Assembly: GCF_001014645.1 (NCBI RefSeq)
Contig: NZ_LASZ01000002.1
Coordinates: 1-64,000, forward strand
Source: Luteimonas sp. FCS-9
GTDB lineage: Bacteria; Pseudomonadota; Gammaproteobacteria; Xanthomonadales; Xanthomonadaceae
Direction of reading: 5' to 3'
Length of the DNA stretch: 64,000 nt
The notes below the pieces were generated by a model. The model saw nothing but the letters and a program-made list of their open reading frames with translations, was not told where the DNA came from and did no database searches. Below are positions 1 through 64,000 of this stretch, one piece after another. The position numbers and the translations under genes were made by a program. The first letter of the stretch is position 1. Each line of letters begins with the position of its first letter.

Positions 1-622
1 GCTGGCTGTGGTTGTCGAGGCCGAGCTTGCGCATCGCATCGCTCTTCTGCCTGCTGACGGTCTTGACGCTGCGCGAGAACGACAGCGCGATCTCGCTGAC
101 CGTCTTGCCGTTCGCGAACAGCCGCACGACCTCCGCCTCCTGCCGTGACAGGCGCGCGGTCCGACCGATGCCGGTCGCCGCGTCGAGCACGCGCTGGACC
201 GCACGGCTCACGTAGCGTCTGCCCCCGGAGGCGCAGCGGATCGCCGCGGGCAGTTCGGCCACGGCGCCCGACTGGTCGACGATCGCGTGCACGCCCAGCT
301 CCAGCATCGCGCGCAGCAACGGCGGGTTGCGCACCTCGGTGAAGACGACGACACCGACGCCCGGAAACCGCGAGCGCAGCTGCGCGAGCATGCGCAGGCC
401 GTCGCCGGCGCGTTCGTCGGCGCCCTGCATCGTGAAGTCGGTGACTACCACCTGGCAATCGATCCGCGTCTGCAGCATCCACAGCAGGGCGTGTACGTTC
501 GTCGCCTCGCCGGTCACGTGGATGCCCGAGTCGGGCACCTGCAGCACCGCCCGCATCCCGGCCAGCACGATCGGGCGTTCGTCCGCGGTGTAGACCCGGA
601 TCGTTCCTGTCGACAGCGCCAT
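1..622 (-). CDS. RcsB-like LuxR-family response regulator (3' end cut by window)
   Basis: This encodes a two-component response regulator, of which 207 residues are visible. A receiver domain spans about residues 8-125, with the acidic pair D14-E15 and phospho-acceptor D62 in a VVVTDFTM context. A LuxR/NarL helix-turn-helix follows from about residue 150 (LSRQEAEVV, GKTVSEIAL, SVKTVSRQK). The run after D62 (GADERAGDGLRML) and the HTH spacing resemble RcsB more than NarL. The conserved receiver lysine appears replaced by glutamine (IVDQSGA against IVLKQGA in RcsB), so phospho-switching may be altered. The ATG at 622 is preceded by a GGGA-type ribosome site. Only about ten residues seem to be missing at the C-terminus. 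The partner kinase is not in the window. Confidence 0.85.
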   Translation of the reverse strand, partial: MALSTGTIRVYTADERPIVLAGMRAVLQVPDSGIHVTGEATNVHALLWMLQTRIDCQVVVTDFTMQGADERAGDGLRMLAQLRSRFPGVGVVVFTEVRNPPLLRAMLELGVHAIVDQSGAVAELPAAIRCASGGRRYVSRAVQRVLDAATGIGRTARLSRQEAEVVRLFANGKTVSEIALSFSRSVKTVSRQKSDAMRKLGLDNHSQ

Positions 623-804
623 TCCCTAGCCCCCTGCCCATGCGCAGCGCCATACCCCGCGCTGCATGGCGACCGTATCGGGCCCCGCAGTCTTCGGCGC
701 ATGAAGGCCGACGCATTCATCCAGCTGACTCCGTGCAAACGCCGACCGATGATCGACAACCCGATGCTTCGGTCGCGAATCGGCCCTTCAGGACGTCTCG
801 AAAA

Positions 805-2898
805 TCAGGCGGCGGCGTAGCGGGCGGCGCCGCCGATCCAGCGCGCGACGAGCCGGTCGGCGCATTGCGGATCGGTCCGCAGCAGCGCCTCGCCGAGACG
901 ATGCACGGTCGGCAGCAGATCGGCATCGCGCGCCAGGTCGGCCAGCCGGAACTCGGCCAGGCCCGTCTGCCGCGTGCCCAGCAGTTCGCCCGGCCCGCGG
1001 AGCTCGAGATCCTTTTCGGCGATGACGAAGCCGTCGCCGGTCGCGCGCATCGTGTCGAGGCGCTCGCGCGCGGTGCGCGACAGCGGCGGCTGGTAGAGCA
1101 GCACGCAGCTCGACGCGGCGCTGCCTCGCCCGACCCGGCCGCGCAACTGGTGCAACTGCGCCAGGCCCAGGCGCTCGGCGTTCTCGATCACCATCAGCGA
1201 GGCATTGGGCACGTCGACGCCGACCTCGATGACCGTGGTCGCGACGAGCAGGTCACTGTGGCCGTCCTTGAACGCGCGCATCGCGGCCTGCTTCTCCGCC
1301 GGTCGCAGGCGCCCGTGCACGAAGCCGATCCGCAGCTCGGGCAGCGCCGCCGACAGTTGCTCGAACGTCGTCTGCGCGGCCTGCGCGACGACCTCGTCGG
1401 ACTCGTCGATCAACGTGCAGACCCAGTACGCCTGCCGCCCCTGCGCGCACGCGGCGCGGATGCGCTCGACCAGTTCGGCGCGGCGCCCCGCGCCGAGCAC
1501 GACCGTCTGCACCGGCGTACGCCCGGGCGGCAGTTCGTCGATCGCCGAGACGTCGAGGTCGGCATAGGCCGCCATCGCCAGCGTCCGCGGGATCGGCGTC
1601 GCGGTCATCACCAGTTGGTGCGGCACGCTGCCTGCCTGCGCGCCCTTGTCGCGCAGCGCCAGGCGCTGGTGAACGCCGAAGCGATGCTGCTCGTCGACGA
1701 TCGCCAGTGCCAGGTCGTGGAACGCGACCGACTGCTGCATCAGCGCGTGGGTGCCCACGGCAAGTTGCGCGACGCCGGCGCCGATGTCGGCGGCCGCCGC
1801 CGCGCGCGCACGGCCGGTGACTTTGCCGGCGAGCCAGGCCACCCGCACGCCCAGCGGCTCGAGCCAGGCCGACAGGTTGCGGAAGTGCTGCTCGGCCAGC
1901 AGTTCGGTGGGCGCCATCAGCGCGGCCTGGCGGCCCGAGTCGATCGCCGCCAGCGCGGCGAGCGCGGCGACGACGGTCTTGCCGCTGCCCACGTCGCCCT
2001 GTACCAGGCGCAGCATGGGCCGCGGCCGGGCGAGATCGCGCACGATCTCGGCGTACACGCGGCGCTGCGCGCCGGTGAGCGCGAACGGCAGGCTACCTTC
2101 GAGCGCGGCGGCCAGCGGCCCGGGTTTCAGCACCGGCGCACGGTGCGCCTGCAGCGCGATGCGCTGCCGGCGCAGGCTCAGATGGTGGGCCAGCATCTCC
2201 TCGAGCGCGAGCCGTCGCTGCGCCGGATGGCGCCCGGCGAGCAGCGCGCCCAGGTCCACGTCCGGCGGCGGGCGGTGCACGGCGAGCAGCGCCTCGCGCA
2301 GCGGCGGCAGCGCCAGGCCGTCGAGCAGCGCGGCCGGCACCAGCTCCAACGCATCGCCGTCGGGCAACCGGTCGAGCGCGTGGCCGATCATGCGGCGCAA
2401 CGTGGCCGGGCCGATGCCCTCGATCGCCGGGTAGACCGGATCGAGCGCATCCTCGAGCGCCGGATCGGCGGCGTCGCCGACCACCCGGTAGCTGGGGTGC
2501 ACGATCTCCAGCCCGTGCTGCCCGGGACGCGGCGTGCCGTACACGCACAGCCGGGTGCCCACCGCGAACTGCGCGACCTGCGCGGCGCGGAAATGGAAGA
2601 ACCGCAGCACCAGCGACGCGCTCGAGCCGTCGCCGATCGCGACGCGCAGCATCGGCCGCCGGCGGAACGCCCGGTCCACCGCCTCGACCTCGCCCTGCAC
2701 CTGGGCAGGGACACCGCCGCGCAGCGACCGGATCGGCACGATCCGCGTGCGGTCCTCGTACTGCCGGGGCAGGTGCAGCCACAGGTCGCCGACGGTGGCC
2801 AGCCCGCGCGCGGCCAGCTTCTCGGCGACCTTGGGGCCCACGCCGGGCAGCGTCGAGATCGACGCCGCGCCGGCAGCGGCGAGCGCGGGCCTGCTCAT
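805..2898 (-). CDS. recG: ATP-dependent DNA helicase RecG
   Basis: RecG remodels stalled replication forks and branch-migrates Holliday junctions in the cytoplasm. The 697-residue product has the usual family length. A wedge/OB domain occupies about residues 1-230. The helicase core carries Walker A GDVGSGKT (about 301-308), a DEQH box, TATPIPRT, ATTVIEVGVDVP and QLRGRVGRG. The start is the ATG at 2898, giving the typical N-terminus with a helix-hairpin-helix-like LPGVGPKVAEKL. It lies just downstream of ridA on the same strand, 19 bp away, and is probably co-transcribed with the spoT block. Confidence 0.97.
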   Translation of the reverse strand: MSRPALAAAGAASISTLPGVGPKVAEKLAARGLATVGDLWLHLPRQYEDRTRIVPIRSLRGGVPAQVQGEVEAVDRAFRRRPMLRVAIGDGSSASLVLRFFHFRAAQVAQFAVGTRLCVYGTPRPGQHGLEIVHPSYRVVGDAADPALEDALDPVYPAIEGIGPATLRRMIGHALDRLPDGDALELVPAALLDGLALPPLREALLAVHRPPPDVDLGALLAGRHPAQRRLALEEMLAHHLSLRRQRIALQAHRAPVLKPGPLAAALEGSLPFALTGAQRRVYAEIVRDLARPRPMLRLVQGDVGSGKTVVAALAALAAIDSGRQAALMAPTELLAEQHFRNLSAWLEPLGVRVAWLAGKVTGRARAAAAADIGAGVAQLAVGTHALMQQSVAFHDLALAIVDEQHRFGVHQRLALRDKGAQAGSVPHQLVMTATPIPRTLAMAAYADLDVSAIDELPPGRTPVQTVVLGAGRRAELVERIRAACAQGRQAYWVCTLIDESDEVVAQAAQTTFEQLSAALPELRIGFVHGRLRPAEKQAAMRAFKDGHSDLLVATTVIEVGVDVPNASLMVIENAERLGLAQLHQLRGRVGRGSAASSCVLLYQPPLSRTARERLDTMRATGDGFVIAEKDLELRGPGELLGTRQTGLAEFRLADLARDADLLPTVHRLGEALLRTDPQCADRLVARWIGGAARYAAA

Positions 2899-2917
2899 GT
2901 GCCCCGCCCGCGCGCGG

Positions 2918-3301
2918 TCAGGCGAGCACCATCACCGCGTCGACCTCGAAGCGCGCGCCCTTGGGCAGGGCCGGCACCTCGATCGTCGAGCGCGCGGGAT
3001 ACGGCGCATCGAAGTATTCGGCCATGACCGCATTGACCTGCGCGAACTCGCCCAGGTCGGTCACGTACAGGCCCACGCGCACGATGTCGGACAGGCTGCC
3101 GCCGGCCGCGTCGGCCACCGCCTTGAGGTTGTCGAACGCGCGACGCGCCTGCGCGGTGATGTCGCCGGCGACGATCTCGCCGGTCGCCGGGTCGAGCGGG
3201 ATCTGCCCGGAGAAATAGACGGTGTCGCCGGCGCGGACGGCCTGCGAGTACGGGCCGATCGCGGCGGGCGCGTCCTGGGTGCTGACGGGGATGCGGGGCA
3301 T
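2918..3301 (-). CDS. ridA: RidA family reactive imine deaminase
   Basis: RidA hydrolyses reactive enamine/imine intermediates such as 2-aminoacrylate released by PLP enzymes. The 127-residue protein has the family length and the signature IGPYSQAV near the N-terminus, plus PARSTIEVPALPKGARFEVDAV near the C-terminus. The arginine of PARS is the substrate-carboxylate-binding residue of the family. It sits between spoT and recG on the same strand, an arrangement common in Xanthomonadaceae. Confidence 0.95.
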   Translation of the reverse strand: MPRIPVSTQDAPAAIGPYSQAVRAGDTVYFSGQIPLDPATGEIVAGDITAQARRAFDNLKAVADAAGGSLSDIVRVGLYVTDLGEFAQVNAVMAEYFDAPYPARSTIEVPALPKGARFEVDAVMVLA

Positions 3302-3385
3302 GCATGAACTCCGGTAATGGCGGACGATCCGGCCATTGTAGAGCGGCGCCTGCGGCGCTGCCCCGTCGCGCAGCGGTCAGCCGCG

Positions 3386-5557
3386 CTACATCCGCTGCAC
3401 GCCGTGCACGACCGGCAGGCGCCGGGTGCGGCGGATGACGTCGGCCAGGTGCTTGCGGTGCTTGACCTCGATCGAGAACCGGATCGCGGCGACCGTGCTG
3501 TCGCGCTCGAGATATTCCACGCCGTCGATGTTGGAGTGCGCGCGCGCGATCGCTGCGGCGACCTGCGCGAGCACGCCCGGATGGTTCTCGACCTCGATGC
3601 GCAGCGCGACGTTGTAGTCGCCCACGACCTCGCGGTCCCAGTCGATCGCGACCCAGCGCTCGGGCGACTTGCGGAACTCGGCGACGTTCGGACAGTCCAG
3701 CCGGTGCACCACGATGCCGCGCCCGGTGGTGTGGTAGCCCATGATGTCGTCGCCGGGGATCGGCAGGCAGCAGTTGGCGAACGCGATCACGCCGCGCTCG
3801 TCGCCGCGGATGCGGATCGTCTCGCCCGGGCGCGCCGCCTGGCCTCCGTCCTGCGCGCCGGCGTCGTGCTGGGCCAGCGCCAGCGCCACCTGCGCCGGCA
3901 TCCAGTTGCCCAGCGCGATGTCGGCCATCAGTTCCTCGAGCCGCGGGTAGCGCGCCTCGGCGAGGTAGGCGTCGAGCCGCGCCTGCGGCAGGCGGTCGAG
4001 CGAGGTGCCCAGGCCCTCCAGCGCGCGGTCGAGCATGCGGTGGCCGAGCTGCACCGCGTCCTCGTGCTGCAATTGCTTGAGCTGGGCGCGGATCGCGGTC
4101 CGGGCCTTGCCGGTGGCGACGAACTCCAGCCACTGCGGCCGCGGGATCGAGGACTTGGCGGTGACGATCTCCACGCGCTGGCCGCTGGCCAGCTGCGTGC
4201 GCAGCGGCACCAGCTTGCCGTCGACGCGCGCGGCCACCGCCTGGTTGCCGATGTCGGTGTGCACCGAGTACGCGAAGTCGAGCGCGGTCGAGTTGCGCGG
4301 CAGCGCCATGATGTCGCCCTTGGGCGTGAACAGGTAGACCTCGTCGGGGAACAGGTCGACCTTGACGTTCTCCAGGAACTCCAGCGACGAACCGGTCGTG
4401 CGCTGCGACTCCAGCAGCCCGGCGATCCACGAGTGCGCGCGCGACTGCGCGCTGTTGGGACCGTCGCCGCCGTGCTTGTAGGCCCAGTGCGCGGCGATGC
4501 CGCGCTCGGCGATCAGGTCCATCTCCTCGGTGCGGATCTGCACCTCGATCGGCGCGCCATAGGGACCGAACAGCACCGTGTGCAGCGACTGGTAGCCGTT
4601 GGCCTTGGGGATCGCGATGAAGTCGCGGAAGCGGCCGTCGAGCGGCTTGAACACCGCGTGCGCGATACCCAGCGCGTGATAGCAGTCGGCGGCGTTGCCG
4701 ACGATGATCCGGTAGCCGAAGACGTCCATGACCTGGGTGAAGGTCTTTCCCTCGCCCTGCATCTTGTTGTAGATGCTCCAAGGCGATTTCACCCGCCCCA
4801 CGAGCCGGTACTGCAGCCCGGCGCTGGTCAGCCGCTGCGCCAGTTGCGCCTCGATGCTCGCCAATGCCTCGCGCCGCACCAGCGGCTGGTTGCGGATGCG
4901 CTTCTCGAGCACCATGTGCCGGATCGGATGCAGCGCGTGGAAGCCCAGGTCCTGCAGTTCGGCCTTGATCCGGTTCATGCCCAGCCGCTGGGCGATCGGC
5001 GCGTAGACCTCGAGCGTCTCGCGCGCGATGCGCTCGCGCGCCGGGCCCGGCTGCGCGCCGAGCGTGCGCATGTTGTGCAGGCGGTCGGCGAGCTTGATCA
5101 GGATCACGCGCAGGTCGCGCGCCATCGCCAGCATCATCTTGCGGAAGCTCTCGGCGTCGGCTTCCTGGCGGCTGCTGAAGTTGAGCTTGTCGAGCTTGGT
5201 CACGCCATCGACGAGTTCGGCGACCGGCTCGCCGAACTGCTCGGCCAGCTCGTCGCGCGTGAGCGGCGTGTCCTCGATCGTGTCGTGCAGGATCGCCGCG
5301 ACCAGGGTCTCGACGTCGACCTTCTGCTCGGCCAGCACCCCGGCCACCGCGACCGGATGGGTGATGTAGGCCTCGCCCGACTTGCGCGTCTGCCCCGCGT
5401 GCGCCGCAGCGCCGACGGCCCAGGCCCGGCGCAGCAGCGCGCGCTGGTCGGCCGGCAGGTAAAGCGTCGCGCGCTCGAGGTCGCGGACGTAGTCGGGCAA
5501 CGCGTCGTCGCCGGGAACGTCGGGCGTGGCGAGGCTGGCAGGAGGAGCGGGCGTCAT
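3386..5557 (-). CDS. spoT: Bifunctional (p)ppGpp synthetase/hydrolase SpoT
   Basis: This enzyme makes and degrades the stringent-response alarmone (p)ppGpp. The 723-residue protein has an N-terminal HD hydrolase domain (HAGQTRKSGEAYITHP, then ILHDTIEDT), a synthetase domain (VMDVFGYRIIV, KANGYQSLHT, VQIRTEEMDLIAERGIAAHW), a TGS domain (VYLFTPKGDIMALPRNSTALDFAYSVH is its start) and a C-terminal ACT domain. The intact HD motif indicates hydrolase activity, so SpoT is preferred over RelA. The neighbouring rpoZ is the standard partner; a strong hairpin separates the two genes. Confidence 0.96.
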   Translation of the reverse strand: MTPAPPASLATPDVPGDDALPDYVRDLERATLYLPADQRALLRRAWAVGAAAHAGQTRKSGEAYITHPVAVAGVLAEQKVDVETLVAAILHDTIEDTPLTRDELAEQFGEPVAELVDGVTKLDKLNFSSRQEADAESFRKMMLAMARDLRVILIKLADRLHNMRTLGAQPGPARERIARETLEVYAPIAQRLGMNRIKAELQDLGFHALHPIRHMVLEKRIRNQPLVRREALASIEAQLAQRLTSAGLQYRLVGRVKSPWSIYNKMQGEGKTFTQVMDVFGYRIIVGNAADCYHALGIAHAVFKPLDGRFRDFIAIPKANGYQSLHTVLFGPYGAPIEVQIRTEEMDLIAERGIAAHWAYKHGGDGPNSAQSRAHSWIAGLLESQRTTGSSLEFLENVKVDLFPDEVYLFTPKGDIMALPRNSTALDFAYSVHTDIGNQAVAARVDGKLVPLRTQLASGQRVEIVTAKSSIPRPQWLEFVATGKARTAIRAQLKQLQHEDAVQLGHRMLDRALEGLGTSLDRLPQARLDAYLAEARYPRLEELMADIALGNWMPAQVALALAQHDAGAQDGGQAARPGETIRIRGDERGVIAFANCCLPIPGDDIMGYHTTGRGIVVHRLDCPNVAEFRKSPERWVAIDWDREVVGDYNVALRIEVENHPGVLAQVAAAIARAHSNIDGVEYLERDSTVAAIRFSIEVKHRKHLADVIRRTRRLPVVHGVQRM

Positions 5558-5653
5558 CCCGGAAGCCTACGGGCAAGGTCGGCGTTTGGGAACCGCGCCG
5601 CCGGCCGGCGCGCCGGGCCCGGGCGGGCGCGAAAACGGCAGGCCCGGAAACGC

Positions 5654-5682
5654 GACGGCCCCGCACGAAAGGCGGGGCCGTC
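5654..5682 (-). terminator. Strong hairpin between rpoZ and spoT
   Basis: A perfect GC-rich stem (ACGGCCCCGC paired with GCGGGGCCGT) with a short loop lies between the rpoZ stop and the spoT start. On the minus strand only a short broken T-tract follows, so it may attenuate, pause or protect the transcript rather than fully terminate it. Confidence 0.5.
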
Positions 5683-5721
5683 GGAAGACGCGGGCAGCGC
5701 CGATGCGGCGCGCCGGGAACG

Positions 5722-6024
5722 TCAGAGATCGTCGCCCTTGGCCATGTCCTCGTCGGCGACGACCTCGGCCGCGGCCCACTCCAGCGCCTCGCGCTCCTTG
5801 CGCTCGCGCTCGGACTTGTCGACCGCGTCGATGAACGGCTGGTCGATCCGGCGCGCGGCGATCTCGCGCAGCGCCAGGACGGTCGGCTTGTCGTCGTTCT
5901 CGCTGTTGTCGAGCTGCGCCTCGACGCCATTGGCGAGCTGGCGCGCACGCTTGGCGGCCATCATGACCAGCTCGAAGCGGTTGTCGACGACTTCCAGGCA
6001 ATCTTCTACGGTGATGCGGGCCAT
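5722..6024 (-). CDS. rpoZ: RNA polymerase omega subunit
   Basis: The omega subunit helps assemble RNA polymerase and forms part of a ppGpp site. The 100-residue product begins [20 protein letters not shown], the canonical omega N-terminus, and contains the conserved RARQL and [10 protein letters not shown] segments. A longer reading frame opens at 6093, but family alignment and a GGGAG ribosome site support the ATG at 6024. The acidic C-terminal tail ([13 protein letters not shown]) is usual in the family. It lies between gmk and spoT. Confidence 0.96.
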
Positions 6025-6156
6025 GCGGGCTCCCGGCGACCGGCTGCGGTCGCGCGAATTCAGGAAAAAGGGCCGGCCATGGTACGGCCGCAAGGGCGTC
6101 CGCGCAAGCCGCCCCTCGAAGAATCAATCACTTGCCGGCCGACCGGCCGGCGCCGC

Positions 6157-6774
6157 TCAGCGTCCCGACAGCAGCCGCGCGATCAGTCCGGCGTGGCGTT
6201 CGGCCTGGCGGTCGCGGCGCAGCCGGCTGGCGCGGAAAATCGCGCACATCTCCGCGACCGCGGTCTCGAAGTCCTCGTTGACGACGACGTAGTCGAACTC
6301 GTCGTAGTGCGACATCTCCTCCTGCGCGGCGGCCAGGCGCTGCGCCATGACGGCCTCGCTGTCCTGGCCGCGCTTGCGCATGCGCTGGTCAAGCGCCTCG
6401 CGCGAGGGCGGCAGGATGAACACGCTGACCGCCTCGGGCACCAACGCGCGGACCTGCCGCGCGCCCTGCCAGTCGATCTCCAGCAGCACGTCCTTGCCCG
6501 CGGCCAGCTGCGGCTCGACCGACTGGCGAGCGGTGCCCTTCCAGTCGCCGTGCACCAGCGCGTGCTCGAAGAACTCGCCGGCCTCGATCATGCGCTGGAA
6601 CGTGTCCTTGCCGACGAAGTGGTAATGCTCGGCGTGGCGTTCGCCCGGGCGCGGCGCGCGCGAAGTGAACGAGATCGACAGGGCGATGTCGGGGTCGCGC
6701 GACAGGCAGGCGTTGACGATGCTCGACTTGCCCGCGCCCGACGGCGCGGCGACGATGAACAGCGTGCCGCGCAT
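6157..6774 (-). CDS. gmk: Guanylate kinase
   Basis: Guanylate kinase phosphorylates GMP to GDP with ATP. The product starts MRGTLFIVAAPSGAGKSSI, with P-loop APSGAGKS directly at the N-terminus as in Xanthomonas Gmk, and carries SFTSRAPRPGE, HYHFV and LEIDWQGARQV. At this start it is 205 residues, the normal size. A GTG at 6816 (adding 14 residues, VTHREAASN...) has a better GGAG ribosome site and is a real alternative. In relatives yicC often lies directly upstream; here the zinc island intervenes. Confidence 0.94.
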   Translation of the reverse strand: MRGTLFIVAAPSGAGKSSIVNACLSRDPDIALSISFTSRAPRPGERHAEHYHFVGKDTFQRMIEAGEFFEHALVHGDWKGTARQSVEPQLAAGKDVLLEIDWQGARQVRALVPEAVSVFILPPSREALDQRMRKRGQDSEAVMAQRLAAAQEEMSHYDEFDYVVVNEDFETAVAEMCAIFRASRLRRDRQAERHAGLIARLLSGR

Positions 6775-6973
6775 CGGGGCGGCGGCGGTGTTGGATGCGG
6801 CTTCGCGATGCGTCACACCTGGCTCCGGCGCCCGGAAAGCCGCGCATCGTACCGCTTTACGCGCAGGCCCGTCGCGTTCCTGCGCTCGCGCATGCGGATG
6901 CCCGCTCGCGCCTGCGGCCCAGCCCCTCCTATTCGATGCAGCGTCGAAGGCGGACACGACGGTCTCCAGCTGA

Positions 6974-9436
6974 CTACCGCAGCAATGCCGCGACTCCCTT
7001 CAGCGTGTCCTGCACCGCAGTCAACCGCCGCGAAGCTTGGGCATCCTTCTGGACGTTCGGATTCAACCCGGCGGCCAAGGCGTCGAGCTCGGAGGCCAAG
7101 CGCGGGTCTTTCGCGCTGGCCTCGACGCTGGCGTGGGCCTTGTCCAAGGCCTCGACCAATGCGGTCACCGCACTGGGGGACAGGACCTGGGTGCGCTGCA
7201 ATTGATCCACGTACGCGCGCGCCACGACCGGATGAGCGGGCCAGGACACCGGGAACTGCTGCTGCGGGTTGAACGTACTGCCCTGGTCGGCGAGCGCAGC
7301 GGCCGCAATCTCGGCCTCGGTCAGGTACTCGCTGGCTTCGAGCGCAAGCACGTCCAGGCCACGCACGATCTCGGTCCCGTAGATGCGCCCGCCATACCAG
7401 TAGGCCGACCAGTAGCCGCCCACGATTAGGTGCTTGTCGTCAATCGGTCCACGATCGAAATAGGCGATCTCGAGGGGATTGGCCGAGTCGGTGAAGTCGA
7501 TTACCGAAATGCCGCCCTGGTACCAAGCCTGGACGAAGATGTCGCGGCCGGGCACGGGGATGATCGAGCCATTGTGGGCGACGCAGTTCTCCCGCTCGTT
7601 CTGGGCCGCCGGCAGCTTGAAGTAGCTACGAAACTCCAGCTTTCTGCCGTCGACGATGTCGTAGATCGCGTTCGCACCCCACGTCAGCGGATCCTGCACG
7701 CGGCAACGCGGACGCCCGCCGCCGCCCCATTCGTCGGTGAACAGCACCTTGGTCCCGTCGTTGTTGAAGGTGGCCGAGTGCCAGTAGGCGAAGCCCGGGT
7801 CGCCAACGGCATCGACGCGCCTGGGGGCAAGCGGATCGCCGATGTCGAAAATGAGGCCGTTGCCCGAGCAGGCGCCGGCGGCCAGATTCCGCGACGGGAA
7901 CACGGTGATGTCGTGACAATGGTCGGTACGGCTGGTGATCTGGGTGCCCTCGCCGTGGTCGCCGCCCTGCCACAGGCCGGCGATCTGCCCGATCTGGGGG
8001 TCGGCAAAGACCGTCGGGCTGTCGACGATGCGCGAGCCGGACGGGTTGGCGAGCGGGATTTCGATGACGTCGACGCGGAACAGGGCGGTGCGGTCGTCGC
8101 CCGACACCGGGCCGATGCAGCCCGCCAGCTCGCGCTCGTCCCGGATTGCAGCGGTGCCGGAGTTGTAGACGATGATCTTCTCGTCGTCGGCCGACACCAC
8201 CGAATGGGTGTGCGAGCCACGACAGGTCTGGACCTGGCCCACCTGCACCGGACTCAGGGGATTGCTGATGTCGAAGATGCGCAGACCACGGAACCGGTCG
8301 GCGCTGACGTCCTCGGCGACGCCCTGGCGGCCGCAGTCCACCCGCGCGGTGGTCTGCTCCACCGACATGAGCAGCAGATCGCCGACGATGGACACATCGC
8401 CCTGCCCGCCCGGGCACACCACCGACGCGATCGGTCGCGGTACGCCGTTCTCGCCCAGGCGATAGAGGTTGAACCCGTGGTAGTTGCCGGCGGCCAGCAG
8501 ATCGCCGGAAAACGCCATGTCGGTATTGGAGAAGTTGCGGAACGGCGAACGCCGGGACTTCTCGTCGTCCGGTTTCTCGTCGTCCTTGCCCTCCTCGTCG
8601 CCCGCCTTGTTTTGCCCGTCCTTCTCCGGCACGGGCGGCGGCAGGTCCGCCGGGTTGCCGGGATCGTAGAAACCGGACGGCCTGGGCAGGCTGGCGACCA
8701 AGCGCAGATTGCGGACCGCCTCCCCGCCATCCCTGAAGCCCGCGGCGAGTTTCGAACGCGGGTCCTCCGACAATTCACGCGATGCCGCGGCCATGCGGCG
8801 GATTTCGCCCTTCTGCTCGTTGGTTACGTCGGTGACGAACTCGAACAGCACCGGGTCGTGGACCGAGCCGGGCCTCTTCAGCAGCTCCTCGACCATCTTC
8901 AAGGCGCCTTCGTGATGGGCGATCATCCGCTCCAGGAACAGCCGATCGAAGTCCGGGCCGCTGGCGGCCGCCAGTTCGGCCATCTGCTCGGGCGTCGCCA
9001 TCCCCGCCATCGTGCTGGAGTCGTGGCCGTGGTGCATGGCGTGCGTGTCGGCGGCCGGATCAGGCGCCGTCTGGCCGCGTTCGCGCAACCAGGTCTGCAT
9101 GAAAGCGATCTCGTCGGCCTGCGACGCATCGATCCGCCCGGCCACGTCGATCAGCGTCTTGCGGTTGGTGCGGTCCCGCACCAAGGCGACCATCTGCACG
9201 GCCTGGTGATGGTGCAGGATCATGTGTTGCATGAACCGCACGTCGTCCGGCGAGTAACGGTTGTCAGCGATTTTCGCCGCCTCCTCCGCCGTGAGCGGAC
9301 GGGTCGCCTGACCTGGAGCCCCGGGCTGGAGGATGGGCGCGTCCTGGGCCATCGCGCCCCCGGCGGCCACGGTCATGCCGAGGATGGCGCCGCCGAGGAT
9401 CAGGCAAACGGATGAGCTTGCGGTGTTGGTTGACAA
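6974..9436 (-). CDS. Secreted DUF305 and LVIVD-repeat protein
   Basis: This is an exported 820-residue protein of unknown function. A signal peptide (hydrophobic run at residues 9-27, AMA before QDAP) is followed by a DUF305 domain (about 45-235) with His/Met-rich metal-binding-like segments FMQHMILHHHQAVQM, HAMHHGHDSSTM and MIAHHEGALKM. A low-complexity acidic/lysine linker (about 265-300) leads to an LVIVD-type beta-propeller (GLRIFDISNP, GGISVIDFTDSANP, GLDVLALE). DUF305 includes cyanobacterial CopM, a copper-binding protein, so metal binding is a family-based inference. The start is a TTG at 9436, chosen because it retains the signal peptide. A Zur-like dyad lies 273 bp upstream, suggesting zinc control. 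Confidence 0.8.
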   Translation of the reverse strand: MSTNTASSSVCLILGGAILGMTVAAGGAMAQDAPILQPGAPGQATRPLTAEEAAKIADNRYSPDDVRFMQHMILHHHQAVQMVALVRDRTNRKTLIDVAGRIDASQADEIAFMQTWLRERGQTAPDPAADTHAMHHGHDSSTMAGMATPEQMAELAAASGPDFDRLFLERMIAHHEGALKMVEELLKRPGSVHDPVLFEFVTDVTNEQKGEIRRMAAASRELSEDPRSKLAAGFRDGGEAVRNLRLVASLPRPSGFYDPGNPADLPPPVPEKDGQNKAGDEEGKDDEKPDDEKSRRSPFRNFSNTDMAFSGDLLAAGNYHGFNLYRLGENGVPRPIASVVCPGGQGDVSIVGDLLLMSVEQTTARVDCGRQGVAEDVSADRFRGLRIFDISNPLSPVQVGQVQTCRGSHTHSVVSADDEKIIVYNSGTAAIRDERELAGCIGPVSGDDRTALFRVDVIEIPLANPSGSRIVDSPTVFADPQIGQIAGLWQGGDHGEGTQITSRTDHCHDITVFPSRNLAAGACSGNGLIFDIGDPLAPRRVDAVGDPGFAYWHSATFNNDGTKVLFTDEWGGGGRPRCRVQDPLTWGANAIYDIVDGRKLEFRSYFKLPAAQNERENCVAHNGSIIPVPGRDIFVQAWYQGGISVIDFTDSANPLEIAYFDRGPIDDKHLIVGGYWSAYWYGGRIYGTEIVRGLDVLALEASEYLTEAEIAAAALADQGSTFNPQQQFPVSWPAHPVVARAYVDQLQRTQVLSPSAVTALVEALDKAHASVEASAKDPRLASELDALAAGLNPNVQKDAQASRRLTAVQDTLKGVAALLR

Positions 9437-9875
9437 GAGCGCCCCCGATATTCGATTCCTAGCCGAGCGTGATGCCCGCTCATTCGACAGACGGCGACGC
9501 CGTAGCTCAGCAAACGAGCAGACCGGCGACCCGATCCTCTATTTGAAGCTTCCCCCGCGCTAGACAGCGCGTTGCGCGGTCCAACGTACCGCTGTCCTCA
9601 CCGAGTGGGTTCATTCTCGAGTATGAGCAGATTGTTGCTCGACCGGTTCGCCGACCGCACGACGAGGCGACTTGTACTCGAGGTGGGCCGGAACCCTTGA
9701 ACCACAATTGTTACCTTGTAACACATTTGCTCACGGTGGAGGCGCGCTGGACACCTGCGCGCCCCGATGTCCGGGGTCTTTCCCTGTCCCGCCGGAGCAA
9801 GAAGCCGATGTCGCCCGACACCGGCTTACTTCGCGAGGAGGACTACGGGGCGCCAGCGGCGCGCCGCTCCGACCA
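9437..9875. other. 439-bp intergenic region upstream of the DUF305 gene
   Basis: No convincing gene lies here. It contains the 3' flank of the S9 peptidase gene and the presumed promoter of the DUF305/LVIVD gene, including the Zur-like dyad at 9709-9723. A short ORF opening with TTG at 9707 has no recognisable features. Confidence 0.6.
9709..9723 (-). promoter_or_regulatory. Candidate Zur operator upstream of the DUF305 gene
   Basis: TGTTACCTTGTAACA is a perfect 6-bp inverted repeat with a 3-bp spacer. It has the same architecture as the dyads at 14502 and 18156, and resembles the gammaproteobacterial Zur half-site TGTTAT/ATAACA. The next gene in the minus direction is the DUF305/LVIVD gene. 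Zur binding is inferred. Confidence 0.6.
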
Positions 9876-11966
9876 TCAAGGCGTAGCCGCCTCATTACCG
9901 CCCGAGGCCGGCGTGGCTCCCCTTGGCTGACTGCGATAGCGTTCCATCCAGCCAAGCGTGCCAAGCACCTGGTTGAGCGTCTCGGTCGGACGTGCACCGA
10001 TGCCATGCGAGGCGCCCGGAATGCGCAACATCGCGGTGTCCACCCGGCGCAGCTTCAGTGCCTGGTAGAACTGTTCGGTTTGCGGAATGGGCGTACGCAG
10101 ATCGTCCTCACCGGTGATCAGCATCGTCGGTGTCGTCACGTTGCCGACGTAAGCCAGCGGCGACCGCTTCCAGTAGTGATCGAACGCCTCCCACGGCGGC
10201 CCCGGGAACCAGTACTGGGTGAAGTACGGGTACATGTCGGCAGTCAGCACGAAGCTGGTCCAGTCGATCACCGGCTTGGCCACGACCGCGGCCTTGAAGC
10301 GGTCGGTGTGGCCGACGATCCACGCGGTCAGCGTGCCGCCACCGGAGCCACCGGTAACGTAGAGCTGGTCCGGATCGGCGACGCCTTGGGCGATCGCCGT
10401 GTCCACCGCGCTCATCAGGTCGTCATAGTCCCGGCCGGGATAGTTGTGGTGGATGTGGTCGGCGAAGGCCTGGCCGTAGCCGGTGCTGCCCCGCGGATTG
10501 ACGTACAACACCGCGTAGCCGGCGCTGGCGTAGAGCTGGGTCTCGGCAGCGAAGCTCGGACCGTAGGCGGCGAACGGCCCGCCGTGGATCTCAAGCAGCA
10601 GGGGATAGCGCTGGCCCTCGCGGTACTGCGGCGGCTTCACCAGCCAGGCCTGCACGTCGAGACCATCGGCGGAGGACTTGAACCAGAAGTCCTCGACCTG
10701 TCCGAGTTGCTTGTAGTCGAGGACGTCGCCGTTGAGGTCGGTCAGCACGCGCGGCCTGCCGCCACGCTGCACCACCGCCAGATCGGCCGGTCGGTCGACC
10801 GAACTGCGGGTATAGACGACGCGGTCGCCGGCCACCGACAACGCGCCCCCGGTGTAGGGACGGCCGATCGACGTGCCGCCGAAGTCGTCGGTCAACGTCT
10901 GCATCCGGCCGCCGCCTGCATCGATCCAGGCGATGTGGCCGCGCCCCTCGCGCTCGTAGCTGAAGTACAGCCCCCGGCCATTGCGGTCCCACTGCGGATC
11001 GGCTACCGGGTAATCGAAATCCGCGGTCAGCGCGCGGGAACGCCCGCTCTGCAGGTCGAGCAAGTACAGGTGGGTCACCTGGTGCCCCTTGCGTTCGTCG
11101 TCATAGCCGACATAGGCCAACTGCCGCCCGTCCGGAGAAAGCACGGGCTGTTCGTCCGGACCGCGCCTGTCGGTCAACGCGGCGACGGCGCCGCTGGCCA
11201 GATCCAGCCGATAGATCTCGCTCTCGCGCGGCTGGTACTCCCACTCCGGTGACTGGTTGGATACCACGTACAGCGAGCGCCCGTCCCGATCCCACACGGG
11301 CGAACGGTGGCTGAAGTCGCCGCGGCTGACCTGGCGCGGCGTGCCGCCGTCGGCCGGAATCACGAAGACGTGGCGATAGCCTGGACGGGTGTAGCCGGCG
11401 CCATCGGCCCGGTAGCCGACACGATCGATGTACTTGGCCTGCGGCGCCCACTCCGCGCCTTCCGGCTTCGACGGCAGTTTGATCTGGGGCTCGGTGTCCG
11501 CTTCCACCGCCATGGTGAACGCGATGCGGCGGCCATCCGGGGACCAGGACAGATCGGACGGCGGTTGGGGCAACCAGCCCAGCGCCACCTGGCGACCGCC
11601 ATCCTTCCAGCGCACCATGATCTGTGCGCGCTCACCGTTTCGTGCGATCCACGCCACCCGGCTTCCGTCCGGCGACCATGTGGCATTGCTGCCCGCCGCG
11701 TCCTCACCCAGCGGCACCTGCCGGCCGCTGTCCACATCCAGCAGCCACAGCCGGCTGAGCCGGCGGTCCCTCAGGATGTCGTAGCCCTGTCGCTGGTAGA
11801 TGACCTGCCGACCGTCCGGCGACAAGGCCGGGGCGTCGGCCCATTCCAGGTCGAACAGATCGCGCGGCTGCAGGTAGCGCGGATCCTCGTGCAACCCCGT
11901 CGCCGCGCACACCAGCGGCAACCACGACACCACCACCACCAGCAGGCGACTCACCCCTTTGGCCAT
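9876..11966 (-). CDS. Secreted S9 family (prolyl oligopeptidase-type) peptidase
   Basis: This serine peptidase should cleave peptides outside the cytoplasm. The 696-residue protein starts with a signal peptide (MAKGVSRLLVVVVSWLPLVCA). A WD40-like beta-propeller follows (LSPDGRQVIYQR, WSPDGSRVAWIA, WSPDGRRIAF), then a C-terminal alpha/beta hydrolase domain. The nucleophile lies in TGGSGGG, the acid in GEDDLRTPI and the histidine in GASHGIG, so the triad is complete. GGGAGG precedes the ATG at 11966. It lies between the M3 peptidase and the DUF305 gene on the same strand; no Zur-like dyad was seen directly upstream. Confidence 0.93.
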   Translation of the reverse strand: MAKGVSRLLVVVVSWLPLVCAATGLHEDPRYLQPRDLFDLEWADAPALSPDGRQVIYQRQGYDILRDRRLSRLWLLDVDSGRQVPLGEDAAGSNATWSPDGSRVAWIARNGERAQIMVRWKDGGRQVALGWLPQPPSDLSWSPDGRRIAFTMAVEADTEPQIKLPSKPEGAEWAPQAKYIDRVGYRADGAGYTRPGYRHVFVIPADGGTPRQVSRGDFSHRSPVWDRDGRSLYVVSNQSPEWEYQPRESEIYRLDLASGAVAALTDRRGPDEQPVLSPDGRQLAYVGYDDERKGHQVTHLYLLDLQSGRSRALTADFDYPVADPQWDRNGRGLYFSYEREGRGHIAWIDAGGGRMQTLTDDFGGTSIGRPYTGGALSVAGDRVVYTRSSVDRPADLAVVQRGGRPRVLTDLNGDVLDYKQLGQVEDFWFKSSADGLDVQAWLVKPPQYREGQRYPLLLEIHGGPFAAYGPSFAAETQLYASAGYAVLYVNPRGSTGYGQAFADHIHHNYPGRDYDDLMSAVDTAIAQGVADPDQLYVTGGSGGGTLTAWIVGHTDRFKAAVVAKPVIDWTSFVLTADMYPYFTQYWFPGPPWEAFDHYWKRSPLAYVGNVTTPTMLITGEDDLRTPIPQTEQFYQALKLRRVDTAMLRIPGASHGIGARPTETLNQVLGTLGWMERYRSQPRGATPASGGNEAATP

Positions 11967-12309
11967 CGTCTTCCCCCTCCCGTTGAGTTTTATCTTGGCA
12001 TCGCCGCGTCGGTCGCGTGCTAGGCCGTGCTTGTCGCCGCATCCCCGCCCCGCCCAGTAGGCAAGCGCGCCCGCACTCGCGCCATCTCAGTCCCCTTCCG
12101 GGTGCGGATCGCGCCGCTATCACCAACCCGGCGGCGAGGTCCACATTGGATCGTCGTTGGAGTTGGCAATTCGCGGCAGCCGGCAGGCGCCTTGATCGCA
12201 CTTGCCCTGTGACGTCCGTCGCTGAGCACATCTTTGAAGCAGTGGCGGCAGGCACTGGACGATCTGGCGGCCCCGGATCGACCCGCACATCATCGTGATG
12301 CCAGGGGCG
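11967..12309. other. 343-bp intergenic region between the M3 and S9 peptidase genes
   Basis: No credible gene was found. It should carry the S9 peptidase promoter, since a strong GGGAGG ribosome site lies next to its start. No dyad matching the three Zur-like sites and no clear terminator after the M3 gene were found. Confidence 0.5.
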
Positions 12310-14436
12310 TCATTTGAGGCCACGGTTGCGCAGCAGCGCATCGGCATTGGGCAGACGTCCGCGAAAGCCGATGTAGCTCTCGGACGGGTCGCGCGTATTG
12401 CCGCGCTCGTACACTTCGCGGCGCAGCTTGCCTGCCAGCTCCGGGTCGAACACGTCGCCCGCTTCCTTGAACGCATCGAAGCCATCGGCGTCCATCGCTT
12501 CGGCCCACGTGTAGGCGTAGTAACTGGCCGAATAGCCACCATCGAAGATGTGGCTGAAGTGCGGCAGACGATGGCGCATGCCGATTTCGTCCGGGACGCC
12601 AAGCTCGCGCAGTTGCGCCGCTTCCCAATCCCGCGCATTGAAGCCTGCCGGCAGTTCGGTCAACGTGTGCAGGCGCATGTCGAGGATCGCGGACGAGAGC
12701 TGCTGGACGGTGAGGAAGCCCTGGTTGAACGTTTGCGCGTCGAGCAGCGCCTGCAGCATCGGTTCGGGCATTGGCTCGCCAGCGGCATTGCGTGCGTGCG
12801 CACGCAGGATCGAGGGCTCGGTGATCCAGTGTTCGTAGACCTGCGAGGGGAATTCAACGAAGTCGCGCGGGACTGCGGTGCCCGACAGGCTCGGGTAATG
12901 CGCCTTGGACAGCAGCCCGTGCAGCCCGTGCCCGAACTCGTGGAACAGGGTCCGCGCCTCGTCGATCGAGATCAGCGCAGGCTGCCCTTCCGCCGGCGGC
13001 GGAATGTTCTGGTTGTTGACCACGATCGGGCTGTCGCCGAGCAGGCCGTTGGGAACGCGGATACTGTTCATCCATGCACCGGGACGCTTGGTGGGGCGCG
13101 CGAACCAGTCGGCATAGAACAAGCCGAGCTTGCTGCCGTCTGCCTCGCGAATCTCGAACACGCGCACGCCGTCGGCGTAGACCGGGATGTCCTTGCGCTC
13201 GTGCGCGGTGAGTCCGAACAATTTCTGCGTGGTCTCGAACAGCGCATCGACCATGCCCTCCAGCGGCATGTACTGCTTGACCTCGGCTTCGTCGAGCGAG
13301 AAGCGCTCGCGGCGGACCTGCTCGGCGTAGTAGCGCCAATCCCAGGGCTCGACGTCCGTGATGCCGTCCTTCGCGGCGAGCGCCTCGATGTCCCGCAGCT
13401 CCTCCTTCGAACGCGCCAGCGCGGGCTGGTAGACCGCCATCAACAGTTCCATGGCGGCGTCGGTGGTCTTTGCCATCGAGTCTTCCAGGACGAAGTCCGC
13501 GTGACTCCTGGCGCCCATCAGCTTCGCGCGTTCGGCGCGCAGCTCGACGAGCCTGGCGATGACCGCACTGGTGTTGTTGGCGTTGTCGTTGTCGCCACGG
13601 AGCGTGAAGGCCCGCCAGATTTTCTCCCTGGCCCCCCGATCAGGCGCCGAGGTCAGGAACGGCTCTGCAGCCGAGCGCGTCGCAGGGAACAGGTAATGCC
13701 CAGGCTGGCCCGCGGCCTCTGCCGCAGCCGCCGCAGCGCCGGCCTGGTCGCCTGGGAGCCCGTCGACTTCGGCCGCGGTCAACAGCACGTCGTTGGCCTT
13801 CTGGTCGGCCAGCAACTTTTGACCGAACTCGACGCCAAGGTTGGCGAGTTCTTCGTTGATCGCCGCGACGCGCTCGCGCGCAGCAGGAGAGAGCGCCGCG
13901 CCCGCGCGTACGAACCGCTTGCGGGTCTCCTCCAACAGGCGGGTCTGTTCGGGGTTCAGCCCGAGCTCCGCGCGCTTCCTGTACAGCGTATCGACGCGCC
14001 GGAACAGCGCTTGATCGAGCAGTGTTTCGTTGGACAGCCGCGCCAGTTTCGGCGCAACGTTCTTCTGGATCGCCTGGTTGGCCGGAGTCGCGTCCGCAGA
14101 GGCCACGGTGAAGAATGTGCTCGACACCCTGGCCAGCTGCCGACCCGAACGCTCCATGGCTTCGATGGTGTTCTCGAATGTCGGCTCGGACGGATCGTTG
14201 GCGATCTGGACGCTCTGTGCCCGGGCTTCCGCGATCGCCCGGTCGAACGCCGGCTCGTAGTGCTCGGGCCGGATGCGATCGTATGGCGGCACGCCCTCGG
14301 GCGTCTCCCAGGCGGCCAGTAGCGGATTGGCGGTCTGTTCGACCCGTGCCTCGACGGGCTGCGCTGCGATCGGCTGGCTGCCTGCCAGGAACGCCGCCGC
14401 GATCGCGGTGGACAGAAGACACGTACGAAGAACCAT
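12310..14436 (-). CDS. dcp: Secreted M3 family peptidyl-dipeptidase (Dcp-like)
   Basis: Dcp-type enzymes are zinc metallopeptidases that remove C-terminal dipeptides. The 708-residue protein has a signal peptide (CLLSTAIAAAFLAGSQPIAAQ) and the active-site motif HEFGHGLHG, with the third ligand expected in the FVEFPSQVYEHW segment. The helical N-terminal domain and the C-terminal GGYSASYYAYTWAEAMDADGFDAF are typical of the family. GGAG precedes the ATG at 14436. A Zur-like dyad lies 66 bp upstream, next to the cysS remnant, so this zinc enzyme may be induced under zinc limitation. Confidence 0.93.
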   Translation of the reverse strand: MVLRTCLLSTAIAAAFLAGSQPIAAQPVEARVEQTANPLLAAWETPEGVPPYDRIRPEHYEPAFDRAIAEARAQSVQIANDPSEPTFENTIEAMERSGRQLARVSSTFFTVASADATPANQAIQKNVAPKLARLSNETLLDQALFRRVDTLYRKRAELGLNPEQTRLLEETRKRFVRAGAALSPAARERVAAINEELANLGVEFGQKLLADQKANDVLLTAAEVDGLPGDQAGAAAAAAEAAGQPGHYLFPATRSAAEPFLTSAPDRGAREKIWRAFTLRGDNDNANNTSAVIARLVELRAERAKLMGARSHADFVLEDSMAKTTDAAMELLMAVYQPALARSKEELRDIEALAAKDGITDVEPWDWRYYAEQVRRERFSLDEAEVKQYMPLEGMVDALFETTQKLFGLTAHERKDIPVYADGVRVFEIREADGSKLGLFYADWFARPTKRPGAWMNSIRVPNGLLGDSPIVVNNQNIPPPAEGQPALISIDEARTLFHEFGHGLHGLLSKAHYPSLSGTAVPRDFVEFPSQVYEHWITEPSILRAHARNAAGEPMPEPMLQALLDAQTFNQGFLTVQQLSSAILDMRLHTLTELPAGFNARDWEAAQLRELGVPDEIGMRHRLPHFSHIFDGGYSASYYAYTWAEAMDADGFDAFKEAGDVFDPELAGKLRREVYERGNTRDPSESYIGFRGRLPNADALLRNRGLK

Positions 14437-14501
14437 GGTGTTGCTCCGGAACTGGGGGCGTGGCTGGAATCGGTCTTGGAACCGTGGACCGGCCGAGGAA
14501 A

Positions 14502-14516
14502 CGTTACTGTATAACG
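14502..14516 (-). promoter_or_regulatory. Candidate Zur operator upstream of the M3 peptidase gene
   Basis: CGTTACTGTATAACG has inverted CGTTA/TAACG arms and a 6-3-6 layout identical to the dyads at 9709 and 18156. It lies 66 bp before the M3 peptidase start and just beyond the end of the cysS remnant. Zur binding is inferred from similarity and context. Confidence 0.6.
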
Positions 14517-14544
14517 CAAAGCCCGTGTGAACCCATGTCGATGG

Positions 14545-14754
14545 TCATGCGTTTCGCGACCGCTGGAGCGAAAGGACAAGAGTTGGGTGCGCCAGCACAT
14601 CGAAGATCGTGGCCGGCCGGGCGTCGCCGCTGTGCGCGTCGTTGTAGACCTTTGGGCCGCCGCAGACATCGAGCGTCGCCCGGTCCGGCCGTCCGGTGTA
14701 CAGCGGCTCCTTGCGTCGCGACATCGTGTTGTGCAGATGGATCTGCAAGCTCAC
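14545..14754 (-). pseudogene. cysS: Truncated cysteinyl-tRNA synthetase N-terminus
   Basis: This 69-codon frame opens with GTG overlapping the stop of the preceding COG0523 gene (GTGA), so it is translationally coupled. Residues 1-52 follow the CysRS N-terminus: IHLHNTMSRRKEPL, then DVCGGPKVYNDAHSGDARP and TIFDVLA, matching the family's YVCGPTVYNDAHIGHARP. The cysteine of VCG is the first zinc ligand of CysRS. After FDVLA similarity stops and a short unrelated tail ends at 14545, so roughly 400 residues are missing. CysRS paralogs are known companions of COG0523 and folE2 in Zur regulons, so this is best read as the remnant of such a paralog. Confidence 0.75.
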
Positions 14755-15848
14755 GTCAGGTTCTCCCGCGGCTGTGGCAGGGCATGGCGCAGGATGTGAA
14801 ACGCCCCCTCGATCGTGCGTCGATCCACCTCGTGGGTGATGAACACCAGACGCGAGCGGCGATCCCCGTCGGGCCAGGCCGGCAGTCGCAGGGGCGGATG
14901 GAACACGTGCTGGACGCCGTGGACGACCAGCGGCCGCTCGTGGCCTTCGACGTTCAGGATGCCTTTGACCCGCAGGATGTCGCGACCGGCCAGGCCCATC
15001 AGCACTTCCAGCCAGAGGGTCAGAAGCGCCTCCGGGATAGGGTCGTCGATCGCGAAGCAGAACGCGCGGATGTGTTCATCGTGGCGGTTGACGTCGCCAT
15101 GTGGTTGGACGGACTCGGTCAAGGGCGTCATCCCCAGCTGGAACAGGACCGGCGGCTGGAGATAGGCTTCCTCCTGCAGCCACCGCGCCACATCCGGCGC
15201 TTTGTCCTCGATCGAGAACAGTCCCAGGTCGAGCAGCTTCTCCGCCGCGATTTCTCCATGGGTCACCTCCCAGCGCGGCGCCGCGGGATTGACGGCCGCC
15301 AGCCGACGCGACAACGCGTCACGCTGCGCATCGGTCGCCAGATCCGCTTTGGTCAGCAACAGCACATCGGCCATGGCCGCCTGCTTCGCCGCCTCACCGT
15401 GCCTGGCCAGACTCGACTGTCCCGTCGTCAGGTCGAGCGTCGCCACGATGCCATCGAGCCGGTAATGCGGCGCAACCTGCGGATGGGTCATCAGCGTATG
15501 CACGATCGGCACCGGGTCCGCCAGACCCGTGGTCTCGATCAGCACCCGGCGGAACTGCCGCCGACCGTCGCGCGCGAAGCGCCAGATGACCTCACGCAGC
15601 GTCTTGACCAGATCCCCGCGCACCGTGCAGCAGACGCAGCCGCTCCCCATTTCCACGACGAGCTGCTCGGTACTGTGCGCGACCAGCAAGTGGTCCAGCG
15701 CCATTTCGCCGAACTCGTTGATGATGACCAGCGCGTCGGCCAACGCCGGCTGGCGCACCAGATGGTTGAGCAGGGTGGTCTTGCCGCTGCCCAGAAATCC
15801 GGTCAACAGCGTGACGGGAATCCGCTCCTCGGAGGAGCCGGCGCTCAT
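14751..15848 (-). CDS. COG0523 (CobW/YeiR-type) GTPase, putative zinc metallochaperone
   Basis: COG0523 proteins are G3E-family GTPases that deliver metal to client enzymes. The 365-residue protein has Walker [15 protein letters not shown], the hallmark metal motif GCVCC in a [14 protein letters not shown] context, IETTGLADP and the guanine-specificity motif TKADL. A CobW C-terminal domain follows. The ATG at 15848 overlaps the folE2 stop (ATGA), so the two genes are coupled; its own stop overlaps the cysS remnant. This context of folE2 and a CysRS paralog marks the zinc-linked subset of COG0523. It differs in sequence from the upstream ZigA-type paralog. Confidence 0.92.
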
Positions 15849-16756
15849 CCGAGGCCTCCCCCGCCGGCCCAGGCGACCGCATCGTGCGGATGCAGGCTCT
15901 CCAGATGGCGGACATGGACGCGCAGATTCGCCGAGGTCTCGTGCAACGCCTCGTGGATACGCCTGGCCGCATCCTCGACGAACATCAGGTTCTGGCCATT
16001 GAGGGCCGCAAATGCCTGCTCGTCGGCGCGCTTGACCGCGGTCTGGACCGGTGTTCCCACGGCCTGCTCGACGCGGCCGATCAAGTCGAGCAATCCCAGA
16101 GTCGAGACGTCCGGCGCAACGTCTATCCCGACCTGCGCCTGGCTGCGCTGACTGTGCGGCGTGGCCAACGTCGCGTGGCGGCGCAGCCATGCCGCCACCG
16201 CGGCGGGCTCCACGGAGCCCGGCCCGGGGAACGCGGACAGGAATCCCCGCTCCACGAGCTGCCGGGACAGGGCGGCCGAGCATGGACAGGTCGAGGAGTA
16301 GCCGACCGTGACCAACGCTCGCAGCGTCAATACCTCGCCAATCAGCGCGGCATGGATCGTGACCGGATAGGCTTTCCAGCCCGCCAGTCCTTCGGACACG
16401 AGGGCTGGACGACGCACGAGCAGATCGAACGAGAGCCGCAGCCGGGCGTTTCGGCTGTTGCAGTCTCCATGGCTCGCGATCATGGCCTGCAGCAGCTGCC
16501 GCAGGCCCTCCGGAGACAGCGCGGCATCCTCGCCCAGTCCATCGTCCAACAGGCGGTACAGCCTCGACATGTGGATGCCCTTGACGTGTGTCGCCGGCAG
16601 ATCGACCTGCGCATCGGCTCGCGCATGCAGCACGCGCCGATAGCCTGGCTCTGCCAGCAGGACGGGCAGGTCGATGCCCTGCATGCCCACCCACTCCAGC
16701 GGACTCGCGCCGGATGCGGCTTCGGTCAACGAGACATCGGGGAGAGGCAGATTCAT
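15845..16756 (-). CDS. folE2: GTP cyclohydrolase IB (zinc-independent FolE2)
   Basis: FolE2 makes dihydroneopterin triphosphate from GTP for folate synthesis and can replace zinc-dependent FolE when zinc is scarce. The 303-residue product begins [10 protein letters not shown] and has family features: [18 protein letters not shown] and the catalytic cysteine region [13 protein letters not shown]. An upstream extension of the frame has no family similarity, so the ATG at 16756 is preferred. It lies 73 bp downstream of zigA and overlaps the next COG0523 gene by four bases, consistent with one Zur-controlled operon. Confidence 0.94.
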
Positions 16757-16829
16757 GGACGCGCTCGGGATCGGAGAGAAGAAGGAACAACGCCCCCGCT
16801 CGCAGCGGGAGCAGAGGGATACCTGGCGC

Positions 16830-18062
16830 TCAGGGCCATTCGGGGAAGGGGTTGGGCCAACTCGCCCATACCGTCGGGCCAAGGGCCATCTCGTCGTCGG
16901 TGAGCAGGCAGGCGTCGAGATCCGCGCGCAGGGCGGCTTCATCCATGTCCATCCCGATCAGCACGATCTCCTGGCGTGCGTCGCCGACACCGTCGAGCCA
17001 GTGCTTGCGAACCAGCTCGACCGATTCGGGATCGCGCGGCCAGCGCTCGATCGGCACGGCCACCCACCAGTAACCCACCGGGTTGTGACGGGAGATCGCG
17101 CCCGCCTGCGACCAGGATCCGACCAGCGTCGGATGACTCGCCAACCAGAAGTGCCCCTTGGATCGCACCACGCCCGGCCAGCGGCTGTTGGCGAGCGCCG
17201 CGAATCTCTGGGGATGGAACGGCCTTCTCGCGCGGTAGACGAAACTGCGGATGCCGTACTCCTCGGTTTCCGGCGTGTGCTCACCGCGTAACGCCTTGAG
17301 CCAGCCGGGCGCTCTCGACGCTTCCTCGAAATCGAACAGGCGCGTTTCGAGCACTCGGTCCAGTGGCACCCGCCCGAACTCGGCGACCTCGATCCTCGCG
17401 CGCGGATTGAGGCGTCGCAGGATCCCCATCAGCTGCTCGCGCTCGTCGTCGCTGATCAGATCGACCTTGTTGAGTACGATCACGTCGCAGAATTCGACCT
17501 GGTCGATCAACAGGTCGACAACCGTGCGCGGGTCCTGGGGGCCCAGCGATTCACCACGTGATTGCAAGCTGTCCCGTGAACCGTAGTCACGCAGGAAGTT
17601 GAAGGCATCGACCACGGTGACCATCGTGTCCAAGTGCGCCACCTCGTTGAGGCTGCGCCCGTCTTCGCCTGCGAACGTGAAGGTTTCTGCCACCGGGAGG
17701 GGCTCGGAGATCCCGGTGGACTCGATGACGAGCTGGTCGAAGCGTCCTTCCTTCGCCAGCCGGTCGACTTCGACCAGCAGATCCTCCCGCAACGTGCAGC
17801 AGATGCACCCGTTGCTCATCTCGACCAGCTTCTCATCGGTGCGCGACAGTTCTGCACCGCCTTCGCGCACCAGCGCGGCGTCGATATTGACCTCCGACAT
17901 GTCGTTGACGATGACCGCCACGCGCCGGCCTTCGCGGTTGTTGAGAATGTGGTTGAGCAAGGTCGTCTTGCCTGCACCGAGGAAACCTGACAGGACGGTG
18001 ACAGGAAGCATTCTTTGCTGTGGGTTGGCGTCTGCTTTCATGGTTCGGCTGTGGACTTTCAT
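16830..18062 (-). CDS. zigA: ZigA-type COG0523 GTPase (zinc metallochaperone)
   Basis: This putative zinc chaperone is a G3E GTPase of 410 residues with Walker [25 protein letters not shown], the metal motif CICC in [21 protein letters not shown] and NKVDL. The C-terminal half ([34 protein letters not shown]) matches the ZigA/YeiR-like subgroup tied to zinc starvation. Possible ATG starts are 18062, 18041 and 18011; none has a strong ribosome site, so the start is uncertain. A 15-bp Zur-like dyad lies about 95 bp upstream. It heads the island operon. Confidence 0.92.
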
Positions 18063-18155
18063 GGCGGGAATGGAGCGAGAATTTCTCGGTTAATTGCTCG
18101 ATAGCGCCATGGGCTCGCCCTGTCAGTGCCTACATCGCGCCGCGTCTTTTAGTTA

Positions 18156-18170
18156 TGTTATAACGTAACA
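18156..18170 (-). promoter_or_regulatory. Candidate Zur operator upstream of zigA
   Basis: TGTTATAACGTAACA lies within a longer dyad-like sequence (GTTA before, TATC after). It closely resembles known gammaproteobacterial Zur sites, with TGTTAT/ATAACA-type half-sites and a 3-bp spacer. It precedes the ZigA-folE2-COG0523 operon, the classic type of Zur target. Confidence 0.75.
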
Positions 18171-18312
18171 TATCACAGCAAGCTGACTGTGCGACCGCTC
18201 CCCTTCACAAAGGGACTTATTGCGCCATCCTGCGTAACGAAACCCGCGCGCCCCCGCGGCGCCTCCTATCGCGGCATCACTTACGCAGCTGCCGCACCGC
18301 CCCCCGGCCGCC

Positions 18313-19173
18313 CTACTCGATGTTCTGCACCTGCTCGCGGATCTGGTCGATCAGCACCTTCAGCTCGATCGCCGCCTGCGAGCTGCGCTTGTCGACCGAC
18401 TTGGAGCCGAGCGTGTTGGCCTCGCGGTTGAACTCCTGCAGCAGGAAGTCCAACCGCCGGCCGACGGGTTCGCGCTGGGCGAACACGCGGCGGATCTCGT
18501 CGACGTGGCTGTCGAGCCGGTCGAGCTCCTCGTCGACGTCGAGCTTCTGCAGCCACAGCACCAGTTCCTGCTCCATGCGGCCCGGGTCGACCGGCTGGGC
18601 CAGGTCGTCCAGGCGCGCCTGCAGCTTCGCGCGCTGGCCCTCCCGGATCGCCGGCATCAGCGTGCGTACCTGGGCGGCGATCGCGGCGATGCCGTCGACC
18701 CGCTCCAGCGTCGCGGCCACGAGCTTGGCGCCCTCGCGCTCGCGCGCGGCGACGAAGCCGTCGAGCACCTCGTCGAGCAGCGCGACGACCTCGACCTGCA
18801 GCGCCGCCGGGTCCACGCCGCGCGACTGCAGCACGCCGGGGAACTGCAGCAGCTCGGTCAGACTGGCGCGCAGCTCGGGAAAGCCGGCACGCAGGTCCTG
18901 CGCCAGCTGGCCGAGCTGGTCGAGCAGCGCGCGGTTGAGCTGCAGCTCGCCGCCGCCCTCGGCCGGGCGCAACCGCAGCCCCAGATCCAGCTTGCCGCGG
19001 GAGACACGCGCGGCGATGCGCTCGCGCAGCACCGGCTCGAACGCCCGCAGCTCTTCGGGCATGCGCACGCCCAGTTCCAGGAACCGGTGGTTGACCGCCC
19101 GCAGTTCGCAGCTCAGCGTGCCCCAGGGCGTGGTGCGTTCGCCCGAGGCGAAGGCGGTCATGCTGCGGATCAT
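18313..19173 (-). CDS. yicC: YicC/YloC family endoribonuclease
   Basis: YicC-family proteins are endoribonucleases implicated in small-RNA turnover. The 286-residue product has the family start [13 protein letters not shown], the RAVNHRFLE segment and the conserved C-terminus [17 protein letters not shown], ending QVQNIE. A longer upstream frame overlaps rph antisense and is not used. In many relatives yicC lies next to gmk; here 11 kb of zinc-island genes separate them. It is divergent from rph, with 129 bp between the starts. Confidence 0.95.
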
Positions 19174-19302
19174 GGGCGGTCCCGGACGAGGCTCGTATGG
19201 AGCCGGGCAGGATACCCGAAGGCCGCCGACGCCGAGCCGGCGCGGCCCGGGCCCGGCCGGGCGGCTGCTAGAATCGCCCCCCGTTTCCTGCAGCGACCCG
19301 CC

Positions 19303-20031
19303 ATGTCCGATTCCTCCCGACCGAGCGGCCGCGCGCCCGGCCAACTGCGCAACGTGCGCTTCGAGCGCGGGTTCACGCGCCATGCCGAGGGTTCGGTGCT
19401 GGTGAGCTTCGGCGACACGCGCGTGCTGTGCAACGCCAGCGTCGAGAGCCGCGTGCCCGCGTTCCTGCGCGGCAAGGGCGAGGGCTGGGTCACCGCCGAG
19501 TACGGCATGCTCCCGCGCGCCACCAACACCCGCAACGACCGCGAAGCCGCACGCGGCAAGCAGGGCGGCCGGACGCTGGAGATCCAGCGGCTGATCGGCC
19601 GCAGCCTGCGCGCCTGCGTCGACCGCCGCGCGCTGGGCGAGCGCACGATCACGCTCGACTGCGACGTGCTGCAGGCCGACGGCGGCACCCGCACCGCCGC
19701 GATCACCGGCGCCTACGTCGCATTGGTCGATGCGATCCGCGCGCTGCAGGCGCGCCGCGAGCTGGTGCGCGACCCGGTCCACGGCGCGATCGCCGCGGTC
19801 TCGGTGGGCGTCTACCGCGGCGTGCCGGTGCTCGACCTCGACTACGCCGAGGACAGCGACTGCGACACCGACATGAACGTGGTGATGAACGACGGCGGCG
19901 GTTTCATCGAGATCCAGGGCACGGCCGAGGGCCATGCGTTCCGGCGCGCCGAGATGGACGCGATGCTGGGCCTGGCCGAAACCGGCATCGCCGAACTGGT
20001 CGCGCTGCAGCGCGCGGCGCTGGCGGGCTGA
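19303..20031 (+). CDS. rph: Ribonuclease PH
   Basis: RNase PH is a phosphate-dependent 3'-5' exoribonuclease that trims tRNA precursors. The 242-residue protein has the complete family signatures: [62 protein letters not shown] and [18 protein letters not shown]. The ATG at 19303 gives the standard length. It is followed immediately by rdgB and is divergent from yicC. Confidence 0.97.
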
Positions 20032-20032
20032 C

Positions 20033-20647
20033 GTGGAGGCGACCGCGCGCACGCGCCTGGTCCTGGCCAGCGGCAACGCCGGCAAGCCCGCCGAGCTGCA
20101 GGCGATGCTCGCCGACCTGCCGCTGGAGATCGTGCCGCAACGCGCGCTGGACGTCGGCGACGTCGCCGAGACCGGCACCACGTTCGTCGAGAACGCATTG
20201 ATCAAGGCCCGGCACGCCAGCGCCGCGACCGGCCTGCCCGCGCTGGCCGACGACTCGGGCCTGATCGTCGACGCGCTCGGCGGCGCGCCCGGCCTCTACA
20301 GCGCGCGCTACGCCGGCACGCCGACCGACGATGCGGCCAACAACGCCAAGCTGCTCGAGTCGCTGCGCGACGTGCCCGAAGACCGGCGCACGGCGCGCTT
20401 CTACGCGGTGATCGTGGTGCTGCGCCAGGCCGACGACCCGCAGCCGCTGATCGCCGAGGGCGCCTGGGAAGGCCGCATCCTCGACGCCCCGCGCGGCCAC
20501 CATGGCTTCGGTTACAACCCGGTGTTCCTCGATCCCGCGCACGGCCTGACCGCGGCGGAGATGCCGCCCGAGCTGAAGAACCGCCTCAGCCACCGCGCAC
20601 GCGCGCTGCTGGCGCTGCGCCAGCGCCTGACCGGCCTGGCATCCTGA
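20033..20647 (+). CDS. rdgB: Inosine/xanthosine triphosphate pyrophosphatase RdgB
   Basis: RdgB removes ITP, dITP and XTP from the nucleotide pool. The 204-residue protein has LVLASGNAGKPAEL near the N-terminus, TFVENALIKARHA, ADDSGLIVDAL, SARYAG, GFGYNPVF and the ELKNRLSHRARAL end, all typical of the Ham1 family. The start is a GTG at 20033, one base after the rph stop, indicating co-transcription. Confidence 0.96.
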   Translation: MEATARTRLVLASGNAGKPAELQAMLADLPLEIVPQRALDVGDVAETGTTFVENALIKARHASAATGLPALADDSGLIVDALGGAPGLYSARYAGTPTDDAANNAKLLESLRDVPEDRRTARFYAVIVVLRQADDPQPLIAEGAWEGRILDAPRGHHGFGYNPVFLDPAHGLTAAEMPPELKNRLSHRARALLALRQRLTGLAS

Positions 20648-20705
20648 CGCCCCGCCCGGCGTGCCGCCGCGCCCGACCGGCACGCCACGAGTCCGCTCCC
20701 GGCCG

Positions 20706-21875
20706 ATGCTGATCCCCCCGCCCCTGTCGCTGTACGTGCACCTGCCCTGGTGCGTGCGCAAGTGCCCGTACTGCGACTTCAACTCGCACGAGTTCCGGTC
20801 CACGGACGGCGCGGCTGCGCTGCCGTTCGACGCCTACGTCGACGCGTTGCTGGCCGACCTCGATCAGGACCTGCCGCTGGCCTGGGGCCGCACGGTGCAC
20901 AGCGTGTTCTTCGGCGGCGGCACGCCGAGCCTGTTCCCGGCCGACGCGATCGACCGGCTGCTGCAGGGCGCCTCGGCGCGGCTGCGCTTCGCGCCGGGCG
21001 CCGAGATCACGCTCGAGACCAACCCCGGCACCGCCGAGCACGGCCGGTTCGAGGACTACCGCCGAGCCGGCGTGAACCGGATCAGCTTCGGCATCCAGAG
21101 CTTCGACGACGGCTGCCTGCACCGCCTGGGCCGCATCCACGACGGCGCTCAGGCGCTGGCGGCGATCGCGCTGGCGCGCGAGGCGGGCTTCGACAACCTC
21201 AACCTCGATCTGATGTACGCGCTGCCCGGGCAGACGCTGGCGATGGCCGAGGACGACGTGGCGCGCGCGATTGCGCTGGCGCCGGCGCACATTTCGCACT
21301 ACCAGCTCACACTCGAGCCCAACACCGTCTACGCCGCCCGCCCGCCGCAGGGCCTGCCCGACGAGGACCTCGCCTGGGACATGCAGGAGCGCTGCCAGAC
21401 GCGACTCGCCGAGGCCGGCTACGCGCAGTACGAGATCTCGGCGTACGCGCAGCCCGGCCGCCAATGCGCCCACAACCTCAACTACTGGCGCTTCGGCGAC
21501 TACCTGGGCATCGGCGCCGGCGCGCACGGCAAGCTCACGCTGGGCAGCGAGCAGGCGATCGCGCGCCGCTGGAAGCACAAGCACCCCACGACCTGGCTGG
21601 CCACGGCCGGCACGCCCGCCTCGATCGGCGGCGACGAGCGCATCGCCGACGCGCGACGGCCGTTCGAGTACATGCTCAACGCGCTGCGGCTGGTCGAGGG
21701 CTTCACGCTGCGCGATTTCCAGGCCCGCACCGGCCTGCCGCCGTCGGCGATCGCCGCGCCGCTGCAGGCCGCGTTCGACGCCGGCTGGCTGCACGACGAC
21801 GGCGCGCGCATCGTGCCGACCGCGCTCGGCCACCGCTTCGCCAACGACGTGGTGTCGCTGTTCCTGGACGACTGA
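20706..21875 (+). CDS. hemW: HemW, radical SAM heme chaperone
   Basis: HemW is a radical SAM protein that binds heme and delivers it to client proteins. The 389-residue product carries the cluster motif CVRKCPYC followed by DFNSH, which marks HemW rather than coproporphyrinogen oxidase HemN. It also has FFGGGTPSLF and NRISFGIQSF. The ATG at 20706 puts the motif about 13 residues from the N-terminus as in homologs. It follows rdgB in the common order rph-rdgB-hemW. Confidence 0.95.
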   Translation: MLIPPPLSLYVHLPWCVRKCPYCDFNSHEFRSTDGAAALPFDAYVDALLADLDQDLPLAWGRTVHSVFFGGGTPSLFPADAIDRLLQGASARLRFAPGAEITLETNPGTAEHGRFEDYRRAGVNRISFGIQSFDDGCLHRLGRIHDGAQALAAIALAREAGFDNLNLDLMYALPGQTLAMAEDDVARAIALAPAHISHYQLTLEPNTVYAARPPQGLPDEDLAWDMQERCQTRLAEAGYAQYEISAYAQPGRQCAHNLNYWRFGDYLGIGAGAHGKLTLGSEQAIARRWKHKHPTTWLATAGTPASIGGDERIADARRPFEYMLNALRLVEGFTLRDFQARTGLPPSAIAAPLQAAFDAGWLHDDGARIVPTALGHRFANDVVSLFLDD

Positions 21876-21945
21876 CGCCCCGCCGGACCCAGGCCCCGGG
21901 CCGCTTGCGGCAGAATAGGCGTTCACGCTTTCCCGCAGGATCGAG

Positions 21946-23298
21946 ATGTCCAACACTTCCGCGCCGTCCGCCGCCGCCCTCTACGCAGACCACCTTGCGA
22001 CGCTGACCCAGCGCGCGCAGACCGCGCTCGAGCGCGCCGGCCTCGACCACCTGGTGATCCCCAGCGGCACGCTGCACTACCAGGTCTTCGACGACCGCGA
22101 CTATCCCTACGCCGTGAACCCGCAGTTCAAGGCCTGGGTGCCGCTGACCCGCAACCCCGGCAGTTGGCTGGTGGTGACGCCGGGCGCGAAGCCGAAGCTG
22201 GTCTACCTGCAGCCGCGCGACTACTGGCACGTCGTGCCCGAAGCGCCCTCGGGCTATTGGGTGGAGCACTTCGATATCGTCGTCATCCGCAAGCCGGAGG
22301 AGGCGCAGCAGCACCTGCCCAAGAACGCCGCCCGCTGCGCGATCCTCGGCGAGCCGCAGAGCGCGCCCGGCCACTACGGCGCCTATCGGCCGAACAACCC
22401 GCAGGCGGTGATCGACCACCTCGACTACCACCGTGCGTTCAAGACACCCTACGAGCTGGCGATGCTGCGCGAGGCCACGCGCATCGCGGTCGGCGCCCAC
22501 CAGGCGGCCGAGCGCGCGTTCCGCGCCGGGGCCAGCGAGTTCGGCATCCACCTGGCCTACTGCCAGGCGGCCGGCCAGGACGCCAACGAACTGCCGTACC
22601 ACAACATCGTCGCGCTCAACGAGCACGCCGCGGTGCTGCACTACACCGAACTGGGCCGACTCGCGCCCGAGCCGGTGCACAGCTTCCTGATCGACGCCGG
22701 CGCCAGCCACGCCGGCTACGCGGCCGACATCACCCGCAGCTACGCGCGCGAGACCGGCAGCGAGTTCCAGGCGATGATCGACGCGGTCGACCGCGCGCAG
22801 CAGGCCATGTGCGATCAGGTCCGCAGCGGCGTCGACTACAAGCGGCTGCACCTGGACGCGCACCTGGCGCTGTCGGGCGTGCTGCGCGACTTCGGCGTGC
22901 TGCGCATCTCGCCCGAAGAGGCGCTGGAGACCGGCGTCAGCGCCGCGTTCTTCCCGCACGGCATCGGCCACGGTATCGGCCTGCAGGTGCACGACGTCGC
23001 CGGCTTCGCGGCGTCGGAGACCGGCGGCACGATCGCCAAGCCCGACGGCCATCCCTACCTGCGGCTGACGCGCACGCTCGCGCCCGGCATGGTCGTCACG
23101 ATCGAGCCGGGCGTGTACTTCGTCGACATGCTGCTCGAGGACCTGAAGGCTGCCGGCAAGGGCGATGCGGTCGACTGGGACCGCGTCGAGGCGTTCCGTC
23201 CCTATGGCGGCATCCGGATCGAGGACAACGTCGTGTGCACCGACGACGCCCCGGTCAACCTCACGCGCGACGCGTGGGCGGAACCCGCGACCCAATGA
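21946..23298 (+). CDS. pepQ: Xaa-Pro dipeptidase PepQ
   Basis: PepQ is a cytoplasmic M24 metallopeptidase that hydrolyses dipeptides ending in proline. The 450-residue protein keeps the five metal ligands: the two aspartates of LIDAGASHAGYAADIT, the histidine of FFPHGIGHGIGL and the glutamates of IEPGVYF and GGIRIEDNV. The N-terminal domain is typical of PepQ (SGTLHYQVFDDRDYPYAVN). It lies 70 bp after hemW and is convergent with pepP, with palindromic repeats between them. Confidence 0.95.
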   Translation: MSNTSAPSAAALYADHLATLTQRAQTALERAGLDHLVIPSGTLHYQVFDDRDYPYAVNPQFKAWVPLTRNPGSWLVVTPGAKPKLVYLQPRDYWHVVPEAPSGYWVEHFDIVVIRKPEEAQQHLPKNAARCAILGEPQSAPGHYGAYRPNNPQAVIDHLDYHRAFKTPYELAMLREATRIAVGAHQAAERAFRAGASEFGIHLAYCQAAGQDANELPYHNIVALNEHAAVLHYTELGRLAPEPVHSFLIDAGASHAGYAADITRSYARETGSEFQAMIDAVDRAQQAMCDQVRSGVDYKRLHLDAHLALSGVLRDFGVLRISPEEALETGVSAAFFPHGIGHGIGLQVHDVAGFAASETGGTIAKPDGHPYLRLTRTLAPGMVVTIEPGVYFVDMLLEDLKAAGKGDAVDWDRVEAFRPYGGIRIEDNVVCTDDAPVNLTRDAWAEPATQ

Positions 23299-23327
23299 GA
23301 ACGCCGGGCCGCAGGCCCGACGACCGT

Positions 23328-23390
23328 CCCTCTCCCGCCGTGCGGGAGAGGGGGGACCATCGGCGGATGCCGATGGTGGGGTGAGGGCGC
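23328..23390. repeat. Double palindromic element (CCTCTCCCGC type)
   Basis: The element has two adjacent perfect hairpins: CCTCTCCCGC/GCGGGAGAGG (10-bp stem) and ACCATCGGC/GCCGATGGT (9-bp stem), followed by GGGGTGAGGG. It lies between the convergent pepQ and pepP genes. Related GC-rich palindromes occur at 50541 and 57484. Confidence 0.7.
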
Positions 23391-23446
23391 AGCCCGACGG
23401 CCGGCTCCCGATTCGCGCAAGAGCGCCAGCGCCTGCCCCGATCTTC

Positions 23447-23536
23447 GTAGGAGCGCGCTCGCGCGCGATGGGGCGTTGCGATAAAGCCCATCGCGCGTCC
23501 CCGAAAAGGGGATGCAAGCACAAGCGCCGCTCCTAC
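23447..23536. repeat. GTAGGAGCGCGC-type palindromic repeat
   Basis: The left end GTAGGAGCGCGCTCGCGCGCGA and the right end GCGCCGCTCCTAC are inverted copies around a short spacer. This is the first of at least six full members in the window, all between genes or at gene ends. It resembles REP-type elements of Xanthomonadaceae. Confidence 0.8.
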
Positions 23537-23571
23537 AAGGCAACGCGTTTTCGCGCGAGAGGCAGTGACCC

Positions 23572-24888
23572 TCAGCGCGCCATGAACGCCTCGATCTCGT
23601 CGGCCGTGCGCGCCAGCCCCGCGGTCAGCACCTCGTGCCCGGTGCGGGTGACCAGCACGTCGTCCTCGGTGCGGATGCCGATCCCGCGCCACTTCGCGTC
23701 GACCGAGGTGTCGTCGGCCGGCACGTAGAGTCCCGGCTCGATCGTGTAGACCATGCCCGGCTCGAGCAGCCGCGACTCCCCCTCGATGCGGTAGTCGCCG
23801 ACGTCGTGCACGTCCAGGCCCAGCCAGTGGCCGGTCTTGTGCGGGTAGTAGCGCTTGTAGCTGCCGTCGGCGATGCGCTTCTCCAGGCGGCCCTTGAGCA
23901 GGCCCAGCCGCAGCAGCCCGTCCGTCAGCGCCTCCACCGCGGCGCTGTGCCCGGCCTCGTAGGGCACGCCGGGACGGGCCTGCGCCAGCGCGGCCTGCTG
24001 CGCCGATTCGACCACTGCATGCAGCGCACGCTGTTCGGCGGTGAAGCGGCCGTTGACCGGGAAGGTGCGCGTGATGTCGGCGGCGTAGCCGCGGTATTCC
24101 GCGCCCGCGTCGATCAACACCAGGTCGCCGTCGCGCGCCTGCGCGGCGTTGGCCCGGTAGTGCAGCACGCAGGCGTTGGCGCCCGCGCCGACGATGCTCT
24201 CGTAGGCCGGCGCCGCGTCGTGGCGGCGGAACACGTACTCGAGTTCGGCCTGCAGCTCGTACTCGCGCACGCCCGGCCGCGCCGCGCGCATCGCCGCGGC
24301 GTGCGCCTCGACGCTGATCCTCGCCGCGCGACGCATCAGCTTGAGCTCGTCGGCGGTCTTGATCAGCCGCATCTCGTCGAGCAGGTGGCCCAGCTCGAGG
24401 AACTCGTGCGGCGGCTGCGCGCCCAGCCGCACCTGCGCGCGCACGCGGTTGAGCCAGCCGATCAGCTGCAGGTCGAACTCGGTGTCGCGACCGAAGTGGT
24501 AGTAGACGCGGGTCCTGCCCTCGAGCAGGCCCGGCAGGATCTCGTCGAGGTCGTCGATCGGGTACGCATCGTCCATGCCCAGCGCGTCGACCGCGCCTTC
24601 GGGCCCGACCCGCGGCCCGTCCCAGGCCTCGCGCTCGGGATCGCGCTCGCGGCAGAACAGCAGCGTCTCGCCGTGTTGGCGTCCGGGCACCAGCACCAGG
24701 ACCGCCTCGGGTTCCGCGAACCCGGTCCGGTACCACAGGTCGGAATCCTGCCGGTAGGGATGGTGGGTGTCGCGGCTGCGGATGCGCTCGGGCGCGGCGG
24801 GCAGCACCAGGATCGCATCGTCGCCGGCCATCCGCATCAGCTGGCGCCGCCGCTTCTGGTAGGCGGTGGCCGAGGGCGCGCCGGCCAT
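23572..24888 (-). CDS. pepP: Xaa-Pro aminopeptidase PepP
   Basis: PepP removes an N-terminal residue preceding proline. The 438-residue M24 peptidase has the AMP_N domain (RDTHHPYRQDSDLWYRTGF) and the five metal ligands in DAGAEYRGYAADIT, KTGHWLGLDVHD, IEPGLYV and IRTEDDVLV. It starts one base after the stop of the upstream UPF0149 gene, the usual gammaproteobacterial pairing. Confidence 0.96.
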   Translation of the reverse strand: MAGAPSATAYQKRRRQLMRMAGDDAILVLPAAPERIRSRDTHHPYRQDSDLWYRTGFAEPEAVLVLVPGRQHGETLLFCRERDPEREAWDGPRVGPEGAVDALGMDDAYPIDDLDEILPGLLEGRTRVYYHFGRDTEFDLQLIGWLNRVRAQVRLGAQPPHEFLELGHLLDEMRLIKTADELKLMRRAARISVEAHAAAMRAARPGVREYELQAELEYVFRRHDAAPAYESIVGAGANACVLHYRANAAQARDGDLVLIDAGAEYRGYAADITRTFPVNGRFTAEQRALHAVVESAQQAALAQARPGVPYEAGHSAAVEALTDGLLRLGLLKGRLEKRIADGSYKRYYPHKTGHWLGLDVHDVGDYRIEGESRLLEPGMVYTIEPGLYVPADDTSVDAKWRGIGIRTEDDVLVTRTGHEVLTAGLARTADEIEAFMAR

Positions 24889-24889
24889 G

Positions 24890-25450
24890 TCAGTTCAACC
24901 GGTTGCGATGGCGCCGGCCGAGCGCCGCGTCGCCGTGCAGCAGCAGGACCGCGACGCGGACGAACTCCTCGATCTCGGCGAACGCGTCCTCCTCGGCGTC
25001 ATCGTCCTCGGCATCGGTCTGCGCATCGGCCGCAGCCAGTCGCGCAAGGTCGGCCAGCGCCTCGGTGCCCTCCTCCGACAGCCCGGGCGCGGCACCCGCG
25101 GCCAGGCCGAAGCCGCCGAGGAAGCCGCGGCACCAGTCGAACAGCGCCGTGCTGCGCGCCGAGAGCGTCGCGTCGTCGTCGGGCAGCAGCAGCGCGAAGC
25201 CGAAGCTGCGATCCTCGAGCTGCGCCGCGCTGACCGCGCGCAGGCGGTCGAGCGCGCTGCCGGGTTCGGGCGACGGCAAGGTGTCGTCGGCGAGCACCGG
25301 CGCCAGCCAGTCGGGCCTGGACGCGCCACCGCCGGCCAGCCAGCCGCACAGGCTGCCGTGCAGTTCGCTGGCACCGATGGCCAGCTGCAGGCGCCGGACC
25401 TCGGCGTCGATCTCGGCGGAACTGGGCAGGCGTTCTGACACGGCACTCAC
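24890..25450 (-). CDS. UPF0149 (YgfB/YecA) family protein
   Basis: This 186-residue protein belongs to UPF0149, whose biochemical role is poorly defined. It shows the family pattern: ELHGSLCGWLAGGG near the N-terminus, LFDWCRGFLGGFGL in the middle and an acidic stretch (AEDDDAEEDAFAEIEEFVRVAVLLL) near the C-terminus. It is immediately upstream of pepP on the same strand, the conserved pairing across gammaproteobacteria. Confidence 0.92.
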   Translation of the reverse strand: MSAVSERLPSSAEIDAEVRRLQLAIGASELHGSLCGWLAGGGASRPDWLAPVLADDTLPSPEPGSALDRLRAVSAAQLEDRSFGFALLLPDDDATLSARSTALFDWCRGFLGGFGLAAGAAPGLSEEGTEALADLARLAAADAQTDAEDDDAEEDAFAEIEEFVRVAVLLLHGDAALGRRHRNRLN

Positions 25451-25529
25451 ACGGGCGGCAACGGATGGTGCAGTGTAGCAACCGGTTCGCCCGCGACCGT
25501 ACGATCACGCTTGTTGTCCCGACCGCGCG

Positions 25530-27779
25530 ATGCCTAAACTCGACGCGCCCATCCGGCGCGGAGTCCGTGTGATCGTCCCCAGCCAGCTGCACGTTCCGGT
25601 CGCCGCGTTGCTGGTCGCATTGCTGGCGTTGTGCGTGATGCTGGCGCTGCGCGGCCGCGCGCGGCGCGCACGCGCCGGTGCGCCCGACGAACGGGTCGAG
25701 CGCCTGACGCTTGCGCTGTGGGCCACCGGCGAACGCTACTGGGACTACGACGTGGCGTCCGGGCAGCTCCGGCACACGACCTGCGCCATGGTCGCGCCCG
25801 ACGGCAGCGAGGTCGTCGAGCGCACCGCGCCGATCGAGACCCTGCTGCACCCCGAGGACCGACCGATCGCGCGCGAGGCGCTGGCACGCTATCTGCAGGG
25901 CGACGGCAGCGGGCGATTGCAGGTCCAGTTGCGCGTCGCGATCGACGGCGACGACTGGCGCTGGGTCCGGGCCCGCGGCCGTGCAGTCGCGCGCGACCGC
26001 GACGGCGCGGTGCTGCGCATCGCCGGCACCGCGCTCGACATCACCGCCACGCGCGCGGCCGAGCGCGAACACCGCATCGCCGCCGAGGTGCTGCGCAGCA
26101 TGCGCGAGGCGGTCGCGGTCATCGACGCACAGTTCCGCTACGTGTCCGTCAATCCCGCCTTCCTGCGCATGACCGGCTACACCGAGAGCGAAGTGCTGGG
26201 CCAGGACGCCCGGCTGCTCGACGACAACTCCGACAGCGAGGACGTCTCGCGCCACCTGCGCGAGCAGGCGACCCGTCACGGCCACTGGAGCGGCGAACTG
26301 CGGCAGCGGCGCAAGGACGGCGAGCAGTTCCTGGCGACCGTCGAATGCCGCACCGTCCACGACGCCGACCTGGGCACGCCGCTGCACGTGTTCGTGCTCA
26401 ACGACATCACCCACCAGAAGCGCGCCGAGCAGGAACTGCGCTATCTCGCCAATTTCGACACGCTCACCAGCCTGCCCAACCGCTCGCTGCTGTCCGAGCG
26501 CCTGTCGCGGGCGATCGCGCGGGCCCAGGACACCGGCCGCCGCATCGCGGTGCTGTTCCTCGACCTCGACCGGTTCAAGGACATCAACGATTCGCTCGGC
26601 CATGCCGCCGGCGACCGCATCCTGCGCGCGGCCGCCACGCGCGTGCAGCAGACCGTCGGCATGCACCACACGGTCGCGCGGCTGGGCGGCGACGAGTTCA
26701 CGATCGTGATCGAGAATCTCGACGAGGCGCAGGCCGCCGACCGCATCGCGCGCGAGATCATCCATGCCTTCGAGGCGCCGCTGCGCATCGACGAGCGCCG
26801 CCAGATCACGATCTCGCCGTCGCTGGGCATCAGCGTCTATCCCGACCACGCGCGCGGGCCGACCGAGCTGCTCAAGCAGGCCGACATCGCGATGTACCAG
26901 GCCAAGGCCGCCGGCCGGCGGACCTTCATGCGCTACGACGACGCGATGGACATCGCCGCGCGCCGGCGGACCACGCTGACCGGCGCCCTGCGCGAGGTGC
27001 TCGACCGCGGCGAACTGCGCCTGGCGCTGCAGCCACGCCATTCCATGGCGCTGGACGGGATCGCCAGCGTCGAGGCCCTGCTGCGCTGGCACAGCCCGAC
27101 GCTGGGCGAGATCCCGCCCAGCGAGTTCATCCCGATCGCCGAGGAGAGCGGGCTGATCCACGAGATCGGCGAATGGGTGCTGCGCGAGGCCTGCCGGACC
27201 ATCCTCGACTGGCGCCGCCAGGGCCTGGCCGACATCTCGGTGTCGGTCAACGTCTCGCTGCTGCAGCTGCTGCGCGGCGACTTCCCCGGCGTCGTGCGCC
27301 GGGTGCTGGACGAGGTCGGCTTCCCGCCCGAGCGCCTGGAGCTGGAGCTGACCGAGAGCGTGCTGATGGCCGACGCCGAGCATGCCGCCGCCCGCCTGCA
27401 GGCGCTGCGTACCATGGGCGTGTCGCTGGCGATCGACGACTTCGGCACCGGCTACTCGTCGCTGGCCTACCTCAAGCGGCTGCCGATCACGACGATCAAG
27501 ATCGACAAGGCGTTCGTCGCCGGGCTGCCGGACGACCCCGAGGACGCGGCGATCACGACCACCGTCATCACGATGGCGCACGCGCTGGGCCGGACGGTCG
27601 TCGCAGAGGGTGTGGAGACCGAGGCCCAGCTGCGCTTCCTGGCCGAGCGCGGCTGCGACGAACTGCAGGGCTATTGGATCTCGCGCCCGCTGCCCCCGGC
27701 CCAGTGCCTGGCCTTCGTCCGCGAACGCCCCGCCCACGGCCCGGCGGCTGCGGGCACCGGCCCGGTCGCGCCGCCTTGA
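25530..27779 (+). CDS. PAS-GGDEF-EAL cyclic-di-GMP signalling protein
   Basis: This 749-residue membrane-anchored protein should make and/or degrade c-di-GMP. One transmembrane helix (about residues 22-40) is followed by two PAS domains (about 50-175 and 185-310; the second has MTGYTESEVLGQ and ends FVLNDITHQKRAEQ). A GGDEF domain with intact LGGDEF follows, then an EAL domain with EALLRW, ELELTES, DDFGTGYSSL, KIDKAF and AEGVET, so both activities look possible. It stands alone between the UPF0149-pepP pair and the TIGR02449-zapA pair. Confidence 0.94.
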   Translation: MPKLDAPIRRGVRVIVPSQLHVPVAALLVALLALCVMLALRGRARRARAGAPDERVERLTLALWATGERYWDYDVASGQLRHTTCAMVAPDGSEVVERTAPIETLLHPEDRPIAREALARYLQGDGSGRLQVQLRVAIDGDDWRWVRARGRAVARDRDGAVLRIAGTALDITATRAAEREHRIAAEVLRSMREAVAVIDAQFRYVSVNPAFLRMTGYTESEVLGQDARLLDDNSDSEDVSRHLREQATRHGHWSGELRQRRKDGEQFLATVECRTVHDADLGTPLHVFVLNDITHQKRAEQELRYLANFDTLTSLPNRSLLSERLSRAIARAQDTGRRIAVLFLDLDRFKDINDSLGHAAGDRILRAAATRVQQTVGMHHTVARLGGDEFTIVIENLDEAQAADRIAREIIHAFEAPLRIDERRQITISPSLGISVYPDHARGPTELLKQADIAMYQAKAAGRRTFMRYDDAMDIAARRRTTLTGALREVLDRGELRLALQPRHSMALDGIASVEALLRWHSPTLGEIPPSEFIPIAEESGLIHEIGEWVLREACRTILDWRRQGLADISVSVNVSLLQLLRGDFPGVVRRVLDEVGFPPERLELELTESVLMADAEHAAARLQALRTMGVSLAIDDFGTGYSSLAYLKRLPITTIKIDKAFVAGLPDDPEDAAITTTVITMAHALGRTVVAEGVETEAQLRFLAERGCDELQGYWISRPLPPAQCLAFVRERPAHGPAAAGTGPVAPP

Positions 27780-27810
27780 CCGGCACCGGGGCCCTGCCTA
27801 TCGTGCCGGC

Positions 27811-28032
27811 ATGGACACGCCCGACGTCATCGCCCAGCTGGCCCGCCTGACGACGCGCGTGGAGACGCTGATCGAGCGCGTCCGCCTGCTCAGCGACGAG
27901 AACCGCAGCCTGCGCCAGCAGCAGGAGACGATCGTCGTCGAGCGCGCGCAGCTGCTGTCGAAGAACGAGCAGGCGCGCTCGCGCGTGGAGGCGATGATCG
28001 CGCGCCTCAAGTCGCTGGAGCAGCACACGTGA
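27811..28032 (+). CDS. TIGR02449 family small coiled-coil protein
   Basis: This 73-residue protein is almost wholly helical and coiled-coil-like (LARLTTRVETLIERVRLL, then LRQQQETIVVERAQLL). It matches the small TIGR02449/ZapB-like family found immediately upstream of zapA. Its stop overlaps the zapA start (GTGA), indicating translational coupling and a likely cell-division link by context. Confidence 0.85.
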   Translation: MDTPDVIAQLARLTTRVETLIERVRLLSDENRSLRQQQETIVVERAQLLSKNEQARSRVEAMIARLKSLEQHT

Positions 28033-28331
28033 GCGGTGCGAGCGAGGCGGTCAATGTCCGCGTGCTCGATCGCGAGTACACCGTGGGCGTCGCGCCGGGC
28101 GAGCGCGACGGCCTGACCGCGGCCGCGCGGCTGCTCGACGCGCAGATGCGCGAGATCCGCGGCGCCAATCGCATGGCGGCCGTCGACCGGATCGCGGTGC
28201 TGGCCGCGCTGAACTTCGCGCACGAGCTGCTGCAGCTGCGCGAGCAGGGCCGTGGCGATGGCGGCGCGGCCGTCGCCGATGCGGTGGCCGCGCTGCACCG
28301 TCGGCTCGACGCGTTCGAAGCCGAACCCTGA
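28029..28331 (+). CDS. zapA: Cell division protein ZapA
   Basis: ZapA cross-links FtsZ filaments at the division site. The 100-residue protein has the ZapA pattern: VNVRVLDREYTVGVAPGE, then LTAAARLLDAQMREIRG and DRIAVLAALNFAHELLQL. The start is a GTG overlapping the preceding stop. The order zapA-6S RNA-fthC is the classic gammaproteobacterial arrangement. Confidence 0.94.
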   Translation: MSGASEAVNVRVLDREYTVGVAPGERDGLTAAARLLDAQMREIRGANRMAAVDRIAVLAALNFAHELLQLREQGRGDGGAAVADAVAALHRRLDAFEAEP

Positions 28332-28485
28332 GGCCCGGGCGCACGACGGCCCCGGTTGCTACTCTGGCCCCGCGTCGCGGCAGGCCTTCGCGGGGGCTCG
28401 ACGCAACTGAATTTCCTCCATCGAGTCGCGTGGCGCGCCGACGAACGGCTGCGCCTTCCGGCGTTGCGGCGCTATACTGCGCCTG

Positions 28486-28669
28486 CGTTCTCTGCTGTGT
28501 CCGACAGCGTGCAAAACATTCGCCTTGTCCCTTAAGAACGACACCGGGGATGCAGGAAAACCGGGAGTGCATATCCGCCCTCGAGCGGAAAGCCCGAAGG
28601 AATTCCGGCGTTCCCACTTGAACCTCGGGTTCAAGGTCGTTTCGCGTGCATCGACATGTGCGGAGAACG
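28486..28669 (+). ncRNA. ssrS: 6S RNA
   Basis: 6S RNA binds sigma-70 RNA polymerase and mimics an open promoter. The ends pair (CGTTCTCTG at 28486 with CGGAGAACG ending at 28669), and the 3' side contains ACTTGAACCTCGGGTTCAAGG, closely matching the conserved 6S segment. The position between zapA and fthC is diagnostic. A TATACT -10-like box lies just upstream. Ends are estimated from the terminal stem. Confidence 0.88.
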
Positions 28670-28724
28670 TATTTCTTTTCCGCCTGCCGCGTCGCCGGCG
28701 CTTTCCGACGACGAGTCCGGCCGC

Positions 28725-29302
28725 ATGACCGACCGCCCCGCCCTTCGCCGCCGCCTGCGCGACCTGCGCCGCGCGTTGCCGGCCGCGGCGCGCATCGCCG
28801 CCTCCGAAGGCCTGGCCGCGCAACTGCTCGCCCTGCCCATGCTGCCCGCCAGCGGCTACGTCGCCGGCTACTGGGCCAGCGACGGCGAGATCGGCCTGCA
28901 CGTCTTCCAGCTGCGCCTGCCGCCCGGCCTGGTGTACTGCCTGCCGCTGCTGCACGGCGACACGCTGCGCTTCGCGCCCTGGCGCGCCGGCGACCCGCTG
29001 GTGACCAACCGCTACGGCATCCCCGAGCCCGACGTCGCGCCGGCCTCCGCACTCGAGGCGCACGAGATGGCGCTGGTCGTCGCGCCGCTCGTCGGCTTCG
29101 ACGCGCAGGGCCGCCGGCTGGGCATGGGCGGCGGCTGGTACGACCGCAGCTTCGCGTTCCGCCGCACGCGAGCCGCCCCGCCCGCGCTGGTGGGCGCGGC
29201 GTTCGCACTGCAGCAGGTCGACGCGCTCGAGGCCGCCGACTGGGACGTCCCGCTCGACGCGGTCTGCACCGACACCCGCACCTTCCTCGCGACCGAGCCG
29301 CA

Positions 29303-29306
<4 letters not shown>
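28725..29306 (+). CDS. fthC: 5-formyltetrahydrofolate cyclo-ligase
   Basis: This enzyme converts 5-formyl-THF to 5,10-methenyl-THF with ATP. The 193-residue protein has [17 protein letters not shown] and the signature [10 protein letters not shown]. An ATG-type frame also opens at 28656, but that overlaps the 6S RNA, so 28725 is preferred. It follows 6S RNA as in E. coli ygfA, and its stop overlaps the next start (ATGA). Confidence 0.94.
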
Positions 29307-29778
<472 letters not shown>

Positions 29779-29782
<4 letters not shown>

Positions 29783-30429
29783 GCGAGAGCAAGCGACTGG
29801 CCGGCGAGAAGGCCATCGACTACGTCGAGGACGGCATGATCGTCGGCGTCGGCACCGGCTCGACGGTGGCCTACTTCATCGACGCGCTCGCCAGGATCAA
29901 GCACCGCATCGACGGCGCGGTCTCGAGTTCGGAGCAGAGCACGCAGCGACTGCGCGCCCACGGCATCGAGGTCCTCGACCTCAACGCGACCGGTCCGCTG
30001 CCGCTGTACGTCGACGGTGCCGACGAATGCGACCCGCAGCGCCACCTGATCAAGGGCGGCGGCGCGGCGCTGACGCGCGAGAAGATCATCGCCGAGGCCA
30101 GCGCGACCTTCGTGTGCATCGTCGATCCGGCCAAGCAGGTGCCGGTGCTCGGCCGCTTCCCGCTGCCGGTCGAGGTGATCCCGATGGCGCGCAGCCTGGT
30201 CGCGCGCGAGATCCTCGCCGCCACCGGCGGCCAGCCGGTGTGGCGCGAGCAGGTGACCACCGACAACGGCAACTGGGTGCTCGACGTCCACGGCCTGTCG
30301 ATCACGGACCCGGTGGCGCTGGAGGCCACGCTCAACCAGATCCCGGGCGTGGTCAGCGTCGGCCTGTTTGCCCGCCGCAAGGCGGATGTCGTGATCGTCG
30401 GCACGCCGACGCCGACCGTGCTCGACTGA
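29779..30429 (+). CDS. rpiA: Ribose-5-phosphate isomerase A
   Basis: RpiA interconverts ribose-5-phosphate and ribulose-5-phosphate in the pentose phosphate pathway. The 216-residue protein has [15 protein letters not shown], the active-site motifs YVDGADECD and [13 protein letters not shown], and [11 protein letters not shown]. The ATG at 29779 overlaps the EVE gene stop; an upstream in-frame ATG lies inside that gene and is not favoured. Confidence 0.97.
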
Positions 30430-30494
30430 CAGGCGAACCCTGCGAGGCCGGACGCGGGCGTCATGCACGCCCGCCGCCCGCGCTCCCGCTCCCC

Positions 30495-30962
30495 TCAGCC
30501 GCTGGCGAGCAGCAGCAGCCCGACGCCGAGCGCGACGATCGGCAGCAGCACCAGCAGCGAGATGCCGAACGCCAGCCAGTTCGAGCGCATCGGCAGGCCC
30601 GCGCGCTCGCGGCGGGCGATGGCCTCGCCCTGCGTCCTGCCGGCCAGCATCGTCACCGCGACCAGCGTGGGCACGGTGATCAGCATGCCGGGGAACTGCT
30701 CGGGCAGCACCGCGCCGAGCGCGCCGGTCGCCACCAGCCCCAGCAGCGCCAGGCCGAGCGTCGGCCAGACGCGGTCGGGCCGGCCCATGCGGTGGAAGTT
30801 CATCGCCATCAGCAGGCCACCGGCCAGCACCGACCCGAAGAAGGTCGCGATGCCGATGCCGGCGATCTTGAACAACGGCAACCCGGCCGCGTCCTGCGGT
30901 TCGGCGACCGGGGCGACCGGCGGCGCGTAGGGGTCGGACGCGGTGTGGGTCTGCTCGTCCAT
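30495..30962 (-). CDS. Four-helix membrane protein of unknown function
   Basis: This 155-residue protein has a Pro/Ala-rich cytoplasmic-looking N-terminus and four hydrophobic helices (starting near IAGIGIATFFG, LGLALLGLVAT, MLITVPTLVAV and FGISLLVLLPI). I do not recognise the family. The ATG at 30962 has GAGG six bases upstream; an ATG two codons earlier is less well placed. It is convergent with rpiA and stands alone, upstream of the rpoD terminator region. Confidence 0.75.
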   Translation of the reverse strand: MDEQTHTASDPYAPPVAPVAEPQDAAGLPLFKIAGIGIATFFGSVLAGGLLMAMNFHRMGRPDRVWPTLGLALLGLVATGALGAVLPEQFPGMLITVPTLVAVTMLAGRTQGEAIARRERAGLPMRSNWLAFGISLLVLLPIVALGVGLLLLASG

Positions 30963-31078
30963 GGGCATCCTCGGTGGCGACGATTCCAGGCAGGCGCGCG
31001 ATGGCGCCTTCCGACAAGCCTAACCCGTACAGGCGCACGCTTGCATGCGACGTCCTTCCCCGACGATGTCAACCTTCC

Positions 31079-31145
31079 GTAGCAGCGCGCTGGCGCGCGA
31101 AGGGCTTCACCGCAGGAGCCTCATCGCGCGCGGGCGCGCTCCTAC
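31079..31145. repeat. GTAGGAGCGCGC-type palindromic repeat
   Basis: This full member has a slightly divergent left end (GTAGCAGCGCGCTGGCGCGCGA) and the canonical right end GCGGGCGCGCTCCTAC. It lies between the membrane-protein gene and the rpoD terminator. Confidence 0.8.
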
Positions 31146-31158
31146 GGATGCAGGATAC

Positions 31159-31188
31159 GAAAAACCCGCCTTCCGGCGGGCTTTTCGT
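31159..31188 (-). terminator. Intrinsic terminator of rpoD
   Basis: On the minus strand GCCCGCC-GGAA-GGCGGG is followed by TTTTT, directly after the rpoD stop. It is a textbook rho-independent terminator. Confidence 0.88.
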
Positions 31189-31206
31189 GGCTCCGACGCC
31201 GTCGAC

Positions 31207-33093
<1,887 letters not shown>

Positions 33094-33147
33094 GTGGCGC
33101 ACCGTTGTCAAAGTGAACCCGTAATTATACCACCTGCGGGGCCGGGG

Positions 33148-33594
33148 TCATGCCCGCAGCAGGAAGGTCACCGGGCCGTCGTTGACCAGGCTGACCTCCA
33201 TATGGGCGCCGAAGCGCCCCGTTTCCACCCCCCGGTGCCGGGCACGGCAGGCCGCGACCAGGCGGTCGAAGGTCCGTTCAGCCTCGTCGGGCGGCGCAGC
33301 CGTGCTGAAGCCCGGCCGGTTGCCCGAGCGCGTATCGGCCGCCAGCGTGAACTGGCTGACCAGCAGCAGCCCGCCGCCGGCCTGTGCCAGCGAGCGGTTC
33401 ATGCGCCCCGTCTCGTCGGCGAACACCCGGTAGGCCAGCAGCCGCTCGGCCATCCGCGCGACCTGCGCCTCGCCGTCGCCCGGCTCGATCCCGACCAGCG
33501 CCAGCAGCCCCGGCCCGATCCGGCCGACGTCCGCGCCGTCGACCCGCACCGCGGCCTCGCTGACGCGCTGGATCAGCGACAGCACGCGCGCCAC
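33148..33594 (-). CDS. dtd: D-aminoacyl-tRNA deacylase
   Basis: Dtd removes D-amino acids and glycine mischarged on tRNA. The 148-residue protein has [12 protein letters not shown] near the start, the catalytic-pocket motif SQFTL and the cis-proline motif NDGPVTF near the C-terminus. The start is probably the GTG at 33594, with AGGTGG just upstream; a second GTG three codons later is possible. Confidence 0.95.
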
Positions 33595-33603
33595 CCACCA
33601 CCT

Positions 33604-33670
33604 GTAGGAGCGCGCTTGCGAGCGAAGGGGCTTTCCACGGCAAGCCCGTCGCGCGCTAGCGCGCTCCTAC
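33604..33670. repeat. GTAGGAGCGCGC-type palindromic repeat
   Basis: The full element has left end GTAGGAGCGCGCTTGCGAGCGA and right end GCGCTAGCGCGCTCCTAC. It lies between nadE and dtd, touching the dtd start region. Confidence 0.82.
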
Positions 33671-33760
33671 GGGGGGAAGGGGTACCGGAGTTCACGGGCG
33701 CGCGCAGGCCCCGCCGTCGCGGGCATGACCGACGAGGAAGGCCGCGCGCCAAATCGCGCA

Positions 33761-35410
33761 TCACCCCGAGTACCGGTTGCTGATCGGATAGCGCCGCTCG
33801 CGGCCGAAGGCGCGGCGCGAGATCTTCGGCCCCGGCGCAGCCTGGTGCCGCTTCCATTCGCTGGTGCGGACCAGCCGCAGCATCCGGTCGACGGTCGCCG
33901 CGTCGAAGCCGGCCGCGACGATCTCGTCGCGGGATTCCTCCTGGTCGACGAAACGGCGCAGGATCGCGTCGAGCACGTCGTAGGGCGGCAGCGAATCCTG
34001 GTCGAGCTGGTCGGCGCGCAGTTCCGCCGACGGCGGCCGATCGATGACCGCCGGCGGGATCACCGGGCTGCCGCCGACGGTGTTGCGCCACTTCGCCAGC
34101 CCGAACACCTCGGTCTTGTAGAGATCCTTGAGCGGCGCGTAGCCGCCGCACATGTCGCCGTAGATCGTCGCGTAGCCGACCGCGTACTCGCTCTTGTTGC
34201 CTGTGGTCAGCAGCAGCCCGCCATGCTTGTTGGACAGCGCCATCAGCACTGCGCCACGCGTGCGCGACTGCAGGTTCTCCTCGGTCACGTCGGGCGCGGC
34301 GCCGTCGAAGGCCTCGGCCAGCGTGTCGAGGAACCCCTGGAACGGCGGCTCGATCGGGATCGTGAGCATGCGCACGCCCAGCCGCGCGCACTGCTCGGCC
34401 GCCAGGTCGTTGCTCAGTCCGGCGGTGTAGCGCGACGGCAGCCGCACCGCGGTCACGTTGTCGGCCCCGAGCGCATCGACCGCCATCGCCAGCACCACCG
34501 ACGAGTCGATGCCGCCCGACAGCCCCAGCCAGACCTTGGAGAACCCGTTCTTGCCGCAGTAGTCGCGCAGGCCGCGCACCACCGCCCGCCAGGCCAGCGC
34601 GTCGATGCTCTCGTCGCCGTCGTCGACCCAGACGACCGGCGTGAAGCCGCGGCGTTCGCGGTCGTAGTCGACCACCAGCCACTGGTCGTCGAACGCCACC
34701 GCCGCGGGATGGACGGTGCCGTCGGCATCGGCGACGACCGAGGCGCCGTCGAACACCAGCGCATCCTGGCCGCCGACCACGTTGACGTAGGCCAGCGCTA
34801 CACCCGCCTCGCGCGTGCGCTCGGCCAGCAGCGCGTCGCGCTGGCGGTGCTTGCCGCGCTCGTAGGGCGAGGCGTTGGGCACCACCACCAGTTCGGCGCC
34901 GGCGCGTACGGTGTCGTCGAGCGGCTCGGGGAACCACAGATCCTCGCAGACGAGCACGCCGACCGGCACGCCGCGCACCTCGACCACGCACGAACCGCCG
35001 TCGGGATCGACGTGGAAGTAACGGCGCTCGTCGAAGACGTTGTAGTTGGGCAGTTCGCGCTTGCGGTAGGTGCGCTCGACCTTGCCGTCGCGCAGCACGC
35101 TGGCCGAGTTGTAGAGCACGCTGCCGGCCGATTCGGGCCAGCCGACGACGGCGACGATGCCGCGCACGTCCTTGGCAACCTGCATCAGCGCGGCCTCGCA
35201 GTCGATCAGGAAGCCCGGCCGCATCAGCAGGTCCTCGGGCGGGTAGCCGCTGATCGCCAGTTCCGGGAATACGACGATGTCGGCGCCGAACTCGGTCTTC
35301 GCCTCCTCGATCATCGCCGCGATGCGTTCGGCGTTGCGCCCCACGTCGCCGACCGGGAAGTCGAACTGGGCCAGGGCGATGCGCAGGGAGCGGGACGGGT
35401 CAGATGCCAT
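33761..35410 (-). CDS. nadE: Glutamine-dependent NAD+ synthetase
   Basis: NadE amidates nicotinic acid adenine dinucleotide to NAD+. The 549-residue protein fuses an N-terminal nitrilase-type glutaminase to the synthetase. The glutaminase triad is visible as E50 in FPELAISGYPPEDLL, the lysine of YRKRELPNY and the cysteine of LVCEDLW. The synthetase P-loop is LGLSGGIDSSVVLAMA, followed by LPSRYTAG and TTGNKSEYAVGYATIYGDMCGG. It ends upstream of dtd on the same strand and starts just after ccdB, which overlaps it slightly. Confidence 0.96.
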   Translation of the reverse strand: MASDPSRSLRIALAQFDFPVGDVGRNAERIAAMIEEAKTEFGADIVVFPELAISGYPPEDLLMRPGFLIDCEAALMQVAKDVRGIVAVVGWPESAGSVLYNSASVLRDGKVERTYRKRELPNYNVFDERRYFHVDPDGGSCVVEVRGVPVGVLVCEDLWFPEPLDDTVRAGAELVVVPNASPYERGKHRQRDALLAERTREAGVALAYVNVVGGQDALVFDGASVVADADGTVHPAAVAFDDQWLVVDYDRERRGFTPVVWVDDGDESIDALAWRAVVRGLRDYCGKNGFSKVWLGLSGGIDSSVVLAMAVDALGADNVTAVRLPSRYTAGLSNDLAAEQCARLGVRMLTIPIEPPFQGFLDTLAEAFDGAAPDVTEENLQSRTRGAVLMALSNKHGGLLLTTGNKSEYAVGYATIYGDMCGGYAPLKDLYKTEVFGLAKWRNTVGGSPVIPPAVIDRPPSAELRADQLDQDSLPPYDVLDAILRRFVDQEESRDEIVAAGFDAATVDRMLRLVRTSEWKRHQAAPGPKISRRAFGRERRYPISNRYSG

Positions 35411-35714
35411 GCGTCAGGAAATCCAGGGCTTCGATGATGAGCAGTCGTTCGCTCGACAGGTTCGCGACCTGCGGACCGAGCATCTGCATGGGCACGCTGG
35501 TGATCTGCGCGGTGTCCATCACCATCGTTTCGCCGGCGACCGGCAGCGCCGGCATCAGGCGGGTGAGCAGCGGGCCGGCCTGCTCGGGCGGAAGCAGCGG
35601 CACGACGACGCGCGACTCCACGGTGTCGATCAGATCGCTCTGCACGTTCAGCCAGCAGGGCACGGCGCGACGCGAGGCCGGGTCGGCGTTGGCATAGACG
35701 CAGAACTGGCTCAT
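35400..35714 (-). CDS. ccdB: CcdB family gyrase-poison toxin
   Basis: CcdB toxins trap DNA gyrase on DNA. The 104-residue protein resembles F-plasmid CcdB: FCVYAN at the start, the AVPCWLNVQSDLIDT segment, VVVPLLPPE, and ANLSSERLLIIEALDFLTHGI at the end. The F toxin ends WGI, residues needed for gyrase poisoning; here the end is HGI, so activity may differ. It overlaps ccdA by four bases (ATGA). Confidence 0.93.
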   Translation of the reverse strand: MSQFCVYANADPASRRAVPCWLNVQSDLIDTVESRVVVPLLPPEQAGPLLTRLMPALPVAGETMVMDTAQITSVPMQMLGPQVANLSSERLLIIEALDFLTHGI

Positions 35715-35989
35715 GCGCCTTCGGCGTCCTTCAGCGACGCCTTGAAGGCGCGGACACGGTCGCCGGCGAGCCCGTCGCGGGCGATGCGCGCGTTGTACGC
35801 GGCCATCGCCTCTCGGTTGTCCTCCCGCCACTGCGCGCGCCGGCGCGCGCGCACCTCGGCTTCCAGCGCCTTTTCCAGCGTGGCCGACAGGTTGATGTCG
35901 AGCGCGCGCGCCTCCTCGAGCAATCCCTGATTGACGCTGACATTGGTCGCGCGCTTGCCGTAGCCGGCATAGTCTTCGCGGATGCGCAT
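35711..35989 (-). CDS. ccdA: CcdA family antitoxin
   Basis: This 92-residue antitoxin pairs with the downstream CcdB. The N-terminal half (KRATNVSVNQGLLEEAR) is a ribbon-helix-helix DNA-binding domain for autoregulation. The C-terminal half (WREDNREAMAAYNARIARDGL) matches the toxin-wrapping tail of F CcdA. The two genes overlap, the standard antitoxin-first layout. It is a chromosomal copy between nadE and the sucCD operon. Confidence 0.93.
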   Translation of the reverse strand: MRIREDYAGYGKRATNVSVNQGLLEEARALDINLSATLEKALEAEVRARRRAQWREDNREAMAAYNARIARDGLAGDRVRAFKASLKDAEGA

Positions 35990-36067
35990 GGCCTAGCCCT
36001 CTTCGATGCGCATCGAGCATGCGCAGTGGACGGCGACATGTCAATCGACCGGTTGGCTGAAGGGCCC

Positions 36068-36135
36068 GTAGGAGCGCGCTCGCGCGCGATGAAGCCTTCC
36101 TGGCAAAGCGCCATCGCGCGCGGGCGCGCTCCTAC
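36068..36135. repeat. GTAGGAGCGCGC-type palindromic repeat
   Basis: The full element has left end GTAGGAGCGCGCTCGCGCGCGA and right end GCGGGCGCGCTCCTAC. It lies between ccdA and the sucCD terminator. Confidence 0.83.
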
Positions 36136-36189
36136 ATGGGTCCGGGCGGCCGCGCGACAGTGACGGCATGCGGCACGGACGGGGGCCAA

Positions 36190-36219
36190 GAAAAAGGCCG
36201 CCCGAGGGCGGCCTTTTCG
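36190..36219 (-). terminator. Intrinsic terminator of sucCD
   Basis: On the minus strand GGCCGCC-CTC-GGGCGGCC is followed by TTTTTC, just after the sucD stop. It is a strong rho-independent terminator. Confidence 0.85.
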
Positions 36220-36243
36220 TGGATCTCCGGTCGCCCGGATCGC

Positions 36244-37116
36244 TTACTTGACCAGCTCGGCGATCGCCGCGCCCAGGTCACCCGGCGAACGGACCGTCTT
36301 CACGCCGGCCGCTTCCATCGCCTTGAACTTGCCTTCGGCCGTGCCCGAGCCGCCCGACGCGATCGCGCCGGCGTGGCCCATGCGCTTGCCCGGAGGGGCC
36401 GAGGCGCCGGCGATGAAGCCCACGACCGGCTTCTTGACGTGCGCCTTGATGTACTCGGCGCCCGCTTCCTCGGCATCGCCACCGATCTCGCCGACCATGA
36501 TGATGCCCTCGGTCTGCGGGTCCTCGTTGAACAGCTTCAGGCAGTCGACGAAGTTCAGGCCGTTGATCGGGTCGCCGCCGATGCCGATGACCGTCGACTG
36601 GCCGAGGCCCGCCGCGGTGGTCTGCTTGACCGCCTCGTAGGTCAGCGTGCCCGAACGCGAGACGATGCCGATCTTGCCCGGCTGGTGGATGTGGCCCGGC
36701 ATGATGCCGATCTTGCACTCGCCCGGGGTGATCACGCCGGGGCAGTTGGGACCGACCAGGGTGACGCCCGGGTGCGACTTGAGCACGTTCTTGACGCGCA
36801 GCATGTCGAGCACCGGAATGCCCTCGGTGATGCACACGATGACCTTGATGCCGGCAGCCGCGGCCTCGAGGATCGCGTCGGCCGCGAACGGCGGCGGCAC
36901 GTAGATCACCGACGCATCGGCGCCGGTGGCCTCCACCGCCTCACGCACGGTGTTGAACACCGGCAGGTTGATATGGGTGGTGCCGCCCTTGCCGGGGGTC
37001 ACGCCGCCGACGACCTGGGTGCCGTACTCGACCATCTGGGTCGCGTGGAAGGTGCCCTGCTGGCCGGTGAAGCCCTGCACGATCACCTTGGTGTTCTTGT
37101 TGATGAGGACGCTCAT
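36244..37116 (-). CDS. sucD: Succinyl-CoA synthetase alpha subunit
   Basis: SucD, with SucC, makes succinate, ATP/GTP and CoA in the TCA cycle. The 290-residue protein has [24 protein letters not shown], the active-site histidine region ([16 protein letters not shown]) and ATP/CoA-binding segments. A longer upstream frame runs into sucC, but [15 protein letters not shown] at 37116 is the canonical start. It is downstream of sucC in the usual operon. Confidence 0.97.
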
Positions 37117-37131
37117 TGGAAATCCTGTGCT

Positions 37132-37220
37132 GTCGCAGGAGCGGCCTTGGCCGCGATACTTCTTGCCTGGGAGTTCCGGAATGCGGAACGGAAGGCAATC
37201 GCGCGCAAGCGCGCTCCTAC
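37132..37220. repeat. GTAGGAGCGCGC-type repeat inside the sucCD operon
   Basis: A member with a divergent left end (GTCGCAGGAGCGG) and the canonical right end GCGCGCAAGCGCGCTCCTAC lies between sucC and sucD. The element is probably transcribed and could influence relative expression or processing. Confidence 0.75.
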
Positions 37221-37235
37221 AGGTGATGTGTGGGC

Positions 37236-38399
37236 TTAGGCGGCGACGGCCGCGACGGCCTTCTTGGCGCCGTCGTTGATGTCGTCGGCCGGGGTGATGG
37301 CCAGGCCCGACTCGGCCAGCAGCTTCTTGCCCGCCTCGACGTTGGTGCCTTCCAGGCGGACGACGACCGGGACCTTGACGTCCACTTCCTTGACCGCGGC
37401 GATGATGCCCTCGGCGATCATGTCGCAGCGCACGATGCCGCCGAAGATGTTGACGAAGATCGCCTTGACCTTGTCCGAGGACAGGATCAGCTTGAATGCC
37501 TCGGTCACGCGCTCCTTGGTCGCGCCGCCGCCCACGTCGAGGAAGTTCGCCGGCGAACCGCCGTTGAGCGCGATCACGTCCATCGTCGCCATCGCCAGGC
37601 CCGCGCCGTTGACCATGCAGCCGATGTTGCCGTCCATCGTCACGTAGTTCAGGTCGTACTCGCTGGCACGCACCTCGGCCTCGTCTTCCTGGGTCTTGTC
37701 GCGCATCGCGGCCAGATCCTTGTGGCGGAAGGTCGCGTTGTCGTCGCTGTTGACCTTGCCGTCGAGCGCGTACAGGTCGCCGCTGTCGAGGATCGCCAGC
37801 GGGTTGAGCTCGACCAGCGCCAGGTCCTTCTCGTTGAACAGCGTGTACAGGCCGCCCATGATCTTGGCCAGCTGGTTGGCCTGCTTGGCGTTCAGGCCGA
37901 TCTTGAAGCCGATGTCGCGGCCCTGGTAGGCCTGGAAGCCCTCGACGAAGCCGACGTTGAGGGTCTCGATCTTCTCGGGGGTCTCGGCGGCCACCTGCTC
38001 GATGTCCACGCCGCCCTCGCTCGAGACGATGTAGGTGATCGACTGCGTCCCGCGGTCGACCAGCACCGACAGGTAGAGCTCCTTGGCGATCTCGCCGGCC
38101 TCGGTCACCAGCACCAGGTTCACCGGCAGCGCCACGCCCGCCGACTGGTAGGTCGCCATGTTCGTGCCGAGCATCTTCTCGGCGGCGGCCTTCACGTCGT
38201 CGTGGGTCTTGCAGAACTTCACGCCGCCGGCCTTGCCGCGGCCGCCCGCATGGATCTGGGCCTTGACCATCCAGGGGCCGTCGCCCAGGGACTTGGCTGC
38301 TTCGACTGCTTCGTCGGCGGTGGACGCGACGCGCCCGGCCGGCACGGGGATGCCGTAATCGGCAAACAACTGCTTCGCCTGGTATTCGTGGAAGTTCAT
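37236..38399 (-). CDS. sucC: Succinyl-CoA synthetase beta subunit
   Basis: SucC binds nucleotide and forms the TCA-cycle enzyme with SucD. The 387-residue protein begins [19 protein letters not shown], the family start, with [16 protein letters not shown] (ATP-grasp) and [12 protein letters not shown]. Codons upstream of 38399 have no family similarity. It is followed by sucD about 120 bp later, with a repeat between. Confidence 0.97.
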
Positions 38400-38572
38400 G
38401 TGGGGTCCGTACGGGAAGGAAATGTCGCCGGCCGCCGGCAGGCGCACGAGGCGTGGCGGGCCGACGGGGTCCGCTATTCTCGCGCATGCGCGCCCGCCGG
38501 GCAAAACCGGGGGTCGGCCGCGCCCGCCGGGGCCTGCCTATACTGGCGCCGACCCTGCCCCCTGGAGCCCCC

Positions 38573-40174
38573 GTGCGCCTGGCCGCCCCCGCGATGCCCC
38601 GGTCGCTGATGCAGCGCGAACTGGCCCTGTTCTCGCTCTACCGGGTGCTCGAGGCGGCGCTGCTGGCGCTGGTGGTGTTCAGCCCCTGGGGCGAGGCGCT
38701 GGGTGGCGTGCAGGACCCGACCGTCGCGGTGCCGGTGACCCTGGGCTACCTGGTCGCCTCGGTCGGCCTGCTGATCCACGCCCGCGCGCCCGATCCCGAC
38801 TACACCGCGCATGCCGTGGTCGGCGTCGCCGTCGACATCCTGGTCGCCGCGCTGGCCTGCCACGCGATTCCCGACGCCACGCCGGGCGTTGCGATGCTGC
38901 TGCTGTTCAACGTCGGCGCGGCCGCGCTGTTCGTCACGCTGCGCACCAGCCTGCTGCTGTCCATGGCCGCCGCCGCAGCGCTGTTCGCCGAACCGGCATC
39001 CGATCTGCTGACCGGCGAACCCGCGACCCGGCCGATGGCCGAGACGCTGATGTTCGCGCTTGGCCTCTTCGCCGCCGCGTCGCTGACCCGCCTGCTCGGC
39101 AGGCAGATCCGCGAGAGCCAGGCGCTGGCCGACCGTCACGAGGCCGAGGCGCAGAACCTGGCGGAGATCAACGAGCTGATCATCCGGCGCATGCAGACCG
39201 GCGTGCTGCTCGTCGATGGCGCAGGCCACGTGCGCCTGGCCAACGAGGCCGCGCTGGCCCTGCTCGACAGCGACGGCGAGGGCGACCTGCACGGCCGCCC
39301 GCTCTCGCGCCTGTCGCCGCCGCTGGCGTTGCGGCTGGCCAGCTGGCTGCGCAGCGGCAGCAGCGACGACGCCCCGCTGGCCCTGCGCGAGCACGTCGAC
39401 GTGATGCCGCGCTTCGTGCGCCTGCTCGCCGACGGCGACAACACGCTGGTGTTCCTCGACGACACCTCGCTGGTCACCCGCCGCGCCGAGTCGCTGACGC
39501 TCGCCACGATGGGCCGGTTCTCCGCCAGCCTCGCGCACGAGATCCGCAACCCGCTCGCGGCGATCAGCTACGCCACTCAGCTGCTCGAGGAATCGGAGGC
39601 CATCCAGGACGGCGACCGCCGCCTGCTGCAGATCGTCCACCAGCAGTGCGTGCGCACCAACGGCATCGTCGAGAGTGTGCTCGGCCTGGCGCGCCGCGAG
39701 CGCGCCCGGCCCGAACCCGTCGATCTCGTCGCGGCCGCACATGCGTTCGTGCAGGACTACCGGCTGATCGTCGCCGACGACAACGCGGAACTGAAGGTCG
39801 CCTGCGACCGCGCCCAGGTGCGCGCGATGATCGACCCGCGCCATCTGCAGCAGATGCTGACCGCGCTGGTCAACAACGCCGTGCGCTATGGGCGCCTGCC
39901 CGGCGAGCCCGCACGCATCGCGCTGCGCGTCGAGGACGGCGAACGCCCGACGGTCAGCGTGCTCGATCGCGGGCCGGGCATCCCGCCCGCGGTCGCCGCC
40001 CAGCTGTTCCGGCCGTTCTTCACCACCTCCGAAAGCGGCACCGGGCTGGGGCTCTACATCGCCCACGAACTGTGCCGCGCCAACGAGGCGCGGCTCGAGT
40101 ACGTGGCCTCGCCCGGCGGTGGCGCCTGCTTCCGGATCACGCTGTCCGCGCGACGGGCCGCGCTGCGCAGCTAG
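38573..40174 (+). CDS. pilS: PilS sensor histidine kinase
   Basis: PilS senses pilin levels or surface signals and controls PilR. The 533-residue protein has several transmembrane helices in the first 190 residues, a PAS-like domain and a C-terminal kinase with H-box [17 protein letters not shown]-box NNAVRYG and G-boxes DRGPGIPP and [12 protein letters not shown]. The start is assigned to a GTG at 38573 with GGAG five bases upstream; an ATG seven codons later is an alternative. It is followed by pilR. Confidence 0.93.
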
Positions 40175-40254
40175 GCCACGCGCGCAGCGCGCCGTCCGGC
40201 GCGCCGGCCGCGAAACGCACGAAACCTCACGAAAACGCGCCTGCCGGACGCGCC

Positions 40255-40316
40255 CGGTGTGACCCGCGTCACCGGTGTGACCCTCGTCACTATTGGCAAA
40301 AGCTGTCACTATTGGA
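40255..40316 (+). promoter_or_regulatory. Tandem repeats upstream of pilR
   Basis: An 18-bp unit (CGGTGTGACCCGCGTCAC) is repeated directly at 40255-40272 and 40273-40290 with one mismatch. Each unit contains a GTGAC-N4-GTCAC dyad. A second direct repeat, GTCACTATTGG, occurs at 40286 and 40305. Such spaced dyads usually bind a dimeric regulator. No regulator can be named from the sequence. Confidence 0.55.
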
Positions 40317-40349
40317 CGTACCCGAAAGCAAGCGCCAAGCCAGGTTTCG

Positions 40350-41747
40350 ATGAGCGAGCACCGCAGCGCCCTGATCGTCGACGACGAACACGACATCCGC
40401 GAACTGCTGGTCCTCACGCTGGGCCGGATGGGCCTGCGTACCGACACCGCCCCGAATCTCGCCGCCGCACGCGAACTGCTGGCCGCCGGCCACTACGATC
40501 TGTGCCTGACTGACATGCGCCTGCCCGACGGCTCGGGCCTGGAACTGGTCGGCGAGATCAACACGCGCTTCCCTGGCACCCCGGTCGCTGTAATCACCGC
40601 CTACGGCAACGTCGAGGCCGCGGTCGACGCGCTCAAGGCCGGCGCGTTCGACTTCGTCAGCAAGCCGGTCGACATCAACGTGCTGCGCGGGCTCGTGCGC
40701 CAGGCGCTCGAGCTGGGCGAGCGCGCCCGCCACGGCAACGACGAGTACGGCGGGCGCCTGCTCGGCACGTCCGAGGCCATGGTGACGCTGCGCAACACGC
40801 TGGCCAAGGTCGCCCGCAGCCAGGCGCCGGTATGCATCAACGGCGAATCGGGCACGGGCAAGGAGCTCGTCGCCCGCATGCTGCACGCGCAGAGCGCGCG
40901 CGCCGGCGGCCCGTTCGTGCCGGTCAACTGCGGCGCGATCCCGACCGAGCTGATGGAAAGCGAGTTCTTCGGCCATCGCAAGGGCAGCTTCACCGGCGCG
41001 CACAGCGACAAGCCCGGGCTGTTCCAGGCCGCCGAGGGCGGCACGCTGTTCCTTGACGAGGTCGCCGAACTGCCGCTGCCGATGCAGGTCAAGCTGCTGC
41101 GTGCGATCCAGGAGAAGTCGGTGCGTCCGGTCGGCGCCTCGGCCGAGGTGCCGGTGGACGTGCGCATCCTTTCGGCCACGCACAAGGACCTGGCCGCGCT
41201 GGTCGACGACGGCCGTTTCCGCCACGACCTGTACTACCGCATCAACGTCATCGGCCTCACCGTGCCGCCACTGCGCGAGCGCGCCGGCGACCTGCCGCTG
41301 CTGTCGGACGCGATCCTGCGCCGGCTCGCGCAGGCGATGCGCCGCCCGGCACCGACACTGGCGCCCGACGCGGTGACCGCACTCGAGGCGCATGCGTTCC
41401 CCGGCAACATCCGCGAGCTGGAGAACATCCTCGAGCGCGCGCTGGCCATGGCCGACGGCGACCGCATCACCGCCGCCGATCTGCATCTGCCGACGTCCCA
41501 GCCCGGCATGGCCGGCGGCGGCGCGGCGCCCGCCGCGGCCGGCGCGCGGCTGCCGCCCGACCCGCGCACGCTCAGCCCCTACGAAACCGCCGGCACCGCG
41601 CTGCCCTCGTACATCGAGGACATCGAGCGCGCCGCGATCCAGCAGGCGCTGCAGGAAAACCGCTACAACAAGACCAAGACCGCGGCCGTGCTCGGCATCA
41701 CCTTCCGCGCGCTGCGCTACAAGCTCAAGAAGCTCGGCATCGACTGA
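40350..41747 (+). CDS. pilR: PilR, sigma-54-dependent response regulator
   Basis: PilR activates pilA transcription with sigma-54. The 465-residue protein has a receiver domain (IVDDEHDIREL, acceptor in LTDMRLPDG), an AAA+ domain with Walker A GESGTGKELVAR, the sigma-54-contact motif FFGHRKGSFTGAH, and a C-terminal Fis-type helix-turn-helix (NRYNKTKTAAVLGITFRALRYKL). The ATG at 40350 (MSEHRSALIVDDE) is preferred over one at 40293. A fitting sigma-54 promoter lies upstream of pilA at 46926. Confidence 0.95.
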   Translation: MSEHRSALIVDDEHDIRELLVLTLGRMGLRTDTAPNLAAARELLAAGHYDLCLTDMRLPDGSGLELVGEINTRFPGTPVAVITAYGNVEAAVDALKAGAFDFVSKPVDINVLRGLVRQALELGERARHGNDEYGGRLLGTSEAMVTLRNTLAKVARSQAPVCINGESGTGKELVARMLHAQSARAGGPFVPVNCGAIPTELMESEFFGHRKGSFTGAHSDKPGLFQAAEGGTLFLDEVAELPLPMQVKLLRAIQEKSVRPVGASAEVPVDVRILSATHKDLAALVDDGRFRHDLYYRINVIGLTVPPLRERAGDLPLLSDAILRRLAQAMRRPAPTLAPDAVTALEAHAFPGNIRELENILERALAMADGDRITAADLHLPTSQPGMAGGGAAPAAAGARLPPDPRTLSPYETAGTALPSYIEDIERAAIQQALQENRYNKTKTAAVLGITFRALRYKLKKLGID

Positions 41748-41902
41748 CGGCGGGCACGCGGCCCGAGTGATCCGATCGCCCCCGCGAGCCCGTAAAGAAA
41801 AGACGCGTCCTCCCGCCTGTGCAGTTCCTGCGCCCGGGAGAAAGAAATGTCGATCGGGCTGCAGCCTTGTGAACGCAGGAGCCGGACACGCGATCACGCG
41901 AC

Positions 41903-43822
41903 TCAAGTGCGTCTGACGCTTCCCTTGTTCACGGCTTCGCCCACCGGCACGCTGCCCACCGCCCGGGAACGCGCCAGCGACCAATCCATCGGGCGGTTGC
42001 CGCCGATCTCGATCCAGCCCTGCTCCAGCGCATGGCCGGGGTGGTCGAGCACGCTGTAGACGTCCACGCCGTCGCCCGCCTCCAAGCCCCACAGGCCGGC
42101 CCAGGCATTGCGCCCTGCGCGCTTGGCGACGTACAGCGCGCGGTCGGCCACCCGGATCGCCTCCTGCCAGCGCGGCGCCCCGTGCGGGAACACAGGCAAC
42201 GCCGCCACGCCGATCGAGATCGTCAACGGCAGCGTGCCGCCGCGGCCGTCGTCCACCCGCAGGCGCTCGACCTGCCGGCGCAGGTGCTCGGCCAGCGCGA
42301 AGGCCGCCGCCTGCGACGTATCGCCCCGCGCCACAAGGAACTCCTCGCCGCCCCAGCGCGCGACCACGTCCCCGGCGTCGCAGGCCGCGCGCAGGCAGCG
42401 CGCGACCTCGACCAGCGCCCCGTCGCCGATGTCGTGCCCGAAGCGGTCGTTGATCGTCTTGAACGCATCCACGTCCAGCAACAGCAGCGCCGCGCGCCGG
42501 CCGTCGGCGGTCAGCGCCCGCAGCGCCCCGTCGGCCGCGCGGCGGTTCGCCAGGCCGGTCAACGGATCGGTCGTGCTCAGCTCGGCCAGGCGGTGCTTCT
42601 GACGCCGCGTACGCACGAGCAGCACCAGCGCAACCAGCGCGACCACGGCCAGCACGCCCAGCCCGATGTCGCGCAGCAGCCGCGTCCGCGCCGCGTCCTG
42701 CCGCGCGAGGATCTGCTCGGGCTGCAGTTCGCGCGCGGCCTGGGCCTGCAGCCGCGCCAGCTGCTGCGCGGTCTTCTCGCGACCGTCGGCACGGTCGAGC
42801 GCACGCGCGCGACCCGCGTAGTCGGCGGCGGCCCCGGCATCGCCGAGTGCGATCGCGATGTCGGCGAGCAGGTACAGGCCGTCGCGTTGCTCCATCGGCA
42901 TGCCGGCGCGTTCGGCGCCTGCCAGCGCCTGTTCCGCGATGGGACGCGCTTCTTGCGCGCGCTGCTGGTCGAGCAACGAGCGCGCGAGTCGCTGCGAGGC
43001 CACGATTTCGCCCGGCACGTCCCCGGTTTCCCTGAACTTGCCGAGCAGCGTCCGCAGGCTGGCCTCCGCCTCGCGCGGCTCGCCGCCGACGCGACGAATC
43101 TCGGCACGATGACTGGCGATGCGATGGCGCATGGAGACCAACTCGGGAAATCCAGCAGCCAGAGCATCTGCTTCCGCCAGCAGCGGATCAGCCTCGTCGT
43201 ACCGCTTCAACAAGAACAACGTGTACGCGAGATCGTGGCCGAGCGCGATGCTCGGCACGCCGGAAGGCTGTCCCAGACGACGGTCGAGCCCATAGGCTTG
43301 CCGAAAGTAGGCCAATGCGCCCTCGGGATCGTCGAAATCCTGCGAACGCAAATGCCCGATGGCAACGAGCACTGCGATCTGGCGCTTGGGGTCGCCACTT
43401 TTCACCGCTTCCGCTTGCACCTGCGCCAGCAAGTCCATCGCGTCCTGGATCTTCCCGCTACGATTGAACAGCAGGGCAGCACGCAACTGGCTCTGCCAGC
43501 GCACACGATCCGAAAGCTGTGGATCGTCCAGCAACGACAGCAACTCCTGCGCCACCGCGCCCGCCATCTCGGCCCGCCCTTCTCCAAGCCGTGCAAGGCC
43601 GAGACAGGCCGTCACCATGACCCTCGCTTCATTGGACAGGTCCTGCCTGGCCAGCAGGGGCTTCGCAATCTGGATCGACTCGGCCGGACGTACCAACGCA
43701 AGGCGCTCGCAGCGCTGGATGTCTGCAAGATGAGGGACGCCCTGCGCCGCGGCGCCCCCCGACGACCCAAGCAATAGGAACAGCATCACGCCGGCACGGC
43801 GTCGGGAACGGCATAAGCGCAT
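41903..43822 (-). CDS. Periplasmic-sensor TPR-like diguanylate cyclase
   Basis: This 639-residue protein likely makes c-di-GMP in response to an external signal. It has a signal or anchor segment (VMLFLLLGSSGGAAAQ), a helical tetratricopeptide-like region (about residues 30-380), a transmembrane helix (LGVLAVVALVALVLLV) and a C-terminal GGDEF domain with RWGGEEF, so the active site is intact. The ATG at 43822 has GAGG seven bases upstream. It is divergent from a histidine kinase gene 80 bp away. Confidence 0.9.
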   Translation of the reverse strand: MRLCRSRRRAGVMLFLLLGSSGGAAAQGVPHLADIQRCERLALVRPAESIQIAKPLLARQDLSNEARVMVTACLGLARLGEGRAEMAGAVAQELLSLLDDPQLSDRVRWQSQLRAALLFNRSGKIQDAMDLLAQVQAEAVKSGDPKRQIAVLVAIGHLRSQDFDDPEGALAYFRQAYGLDRRLGQPSGVPSIALGHDLAYTLFLLKRYDEADPLLAEADALAAGFPELVSMRHRIASHRAEIRRVGGEPREAEASLRTLLGKFRETGDVPGEIVASQRLARSLLDQQRAQEARPIAEQALAGAERAGMPMEQRDGLYLLADIAIALGDAGAAADYAGRARALDRADGREKTAQQLARLQAQAARELQPEQILARQDAARTRLLRDIGLGVLAVVALVALVLLVRTRRQKHRLAELSTTDPLTGLANRRAADGALRALTADGRRAALLLLDVDAFKTINDRFGHDIGDGALVEVARCLRAACDAGDVVARWGGEEFLVARGDTSQAAAFALAEHLRRQVERLRVDDGRGGTLPLTISIGVAALPVFPHGAPRWQEAIRVADRALYVAKRAGRNAWAGLWGLEAGDGVDVYSVLDHPGHALEQGWIEIGGNRPMDWSLARSRAVGSVPVGEAVNKGSVRRT

Positions 43823-43902
43823 GGGGTGGCCTCGGATGCAGCGGCGTCGTGTAACGCCATGGCGGGGGCGGCTGCGACGCCAATATAATCGCCGGCAGGG
43901 GG

Positions 43903-45372
43903 ATGGACCGCATGCGGACAGATTCAGCAAACAGGGCGCGGCCCGGCGCGGCGTCACCAGGCGAGCCCAGTGCCGTCACCCCCGTCGACGCCGCCGACCA
44001 CCGTAACGCATCCATGCTGCAATGGGTGCTCGTGTTCTGTGGCGTCTACCAACCGCTGTCGACCGCCATCGCCTGGTGGCGTTTCGATGGCCTGCTCGAT
44101 TCCGTCTCGCTCTGGCTGACGGCCGTCCACACCACACTGCTGTGGAGCTGCTTCGTCGCGGCGCGGCGGGGCGCAACACGCCTCGCCGCCGTCGCCTTCG
44201 TGCTCGGCAGTCTGCTCGTGTTGTCGGTCGCCTATCCGCGCTGGGGCCTCGCCCTGCAGGGCCCGCAGCACTGGCTGCAACTGCTGCCCGTCCTCATCGG
44301 AGCGGTGCTGCTGGGGCGTCGGGTGCTGTGGACCGCAGCCGCATGGATGGCCGCGCTGGTCGCGATCGGCGCCTGGCAGGATGCGCAGCCGCTGCTGTTC
44401 GCGCCCGGACACGTCGTGGGCGTGGCGTTGGCGGCTCTGTCCGCTGTGCTGGGATTGGGGCTGGTCGCCTTCGTCGTCGACCAGGCCCTCGTCGCCCTCC
44501 ACGAAAGCCTCGCCCTCGCCCGCCGCCGCGGCAGCGACCTGGCGCAAGTGCGCGACCGGCTGCTGCTGGAAATGGAACAGCGCGAGCGTCAGCAGGCGCA
44601 GCTGCTGCATGCGCAGAAGATGGAGGCCGTCGGCCGGCTGGCCTCGAGCATCGCCCATGACTTCAACCACCTGCTCGCCCTGGTCATGGGCCATGCCGGA
44701 CGCGGGCTGGCCACCGACGACCCGGACGAAATGAAGGCCGCCCTGCGCAGCGCCGAGGCCGCCGCACGCCGCGCTGGCGCGGTCAGCCATCGCCTGGTCG
44801 ACTTCAGCCGCCACGACGACGCCTGGCCCGAGACCTTCGACGCCGTCGAGGCGATCGCCGAACTCGCGCCCATGCTGCGCCAGACCTTCCCGTCGACCGT
44901 CGACGTCGCGCTCGATCTCGACGCCGGCACCGGCCTGGCGATCCGCTTCGACCGCGCCCAACTGGAACTCGTCCTGCTCGGCCTGGCCACGAACGCCCAG
45001 CAGGCCATGCCCGACGGCGGCCGCTTCACACTCTCCGTCGCCCTGCGCGCGCCGGACCGCGTGGAGATCGTCGCCCGCGACACCGGCCGCGGCATGGACG
45101 CCGCCACCCGGGCACGGTGCCTCGAACCGTTCTTCACGACACGGCCTGCCGGCCAGGGCGCCGGACTCGGTTTGGCCGTGGCGGCCGACCTCGTGCGCAC
45201 AGCCGGCGGCGACATCGAGATCGACAGTGCGCCGGGCGAAGGCAGCACCTTCCGCATCGTGCTGCCGTTGCAGGCCCTATCGCGCGAGAACAACGTGTCT
45301 CGACGCACTCGCAGGACACGCGCTTCGGGGGAGGACGCGCAGCGACAGCCAGGAGCCGGCACAGCAAATTAG
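43903..45372 (+). CDS. Membrane histidine kinase (orphan)
   Basis: This 489-residue kinase has about six transmembrane helices in residues 38-195, a coiled-coil linker (DLAQVRDRLLLEMEQRERQQAQLLHAQKMEAVG), an H-box SSIAHDFNHLLALVMGHA and an ATPase domain (ATNAQQAMPDGG, DTGRGMD, GAGLGLAVAADL). No response regulator is adjacent; the neighbour is the divergent GGDEF gene. The start is 43903, with 43912 an alternative. After it the composition becomes lower in GC. Confidence 0.88.
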   Translation: MDRMRTDSANRARPGAASPGEPSAVTPVDAADHRNASMLQWVLVFCGVYQPLSTAIAWWRFDGLLDSVSLWLTAVHTTLLWSCFVAARRGATRLAAVAFVLGSLLVLSVAYPRWGLALQGPQHWLQLLPVLIGAVLLGRRVLWTAAAWMAALVAIGAWQDAQPLLFAPGHVVGVALAALSAVLGLGLVAFVVDQALVALHESLALARRRGSDLAQVRDRLLLEMEQRERQQAQLLHAQKMEAVGRLASSIAHDFNHLLALVMGHAGRGLATDDPDEMKAALRSAEAAARRAGAVSHRLVDFSRHDDAWPETFDAVEAIAELAPMLRQTFPSTVDVALDLDAGTGLAIRFDRAQLELVLLGLATNAQQAMPDGGRFTLSVALRAPDRVEIVARDTGRGMDAATRARCLEPFFTTRPAGQGAGLGLAVAADLVRTAGGDIEIDSAPGEGSTFRIVLPLQALSRENNVSRRTRRTRASGEDAQRQPGAGTAN

Positions 45373-45627
45373 CCATGCAACCTCATAGGTCCTGACGAGC
45401 CCATTCTCCAGGCAGAGGGAAATCCGCGTACTGATTGTGGGGACACGATAAGTGCGATGACTCATGCCAGTGTGCCGAGACCTTCGACCAGATGCCCGCG
45501 GGGAAGGGATGGTCGGCACACCAAAGCAGGGCATCGGTCACGCTTCGCACTTTTGAGGTCGAAACGGCCTCAAGGAAACGCGCATACAGCCCGATGGGGC
45601 TTTGAGCCAAACCATCGGAAACCAGGA

Positions 45628-46650
45628 ATGTCCACCCCACATGACACCCTCCCCACGCCGCCCTCTACCCTCACTGAGGAAATCGATGCTGGACTCAAAT
45701 GGCTGCACGATCGCGCTTGGCCACTCTCAATCGCTGGCCTAATTGTCACCGTCCTCTGCCTATTGCATTACGCGCATCAGCACCAGGTGCCGCTGGATCT
45801 GACTTCGTCATCAACGATCACTGCAATCCCTGTAATTCTCACGTTGATCCTGATCTTGGTGTTCGCGCTCGTCATTCTCCTGCTCATGCCAGCTTGGTTC
45901 CTGCTCATTCGCGGCGGCACCGGTAGCGCAAGCCTGGCCAATGAAATCGGCGCCGCAGGTGCGCGGCGAAGAAGTATCGTCTGGCATTGGTCGTTGTCGA
46001 TCATCGCACCGACCATGGCGCTGCTTCTGGCGACCATTCCGGACACAAATCCGTCCAGCACGAATCTCCTCACCCTCGTCGCCGCCATCCTCGCGCTCAC
46101 CACGCTCATTTTTGTCCGCAGCACCGGACGACATGCCCGTGAGATTCCATTCGATCTATGGCTGAACGCCGCATTTGCATCGCTAGCGCAGTTGTTCGCA
46201 CTCATCACCGTAATCCTTGCGTGCCTTCGGTTCGCGGAGCGTCAGGATTCCGTTCCGTTGGCGGTCGCACTTATCGTCGCCACAACGGCCACGCTTGGCG
46301 TCGTACAGATTGGCGCAGCGATGATCGCAAGACGTATTGGGAGCCATTCACGCCCGTTGACGGTCATCGGACAGTACGTGGCAGTCGGGCTGACACTGCT
46401 CGTACTCATACCGTCCGCATCCGCAACACTTGTGGGCGCAGTGCTACGGGCGCCGTTGACCGGCGGTGCGGCTTGCGCCGAAGTGACCTGGGCTCCCGGA
46501 CGCGCACCGCCGGACCTCGGCACCCGACTGTTCGTGGTAGCGCCGGCCGGCGACATACTTTTGGTCCGCAAACCTGGCGAGCCCCGACCGACGTACTTCG
46601 TGCCACGCGCCAACATCGCTTCCTTGTACGGCATCGGCTGCCACGACTAG
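45628..46650 (+). CDS. Seven-helix membrane protein of unknown function
   Basis: This 340-residue protein has about seven hydrophobic segments (for example PLSIAGLIVTVLCLL, VILTLILILVFALVILLL, TMALLLATI, LVAAILALTTLIFV, FALITVILACL and AVGLTLLVLIP). A C-terminal soluble domain of about 60 residues (ends ANIASLYGIGCHD) has two cysteines. I do not recognise the family. AGGA directly precedes the ATG at 45628; an upstream extension from 45457 looks spurious. It lies between a histidine kinase and pilA in the lower-GC stretch. Confidence 0.7.
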   Translation: MSTPHDTLPTPPSTLTEEIDAGLKWLHDRAWPLSIAGLIVTVLCLLHYAHQHQVPLDLTSSSTITAIPVILTLILILVFALVILLLMPAWFLLIRGGTGSASLANEIGAAGARRRSIVWHWSLSIIAPTMALLLATIPDTNPSSTNLLTLVAAILALTTLIFVRSTGRHAREIPFDLWLNAAFASLAQLFALITVILACLRFAERQDSVPLAVALIVATTATLGVVQIGAAMIARRIGSHSRPLTVIGQYVAVGLTLLVLIPSASATLVGAVLRAPLTGGAACAEVTWAPGRAPPDLGTRLFVVAPAGDILLVRKPGEPRPTYFVPRANIASLYGIGCHD

Positions 46651-46925
46651 GGGTCAGGACGGCGCGTCGAAGACCTCTCGATGTGTCCAAGATCCATGGC
46701 GGATCAATTGCACTCAAGCTGTCGCCCCTGCTGCCGATGCTGGCGGAAGGCGACACACGCTACAGCTACGACACGGTACCCCAACCCCATCTGGTCGGCA
46801 CGACCTCACGCATGTGCCAAATTGCGTCCAAAAGCGACGCTCTATGTCGACCGAAAGCGGAGAAACCGGCAGGAGCACTGCTGGTTTCAAGCCATTTTAC
46901 GTGAATAGCGAGGCAAACAGGGATT

Positions 46926-46940
46926 TGGCACGACACATGC
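46926..46940 (+). promoter_or_regulatory. Sigma-54 promoter of pilA
   Basis: TGGCACGACACATGC has the invariant GG and GC separated by ten bases, as required at -24/-12. It predicts a transcript start near 46952 and an untranslated leader of about 86 bases before pilA. PilR encoded upstream is the likely activator. The predicted start overlaps a perfect palindrome, ATGCACGTGCAT (46951-46962). Confidence 0.85.
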
Positions 46941-47037
46941 GACAGTCCCGATGCACGTGCATGTCGCACGGCTGCCCACGGATCGGCACCCGCCGCACCT
47001 CAGGCACGTGAAGTCATCACCCCTCGGGAGCTCCACC

Positions 47038-47508
47038 ATGAAGAAGCAGCAGGGCTTTACCCTGATCGAACTGATGATCGTCGTGGCGATCATCGCCATT
47101 CTGGCGGCGATTGCGTTGCCGGCTTATCAGGATTACACCAACCGTGCAAAGATGGCCGAGGTTATCGGCTTTGCCGCTGCTGCTAAGACCGCAGTAGCAG
47201 AATCTTTCCAAGCCAGTGGCGCACTTCCGGCCGACAACAGCGCAGCCGGACTTGACGCCGCTGCAAATATTGAGTCCAAGTTTGTCGAATCCGTGACCGT
47301 TGCCAGTGGCGTGATCACTGTCGCGATTCAGGGGACCGGCGTGTCGGCTCTTGATAGTGGCAGCGTGACGTTCACCCCTAAGCAGGGCGACACCAACACT
47401 ACCGTTGCTGCTGGCTACGCAGGCCCGATTACCTGGGCTTGCGCTCCTTCTGCTGCCACGTTGAACAAGTACTTCCCGGCCAACTGCCGCACCGTTTCCG
47501 GGGAGTAA
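47038..47508 (+). CDS. pilA: Type IV pilin PilA
   Basis: This is the major pilin subunit. The 156-residue precursor has the leader MKKQQG, PilD cleavage before F, and the conserved helix [27 protein letters not shown] with Glu5. The C-terminal D-loop is marked by two cysteines (WACAPSA and FPANCRT). GGAG lies before the ATG at 47038. It is placed 5 kb before pilB rather than next to it, separated by accessory genes. Confidence 0.95.
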
Positions 47509-47554
47509 CCGTAAGGATACTGACGGAATCGCCGACGTAAACCTGCTTTAGCTC

Positions 47555-47586
47555 AAAAAAACCCCCGCCCCGGCGGGGTTTTTTTT
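47555..47586 (+). terminator. Intrinsic terminator of pilA
   Basis: CCCCGCC-CCGGCGGGG-type stem flanked by A7 and followed by T8 lies 46 bp after the pilA stop. It is a very strong rho-independent terminator. Confidence 0.92.
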
Positions 47587-47656
47587 ATCCACGAGGTTCG
47601 AGCGCGCGCCCCAATCACAACTCATAATCTAGAATTTACCATCAAGGAAGAAGAAG

Positions 47657-49355
47657 GTGACAAAGACACTGGAAGCACACGACAATTTGATCCGCGAGAT
47701 CTTCGAGGGCAACTATCGCTTCGAGATTCCGGACTACCAGCGGCCATACGCATGGACGACCGAGCAAGCGGGAGAATTGCTGGACGACTTGCTGGCCGCC
47801 ATGCAGGATGCCCGTACGCCAGCAACCGCCAGCCAGTACTTTCTCGGCAGTATTGCCCTCATCAAGGAAGACCAGTCGCCAAGATCCTGAATAGTCGATG
47901 GTCAGCAGCGCCTGAGTACCTTGACGATTCTATTTTCCGTACTGCGTTGGGCGTTGCCCGAAGCGGCCGACGACATCACCGATTTCCTCTACAAGAAAGG
48001 AATGACCATCCTCGGCGAGACGAACGAGTACCGCCTGATCGCGCGCGAGGACGACGCTGAGTTCTTTTTACATCCAGGAACCAGACGGGATCGAGCGTCT
48101 GCTTGCTGGCTCCAATGTATTAAAGGACAGCCAGCTTAGATACCGCGAGAATGCGACGCTTCTGTCGGAGCGGGCCAAATTGCTGCCTACGGTGGAGCGC
48201 GCGGCGCTGTTTAAGTTCCTGGCTACGAGCTGCTCGCTGGGGGTCATCTCGACACCAAATTTCGAAGCGGCATATCGCATCTTTTCGGTCCTCAACGATC
48301 GGGACCTCGAGCTGGCACCCGTCGACATCCTGAAGGCGGCCATCCTCGGCGACATCCGCAAGCTGACGGACGCCGCGACAAGCGGTGCGTATGCCCAGCA
48401 ATGGAGCCGCATCGAGCGGATGCTGGGCCGCGCCGGATTCAGCGATCTGTTCGGGCACATCCGCACGTTCTATGCCAAGCAGAAGCAGCGGGCAACGCTG
48501 GTCAAGGAATTCAAGGACAGCGTCACCGAATACGCGACGCCCACCATCCTGATTGACGAGGTCATCAAGCCATACGCCGAGGTGTGGAATTTCATCAGGA
48601 ATGCCGATTTCGAGGCGTCCACACATGCAGAGACGATCAACGAGTATCTGTCGTGGCTCAACGAGGTGGATTTCAACGGCTGGGTGCCTCCGGCGCTCGT
48701 GTACTTCAAGCGCTTCCGCCAACGACCCGAGCTGGTCGCAGCATTCTTTAAGGCGCTCGAACGGCTGACCTACTTTCTGCTCGTCACCAAGGCGGGCGTG
48801 AACGAACGCATCGAGACCTATGCGACTCTCACCAGAGAGACCGAGGCATCGGCATTCGCGGGCGATCCGGCCAAGCTGATGACATTGAACCTGTCGGACA
48901 ACCAGAAACGGGACTTCATGTCCGCATTGGATGGCGACATCTATCGCAGGCTGCCGAAAGCTCGAAGAGCGCTGATCCTGCGTCTTGAAGCCCTATCCAG
49001 CGACGGGAGCAAGCAGCAGACGTTCAAACATATATCGCTGGAGCATGTGCTCCCTCAGACGCCCGCCATCAACTCCCAGTGGCTTAAAGAGTTCCCCGAC
49101 GAAGATGAGCGAGATTCCTGGACGCATCGCCTGGCCAACCTCGTCCCCCTGCATATTCGCAAAAACCCCTCTGCCAGGAACTACGAATTCACCTTAAAGA
49201 AAGATGTCTACTTCAAGGGGAAAGGCATTGCATCTCCATTCGTCCTGACACAGGAAGTGCGATCGGAGAAGGTTTGGACGATTGAGGTTCTCGCGGCCCG
49301 CCAGGAGCGGCTCGTCGGTGTACTGACGGGGCATTGGGAGCTGGAGCAGGCATGA
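47657..49355 (+). pseudogene. Broken DUF262/DUF1524 (GmrSD-type) gene
   Basis: Intact proteins of this family are GmrSD-like endonucleases that restrict modified phage DNA. The frame starts with a GTG at 47657 behind an AAGGAAG ribosome site and encodes the DUF262 start (FEIPDYQRPYAWTTEQAGELLDDL). It is stopped by an in-frame TGA at 47888. The same frame then continues IVDGQQRLSTLTILFSVLR, the DUF262 catalytic-like DGQQR motif. A second lesion, a one-base shift in a T-run near 48063-48067, moves the reading to YIQEPDGIERLL and on to the C-terminal DUF1524 domain with HISLEHVLPQTP and RLANLVPL. Two independent lesions argue for decay. Sequencing error is possible only for the T-run. Confidence 0.85.
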
Positions 49356-49538
49356 CCGCCGAGCCGGTGGTCCTTAAGCGGCGCCGTGAATTGCTCGAAC
49401 AGCGGTTATATCCCGACTCAACTGGGCGTTCAGCAAACCAGCCTGACCGCGCATCCAGCGAACAGCGCCATCCAGTTGCCGACCCAGCCGGCATCCCCTA
49501 CGCTCATGTCGCCGCGGACCGCGGCGCAGGAGCTATCA

Positions 49539-49760
49539 ATGATGACCTCCAAGAAATCTTCATCCAATCCGCGAGAGCTCATTACCCCGAACGAGGGGGA
49601 CTCCCGCTACCAGCGTCGCAACGACGACGGAACGCTGGCTGATGGTGACAAGGTGTCTCGGGCCCAGCCTGCGGACAAGGCCCGAAAGTCGACGACAGTG
49701 CCAGACAAAGGTCAAGGCGACAAAGGTGACCACAAACCAGTTTCGAAGAAGAAGTCTTGA
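49539..49760 (+). CDS. Small basic hydrophilic protein
   Basis: This 73-residue, lysine-rich protein begins MMTSKKSSSNPREL and contains ITPNEGDSRYQRRNDDGTL and a KGQGDKGDHKP end. It resembles small hypothetical proteins often seen in accessory regions; its function is unknown. GGAG lies six bases before the ATG at 49539. It is followed by a strong terminator at 49848. Confidence 0.6.
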   Translation: MMTSKKSSSNPRELITPNEGDSRYQRRNDDGTLADGDKVSRAQPADKARKSTTVPDKGQGDKGDHKPVSKKKS

Positions 49761-49847
49761 TGCAACGACCGAAAGTACGGACCGTGAGACTCCGTGACAT
49801 CGGCGAGCTCGCAGATATTGATTGAAGCAGCTCCTTGCAGTTCGATG

Positions 49848-49875
49848 AGAACCCCGCCGCGCGGGGTTCTTTTTA
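49848..49875 (+). terminator. Intrinsic terminator after the small basic gene
   Basis: AGAACCCCGC-CGC-GCGGGGTTCT followed by TTTT forms a clear rho-independent terminator. Confidence 0.85.
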
Positions 49876-49995
49876 CTCGCGCGCCAACATGCCGGCTTTA
49901 TTGTGCTAAGCGCATGCCGACCCTGCTAGCTTGCATTGCGACCAAGATCAGAATTCCCCTACGCCCCAATGCGGGATTCCCTGACACTTCCTACC

Positions 49996-50261
49996 TTGAC
50001 ACTCGCCGCCTTGGCACCGCACACTCGGCGCCAAGGAGCGTAGAAACTCCTCTTAGAGCGGTCCCCACCTCCGTCAAACTGGTGGGTTTTTTGTGCCCGT
50101 GCACTTGCGGGTGCAACCGACGCGATGCCTGCGTCGGGAGGGCGGCTAATACAACACCCTTCGGGGAAATACGCCCGCCGACTCTAAGCGGTTTCTAACC
50201 TCCCGACTTCCCGTCCGCCCTGCGCGGTGGGCGGGCCCTTCGATGGAATGAGGAGGTTGAG
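49996..50261 (+). ncRNA. Structured leader RNA (C4-antisense-like candidate)
   Basis: This leader upstream of the XAC0095-like gene holds several strong pairings: CCTTGGC/GCCAAGG (50009, 50030), a terminator-like CCCACC/GGTGGG with T6 (50064-50092), and CCGACGC/GCGTCGG (50117, 50131). A long-range GTCGGGAGG/CCTCCCGAC pairs 50133-50141 with 50199-50207 and competes with the previous stem. AACCTCC at 50197 is also perfectly complementary to GGAGGTT at 50252-50258, which contains the ribosome site of the next gene. The pattern recalls phage C4 antisense RNAs that are made from a leader and mask a ribosome site; I cannot confirm family membership. Confidence 0.5.
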
Positions 50262-50984
50262 ATGTCGAACTGCGAAGCGAACGACCGCGCCCTGCCGGGC
50301 TATGTCCTGACCGAACCCGGCCAACTGCGGCTCAAGCAACTGCACGAGCACATCGTGTTTCTGGCCCGGCTGGCGCAGCCGCGCACGCTGGAGGAGGAAC
50401 GGGACGGCACGCCGGAAGTACGCCTGGAACAGCTGGCGACCTATCTGGCTTTTCTGGCGGAACAGTCTGGGCTGGTGCTGGATGCGGTTTCGGATGGGGA
50501 ACGAAGGCCGGCGGATGCTGCGTTCGCCGATGCCGAGGGCCCCCACCCCGGCCCTCCCCCGCATGCGGGGGAGGGAGCGCATCCCGGCGCTTCCGCGCGT
50601 ACGACGGAGCGAGGCGATGGCGATGGCGATGGTCCGGCGAGTGAGCCTGTCGCAGAGATTTCGCTGACCGATCCCGATGGCGACCGACTGGTCTTCGGCA
50701 TGAGCGTCGACCAGGCGGATGCGCTCGGCCAGCTCATCCAGGCCATCGCGGCCCATGGCGACGTTATTGCGTCCGACAACGACGACCTGGCCGATGCCAC
50801 GCTGCCGGTACTGGGCCAGGCGATCACGGAGGCGACGGACAGGATCCGGTCGCTGCTGGACACCGTGGAAGACCAGATGATCGTGCCGCCCACCAAACGA
50901 GGCGGCGTGCGCGAGCCTCGGCCCACGTATGGCGCTCTGCCTGGCGCCGTATCGCAACGTCCTTTGGGCGTGTCTCTGAACTGA
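50262..50984 (+). CDS. XAC0095-like protein with an inserted palindromic element
   Basis: This 240-residue protein is of unknown function and resembles the XAC0095-like family of Xanthomonadaceae. The N-terminal segment (PGQLRLKQLHEHIVFLARLAQPR, residues about 20-43) and the helical C-terminal half (SVDQADALGQLIQAI, TEATDRIRSLLDTVEDQM) flank a central linker. That linker includes GPHPGPPPHAGEGAHPG, encoded by a 24-bp perfect palindrome at 50552-50575. The ATG at 50262 has AGGAGG five bases upstream; the leader RNA may hide it. It is followed by a leader ORF and symE. Confidence 0.7.
   Translation: MSNCEANDRALPGYVLTEPGQLRLKQLHEHIVFLARLAQPRTLEEERDGTPEVRLEQLATYLAFLAEQSGLVLDAVSDGERRPADAAFADAEGPHPGPPPHAGEGAHPGASARTTERGDGDGDGPASEPVAEISLTDPDGDRLVFGMSVDQADALGQLIQAIAAHGDVIASDNDDLADATLPVLGQAITEATDRIRSLLDTVEDQMIVPPTKRGGVREPRPTYGALPGAVSQRPLGVSLN
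50541..50575. repeat. GC-rich palindrome within a coding sequence
   Basis: CCCTCCCCCGC-AT-GCGGGGGAGGG is a perfect 24-bp palindrome (50552-50575) preceded by CCCCACCCCGG. A related element lies at 57484 between genes. Here it is in frame inside the XAC0095-like gene. Confidence 0.75.
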
Positions 50985-51047
50985 TCGGCTGATCGGTCGG
51001 GGCGCGCTGCGTCGAGCGGCGTGCCCCGCCCTTCTAGGAGAAGTTCC

Positions 51048-51110
51048 ATGCACCCGCATCCGTCGTCTGACGTCCGATCCGCCTCCGTCGCCCACGGGAC
51101 GCGGCCATGA
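51048..51110 (+). CDS. Short leader ORF coupled to symE
   Basis: A 20-codon frame starts at an ATG with a strong AGGAG site seven bases upstream and encodes MHPHPSSDVRSASVAHGTRP. Its TGA overlaps the ATG of the SymE-type gene (ATGA at 51107), while the toxin start itself has no comparable ribosome site. It could serve translational coupling or regulation; expression is unproven. Confidence 0.5.
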   Translation: MHPHPSSDVRSASVAHGTRP

Positions 51111-51487
51111 GCGAAGACCTGCCTCCGCGTTACGCGCCGTTCGTGCGCCGCCCCAAGCCCTTGCCGCCCGAAGCCGAACGCGCCGTGCGGCGCTGGACCT
51201 GCCAGGAGATACCCATGTCCAAGTTCACGCCGCTGCTGATAGCGGGCACCCCACAAGACATCGACGAGTTCCGCCGCACGCGGCCTCGCCGCCCGCGCCA
51301 ACCCAGGCGCTGCACCGTCGGCTATCAGCATTACCCCGCGCGCGAGGCCCACCGGGGCGACGACGAGGTGCCGTATCTGCGGCTGAGCGGCCTGTGGCTG
51401 GAGGCACTGGGCTTCGCGGTCGGCAGCCGGGTGCGGATCACGGCCGAGGCCGGCGTCGTGACGCTGACGGTGACGCAGGCGGAATGA
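51107..51487 (+). CDS. symE: SymE family toxin-like protein
   Basis: SymE proteins are SOS-linked type I toxins with an AbrB/SpoVT-like fold that act on RNA or nucleoid. The 126-residue protein matches E. coli SymE in its second half: CTVGYQHYPA, VPYLRLSGLWLEALGFAVGSRVRITAE and GVVTLTVTQ. The first 36 residues are extra; an internal ATG at residue 37 is another possible start. No antisense SymR-like RNA could be located with confidence. It lies downstream of the XAC0095-like gene. Confidence 0.82.
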   Translation: MSEDLPPRYAPFVRRPKPLPPEAERAVRRWTCQEIPMSKFTPLLIAGTPQDIDEFRRTRPRRPRQPRRCTVGYQHYPAREAHRGDDEVPYLRLSGLWLEALGFAVGSRVRITAEAGVVTLTVTQAE

Positions 51488-51812
51488 CAGACATCGCGGT
51501 CAGCCCTAAGGCGCGCCTCAGGGAAACGTGAGCGCGCCCATATGTTTCGAGGTTGAGTGAGGTGTGTGACGGCCGTCGTTCGCATGCTGTTCGATATCCT
51601 CTATGGATTGCAGTCGACCGGCCGGAGTTGCAGATGCGCGCAGTCCTCTATCCCGTGGTTTCGTACCGTGCCAAGCGCCACGGAATAGGCGCGACAGGCA
51701 TATCGGCTACAGATGCGTTCAGGCCAATTGGCCCGCAGACGGAGTGGTCAGCTGGGGCAAGCGTCTCCGGGCGTCCGCCCCGCGCATTCGCCTTTCGTCG
51801 GAACGACCCGTC
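51488..51812. other. 325-bp intergenic region after symE
   Basis: No gene with recognisable features was found. A frame opening with TTG at 51553 has no domain pattern or ribosome site. The promoter of the following membrane-protein gene is presumed here. No terminator with a T-tract is evident. Confidence 0.4.
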
Positions 51813-52190
51813 ATGACGCGCGCCTGGGTTCCACCCCTGGCCGCCTCCGTCGCCGGTGCGGCCCTGTGGGCACTCGCATCCGCAGCGGCCGGCGGCGTCG
51901 AACCCTGGGACATTGCCAGCTTCTGGACGATGGCCTACCCAGTCGCGCTCGGGCTGTCCGCGGTGCTCGGCCTGGTCTTCCCGGTGGGCGCGTGGCGCTG
52001 GGGTGCGCTCGTCGTGCTCATGCTGGTGCCGGTGACGGTCGTGGTATCTGGCATTGGGCCGCTGCTGGCGGCGGGGGTTCTGTACGCGGCGCTGCTCGCG
52101 ATCCCCGCGATGCTGCTGTCTTGGTTGGCGTCGCAGCTTCGACGGCGGCATGCGGCGCGGCGCGGCGGTCCGGCACCAGGCCGACGCTGA
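51813..52190 (+). CDS. Small three-to-four-helix membrane protein
   Basis: This 125-residue protein has hydrophobic helices (VAGAALWALASAAA, VALGLSAVLGLVF, WGALVVLMLVPVTVVVSGIG, LLAAGVLYAALLAIPAMLLSWLA) and an Arg-rich cytoplasmic tail. I do not recognise its family. It lies in the accessory block before pilB. Confidence 0.6.
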   Translation: MTRAWVPPLAASVAGAALWALASAAAGGVEPWDIASFWTMAYPVALGLSAVLGLVFPVGAWRWGALVVLMLVPVTVVVSGIGPLLAAGVLYAALLAIPAMLLSWLASQLRRRHAARRGGPAPGRR

Positions 52191-52263
52191 CCTGCGCGTC
52201 GGCGCTCGGAATTCGGCGATCGCTCGCCATGGCACAACCGCATCCGACCGCGAGAACCGCTCG

Positions 52264-52698
52264 ATGGACCTTCTCGACGACCTGACCTCCGGCGACGCGC
52301 ATCGGATCTGGTCCGCCGCAGGCAGGATCCGCCACCTGCGCGACATGGCTGCGCTGACGCACCTCGCGGACCACATCGCGACGATCCGCGCGAGAACGCG
52401 CGATATCGATCTGGGCGGCGCGCTGCGCCCCAACGCCAGCCATCTCAGGTTCGCGCTGCGCAAGCTGGCCTTCGTACGCGACGGCGCGGGCTGCCTGTGC
52501 ACGCTGTACCCCGCGGACGACTTCTACGACCCCGCCCGCGAGGCCGAGGCGGGCTGGGTGCGCATCCTCGAAACGGCACCGCGACCGGGCGGCTGGGGCG
52601 AGCGGCTCATCTGCGCCTGCACGAGCTGCGGAATGCGCTACCAGGTGGAGGACGAGGAATATCATTACAGGTGGTGGCGCTGGCAACCGATCGAGTGA
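52264..52698 (+). CDS. Small cytoplasmic protein of unknown function
   Basis: This 144-residue protein has a helical N-terminal part (LLDDLTSGDAHRIWSAAGRIRHL) and a Cys-rich region (CLCTLYPADDFYDP, then ICACTSCGMRYQVEDEEYHYRWWRWQ). The cysteines could bind metal, but spacing is not a standard finger. A similar pattern occurs in proteins I associate with immunity functions; I cannot name a family. It is the last accessory gene before pilB. Confidence 0.65.
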   Translation: MDLLDDLTSGDAHRIWSAAGRIRHLRDMAALTHLADHIATIRARTRDIDLGGALRPNASHLRFALRKLAFVRDGAGCLCTLYPADDFYDPAREAEAGWVRILETAPRPGGWGERLICACTSCGMRYQVEDEEYHYRWWRWQPIE

Positions 52699-52816
52699 CC
52701 TCCGGAAGGGCGCACCAGCAGGCGCCGCCATGCCCCCATCTTCCCCGCCCCTCTCCGAGGCGCCGCCCCCACGCGCATTGCAGTAGAGTGCCCGCCGAAC
52801 ACCGCGGAGCGATCAG

Positions 52817-54541
<1,725 letters not shown>

Positions 54542-54640
54542 GCCGGCCCCACCTCGACCCTCGAAGGCCGGGCGCACGGGTGCTTTTGCTACCATGCGGC
54601 GATCCGCCCGGCTGGGGGGCCGGTCCCAGGGGAAGCCCAC

Positions 54641-55912
54641 ATGTCGATCTCACGTACCGCCGCAAGGAAAGCCGCCCGCAAGCCGACAGAGCCCGCCCGG
54701 GCTGGCGTGACGCTGGCGACCTTCGTCTGGGAAGGCACCGACCGGCGCGGCGTCAAGATGAAGGGCGAGCAGCAGGCCAAGAGCGCCAACCTGCTGCGCG
54801 CCGAACTGCGTCGCCAGGGCATCCAGCCCAGCGTGGTCAAGGCCCGGCCCAAGCCGCTTTTCGGTGCCGCCGGGCGTCGGGTGACGCCCAAGGACATCGC
54901 CGTCTTCAGCCGGCAGCTCGCCACGATGATCAAGTCCGGCGTGCCGGTGGTGCAGGCGCTGGAGATCATCGGCTCGGGCAACAAGAATCCGCGCATGGCC
55001 GATCTGGTCAATGCGTTGCGCCTGGACATCGAGGGCGGCTCGTCGATCAACGAGGCGCTGGCCCGGCATCCGGTGCAGTTCGACGAGCTCTACCGCAACC
55101 TGGTGCGGGCCGGCGAATCGGCCGGTGTACTGGAAACCGTGCTCGACACGATCGCCACGTACAAGGAAAACACCGAGAAGCTGAAGGGCAAGATCAAGAA
55201 GGCGCTGTTCTATCCGCTGATGACGATCGCCGTGGCGCTGATCGTCAGCGCGATCCTGCTGATCTACGTGGTGCCGCAGTTCGAGTCGGTATTCCAGTCG
55301 TTCGGCGCCGACCTGCCGGCCTTCACCCAGCTCATCGTCAATGCCTCGCGCTTCCTGGTGAAATGGTGGCTGGCGATCCTCGCGGTGCTGGTGATCGGGG
55401 TCGCCGGCGCGATCTTCGCGTTCAAGCGCTCGGTCGCCTTCCAGCATCTCGTCGACCGGGCGGTTCTCCGGATTCCGGTGGTCGGGCAGATCATGCACAA
55501 CGCTGCGGTCGCCCGCTTCGCGCGCACGCTGGCGACGACCTTCAAGGCGGGCGTGCCGCTGGTCGAAGCGCTCGACTCGGTGTCGGGCGCCACCGGCAAT
55601 GCGGTCTACGCGCAGGCCGTGCACCGCATGCGCGACGACGTCTCGGTGGGATATCAGGTCAACCTGGCGATGAAGCAGGTCGGCCTGTTTCCGCACATGG
55701 TGGTGCAGATGGCCGCGATCGGCGAGGAGGCCGGCGCGCTCGACACGATGCTCTTCAAGGTGGCCGAGTTCTACGAGGAAGAGGTCAACAACGCGGTCGA
55801 CGCGCTCGCCAGCCTGATCGAGCCGCTGATCATGGTCTTCATCGGCATCGTCGTCGGCGGCATGGTCATCGGCATGTACCTGCCGATCTTCAAGCTCGCG
55901 GCCGTGGTCTGA
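54641..55912 (+). CDS. pilC: PilC, inner-membrane platform protein
   Basis: PilC is the platform on which PilB acts. The 423-residue protein has two GspF-type domains (TPKDIAVFSRQLATMIKSGVPVVQALEII and ARFARTLATTFKAGVPLVEALDSVS) and three transmembrane helices, including PLMTIAVALIVSAILLIYVVPQFESVF and IEPLIMVFIGIVVGGMVIGMYLPIF at the C-terminus. The ATG at 54641 follows a GGGAAG-like ribosome site. It sits between pilB and pilD. Confidence 0.96.
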   Translation: MSISRTAARKAARKPTEPARAGVTLATFVWEGTDRRGVKMKGEQQAKSANLLRAELRRQGIQPSVVKARPKPLFGAAGRRVTPKDIAVFSRQLATMIKSGVPVVQALEIIGSGNKNPRMADLVNALRLDIEGGSSINEALARHPVQFDELYRNLVRAGESAGVLETVLDTIATYKENTEKLKGKIKKALFYPLMTIAVALIVSAILLIYVVPQFESVFQSFGADLPAFTQLIVNASRFLVKWWLAILAVLVIGVAGAIFAFKRSVAFQHLVDRAVLRIPVVGQIMHNAAVARFARTLATTFKAGVPLVEALDSVSGATGNAVYAQAVHRMRDDVSVGYQVNLAMKQVGLFPHMVVQMAAIGEEAGALDTMLFKVAEFYEEEVNNAVDALASLIEPLIMVFIGIVVGGMVIGMYLPIFKLAAVV

Positions 55913-55938
55913 CGGTCCGGCGCTCGGTGACAGCATAG

Positions 55939-56802
55939 ATGGCATTCCTCGATCAAAACCCGGCCCTGGGCTATCCCCTCGCCGCCGGCCTCGGCCTGCT
56001 GGTGGGCAGTTTCCTCAACGTCGTGATCCTGCGCCTGCCCCGGCGCCTGGAATGGCAGTGGAAGCGCGACAGCCGGGAGATCCTCGGCGAGCCGGACCTC
56101 TACGACCCCCCGCCCCCGGGCATCGTCGTCGAGCGCTCGCACTGTCCGCACTGCGGGCACCAGCTGTCGTGGTACGAGAACATCCCCGTCATCAGCTGGC
56201 TGGCGCTGCGCGGACGCTGCCGCAGCTGCAAGGCGCCGATCTCGGTCCAGTACCCGGCGATCGAACTGCTGACGATGCTGCTGTTCGCGGCCTGCGTCTG
56301 GCGGTTCGGCTTCGGCTGGCAGGGCTTCGGCGCGCTGGTGCTGACCGGCTTCCTGGTCGCGCTGTCGGGCATCGACGCGCGCACGCAGCTGCTGCCCGAT
56401 TCGCTGACGTTGCCGTTGATGTGGCTGGGGCTGATCGCCAGCCTCGACAACCTCTACATGCCGGCCAAGCCGGCGCTGCTGGGCGCCGTGGTGGGCTATG
56501 CGAGCCTGTGGTCGGTGTGGTGGCTGTTCAAGCAGGCGACCGGCAAGGAAGGCATGGGCCATGGCGACTTCAAGCTGCTGGCCGCGCTCGGCGCCTGGTG
56601 CGGCCTGTCGGGGCTGCTGCCGATCATCCTGCTGTCGGCGGTGGCCGGCGCGATCGTCGGCTCGATCCTGCTGGCGGTGCAGGGGCGCGACCGCGCCACG
56701 CCGATCCCGTTCGGCCCGTACCTCGCGGTCGCCGGCTGGGTCACCTTCATGTGGGGCGAGGACCTGACCGCGCTGTACCTGCGCGTGTCCGGCCTGCAGT
56801 AG
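55939..56802 (+). CDS. pilD: PilD, prepilin peptidase and N-methyltransferase
   Basis: PilD cleaves the pilin leader and methylates the new N-terminus. The 287-residue membrane protein has the zinc-binding pairs CPHCGH and CRSCKAP, and the two catalytic aspartates in GIDARTQLLPD and GHGDFKLLAALG. Eight transmembrane helices are expected for the family. It follows pilC and precedes coaE, the common arrangement. Confidence 0.96.
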   Translation: MAFLDQNPALGYPLAAGLGLLVGSFLNVVILRLPRRLEWQWKRDSREILGEPDLYDPPPPGIVVERSHCPHCGHQLSWYENIPVISWLALRGRCRSCKAPISVQYPAIELLTMLLFAACVWRFGFGWQGFGALVLTGFLVALSGIDARTQLLPDSLTLPLMWLGLIASLDNLYMPAKPALLGAVVGYASLWSVWWLFKQATGKEGMGHGDFKLLAALGAWCGLSGLLPIILLSAVAGAIVGSILLAVQGRDRATPIPFGPYLAVAGWVTFMWGEDLTALYLRVSGLQ

Positions 56803-56815
56803 CGCAGCCGCCACG

Positions 56816-57448
56816 ATGGTCGCGCTGGTCATTGGCCTCACCGGGGGCATCGCCTCGGGCAAGTCCGCGGCCACGGCGGCCTTCGAGCGACGCGGCATCG
56901 TCGTCGCCGATGCGGATCTCGCCGCGCATGCGGCGGTCGCGCGCGGCAGCGAGGGCCTGGCCGAGGTCGTCGCCGCATTCGGGCCCGAGGCGCTGGCCGC
57001 CGACGGCACGCTGGACCGCGCGGCGATGCGGCGCCGGATCTTCGCCGATCCCGACGCGCGTGCACGCCTGGAAGCCATCCTGCATCCGCGCATCCGCCTC
57101 GTGCTGCAGACCGCGTGCGAGGCCGCGTCCGGTCCGTATGCCGTCGCGGCGATTCCGCTGCTCGCCGAGGGCGGCCGGGACCGCTACCCCTGGCTGCACC
57201 GCGTGCTGGTGATCGACGTGCCCGTCGACGTGCAGCTGGCGCGGCTGCTGCGTCGCGACGGGATCGACGAGGCGCTGGCGACGAAGATGATCGGCGCGCA
57301 GGCCTCGCGCGAGGCCCGCCTGGGAATCGCCGACGACGTCTTCGTCAACGACGACAGCCTTGAAGCGCTGGACGCGCGGATCGGCGCGCTGGATGCCCGC
57401 TATCGTGCGTTGGCGGCGGCGCGTGACGAAGCGGCTGGCGGTCGGTAG
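56816..57448 (+). CDS. coaE: Dephospho-CoA kinase
   Basis: CoaE phosphorylates dephospho-CoA to coenzyme A. The 210-residue protein has the P-loop VIGLTGGIASGKSAA, DADLAAHA and IPLLAEGGRDRYPWLHRVLVIDVPVDVQLARLL. It begins 13 bp after pilD and is probably co-transcribed, the pairing seen in many gammaproteobacteria. Confidence 0.96.
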   Translation: MVALVIGLTGGIASGKSAATAAFERRGIVVADADLAAHAAVARGSEGLAEVVAAFGPEALAADGTLDRAAMRRRIFADPDARARLEAILHPRIRLVLQTACEAASGPYAVAAIPLLAEGGRDRYPWLHRVLVIDVPVDVQLARLLRRDGIDEALATKMIGAQASREARLGIADDVFVNDDSLEALDARIGALDARYRALAAARDEAAGGR

Positions 57449-57483
57449 GCGCGCGGCGTCTTACCTTGCTGGGGAAGGCCCGT

Positions 57484-57532
57484 GCCCCCACCCGGCGCCT
57501 GCGGCGCCGACCTCCCCCGCAGCCGGGGGAGG
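57484..57532. repeat. GC-rich double palindrome after coaE
   Basis: CCCCACCCGGCGCC is followed by GGCGCC and by the hairpin CCTCCCCCG-CAGC-CGGGGGAGG. It is a relative of the element inside the gene at 50541 and lies between the convergent coaE and Nudix genes. Confidence 0.7.
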
Positions 57533-57574
57533 TGGCGACAACGCGACGAGCCTGCAGCGGAAGGACTCGGCCGG

Positions 57575-58525
57575 CTACGTCGCGCCCGGCCAGAGCCCGC
57601 GGATTGCGGCGATGCCCTGGGCGCCGTGGCGGCGGGCGTCGTCGATGTCGTCGGGCGTCATGCCGCCGATCACGTAGATCGGCAGCGCGCTGTGCTCGCG
57701 CAGGCCGGCGAACCCGGCCCAGCCGATTCCGGACTGGCCGGGATGGCTGGCGGTCTCGGCGACGGCGCCGAGCACGACGAAATCGCAGCCCAGGCGGGCG
57801 GCCTGCGCGAGATCGTCGGCGTCGTGACAGGAGGCGGCCAGCAGCAGCCCGGGGGCGACCGGGCGTACGACGTGCTCGCGCAGCGCCGCAGCCTTCAGGT
57901 GCAGGCCGACGCCCGCCGCCTGCGCCAACTCGGGCGCACCGTTGAACAGCAGGTCGGCGCCGCGCCGGCGGCACCGCAGGGCCGCCTCGGTGAGCAGGCG
58001 GCCTTGCCGGTCCGGATCGATGCCGGGCAGGCGCAGTTGCACGCGCCGGATGCCGCTGCGTAGCGCGTCGTCGAGCGCGCGCAGCCAGGCGGCATCGTCG
58101 GCGCCGGGCGGCGGCGTGACCAGGTACCGGTCCGGCGCCCGCAGCGCGGCCACCACCGGCAGGTCGGCCGGCGGCATCGAGTAGCGGCCGAGCTTGTCGG
58201 GCGCGACCCAGGCCAGGGCCTGGCCTTCGCGCCCCTTGGGCACGCCGTGCCACTGCGCCACGTGGCGGACATCGAGCCGCAACCGCTTGGTGGGATAGCG
58301 TTGCGGCACCACCATCAGCGGCGCGCCGACCACGACCTCGATGCCGAGTTCCTCATCGAGCTCGCGCGCCAGCGCGGCCTCGGGCGTCTCGCCCGGCTCG
58401 CGCTTGCCGCCGGGGAACTCCCACAGGCCGGGCATGTCCCGGTTGGGCGTTCGCCGCGACAACAGGATGCGCCCGCGCTTGTCGGTGATGACCCCTGCCA
58501 CGACCTCGACGACGCGCTCGCTCAT
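57575..58525 (-). CDS. mutT: Nudix hydrolase fused to a ThiE-like domain
   Basis: The N-terminal domain (about residues 1-130) is a MutT-type Nudix hydrolase with the box GGKREPGETPEAALARELDEELGIEV, expected to sanitise 8-oxo-dGTP. The C-terminal domain (about 150-316) resembles thiamine-phosphate synthase (QLRLPG, GVGLHLKAAALR, VVLGAVAETASHPG, YVIGGMTPDDI), a fusion found in many gammaproteobacteria. Catalytic residues for thiamine synthesis are not clear, so this domain may have another role. The ATG is at 58525. It is the last gene before the secA region. Confidence 0.9.
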   Translation of the reverse strand: MSERVVEVVAGVITDKRGRILLSRRTPNRDMPGLWEFPGGKREPGETPEAALARELDEELGIEVVVGAPLMVVPQRYPTKRLRLDVRHVAQWHGVPKGREGQALAWVAPDKLGRYSMPPADLPVVAALRAPDRYLVTPPPGADDAAWLRALDDALRSGIRRVQLRLPGIDPDRQGRLLTEAALRCRRRGADLLFNGAPELAQAAGVGLHLKAAALREHVVRPVAPGLLLAASCHDADDLAQAARLGCDFVVLGAVAETASHPGQSGIGWAGFAGLREHSALPIYVIGGMTPDDIDDARRHGAQGIAAIRGLWPGAT

Positions 58526-58612
58526 GCTGCCCTGGAATCCGGAGTGGGGCTCAGGTTAGGGGCGGCGCGCGGGTTTGCCAATGACGGCCGGGGGCGCGGC
58601 GTCAGCTGAACG

Positions 58613-58638
58613 TGATCGCGCGCGGGCGCGCTCCTACG
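58613..58638. repeat. Half GTAGGAGCGCGC-type repeat
   Basis: Only the right end (ATCGCGCGCGGGCGCGCTCCTAC) of the dispersed palindrome remains here, between the Nudix gene and secA; no left end was found. Confidence 0.65.
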
Positions 58639-58713
58639 GATCATGCGGCGCCTGGCATCGGGCCGCGCAGCCGCGACCCGGACGTGGCGCGGTGACCGCG
58701 CCGATCCGTCAGC

Positions 58714-61470
<2,757 letters not shown>

Positions 61471-61534
61471 TGGAATACCGAAGTCTGGAATCGGAGCGCG
61501 GGACCGAGGCGGATTCCCCAGAAGCCGCAAACAG

Positions 61535-61556
61535 AAAAGGGCGCCAGGCGCCCTTT
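61535..61556 (-). terminator. Intrinsic terminator between M23 gene and secA
   Basis: On the minus strand GGGCGCC-TG-GCGCCC is followed by TTTTC. It should end transcription from the M23 peptidase gene before secA, so secA needs its own promoter. Confidence 0.8.
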
Positions 61557-61625
61557 GATGGCAACGCGCATTGTAGCTTGGGGAGCGGCCCGGCGTTTTC
61601 AAGGCGACCCTGCCGGCGCCCCGGG

Positions 61626-61693
61626 GTAGGAGCGCGCTCGCGCGCGATGGCGCCTTCCCGGCAAGTCCTGTTCGCGCGCAAGCGCGCTCCTAC
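61626..61693. repeat. GTAGGAGCGCGC-type palindromic repeat
   Basis: The full element has left end GTAGGAGCGCGCTCGCGCGCGA and right end GCGCGCAAGCGCGCTCCTAC. It lies between the M23 gene and the terminator upstream of secA. Confidence 0.83.
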
Positions 61694-61728
61694 AGACCCG
61701 CCTGCTCGTGGAGCGAAGCCTGCTCCGC

Positions 61729-62640
61729 CTACTGGCGGCGCACGCCCATGTCGCCGAGGAACTTGCGCGGGTTCTGCACCCGCCCGTTCTCCCAGACCTC
61801 GAAGTGCACGTGGGCACCGGTCGAGCGGCCGGTCGAGCCGGCCTTGGCGATCTCGTCACCGACGCGGACCAGGTCGCCGACCTTCACCACGTTGCGCGAA
61901 TTGTGCGCATAGCGGGTCACGTAGCCATTGCCGTGGTCGACCTCGACCACGTTGCCGTAGCCGCTGCGCACGCCCGAGTAGCTGACCACGCCGTCGGCGA
62001 CGGTCATCACCGGGTCGCCGGTGCGCGCGTCGAAGTCGATGCCCTTGTGGAACTGGCCGCCGCGGCCGAACGGATCGGCCCGGTAGCCGTAGGACGAGGT
62101 CACGAAGCTGCTGGTGACCGGGGAACGCGAGGGCAGCGCGTCGCGCTGGAGCTTGCGGTCGAGCAGCAGCGCCTCGAGCACCGAGAGCTGCTGGCCGGAG
62201 TGCGTCAGGTCGCCTTCGAGCGCGTCGAGACCGCCGAGCAGCTTGCCGGCCGGCATGTCCTGCGCCGGTTCCGGGCCACCGACGCCGACCGTGCGGTCGA
62301 AGTCGAACTCGCCGTCCTCCAGTCCCGCGCCGCGGGCGAGCCGGTCGCCGAGCGCGTTGAGCCGGTTGGCCTGGGCCTGCAGCTCGCCCAGCCGGGCGGC
62401 CAGGGCGTTGACCTCGCGCTGGGCCTCGCGGCGGGTCTCGTCCAGGTTGCGCTCGTGCGCCGCGGCGACGCCGTGCAGGCGCGCGATCTCGGCCGAGTTC
62501 ATCGCGCCGGCACCGCACATGCCGGCGGCGGCGATCACGATCGCCATCGACACGGGCCGGCGACGGGCCAGGATGCGAGCCCTGCGGGCCACCTGCGCGG
62601 CGACGCCGCGCATATCATTCAACAAGGTTTTGACGGTCAT
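61729..62640 (-). CDS. M23 family peptidoglycan endopeptidase
   Basis: This 303-residue envelope protein likely cuts peptidoglycan cross-links. It has an N-terminal transmembrane or signal segment (SMAIVIAAAGMCGAGA), a coiled-coil (AHERNLDETRREAQREV) and a LytM/M23 domain with zinc ligands in HKGIDFDARTGDP and HVHFEVWENG. The ATG at 62640 is divergent from the DciA-like gene. Position before secA is typical for Xanthomonadaceae. Confidence 0.93.
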   Translation of the reverse strand: MTVKTLLNDMRGVAAQVARRARILARRRPVSMAIVIAAAGMCGAGAMNSAEIARLHGVAAAHERNLDETRREAQREVNALAARLGELQAQANRLNALGDRLARGAGLEDGEFDFDRTVGVGGPEPAQDMPAGKLLGGLDALEGDLTHSGQQLSVLEALLLDRKLQRDALPSRSPVTSSFVTSSYGYRADPFGRGGQFHKGIDFDARTGDPVMTVADGVVSYSGVRSGYGNVVEVDHGNGYVTRYAHNSRNVVKVGDLVRVGDEIAKAGSTGRSTGAHVHFEVWENGRVQNPRKFLGDMGVRRQ

Positions 62641-62647
62641 GGTGCCA

Positions 62648-63103
62648 ATGTCTGATTTCCGGTCCAGATCCAAGCCATCCCGTATCGGGGCTCCGACCGC
62701 CGCGCTGGACGCGGCGCTGGATGGCGCGTCGGCCGATCCGATCCGCCGGGCCATCTGGCTCGACGCATTGGACCGCCGCCTCGTTCCCCTGCTGCCTCCG
62801 GCACTGGCGCCGCATGCGCGGCTGGCCAATGTCGATCGGCGCAGGCTGGTGTTCCTCGTCGATTCGCCCATCTGGCACGCCAGGCTGCGCCTGTCGGCCG
62901 ATACGCTGCTCGACGCCGCCCGCTCCATCGGACTGGATGTCGACGACATCGTCGTCAGGACGTCGACCCAACCCCTGCGGCCTGCGCCGCCAGAAGCCCG
63001 CGGCGCCCTGGGCGCCCCGCCCTCGGCGGTCGCGCGCGACACGCTGCGGTCGGTCCTGGCCTCGCTCCGGCCGCCGGAAGGCGAGAAGCGCGACGGGTCG
63101 TAG
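62648..63103 (+). CDS. dciA: DUF721 (DciA-like) protein
   Basis: DUF721 includes DciA, which loads replicative helicase in bacteria lacking DnaC. The 151-residue protein has the fold-typical WLDALDRRLVPLLPPALAPHARLANVDRRRLVFLVDSPIWHARLRL segment boundaries (about residues 38-82) and a basic, flexible C-terminal tail. The ATG at 62648 is divergent from the M23 gene, leaving only seven bases between starts. The secA-lpxC neighbourhood is where dciA is usually found. Confidence 0.85.
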   Translation: MSDFRSRSKPSRIGAPTAALDAALDGASADPIRRAIWLDALDRRLVPLLPPALAPHARLANVDRRRLVFLVDSPIWHARLRLSADTLLDAARSIGLDVDDIVVRTSTQPLRPAPPEARGALGAPPSAVARDTLRSVLASLRPPEGEKRDGS

Positions 63104-63419
63104 AGCGGTGGTCCTGCCGAACCCCTTCATCGGAATCAAGACCGGGTGAAGGGGACGGGGCATCGTACCGGGCATCCGCTGGCGGGGCGTTAACCGAAAG
63201 ATAACTTTTCAGAAATTAGAAGTTAAATTTCTGTTATTCAACGCATCCGCGATGAACGCAGCCGGCGTACAGATGCCGGAGTTCACGTCGCGTTCGCGGA
63301 CTTGGCGCGGCGGAGCGCCTTCGGTCAGCGCGACCGGCGCATGCGCCCGAGCGCCGTCAGGCCAGGGGAGCGCGCAGCGAAAAGGGACGCCCATCGCAGG
63401 CGGACGGGGCGCGCGGGGC
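63104..63419. other. 316-bp region between convergent dciA and lpxC
   Basis: A long hairpin CCCCTTCA/TGAAGGGG (63123-63152) follows the dciA gene. An AT-rich patch (63189-63242), unusual for this genome, contains nested dyads ATAAC/GTTAT and CAGAAAT/ATTTCTG. No credible gene was found; a frame at 63209-63394 on the minus strand lacks recognisable features. A small-RNA promoter is possible. Confidence 0.45.
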
Positions 63420-64000
63420 TCAGGCGGCGACGGGGGCGCCGTAGGCCACGGGGGCGTTGTCGTGCTCGGCGAAGCTGACGAGCTCCCAGGCCGAGCGCGT
63501 CTCGAGCAGGGCGCGGACGAGCTTGTTGTTCAACGCGTGTCCGGACTTGTAGCCCTGGAACAGGCCGAGGATCGGATGGCCGGCCAGGTACAGGTCCCCG
63601 ACCGCGTCGAGGATCTTGTGGCGCACGAACTCGTTGGCGTAGCGCAGCCCGTCGTCGTTGAGCACGCGGAACTCGTCGAGCACGATCGCGTTGTCCATCG
63701 AACCGCCCAGGCCGAGGTTGCGCTCGCGCATGTACTCCAGGTCGCGCATGAAGCCGAAGGTGCGGGCGCGGCTGACCTCGCGGATGTAGGCCTCGGTCGA
63801 GAACTCGACCTCGGCGCGCGACTGCGCCAGCGGGATCGCCGGGTGGTCGAAGGCGATGGTGAAGTCGAGGCGGAACCCGTCGTAGGGCTCGAACCGCGCG
63901 ATCTTGTCGCCCTCGCGCACCTCGATCGGCGAGAGGATGCGGATGAAGCGCTTGGGTGCGGCCTGCTCGACCACGCCCGCCGACTGCAGCAGGAACACGA
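63420..64000 (-). CDS. lpxC: LpxC, UDP-3-O-acyl-GlcNAc deacetylase (5' part outside window)
   Basis: LpxC catalyses the committed step of lipid A synthesis. The visible 193-codon part is the second LpxC domain, with [38 protein letters not shown] and the zinc/active-site region [23 protein letters not shown]. The frame continues past the window edge upstream. It is convergent with the DciA-like gene. Confidence 0.96.

Follow-up and report, generated by a model that had tools for sequence, protein, structure and literature searches.

How bacteria cope when zinc is lacking can be read from their Zur regulons, and a locus of Luteimonas sp. FCS-9 raises the question of why a bacterium would switch on a zinc enzyme when zinc is scarce, and whether the breakdown of peptides belongs to zinc acquisition. 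In the window analysed here, a stretch of 64,000 nucleotides from contig NZ_LASZ01000002.1, an initial annotation had placed three dyads of one 6-3-6 inverted-repeat plan at 18156, 14502 and 9709. These were proposed as Zur boxes upstream of a classic Zur operon, a secreted M3 peptidase and a secreted DUF305/LVIVD protein, respectively, with the latter two genes as new Zur targets in an extracellular zinc-scavenging or peptide-processing arm of the response. The M3 gene provides a concrete test case for both questions.

Three dyads and a Zur-type protein

All three 15-mers were found where they had been placed, and by inspection the arms match at 5 of 6 positions at 18156, 5 of 6 at 14502 and 6 of 6 at 9709. 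A search with the pattern TGTTAYNNNRTAACA, allowing at most two mismatches, gave four matches in the window, one of them overlapping 18156; dinucleotide shuffles of the window (n = 100) gave a mean of 0.33 matches, and none of the 100 reached four. The matches at 18156 and 9709 are exact, and that at 14502 has two mismatches. A matrix was trained on 13 distinct boxes from COG0523 promoters of other Lysobacteraceae genomes, the boxes having been chosen with the same pattern as was used in the searches, and was applied to the window and to retrieved stretches, genome-wide counts coming from pattern searches. Its four highest scores in the window fell, in this order, to 18156, 9709, a second dyad at 18151 and 14502 (Table 1), and the fifth was 7.3. 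The score of 14502 (18.4) is unusual: Markov sequence yields scores of at least 18 at 0.05 per Mb when it has the composition of the window, and at 0.8 per Mb when it has that of intergenic DNA. Promoter scans revealed no sigma-70-like promoter at 18156, 14502 or 9709, and no Rfam RNA family matched within 6900-18400.

Table 1. Coordinates of predicted boxes and genes in the window
Feature	Position	Strand	Evidence
Exported DUF305 protein	6974-9436	-	Pfam DUF305; NCBIfam matches below cut-off to CopM and choice-of-anchor B
Strong Zur-like box	9709-9723		matrix 25.5 (training range 23.6-37.2); exact pattern match
M3 peptidase, Dcp-like, with signal-peptide-like N-terminus	12310-14436	-	Pfam Peptidase_M3; HEFGH and downstream Glu kept
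Predicted Zur box of M3 gene	14502-14516		matrix 18.4; 66-80 bp upstream of start codon
Short frame like N-terminal part of cysteinyl-tRNA synthetase (CysRS), probably a relic	14545-14754	-	52% identity, residues 7-54, to CysRS-like frame in L032
Second COG0523 GTPase	14751-15848	-	Pfam cobW and CobW_C
folE2, GTP cyclohydrolase	15845-16756	-	NCBIfam FolE2 304.9 bits (cut-off 215); Pfam GCHY-1
ZigA-type COG0523 GTPase, of a zinc metallochaperone family	16830-18062	-	NCBIfam ZigA 684.5 bits (cut-off 600); Pfam cobW
Predicted Zur box (18156-18170) and overlapping second dyad at 18151	18151-18170		matrix 29.2 and 18.5, ranks 1 and 3; exact pattern match

The operon downstream of 18156 is indeed of the classic type, its zigA-folE2-COG0523 order being confirmed by Pfam and NCBIfam matches, and the box lies 94-108 bp upstream of the zigA start codon. 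Like boxes stand upstream of 20 of the 23 COG0523 loci in other Lysobacteraceae (17 of them exact), and a FUR-family gene at C16:24033 encodes a Zur-type protein that scores 288 bits against 7dh7, the protein of X. campestris, 114 bits against the E. coli Zur structure 4mtd, and 133.7 against NCBIfam Zur, below the cut-off of 167. Together these observations support well the reading of the dyads as Zur boxes. Elsewhere in the genome, like sites adjoin ZrgA/MerC and zur-ZnuD genes. However, two others (C7:89904 and C26:24031) precede siderophore-type receptors and may be other than Zur sites, so that a match to the pattern is not a mark of Zur in every case. On this account 9709, and perhaps also 14502, could be bound by a different dimeric repressor that recognises a similar palindrome, but this appears improbable, as the matrix was derived from COG0523 promoters, and zinc genes adjoin both 18156 and C7:83417, which match the pattern exactly.

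The M3 peptidase gene

The gene downstream of 14502 was correctly assigned to the M3 family (Pfam Peptidase_M3, 376.5 bits against a cut-off of 27), and its proposed secretion stands on a signal-peptide-like start judged by eye. It is one of four M3 matches in the genome, with paralogues at C23 and C3. Its closest solved structures are peptidyl-dipeptidase Dcp and K-26 dipeptidyl carboxypeptidase (523 and 563 bits); with 597 bits it falls below the cut-off of 944 for the NCBIfam Dcp equivalog, and is thus Dcp-like rather than filed as Dcp itself. The short frame at 14545 had no Pfam match.

By mismatch count alone, 14502 is not significant genome-wide, because the whole genome holds 38 sites at up to two mismatches (3 exact, 2 with one mismatch) against 28 for the control in which the pattern was read backwards. 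These counts would suit a chance dyad with the M3 gene outside Zur control, as would the 10 related M3 genes without a Zur link described below. Such a coincidence is nevertheless quite improbable, given the gap in matrix score within the window (18.4 versus 7.3), boxes at like positions before orthologues despite diverged flanks, and gene runs shared with zigA and ZnuD-like genes. When the 300 bp upstream of the M3 gene were shuffled, none of 2000 shuffles reached the score of 14502.

Conservation upstream of orthologues held for the M3 gene and not for DUF305: six of eight other M3 orthologues in the genus carry a box, and in four of these genus orthologues it lies (at most two mismatches) at -79 to -82 with flanks diverged. 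The gene falls in a clade (support 100/100) with 23 members in the sample, of which 13 are Zur-linked, 10 through a box of their own and 3 through a box before a zigA-type gene in the same gene run; the link of L176 is by pattern only, its matrix score of 5.0 being reached by 48 of 2000 shuffles. The other 10 members (L027, L178, L180, L033 and L204-L209) are without a link, and the zinc-ligand motif HExxH...E is present in 23 of 23 rows of the clade alignment. Among named genomes, a box with at most two mismatches precedes 7 of 10 M3 loci of at least 61% identity and 2 of 70 loci below 52% identity. Among the matches listed, a box is missing from all 29 further M3 loci of Lysobacteraceae, which have 41-50% identity, and none of the other 148 sampled Lysobacteraceae genomes has an M3 gene of this clade, the best others being 50% identical. 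In a phylum sample of 398 genomes a single further clade member was found in addition to that of the window; a sample of 397 genomes from the family to which the further member's genome belongs yielded eight, that one included, two of them Zur-linked (L198 and L203). The matrix over-scores AT-rich genomes, and its matches before M3 genes in Bacteroidota and Pseudoalteromonas are therefore weak evidence; the Pseudoalteromonas loci L042 and L044 have boxes by pattern, and lie outside the clade and so are not among the 23.

In four alphaproteobacteria (L029, L198, L203 and L032) the M3 gene adjoins a TonB receptor that, at an NCBIfam threshold of E 1e-60, matches ZnuD and nothing else (298-316 bits against a cut-off of 950). 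Three of these share a gene run of zigA type, DUF1826, M3 and ZnuD-like receptor, with a box before the first gene that scores 24.0 in L029, 19.3 in L198 and 19.5 in L203 by the matrix.

From the computed features, namely the box itself, its likeness to the boxes of COG0523 operons, its recurrence in part of the M3 clade and the zinc-gene neighbours, 14502 is probably a Zur operator, at which Zur with zinc would repress the Dcp-like M3 gene until zinc runs short. The M3 peptidase gene is thus a credible new Zur target, as the initial annotation had predicted, and the boxes and zinc-gene neighbours in relatives support this despite the 10 members of the clade that lack a link.

The dyad at 9709 and DUF305

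The second proposed target fared differently. The gene downstream of 9709 does encode a DUF305 protein, at a distance (the box lies 273-287 bp upstream of its TTG start codon), whereas the LVIVD part of the assignment had no Pfam match at E 0.001. The gene is present in 1 of 52 genus genomes, with no orthologue found in the other 51. Flanks of its orthologues in six other genomes (one partial, one split) contained no box with up to two mismatches, and the intergenic DNA around 9709 matched 11 other genomes of the genus in nothing more than dispersed segments of 20-53 bases. With no conservation found, an unusual distance and a gene nearly absent from the genus, DUF305 as a Zur target is not supported.

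The dyad itself, as judged from its pattern and score, is somewhat more likely than otherwise to bind Zur, and it is doubtful that it controls DUF305. A slightly better case can be made, if still short of an even one, that 9709 is a relic, or that it has some target other than DUF305, for example because a zinc gene that once lay between the two was lost. The distance, the rarity of the gene, the missing boxes and the lack of intergenic conservation all fit such a history, and the nearby CysRS-like fragment points to decay in the cluster; however, the box is intact and strong, DUF305 is the sole long minus-strand frame downstream of it before other genes, and no trace of a lost gene was identified.

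Proposed regulation and role

In the proposed mechanism, zinc-loaded Zur would bind the dyad upstream of the M3 start codon and repress the secreted Dcp-like peptidase; when zinc is short, Zur would be released and the peptidase made alongside ZigA, FolE2 and the zinc-uptake genes. We infer Zur binding, repression and the function of the peptidase alike. The usefulness of making a zinc enzyme during zinc shortage is not obvious, which counts against the proposal. The most likely job, offered tentatively and at close to even confidence, is that of a backup periplasmic dipeptidyl carboxypeptidase that acts when housekeeping M3 paralogues lose their metal.

Under the same Zur control, the peptidase might instead be tied to zinc import, with a ZnuD-like receptor bringing peptide- or protein-bound zinc to the periplasm and the peptidase trimming the carrier. 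This is a possible though less probable role: the four alphaproteobacterial loci have the two genes side by side, and the peptidase retains its zinc site and looks exported, but no receptor stands beside M3 in the window or in the Lysobacteraceae relatives examined, and the receptor matches fall below the ZnuD cut-off. The import role is close to the peptide-processing arm first suggested; for M3 such an extracellular zinc-scavenging or peptide-processing arm is possible, and the role of a backup enzyme is no less probable. A broader and unlikely extension is that the exported M3 clade is a mobile part of zinc-starvation clusters common to Lysobacteraceae and alphaproteobacteria and works with a ZnuD-like outer-membrane receptor, which would import peptide- or protein-held zinc for the peptidase to release by degrading the carrier. 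If true, this would amount to a Zur-controlled proteolytic step of zinc release in the periplasm.

Comparison with known systems

Neither M3 nor Dcp was found as a recurrent Zur target in the open-licence literature searched. Dcp and K-26 dipeptidyl carboxypeptidase resemble the window's M3 protein over their full length and have the same HEFGH...E motif; they differ in that the M3 protein lies under the NCBIfam Dcp cut-off, and that linkage to Zur characterises a single clade and was not seen at the remaining M3 loci tested. Xanthomonas and Luteimonas belong to the same bacterial family. The Zur targets tabulated for Xanthomonas campestris are znuABC, TonB receptors, a COG0523 gene and folE2, a list without an M3 peptidase or DUF305 (PMC6103462). 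A COG0523 gene and folE2 are predicted targets here too, and the Zur encoded here is close to 7dh7. In Paracoccus denitrificans the Zur motif is likewise a 15-bp palindrome, and its GTAATATAATAACAT is one position off the GTAATATCATAACAT found upstream of a Brevundimonas M3 gene (L031); the word "peptidase" is absent from that paper (PMC5387054).

ShyB of Vibrio cholerae resembles the M3 peptidase as a cell-envelope hydrolase under Zur, which for M3 is predicted, and differs as an M23 cell-wall endopeptidase. ShyB is described as Zur-controlled and is termed EDTA-resistant in a heading of the paper (PMC6381278), and this resistance fits the backup idea for M3. M3 and ShyB nonetheless come from families, M3 and M23, of different substrate and fold. 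A further precedent for the proposed Zur control of the M3 gene is provided by paralogues that keep their zinc ligands and are reported downstream of Zur sites (PMC2770081).

Zur-like dyads in the window and the genome

The window covers the opening 64 kb of contig C2 in a genome of 3.95 Mb. In descending coordinates its minus strand carries a ZigA-type COG0523 gene, folE2, a second COG0523 gene, a CysRS-like short frame and the genes for peptidases of families M3 and S9 and for a DUF305 protein. The initial annotation had placed candidate Zur dyads before the zigA, M3 and DUF305 genes, and all three were found where it had put them. The pattern with up to two mismatches was matched four times in the window against 0.33 expected. 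Across the genome the exact pattern occurred at three sites (18156, 9709 and C7:83417) and with one mismatch at two more, of which one separates an alkaline-phosphatase-like gene from a TonB receptor and the other precedes a MerC gene that lies some 3 kb from zur. With up to two mismatches there were 38 sites versus 28 for the reversed control pattern, so that mismatch counts alone lend no support to 14502.

For this reason a score matrix was built from COG0523 loci of other Lysobacteraceae, where an upstream box with up to two mismatches was present in 20 of 23 and exact in 17. Training used 13 distinct box sequences, excluding the window's genome; as these were chosen by the same pattern, the matrix depends on the pattern, though not on the window. 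The four window dyads in the table were its top four, the fifth match scoring 7.3. When the regions upstream of M3, DUF305 and ZigA were shuffled, the score seen in the real sequence was not attained in any of 2000 shuffles. The alkaline-phosphatase-like gene on contig C7, with its homologue in L026 (a Lysobacteraceae relative), is a possible further Zur target.

Coordinates of the dyads, genes and loci discussed (contigs C7, C16 and C17 belong to the window's own genome, G000)
Feature	Coordinates	Strand	Remarks
Dyad before zigA	window 18156		matrix 29.2
Second dyad	window 18151		matrix 18.5; overlaps 18156
Dyad before M3	window 14502		matrix 18.4
Dyad before DUF305	window 9709		matrix 25.5
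Short frame	window 14545-14754	-	resembles N-terminal part of cysteinyl-tRNA synthetase; closes zigA-folE2-COG0523 run
DUF305 protein	window 6974-9436	-	CopM-like domain and choice-of-anchor B-like region, both matches below NCBIfam cut-offs
Exact dyad	C7:83417		between ZrgA zinc-uptake gene and MerC-like frame (likeness by eye), then DUF1826 and SOD genes
Alkaline-phosphatase-like gene	L015:3173-4954 (G000:C7:74672-76453)		divergent from TonB receptor across Zur-like box
zur, then ZnuD-type receptor gene	L016:7698-10594 (G000:C16:21697-24593)		same strand
Box between these two genes	C16:23872		matrix 22.0
Zur-like dyad TGTTATAAAATCACC	G000:C17:58485-58499 (L020)		matrix 22.1; about 60 bp before DUF1415 gene
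Alkaline-phosphatase-like gene	L026:4021-5481		divergent from M3 across box; 70% to C7 homologue
Likely zinc-starvation island, Erythrobacter	L032:12-11215		adh, HisI, CysRS-like, GTP cyclohydrolase I, ZnuD-like, M3, SOD, COG0523

The DUF305 gene

As DNA, 9709 scores like accepted boxes, falling inside the training range of 23.6-37.2; its role as an operator for DUF305 is doubtful. The proposal that DUF305 is a Zur target was not borne out, given the 273 bp from dyad to start codon (at COG0523 loci the distance from the box to the beginning of the protein match is 20-108 bp), the gene's presence in 1 of 52 genus genomes (7 of 149 in the family, own genome included in both), and the lack of any box with up to two mismatches in homologue flanks fetched from six other genomes, one match being partial and one split. 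The intergenic DNA around 9709 showed no convincing conservation. The available account of CopM, a DUF305 protein, concerns copper.

Conservation of the M3 box

Nine of the 52 genus genomes, own included, hold an orthologue of the window's M3 gene, and a box precedes it in six of the other eight, four of which duplicate named records (upstream sequences of G189, G176, G175 and G156 are identical to L024, L025, L026 and L028; as Luteimonas sp. 9C and Luteimonas deserti are among these named records, Luteimonas belongs to the genus of the window). In four genus orthologues the box stands at -79 to -82, in line with -80 in the window, within different flanking DNA. Among named genomes, in the best 80 of 581 M3 loci among the matches listed, a box with up to two mismatches was present in 7 of 10 loci of at least 61% identity and in 2 of the other 70, both Pseudoalteromonas. 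Other Lysobacteraceae M3 loci, 41-50% identical, had a box in 0 of 29 among the matches listed.

In a tree with added relatives, the window's M3 fell in a clade with 23 members in the sample (support 100/100). Conservation upstream of orthologues speaks for 14502 through the genus and through 13 clade members linked to Zur by box evidence, and against it through the ten without a link (L027, L178, L180, L033 and L204-L209). Ten of the 13 have a box of their own (the window's genome, L024, L025, L026, L028, L176, L179, L030, L031 and L032), L176 being counted on pattern alone with a matrix score of 5.0, and three (L029, L198, L203) are linked through a box before a zigA-type gene of the same run. 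Upstream of M3 in L032, 14 of 2000 shuffles reached its matrix score.

The M3 peptidase and its proposed role

The window's M3 is a full-length M3 protein whose nearest solved structures are K-26 dipeptidyl carboxypeptidase and E. coli Dcp, and its N-terminus is a signal peptide as judged by eye. HEFGH and a downstream glutamate, the third ligand, are kept in all 23 clade rows of the alignment. The genome has four M3 matches; two of the other paralogues were placed in trees, both outside the clade.

Zinc-bound Zur would be predicted to bind at 14502 and repress M3, and zinc shortage would relieve this repression. A search for terminator-like sites between the second COG0523 gene and M3 gave none, so transcription from the 18156 promoter may extend into M3 as well. 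The short frame between these two genes, 52% identical to a CysRS-like frame in L032, looks like the relic of a spare cysS gene.

Among Lysobacteraceae relatives, queries with zinc-cluster proteins gave no match near M3 except in L026. In three genomes from Sphingomonas or the family around it (L029, L198, L203), a zigA-type gene, DUF1826, M3 and a TonB receptor follow one another in this order; after the receptor comes a SOD match in L203 and a partial one in L198. In Erythrobacter (L032) the genes run GTP cyclohydrolase I-TonB-M3-SOD-COG0523, and a divergent set next to them comprises CysRS-like, HisI-like and iron-type alcohol dehydrogenase genes. M3 of Brevundimonas (L031) is preceded by a SOD gene, and in a Hyphomonadaceae genome (L030) a Zur-like gene and a MerC-ZrgA-zigA-DUF1826 group, which has a box too, lie about 2-6 kb downstream. 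Four TonB receptors adjoin M3, and ZnuD is the sole NCBIfam family that they match with an E of 1e-60 or better, below cut-off; on these ZnuD-like neighbors rests the suggestion that M3 frees zinc from imported carriers, a possible reading that is ranked second to a role as backup peptidase.

The open-licence literature searched, as far as its accessible text goes, gave no description of an M3 peptidase as Zur target. A backup peptidase is the tentative first choice, because Zur regulons include spare paralogues, some retaining zinc ligands (PMC2770081), and metallopeptidases of another family are known under Zur control (PMC6381278).
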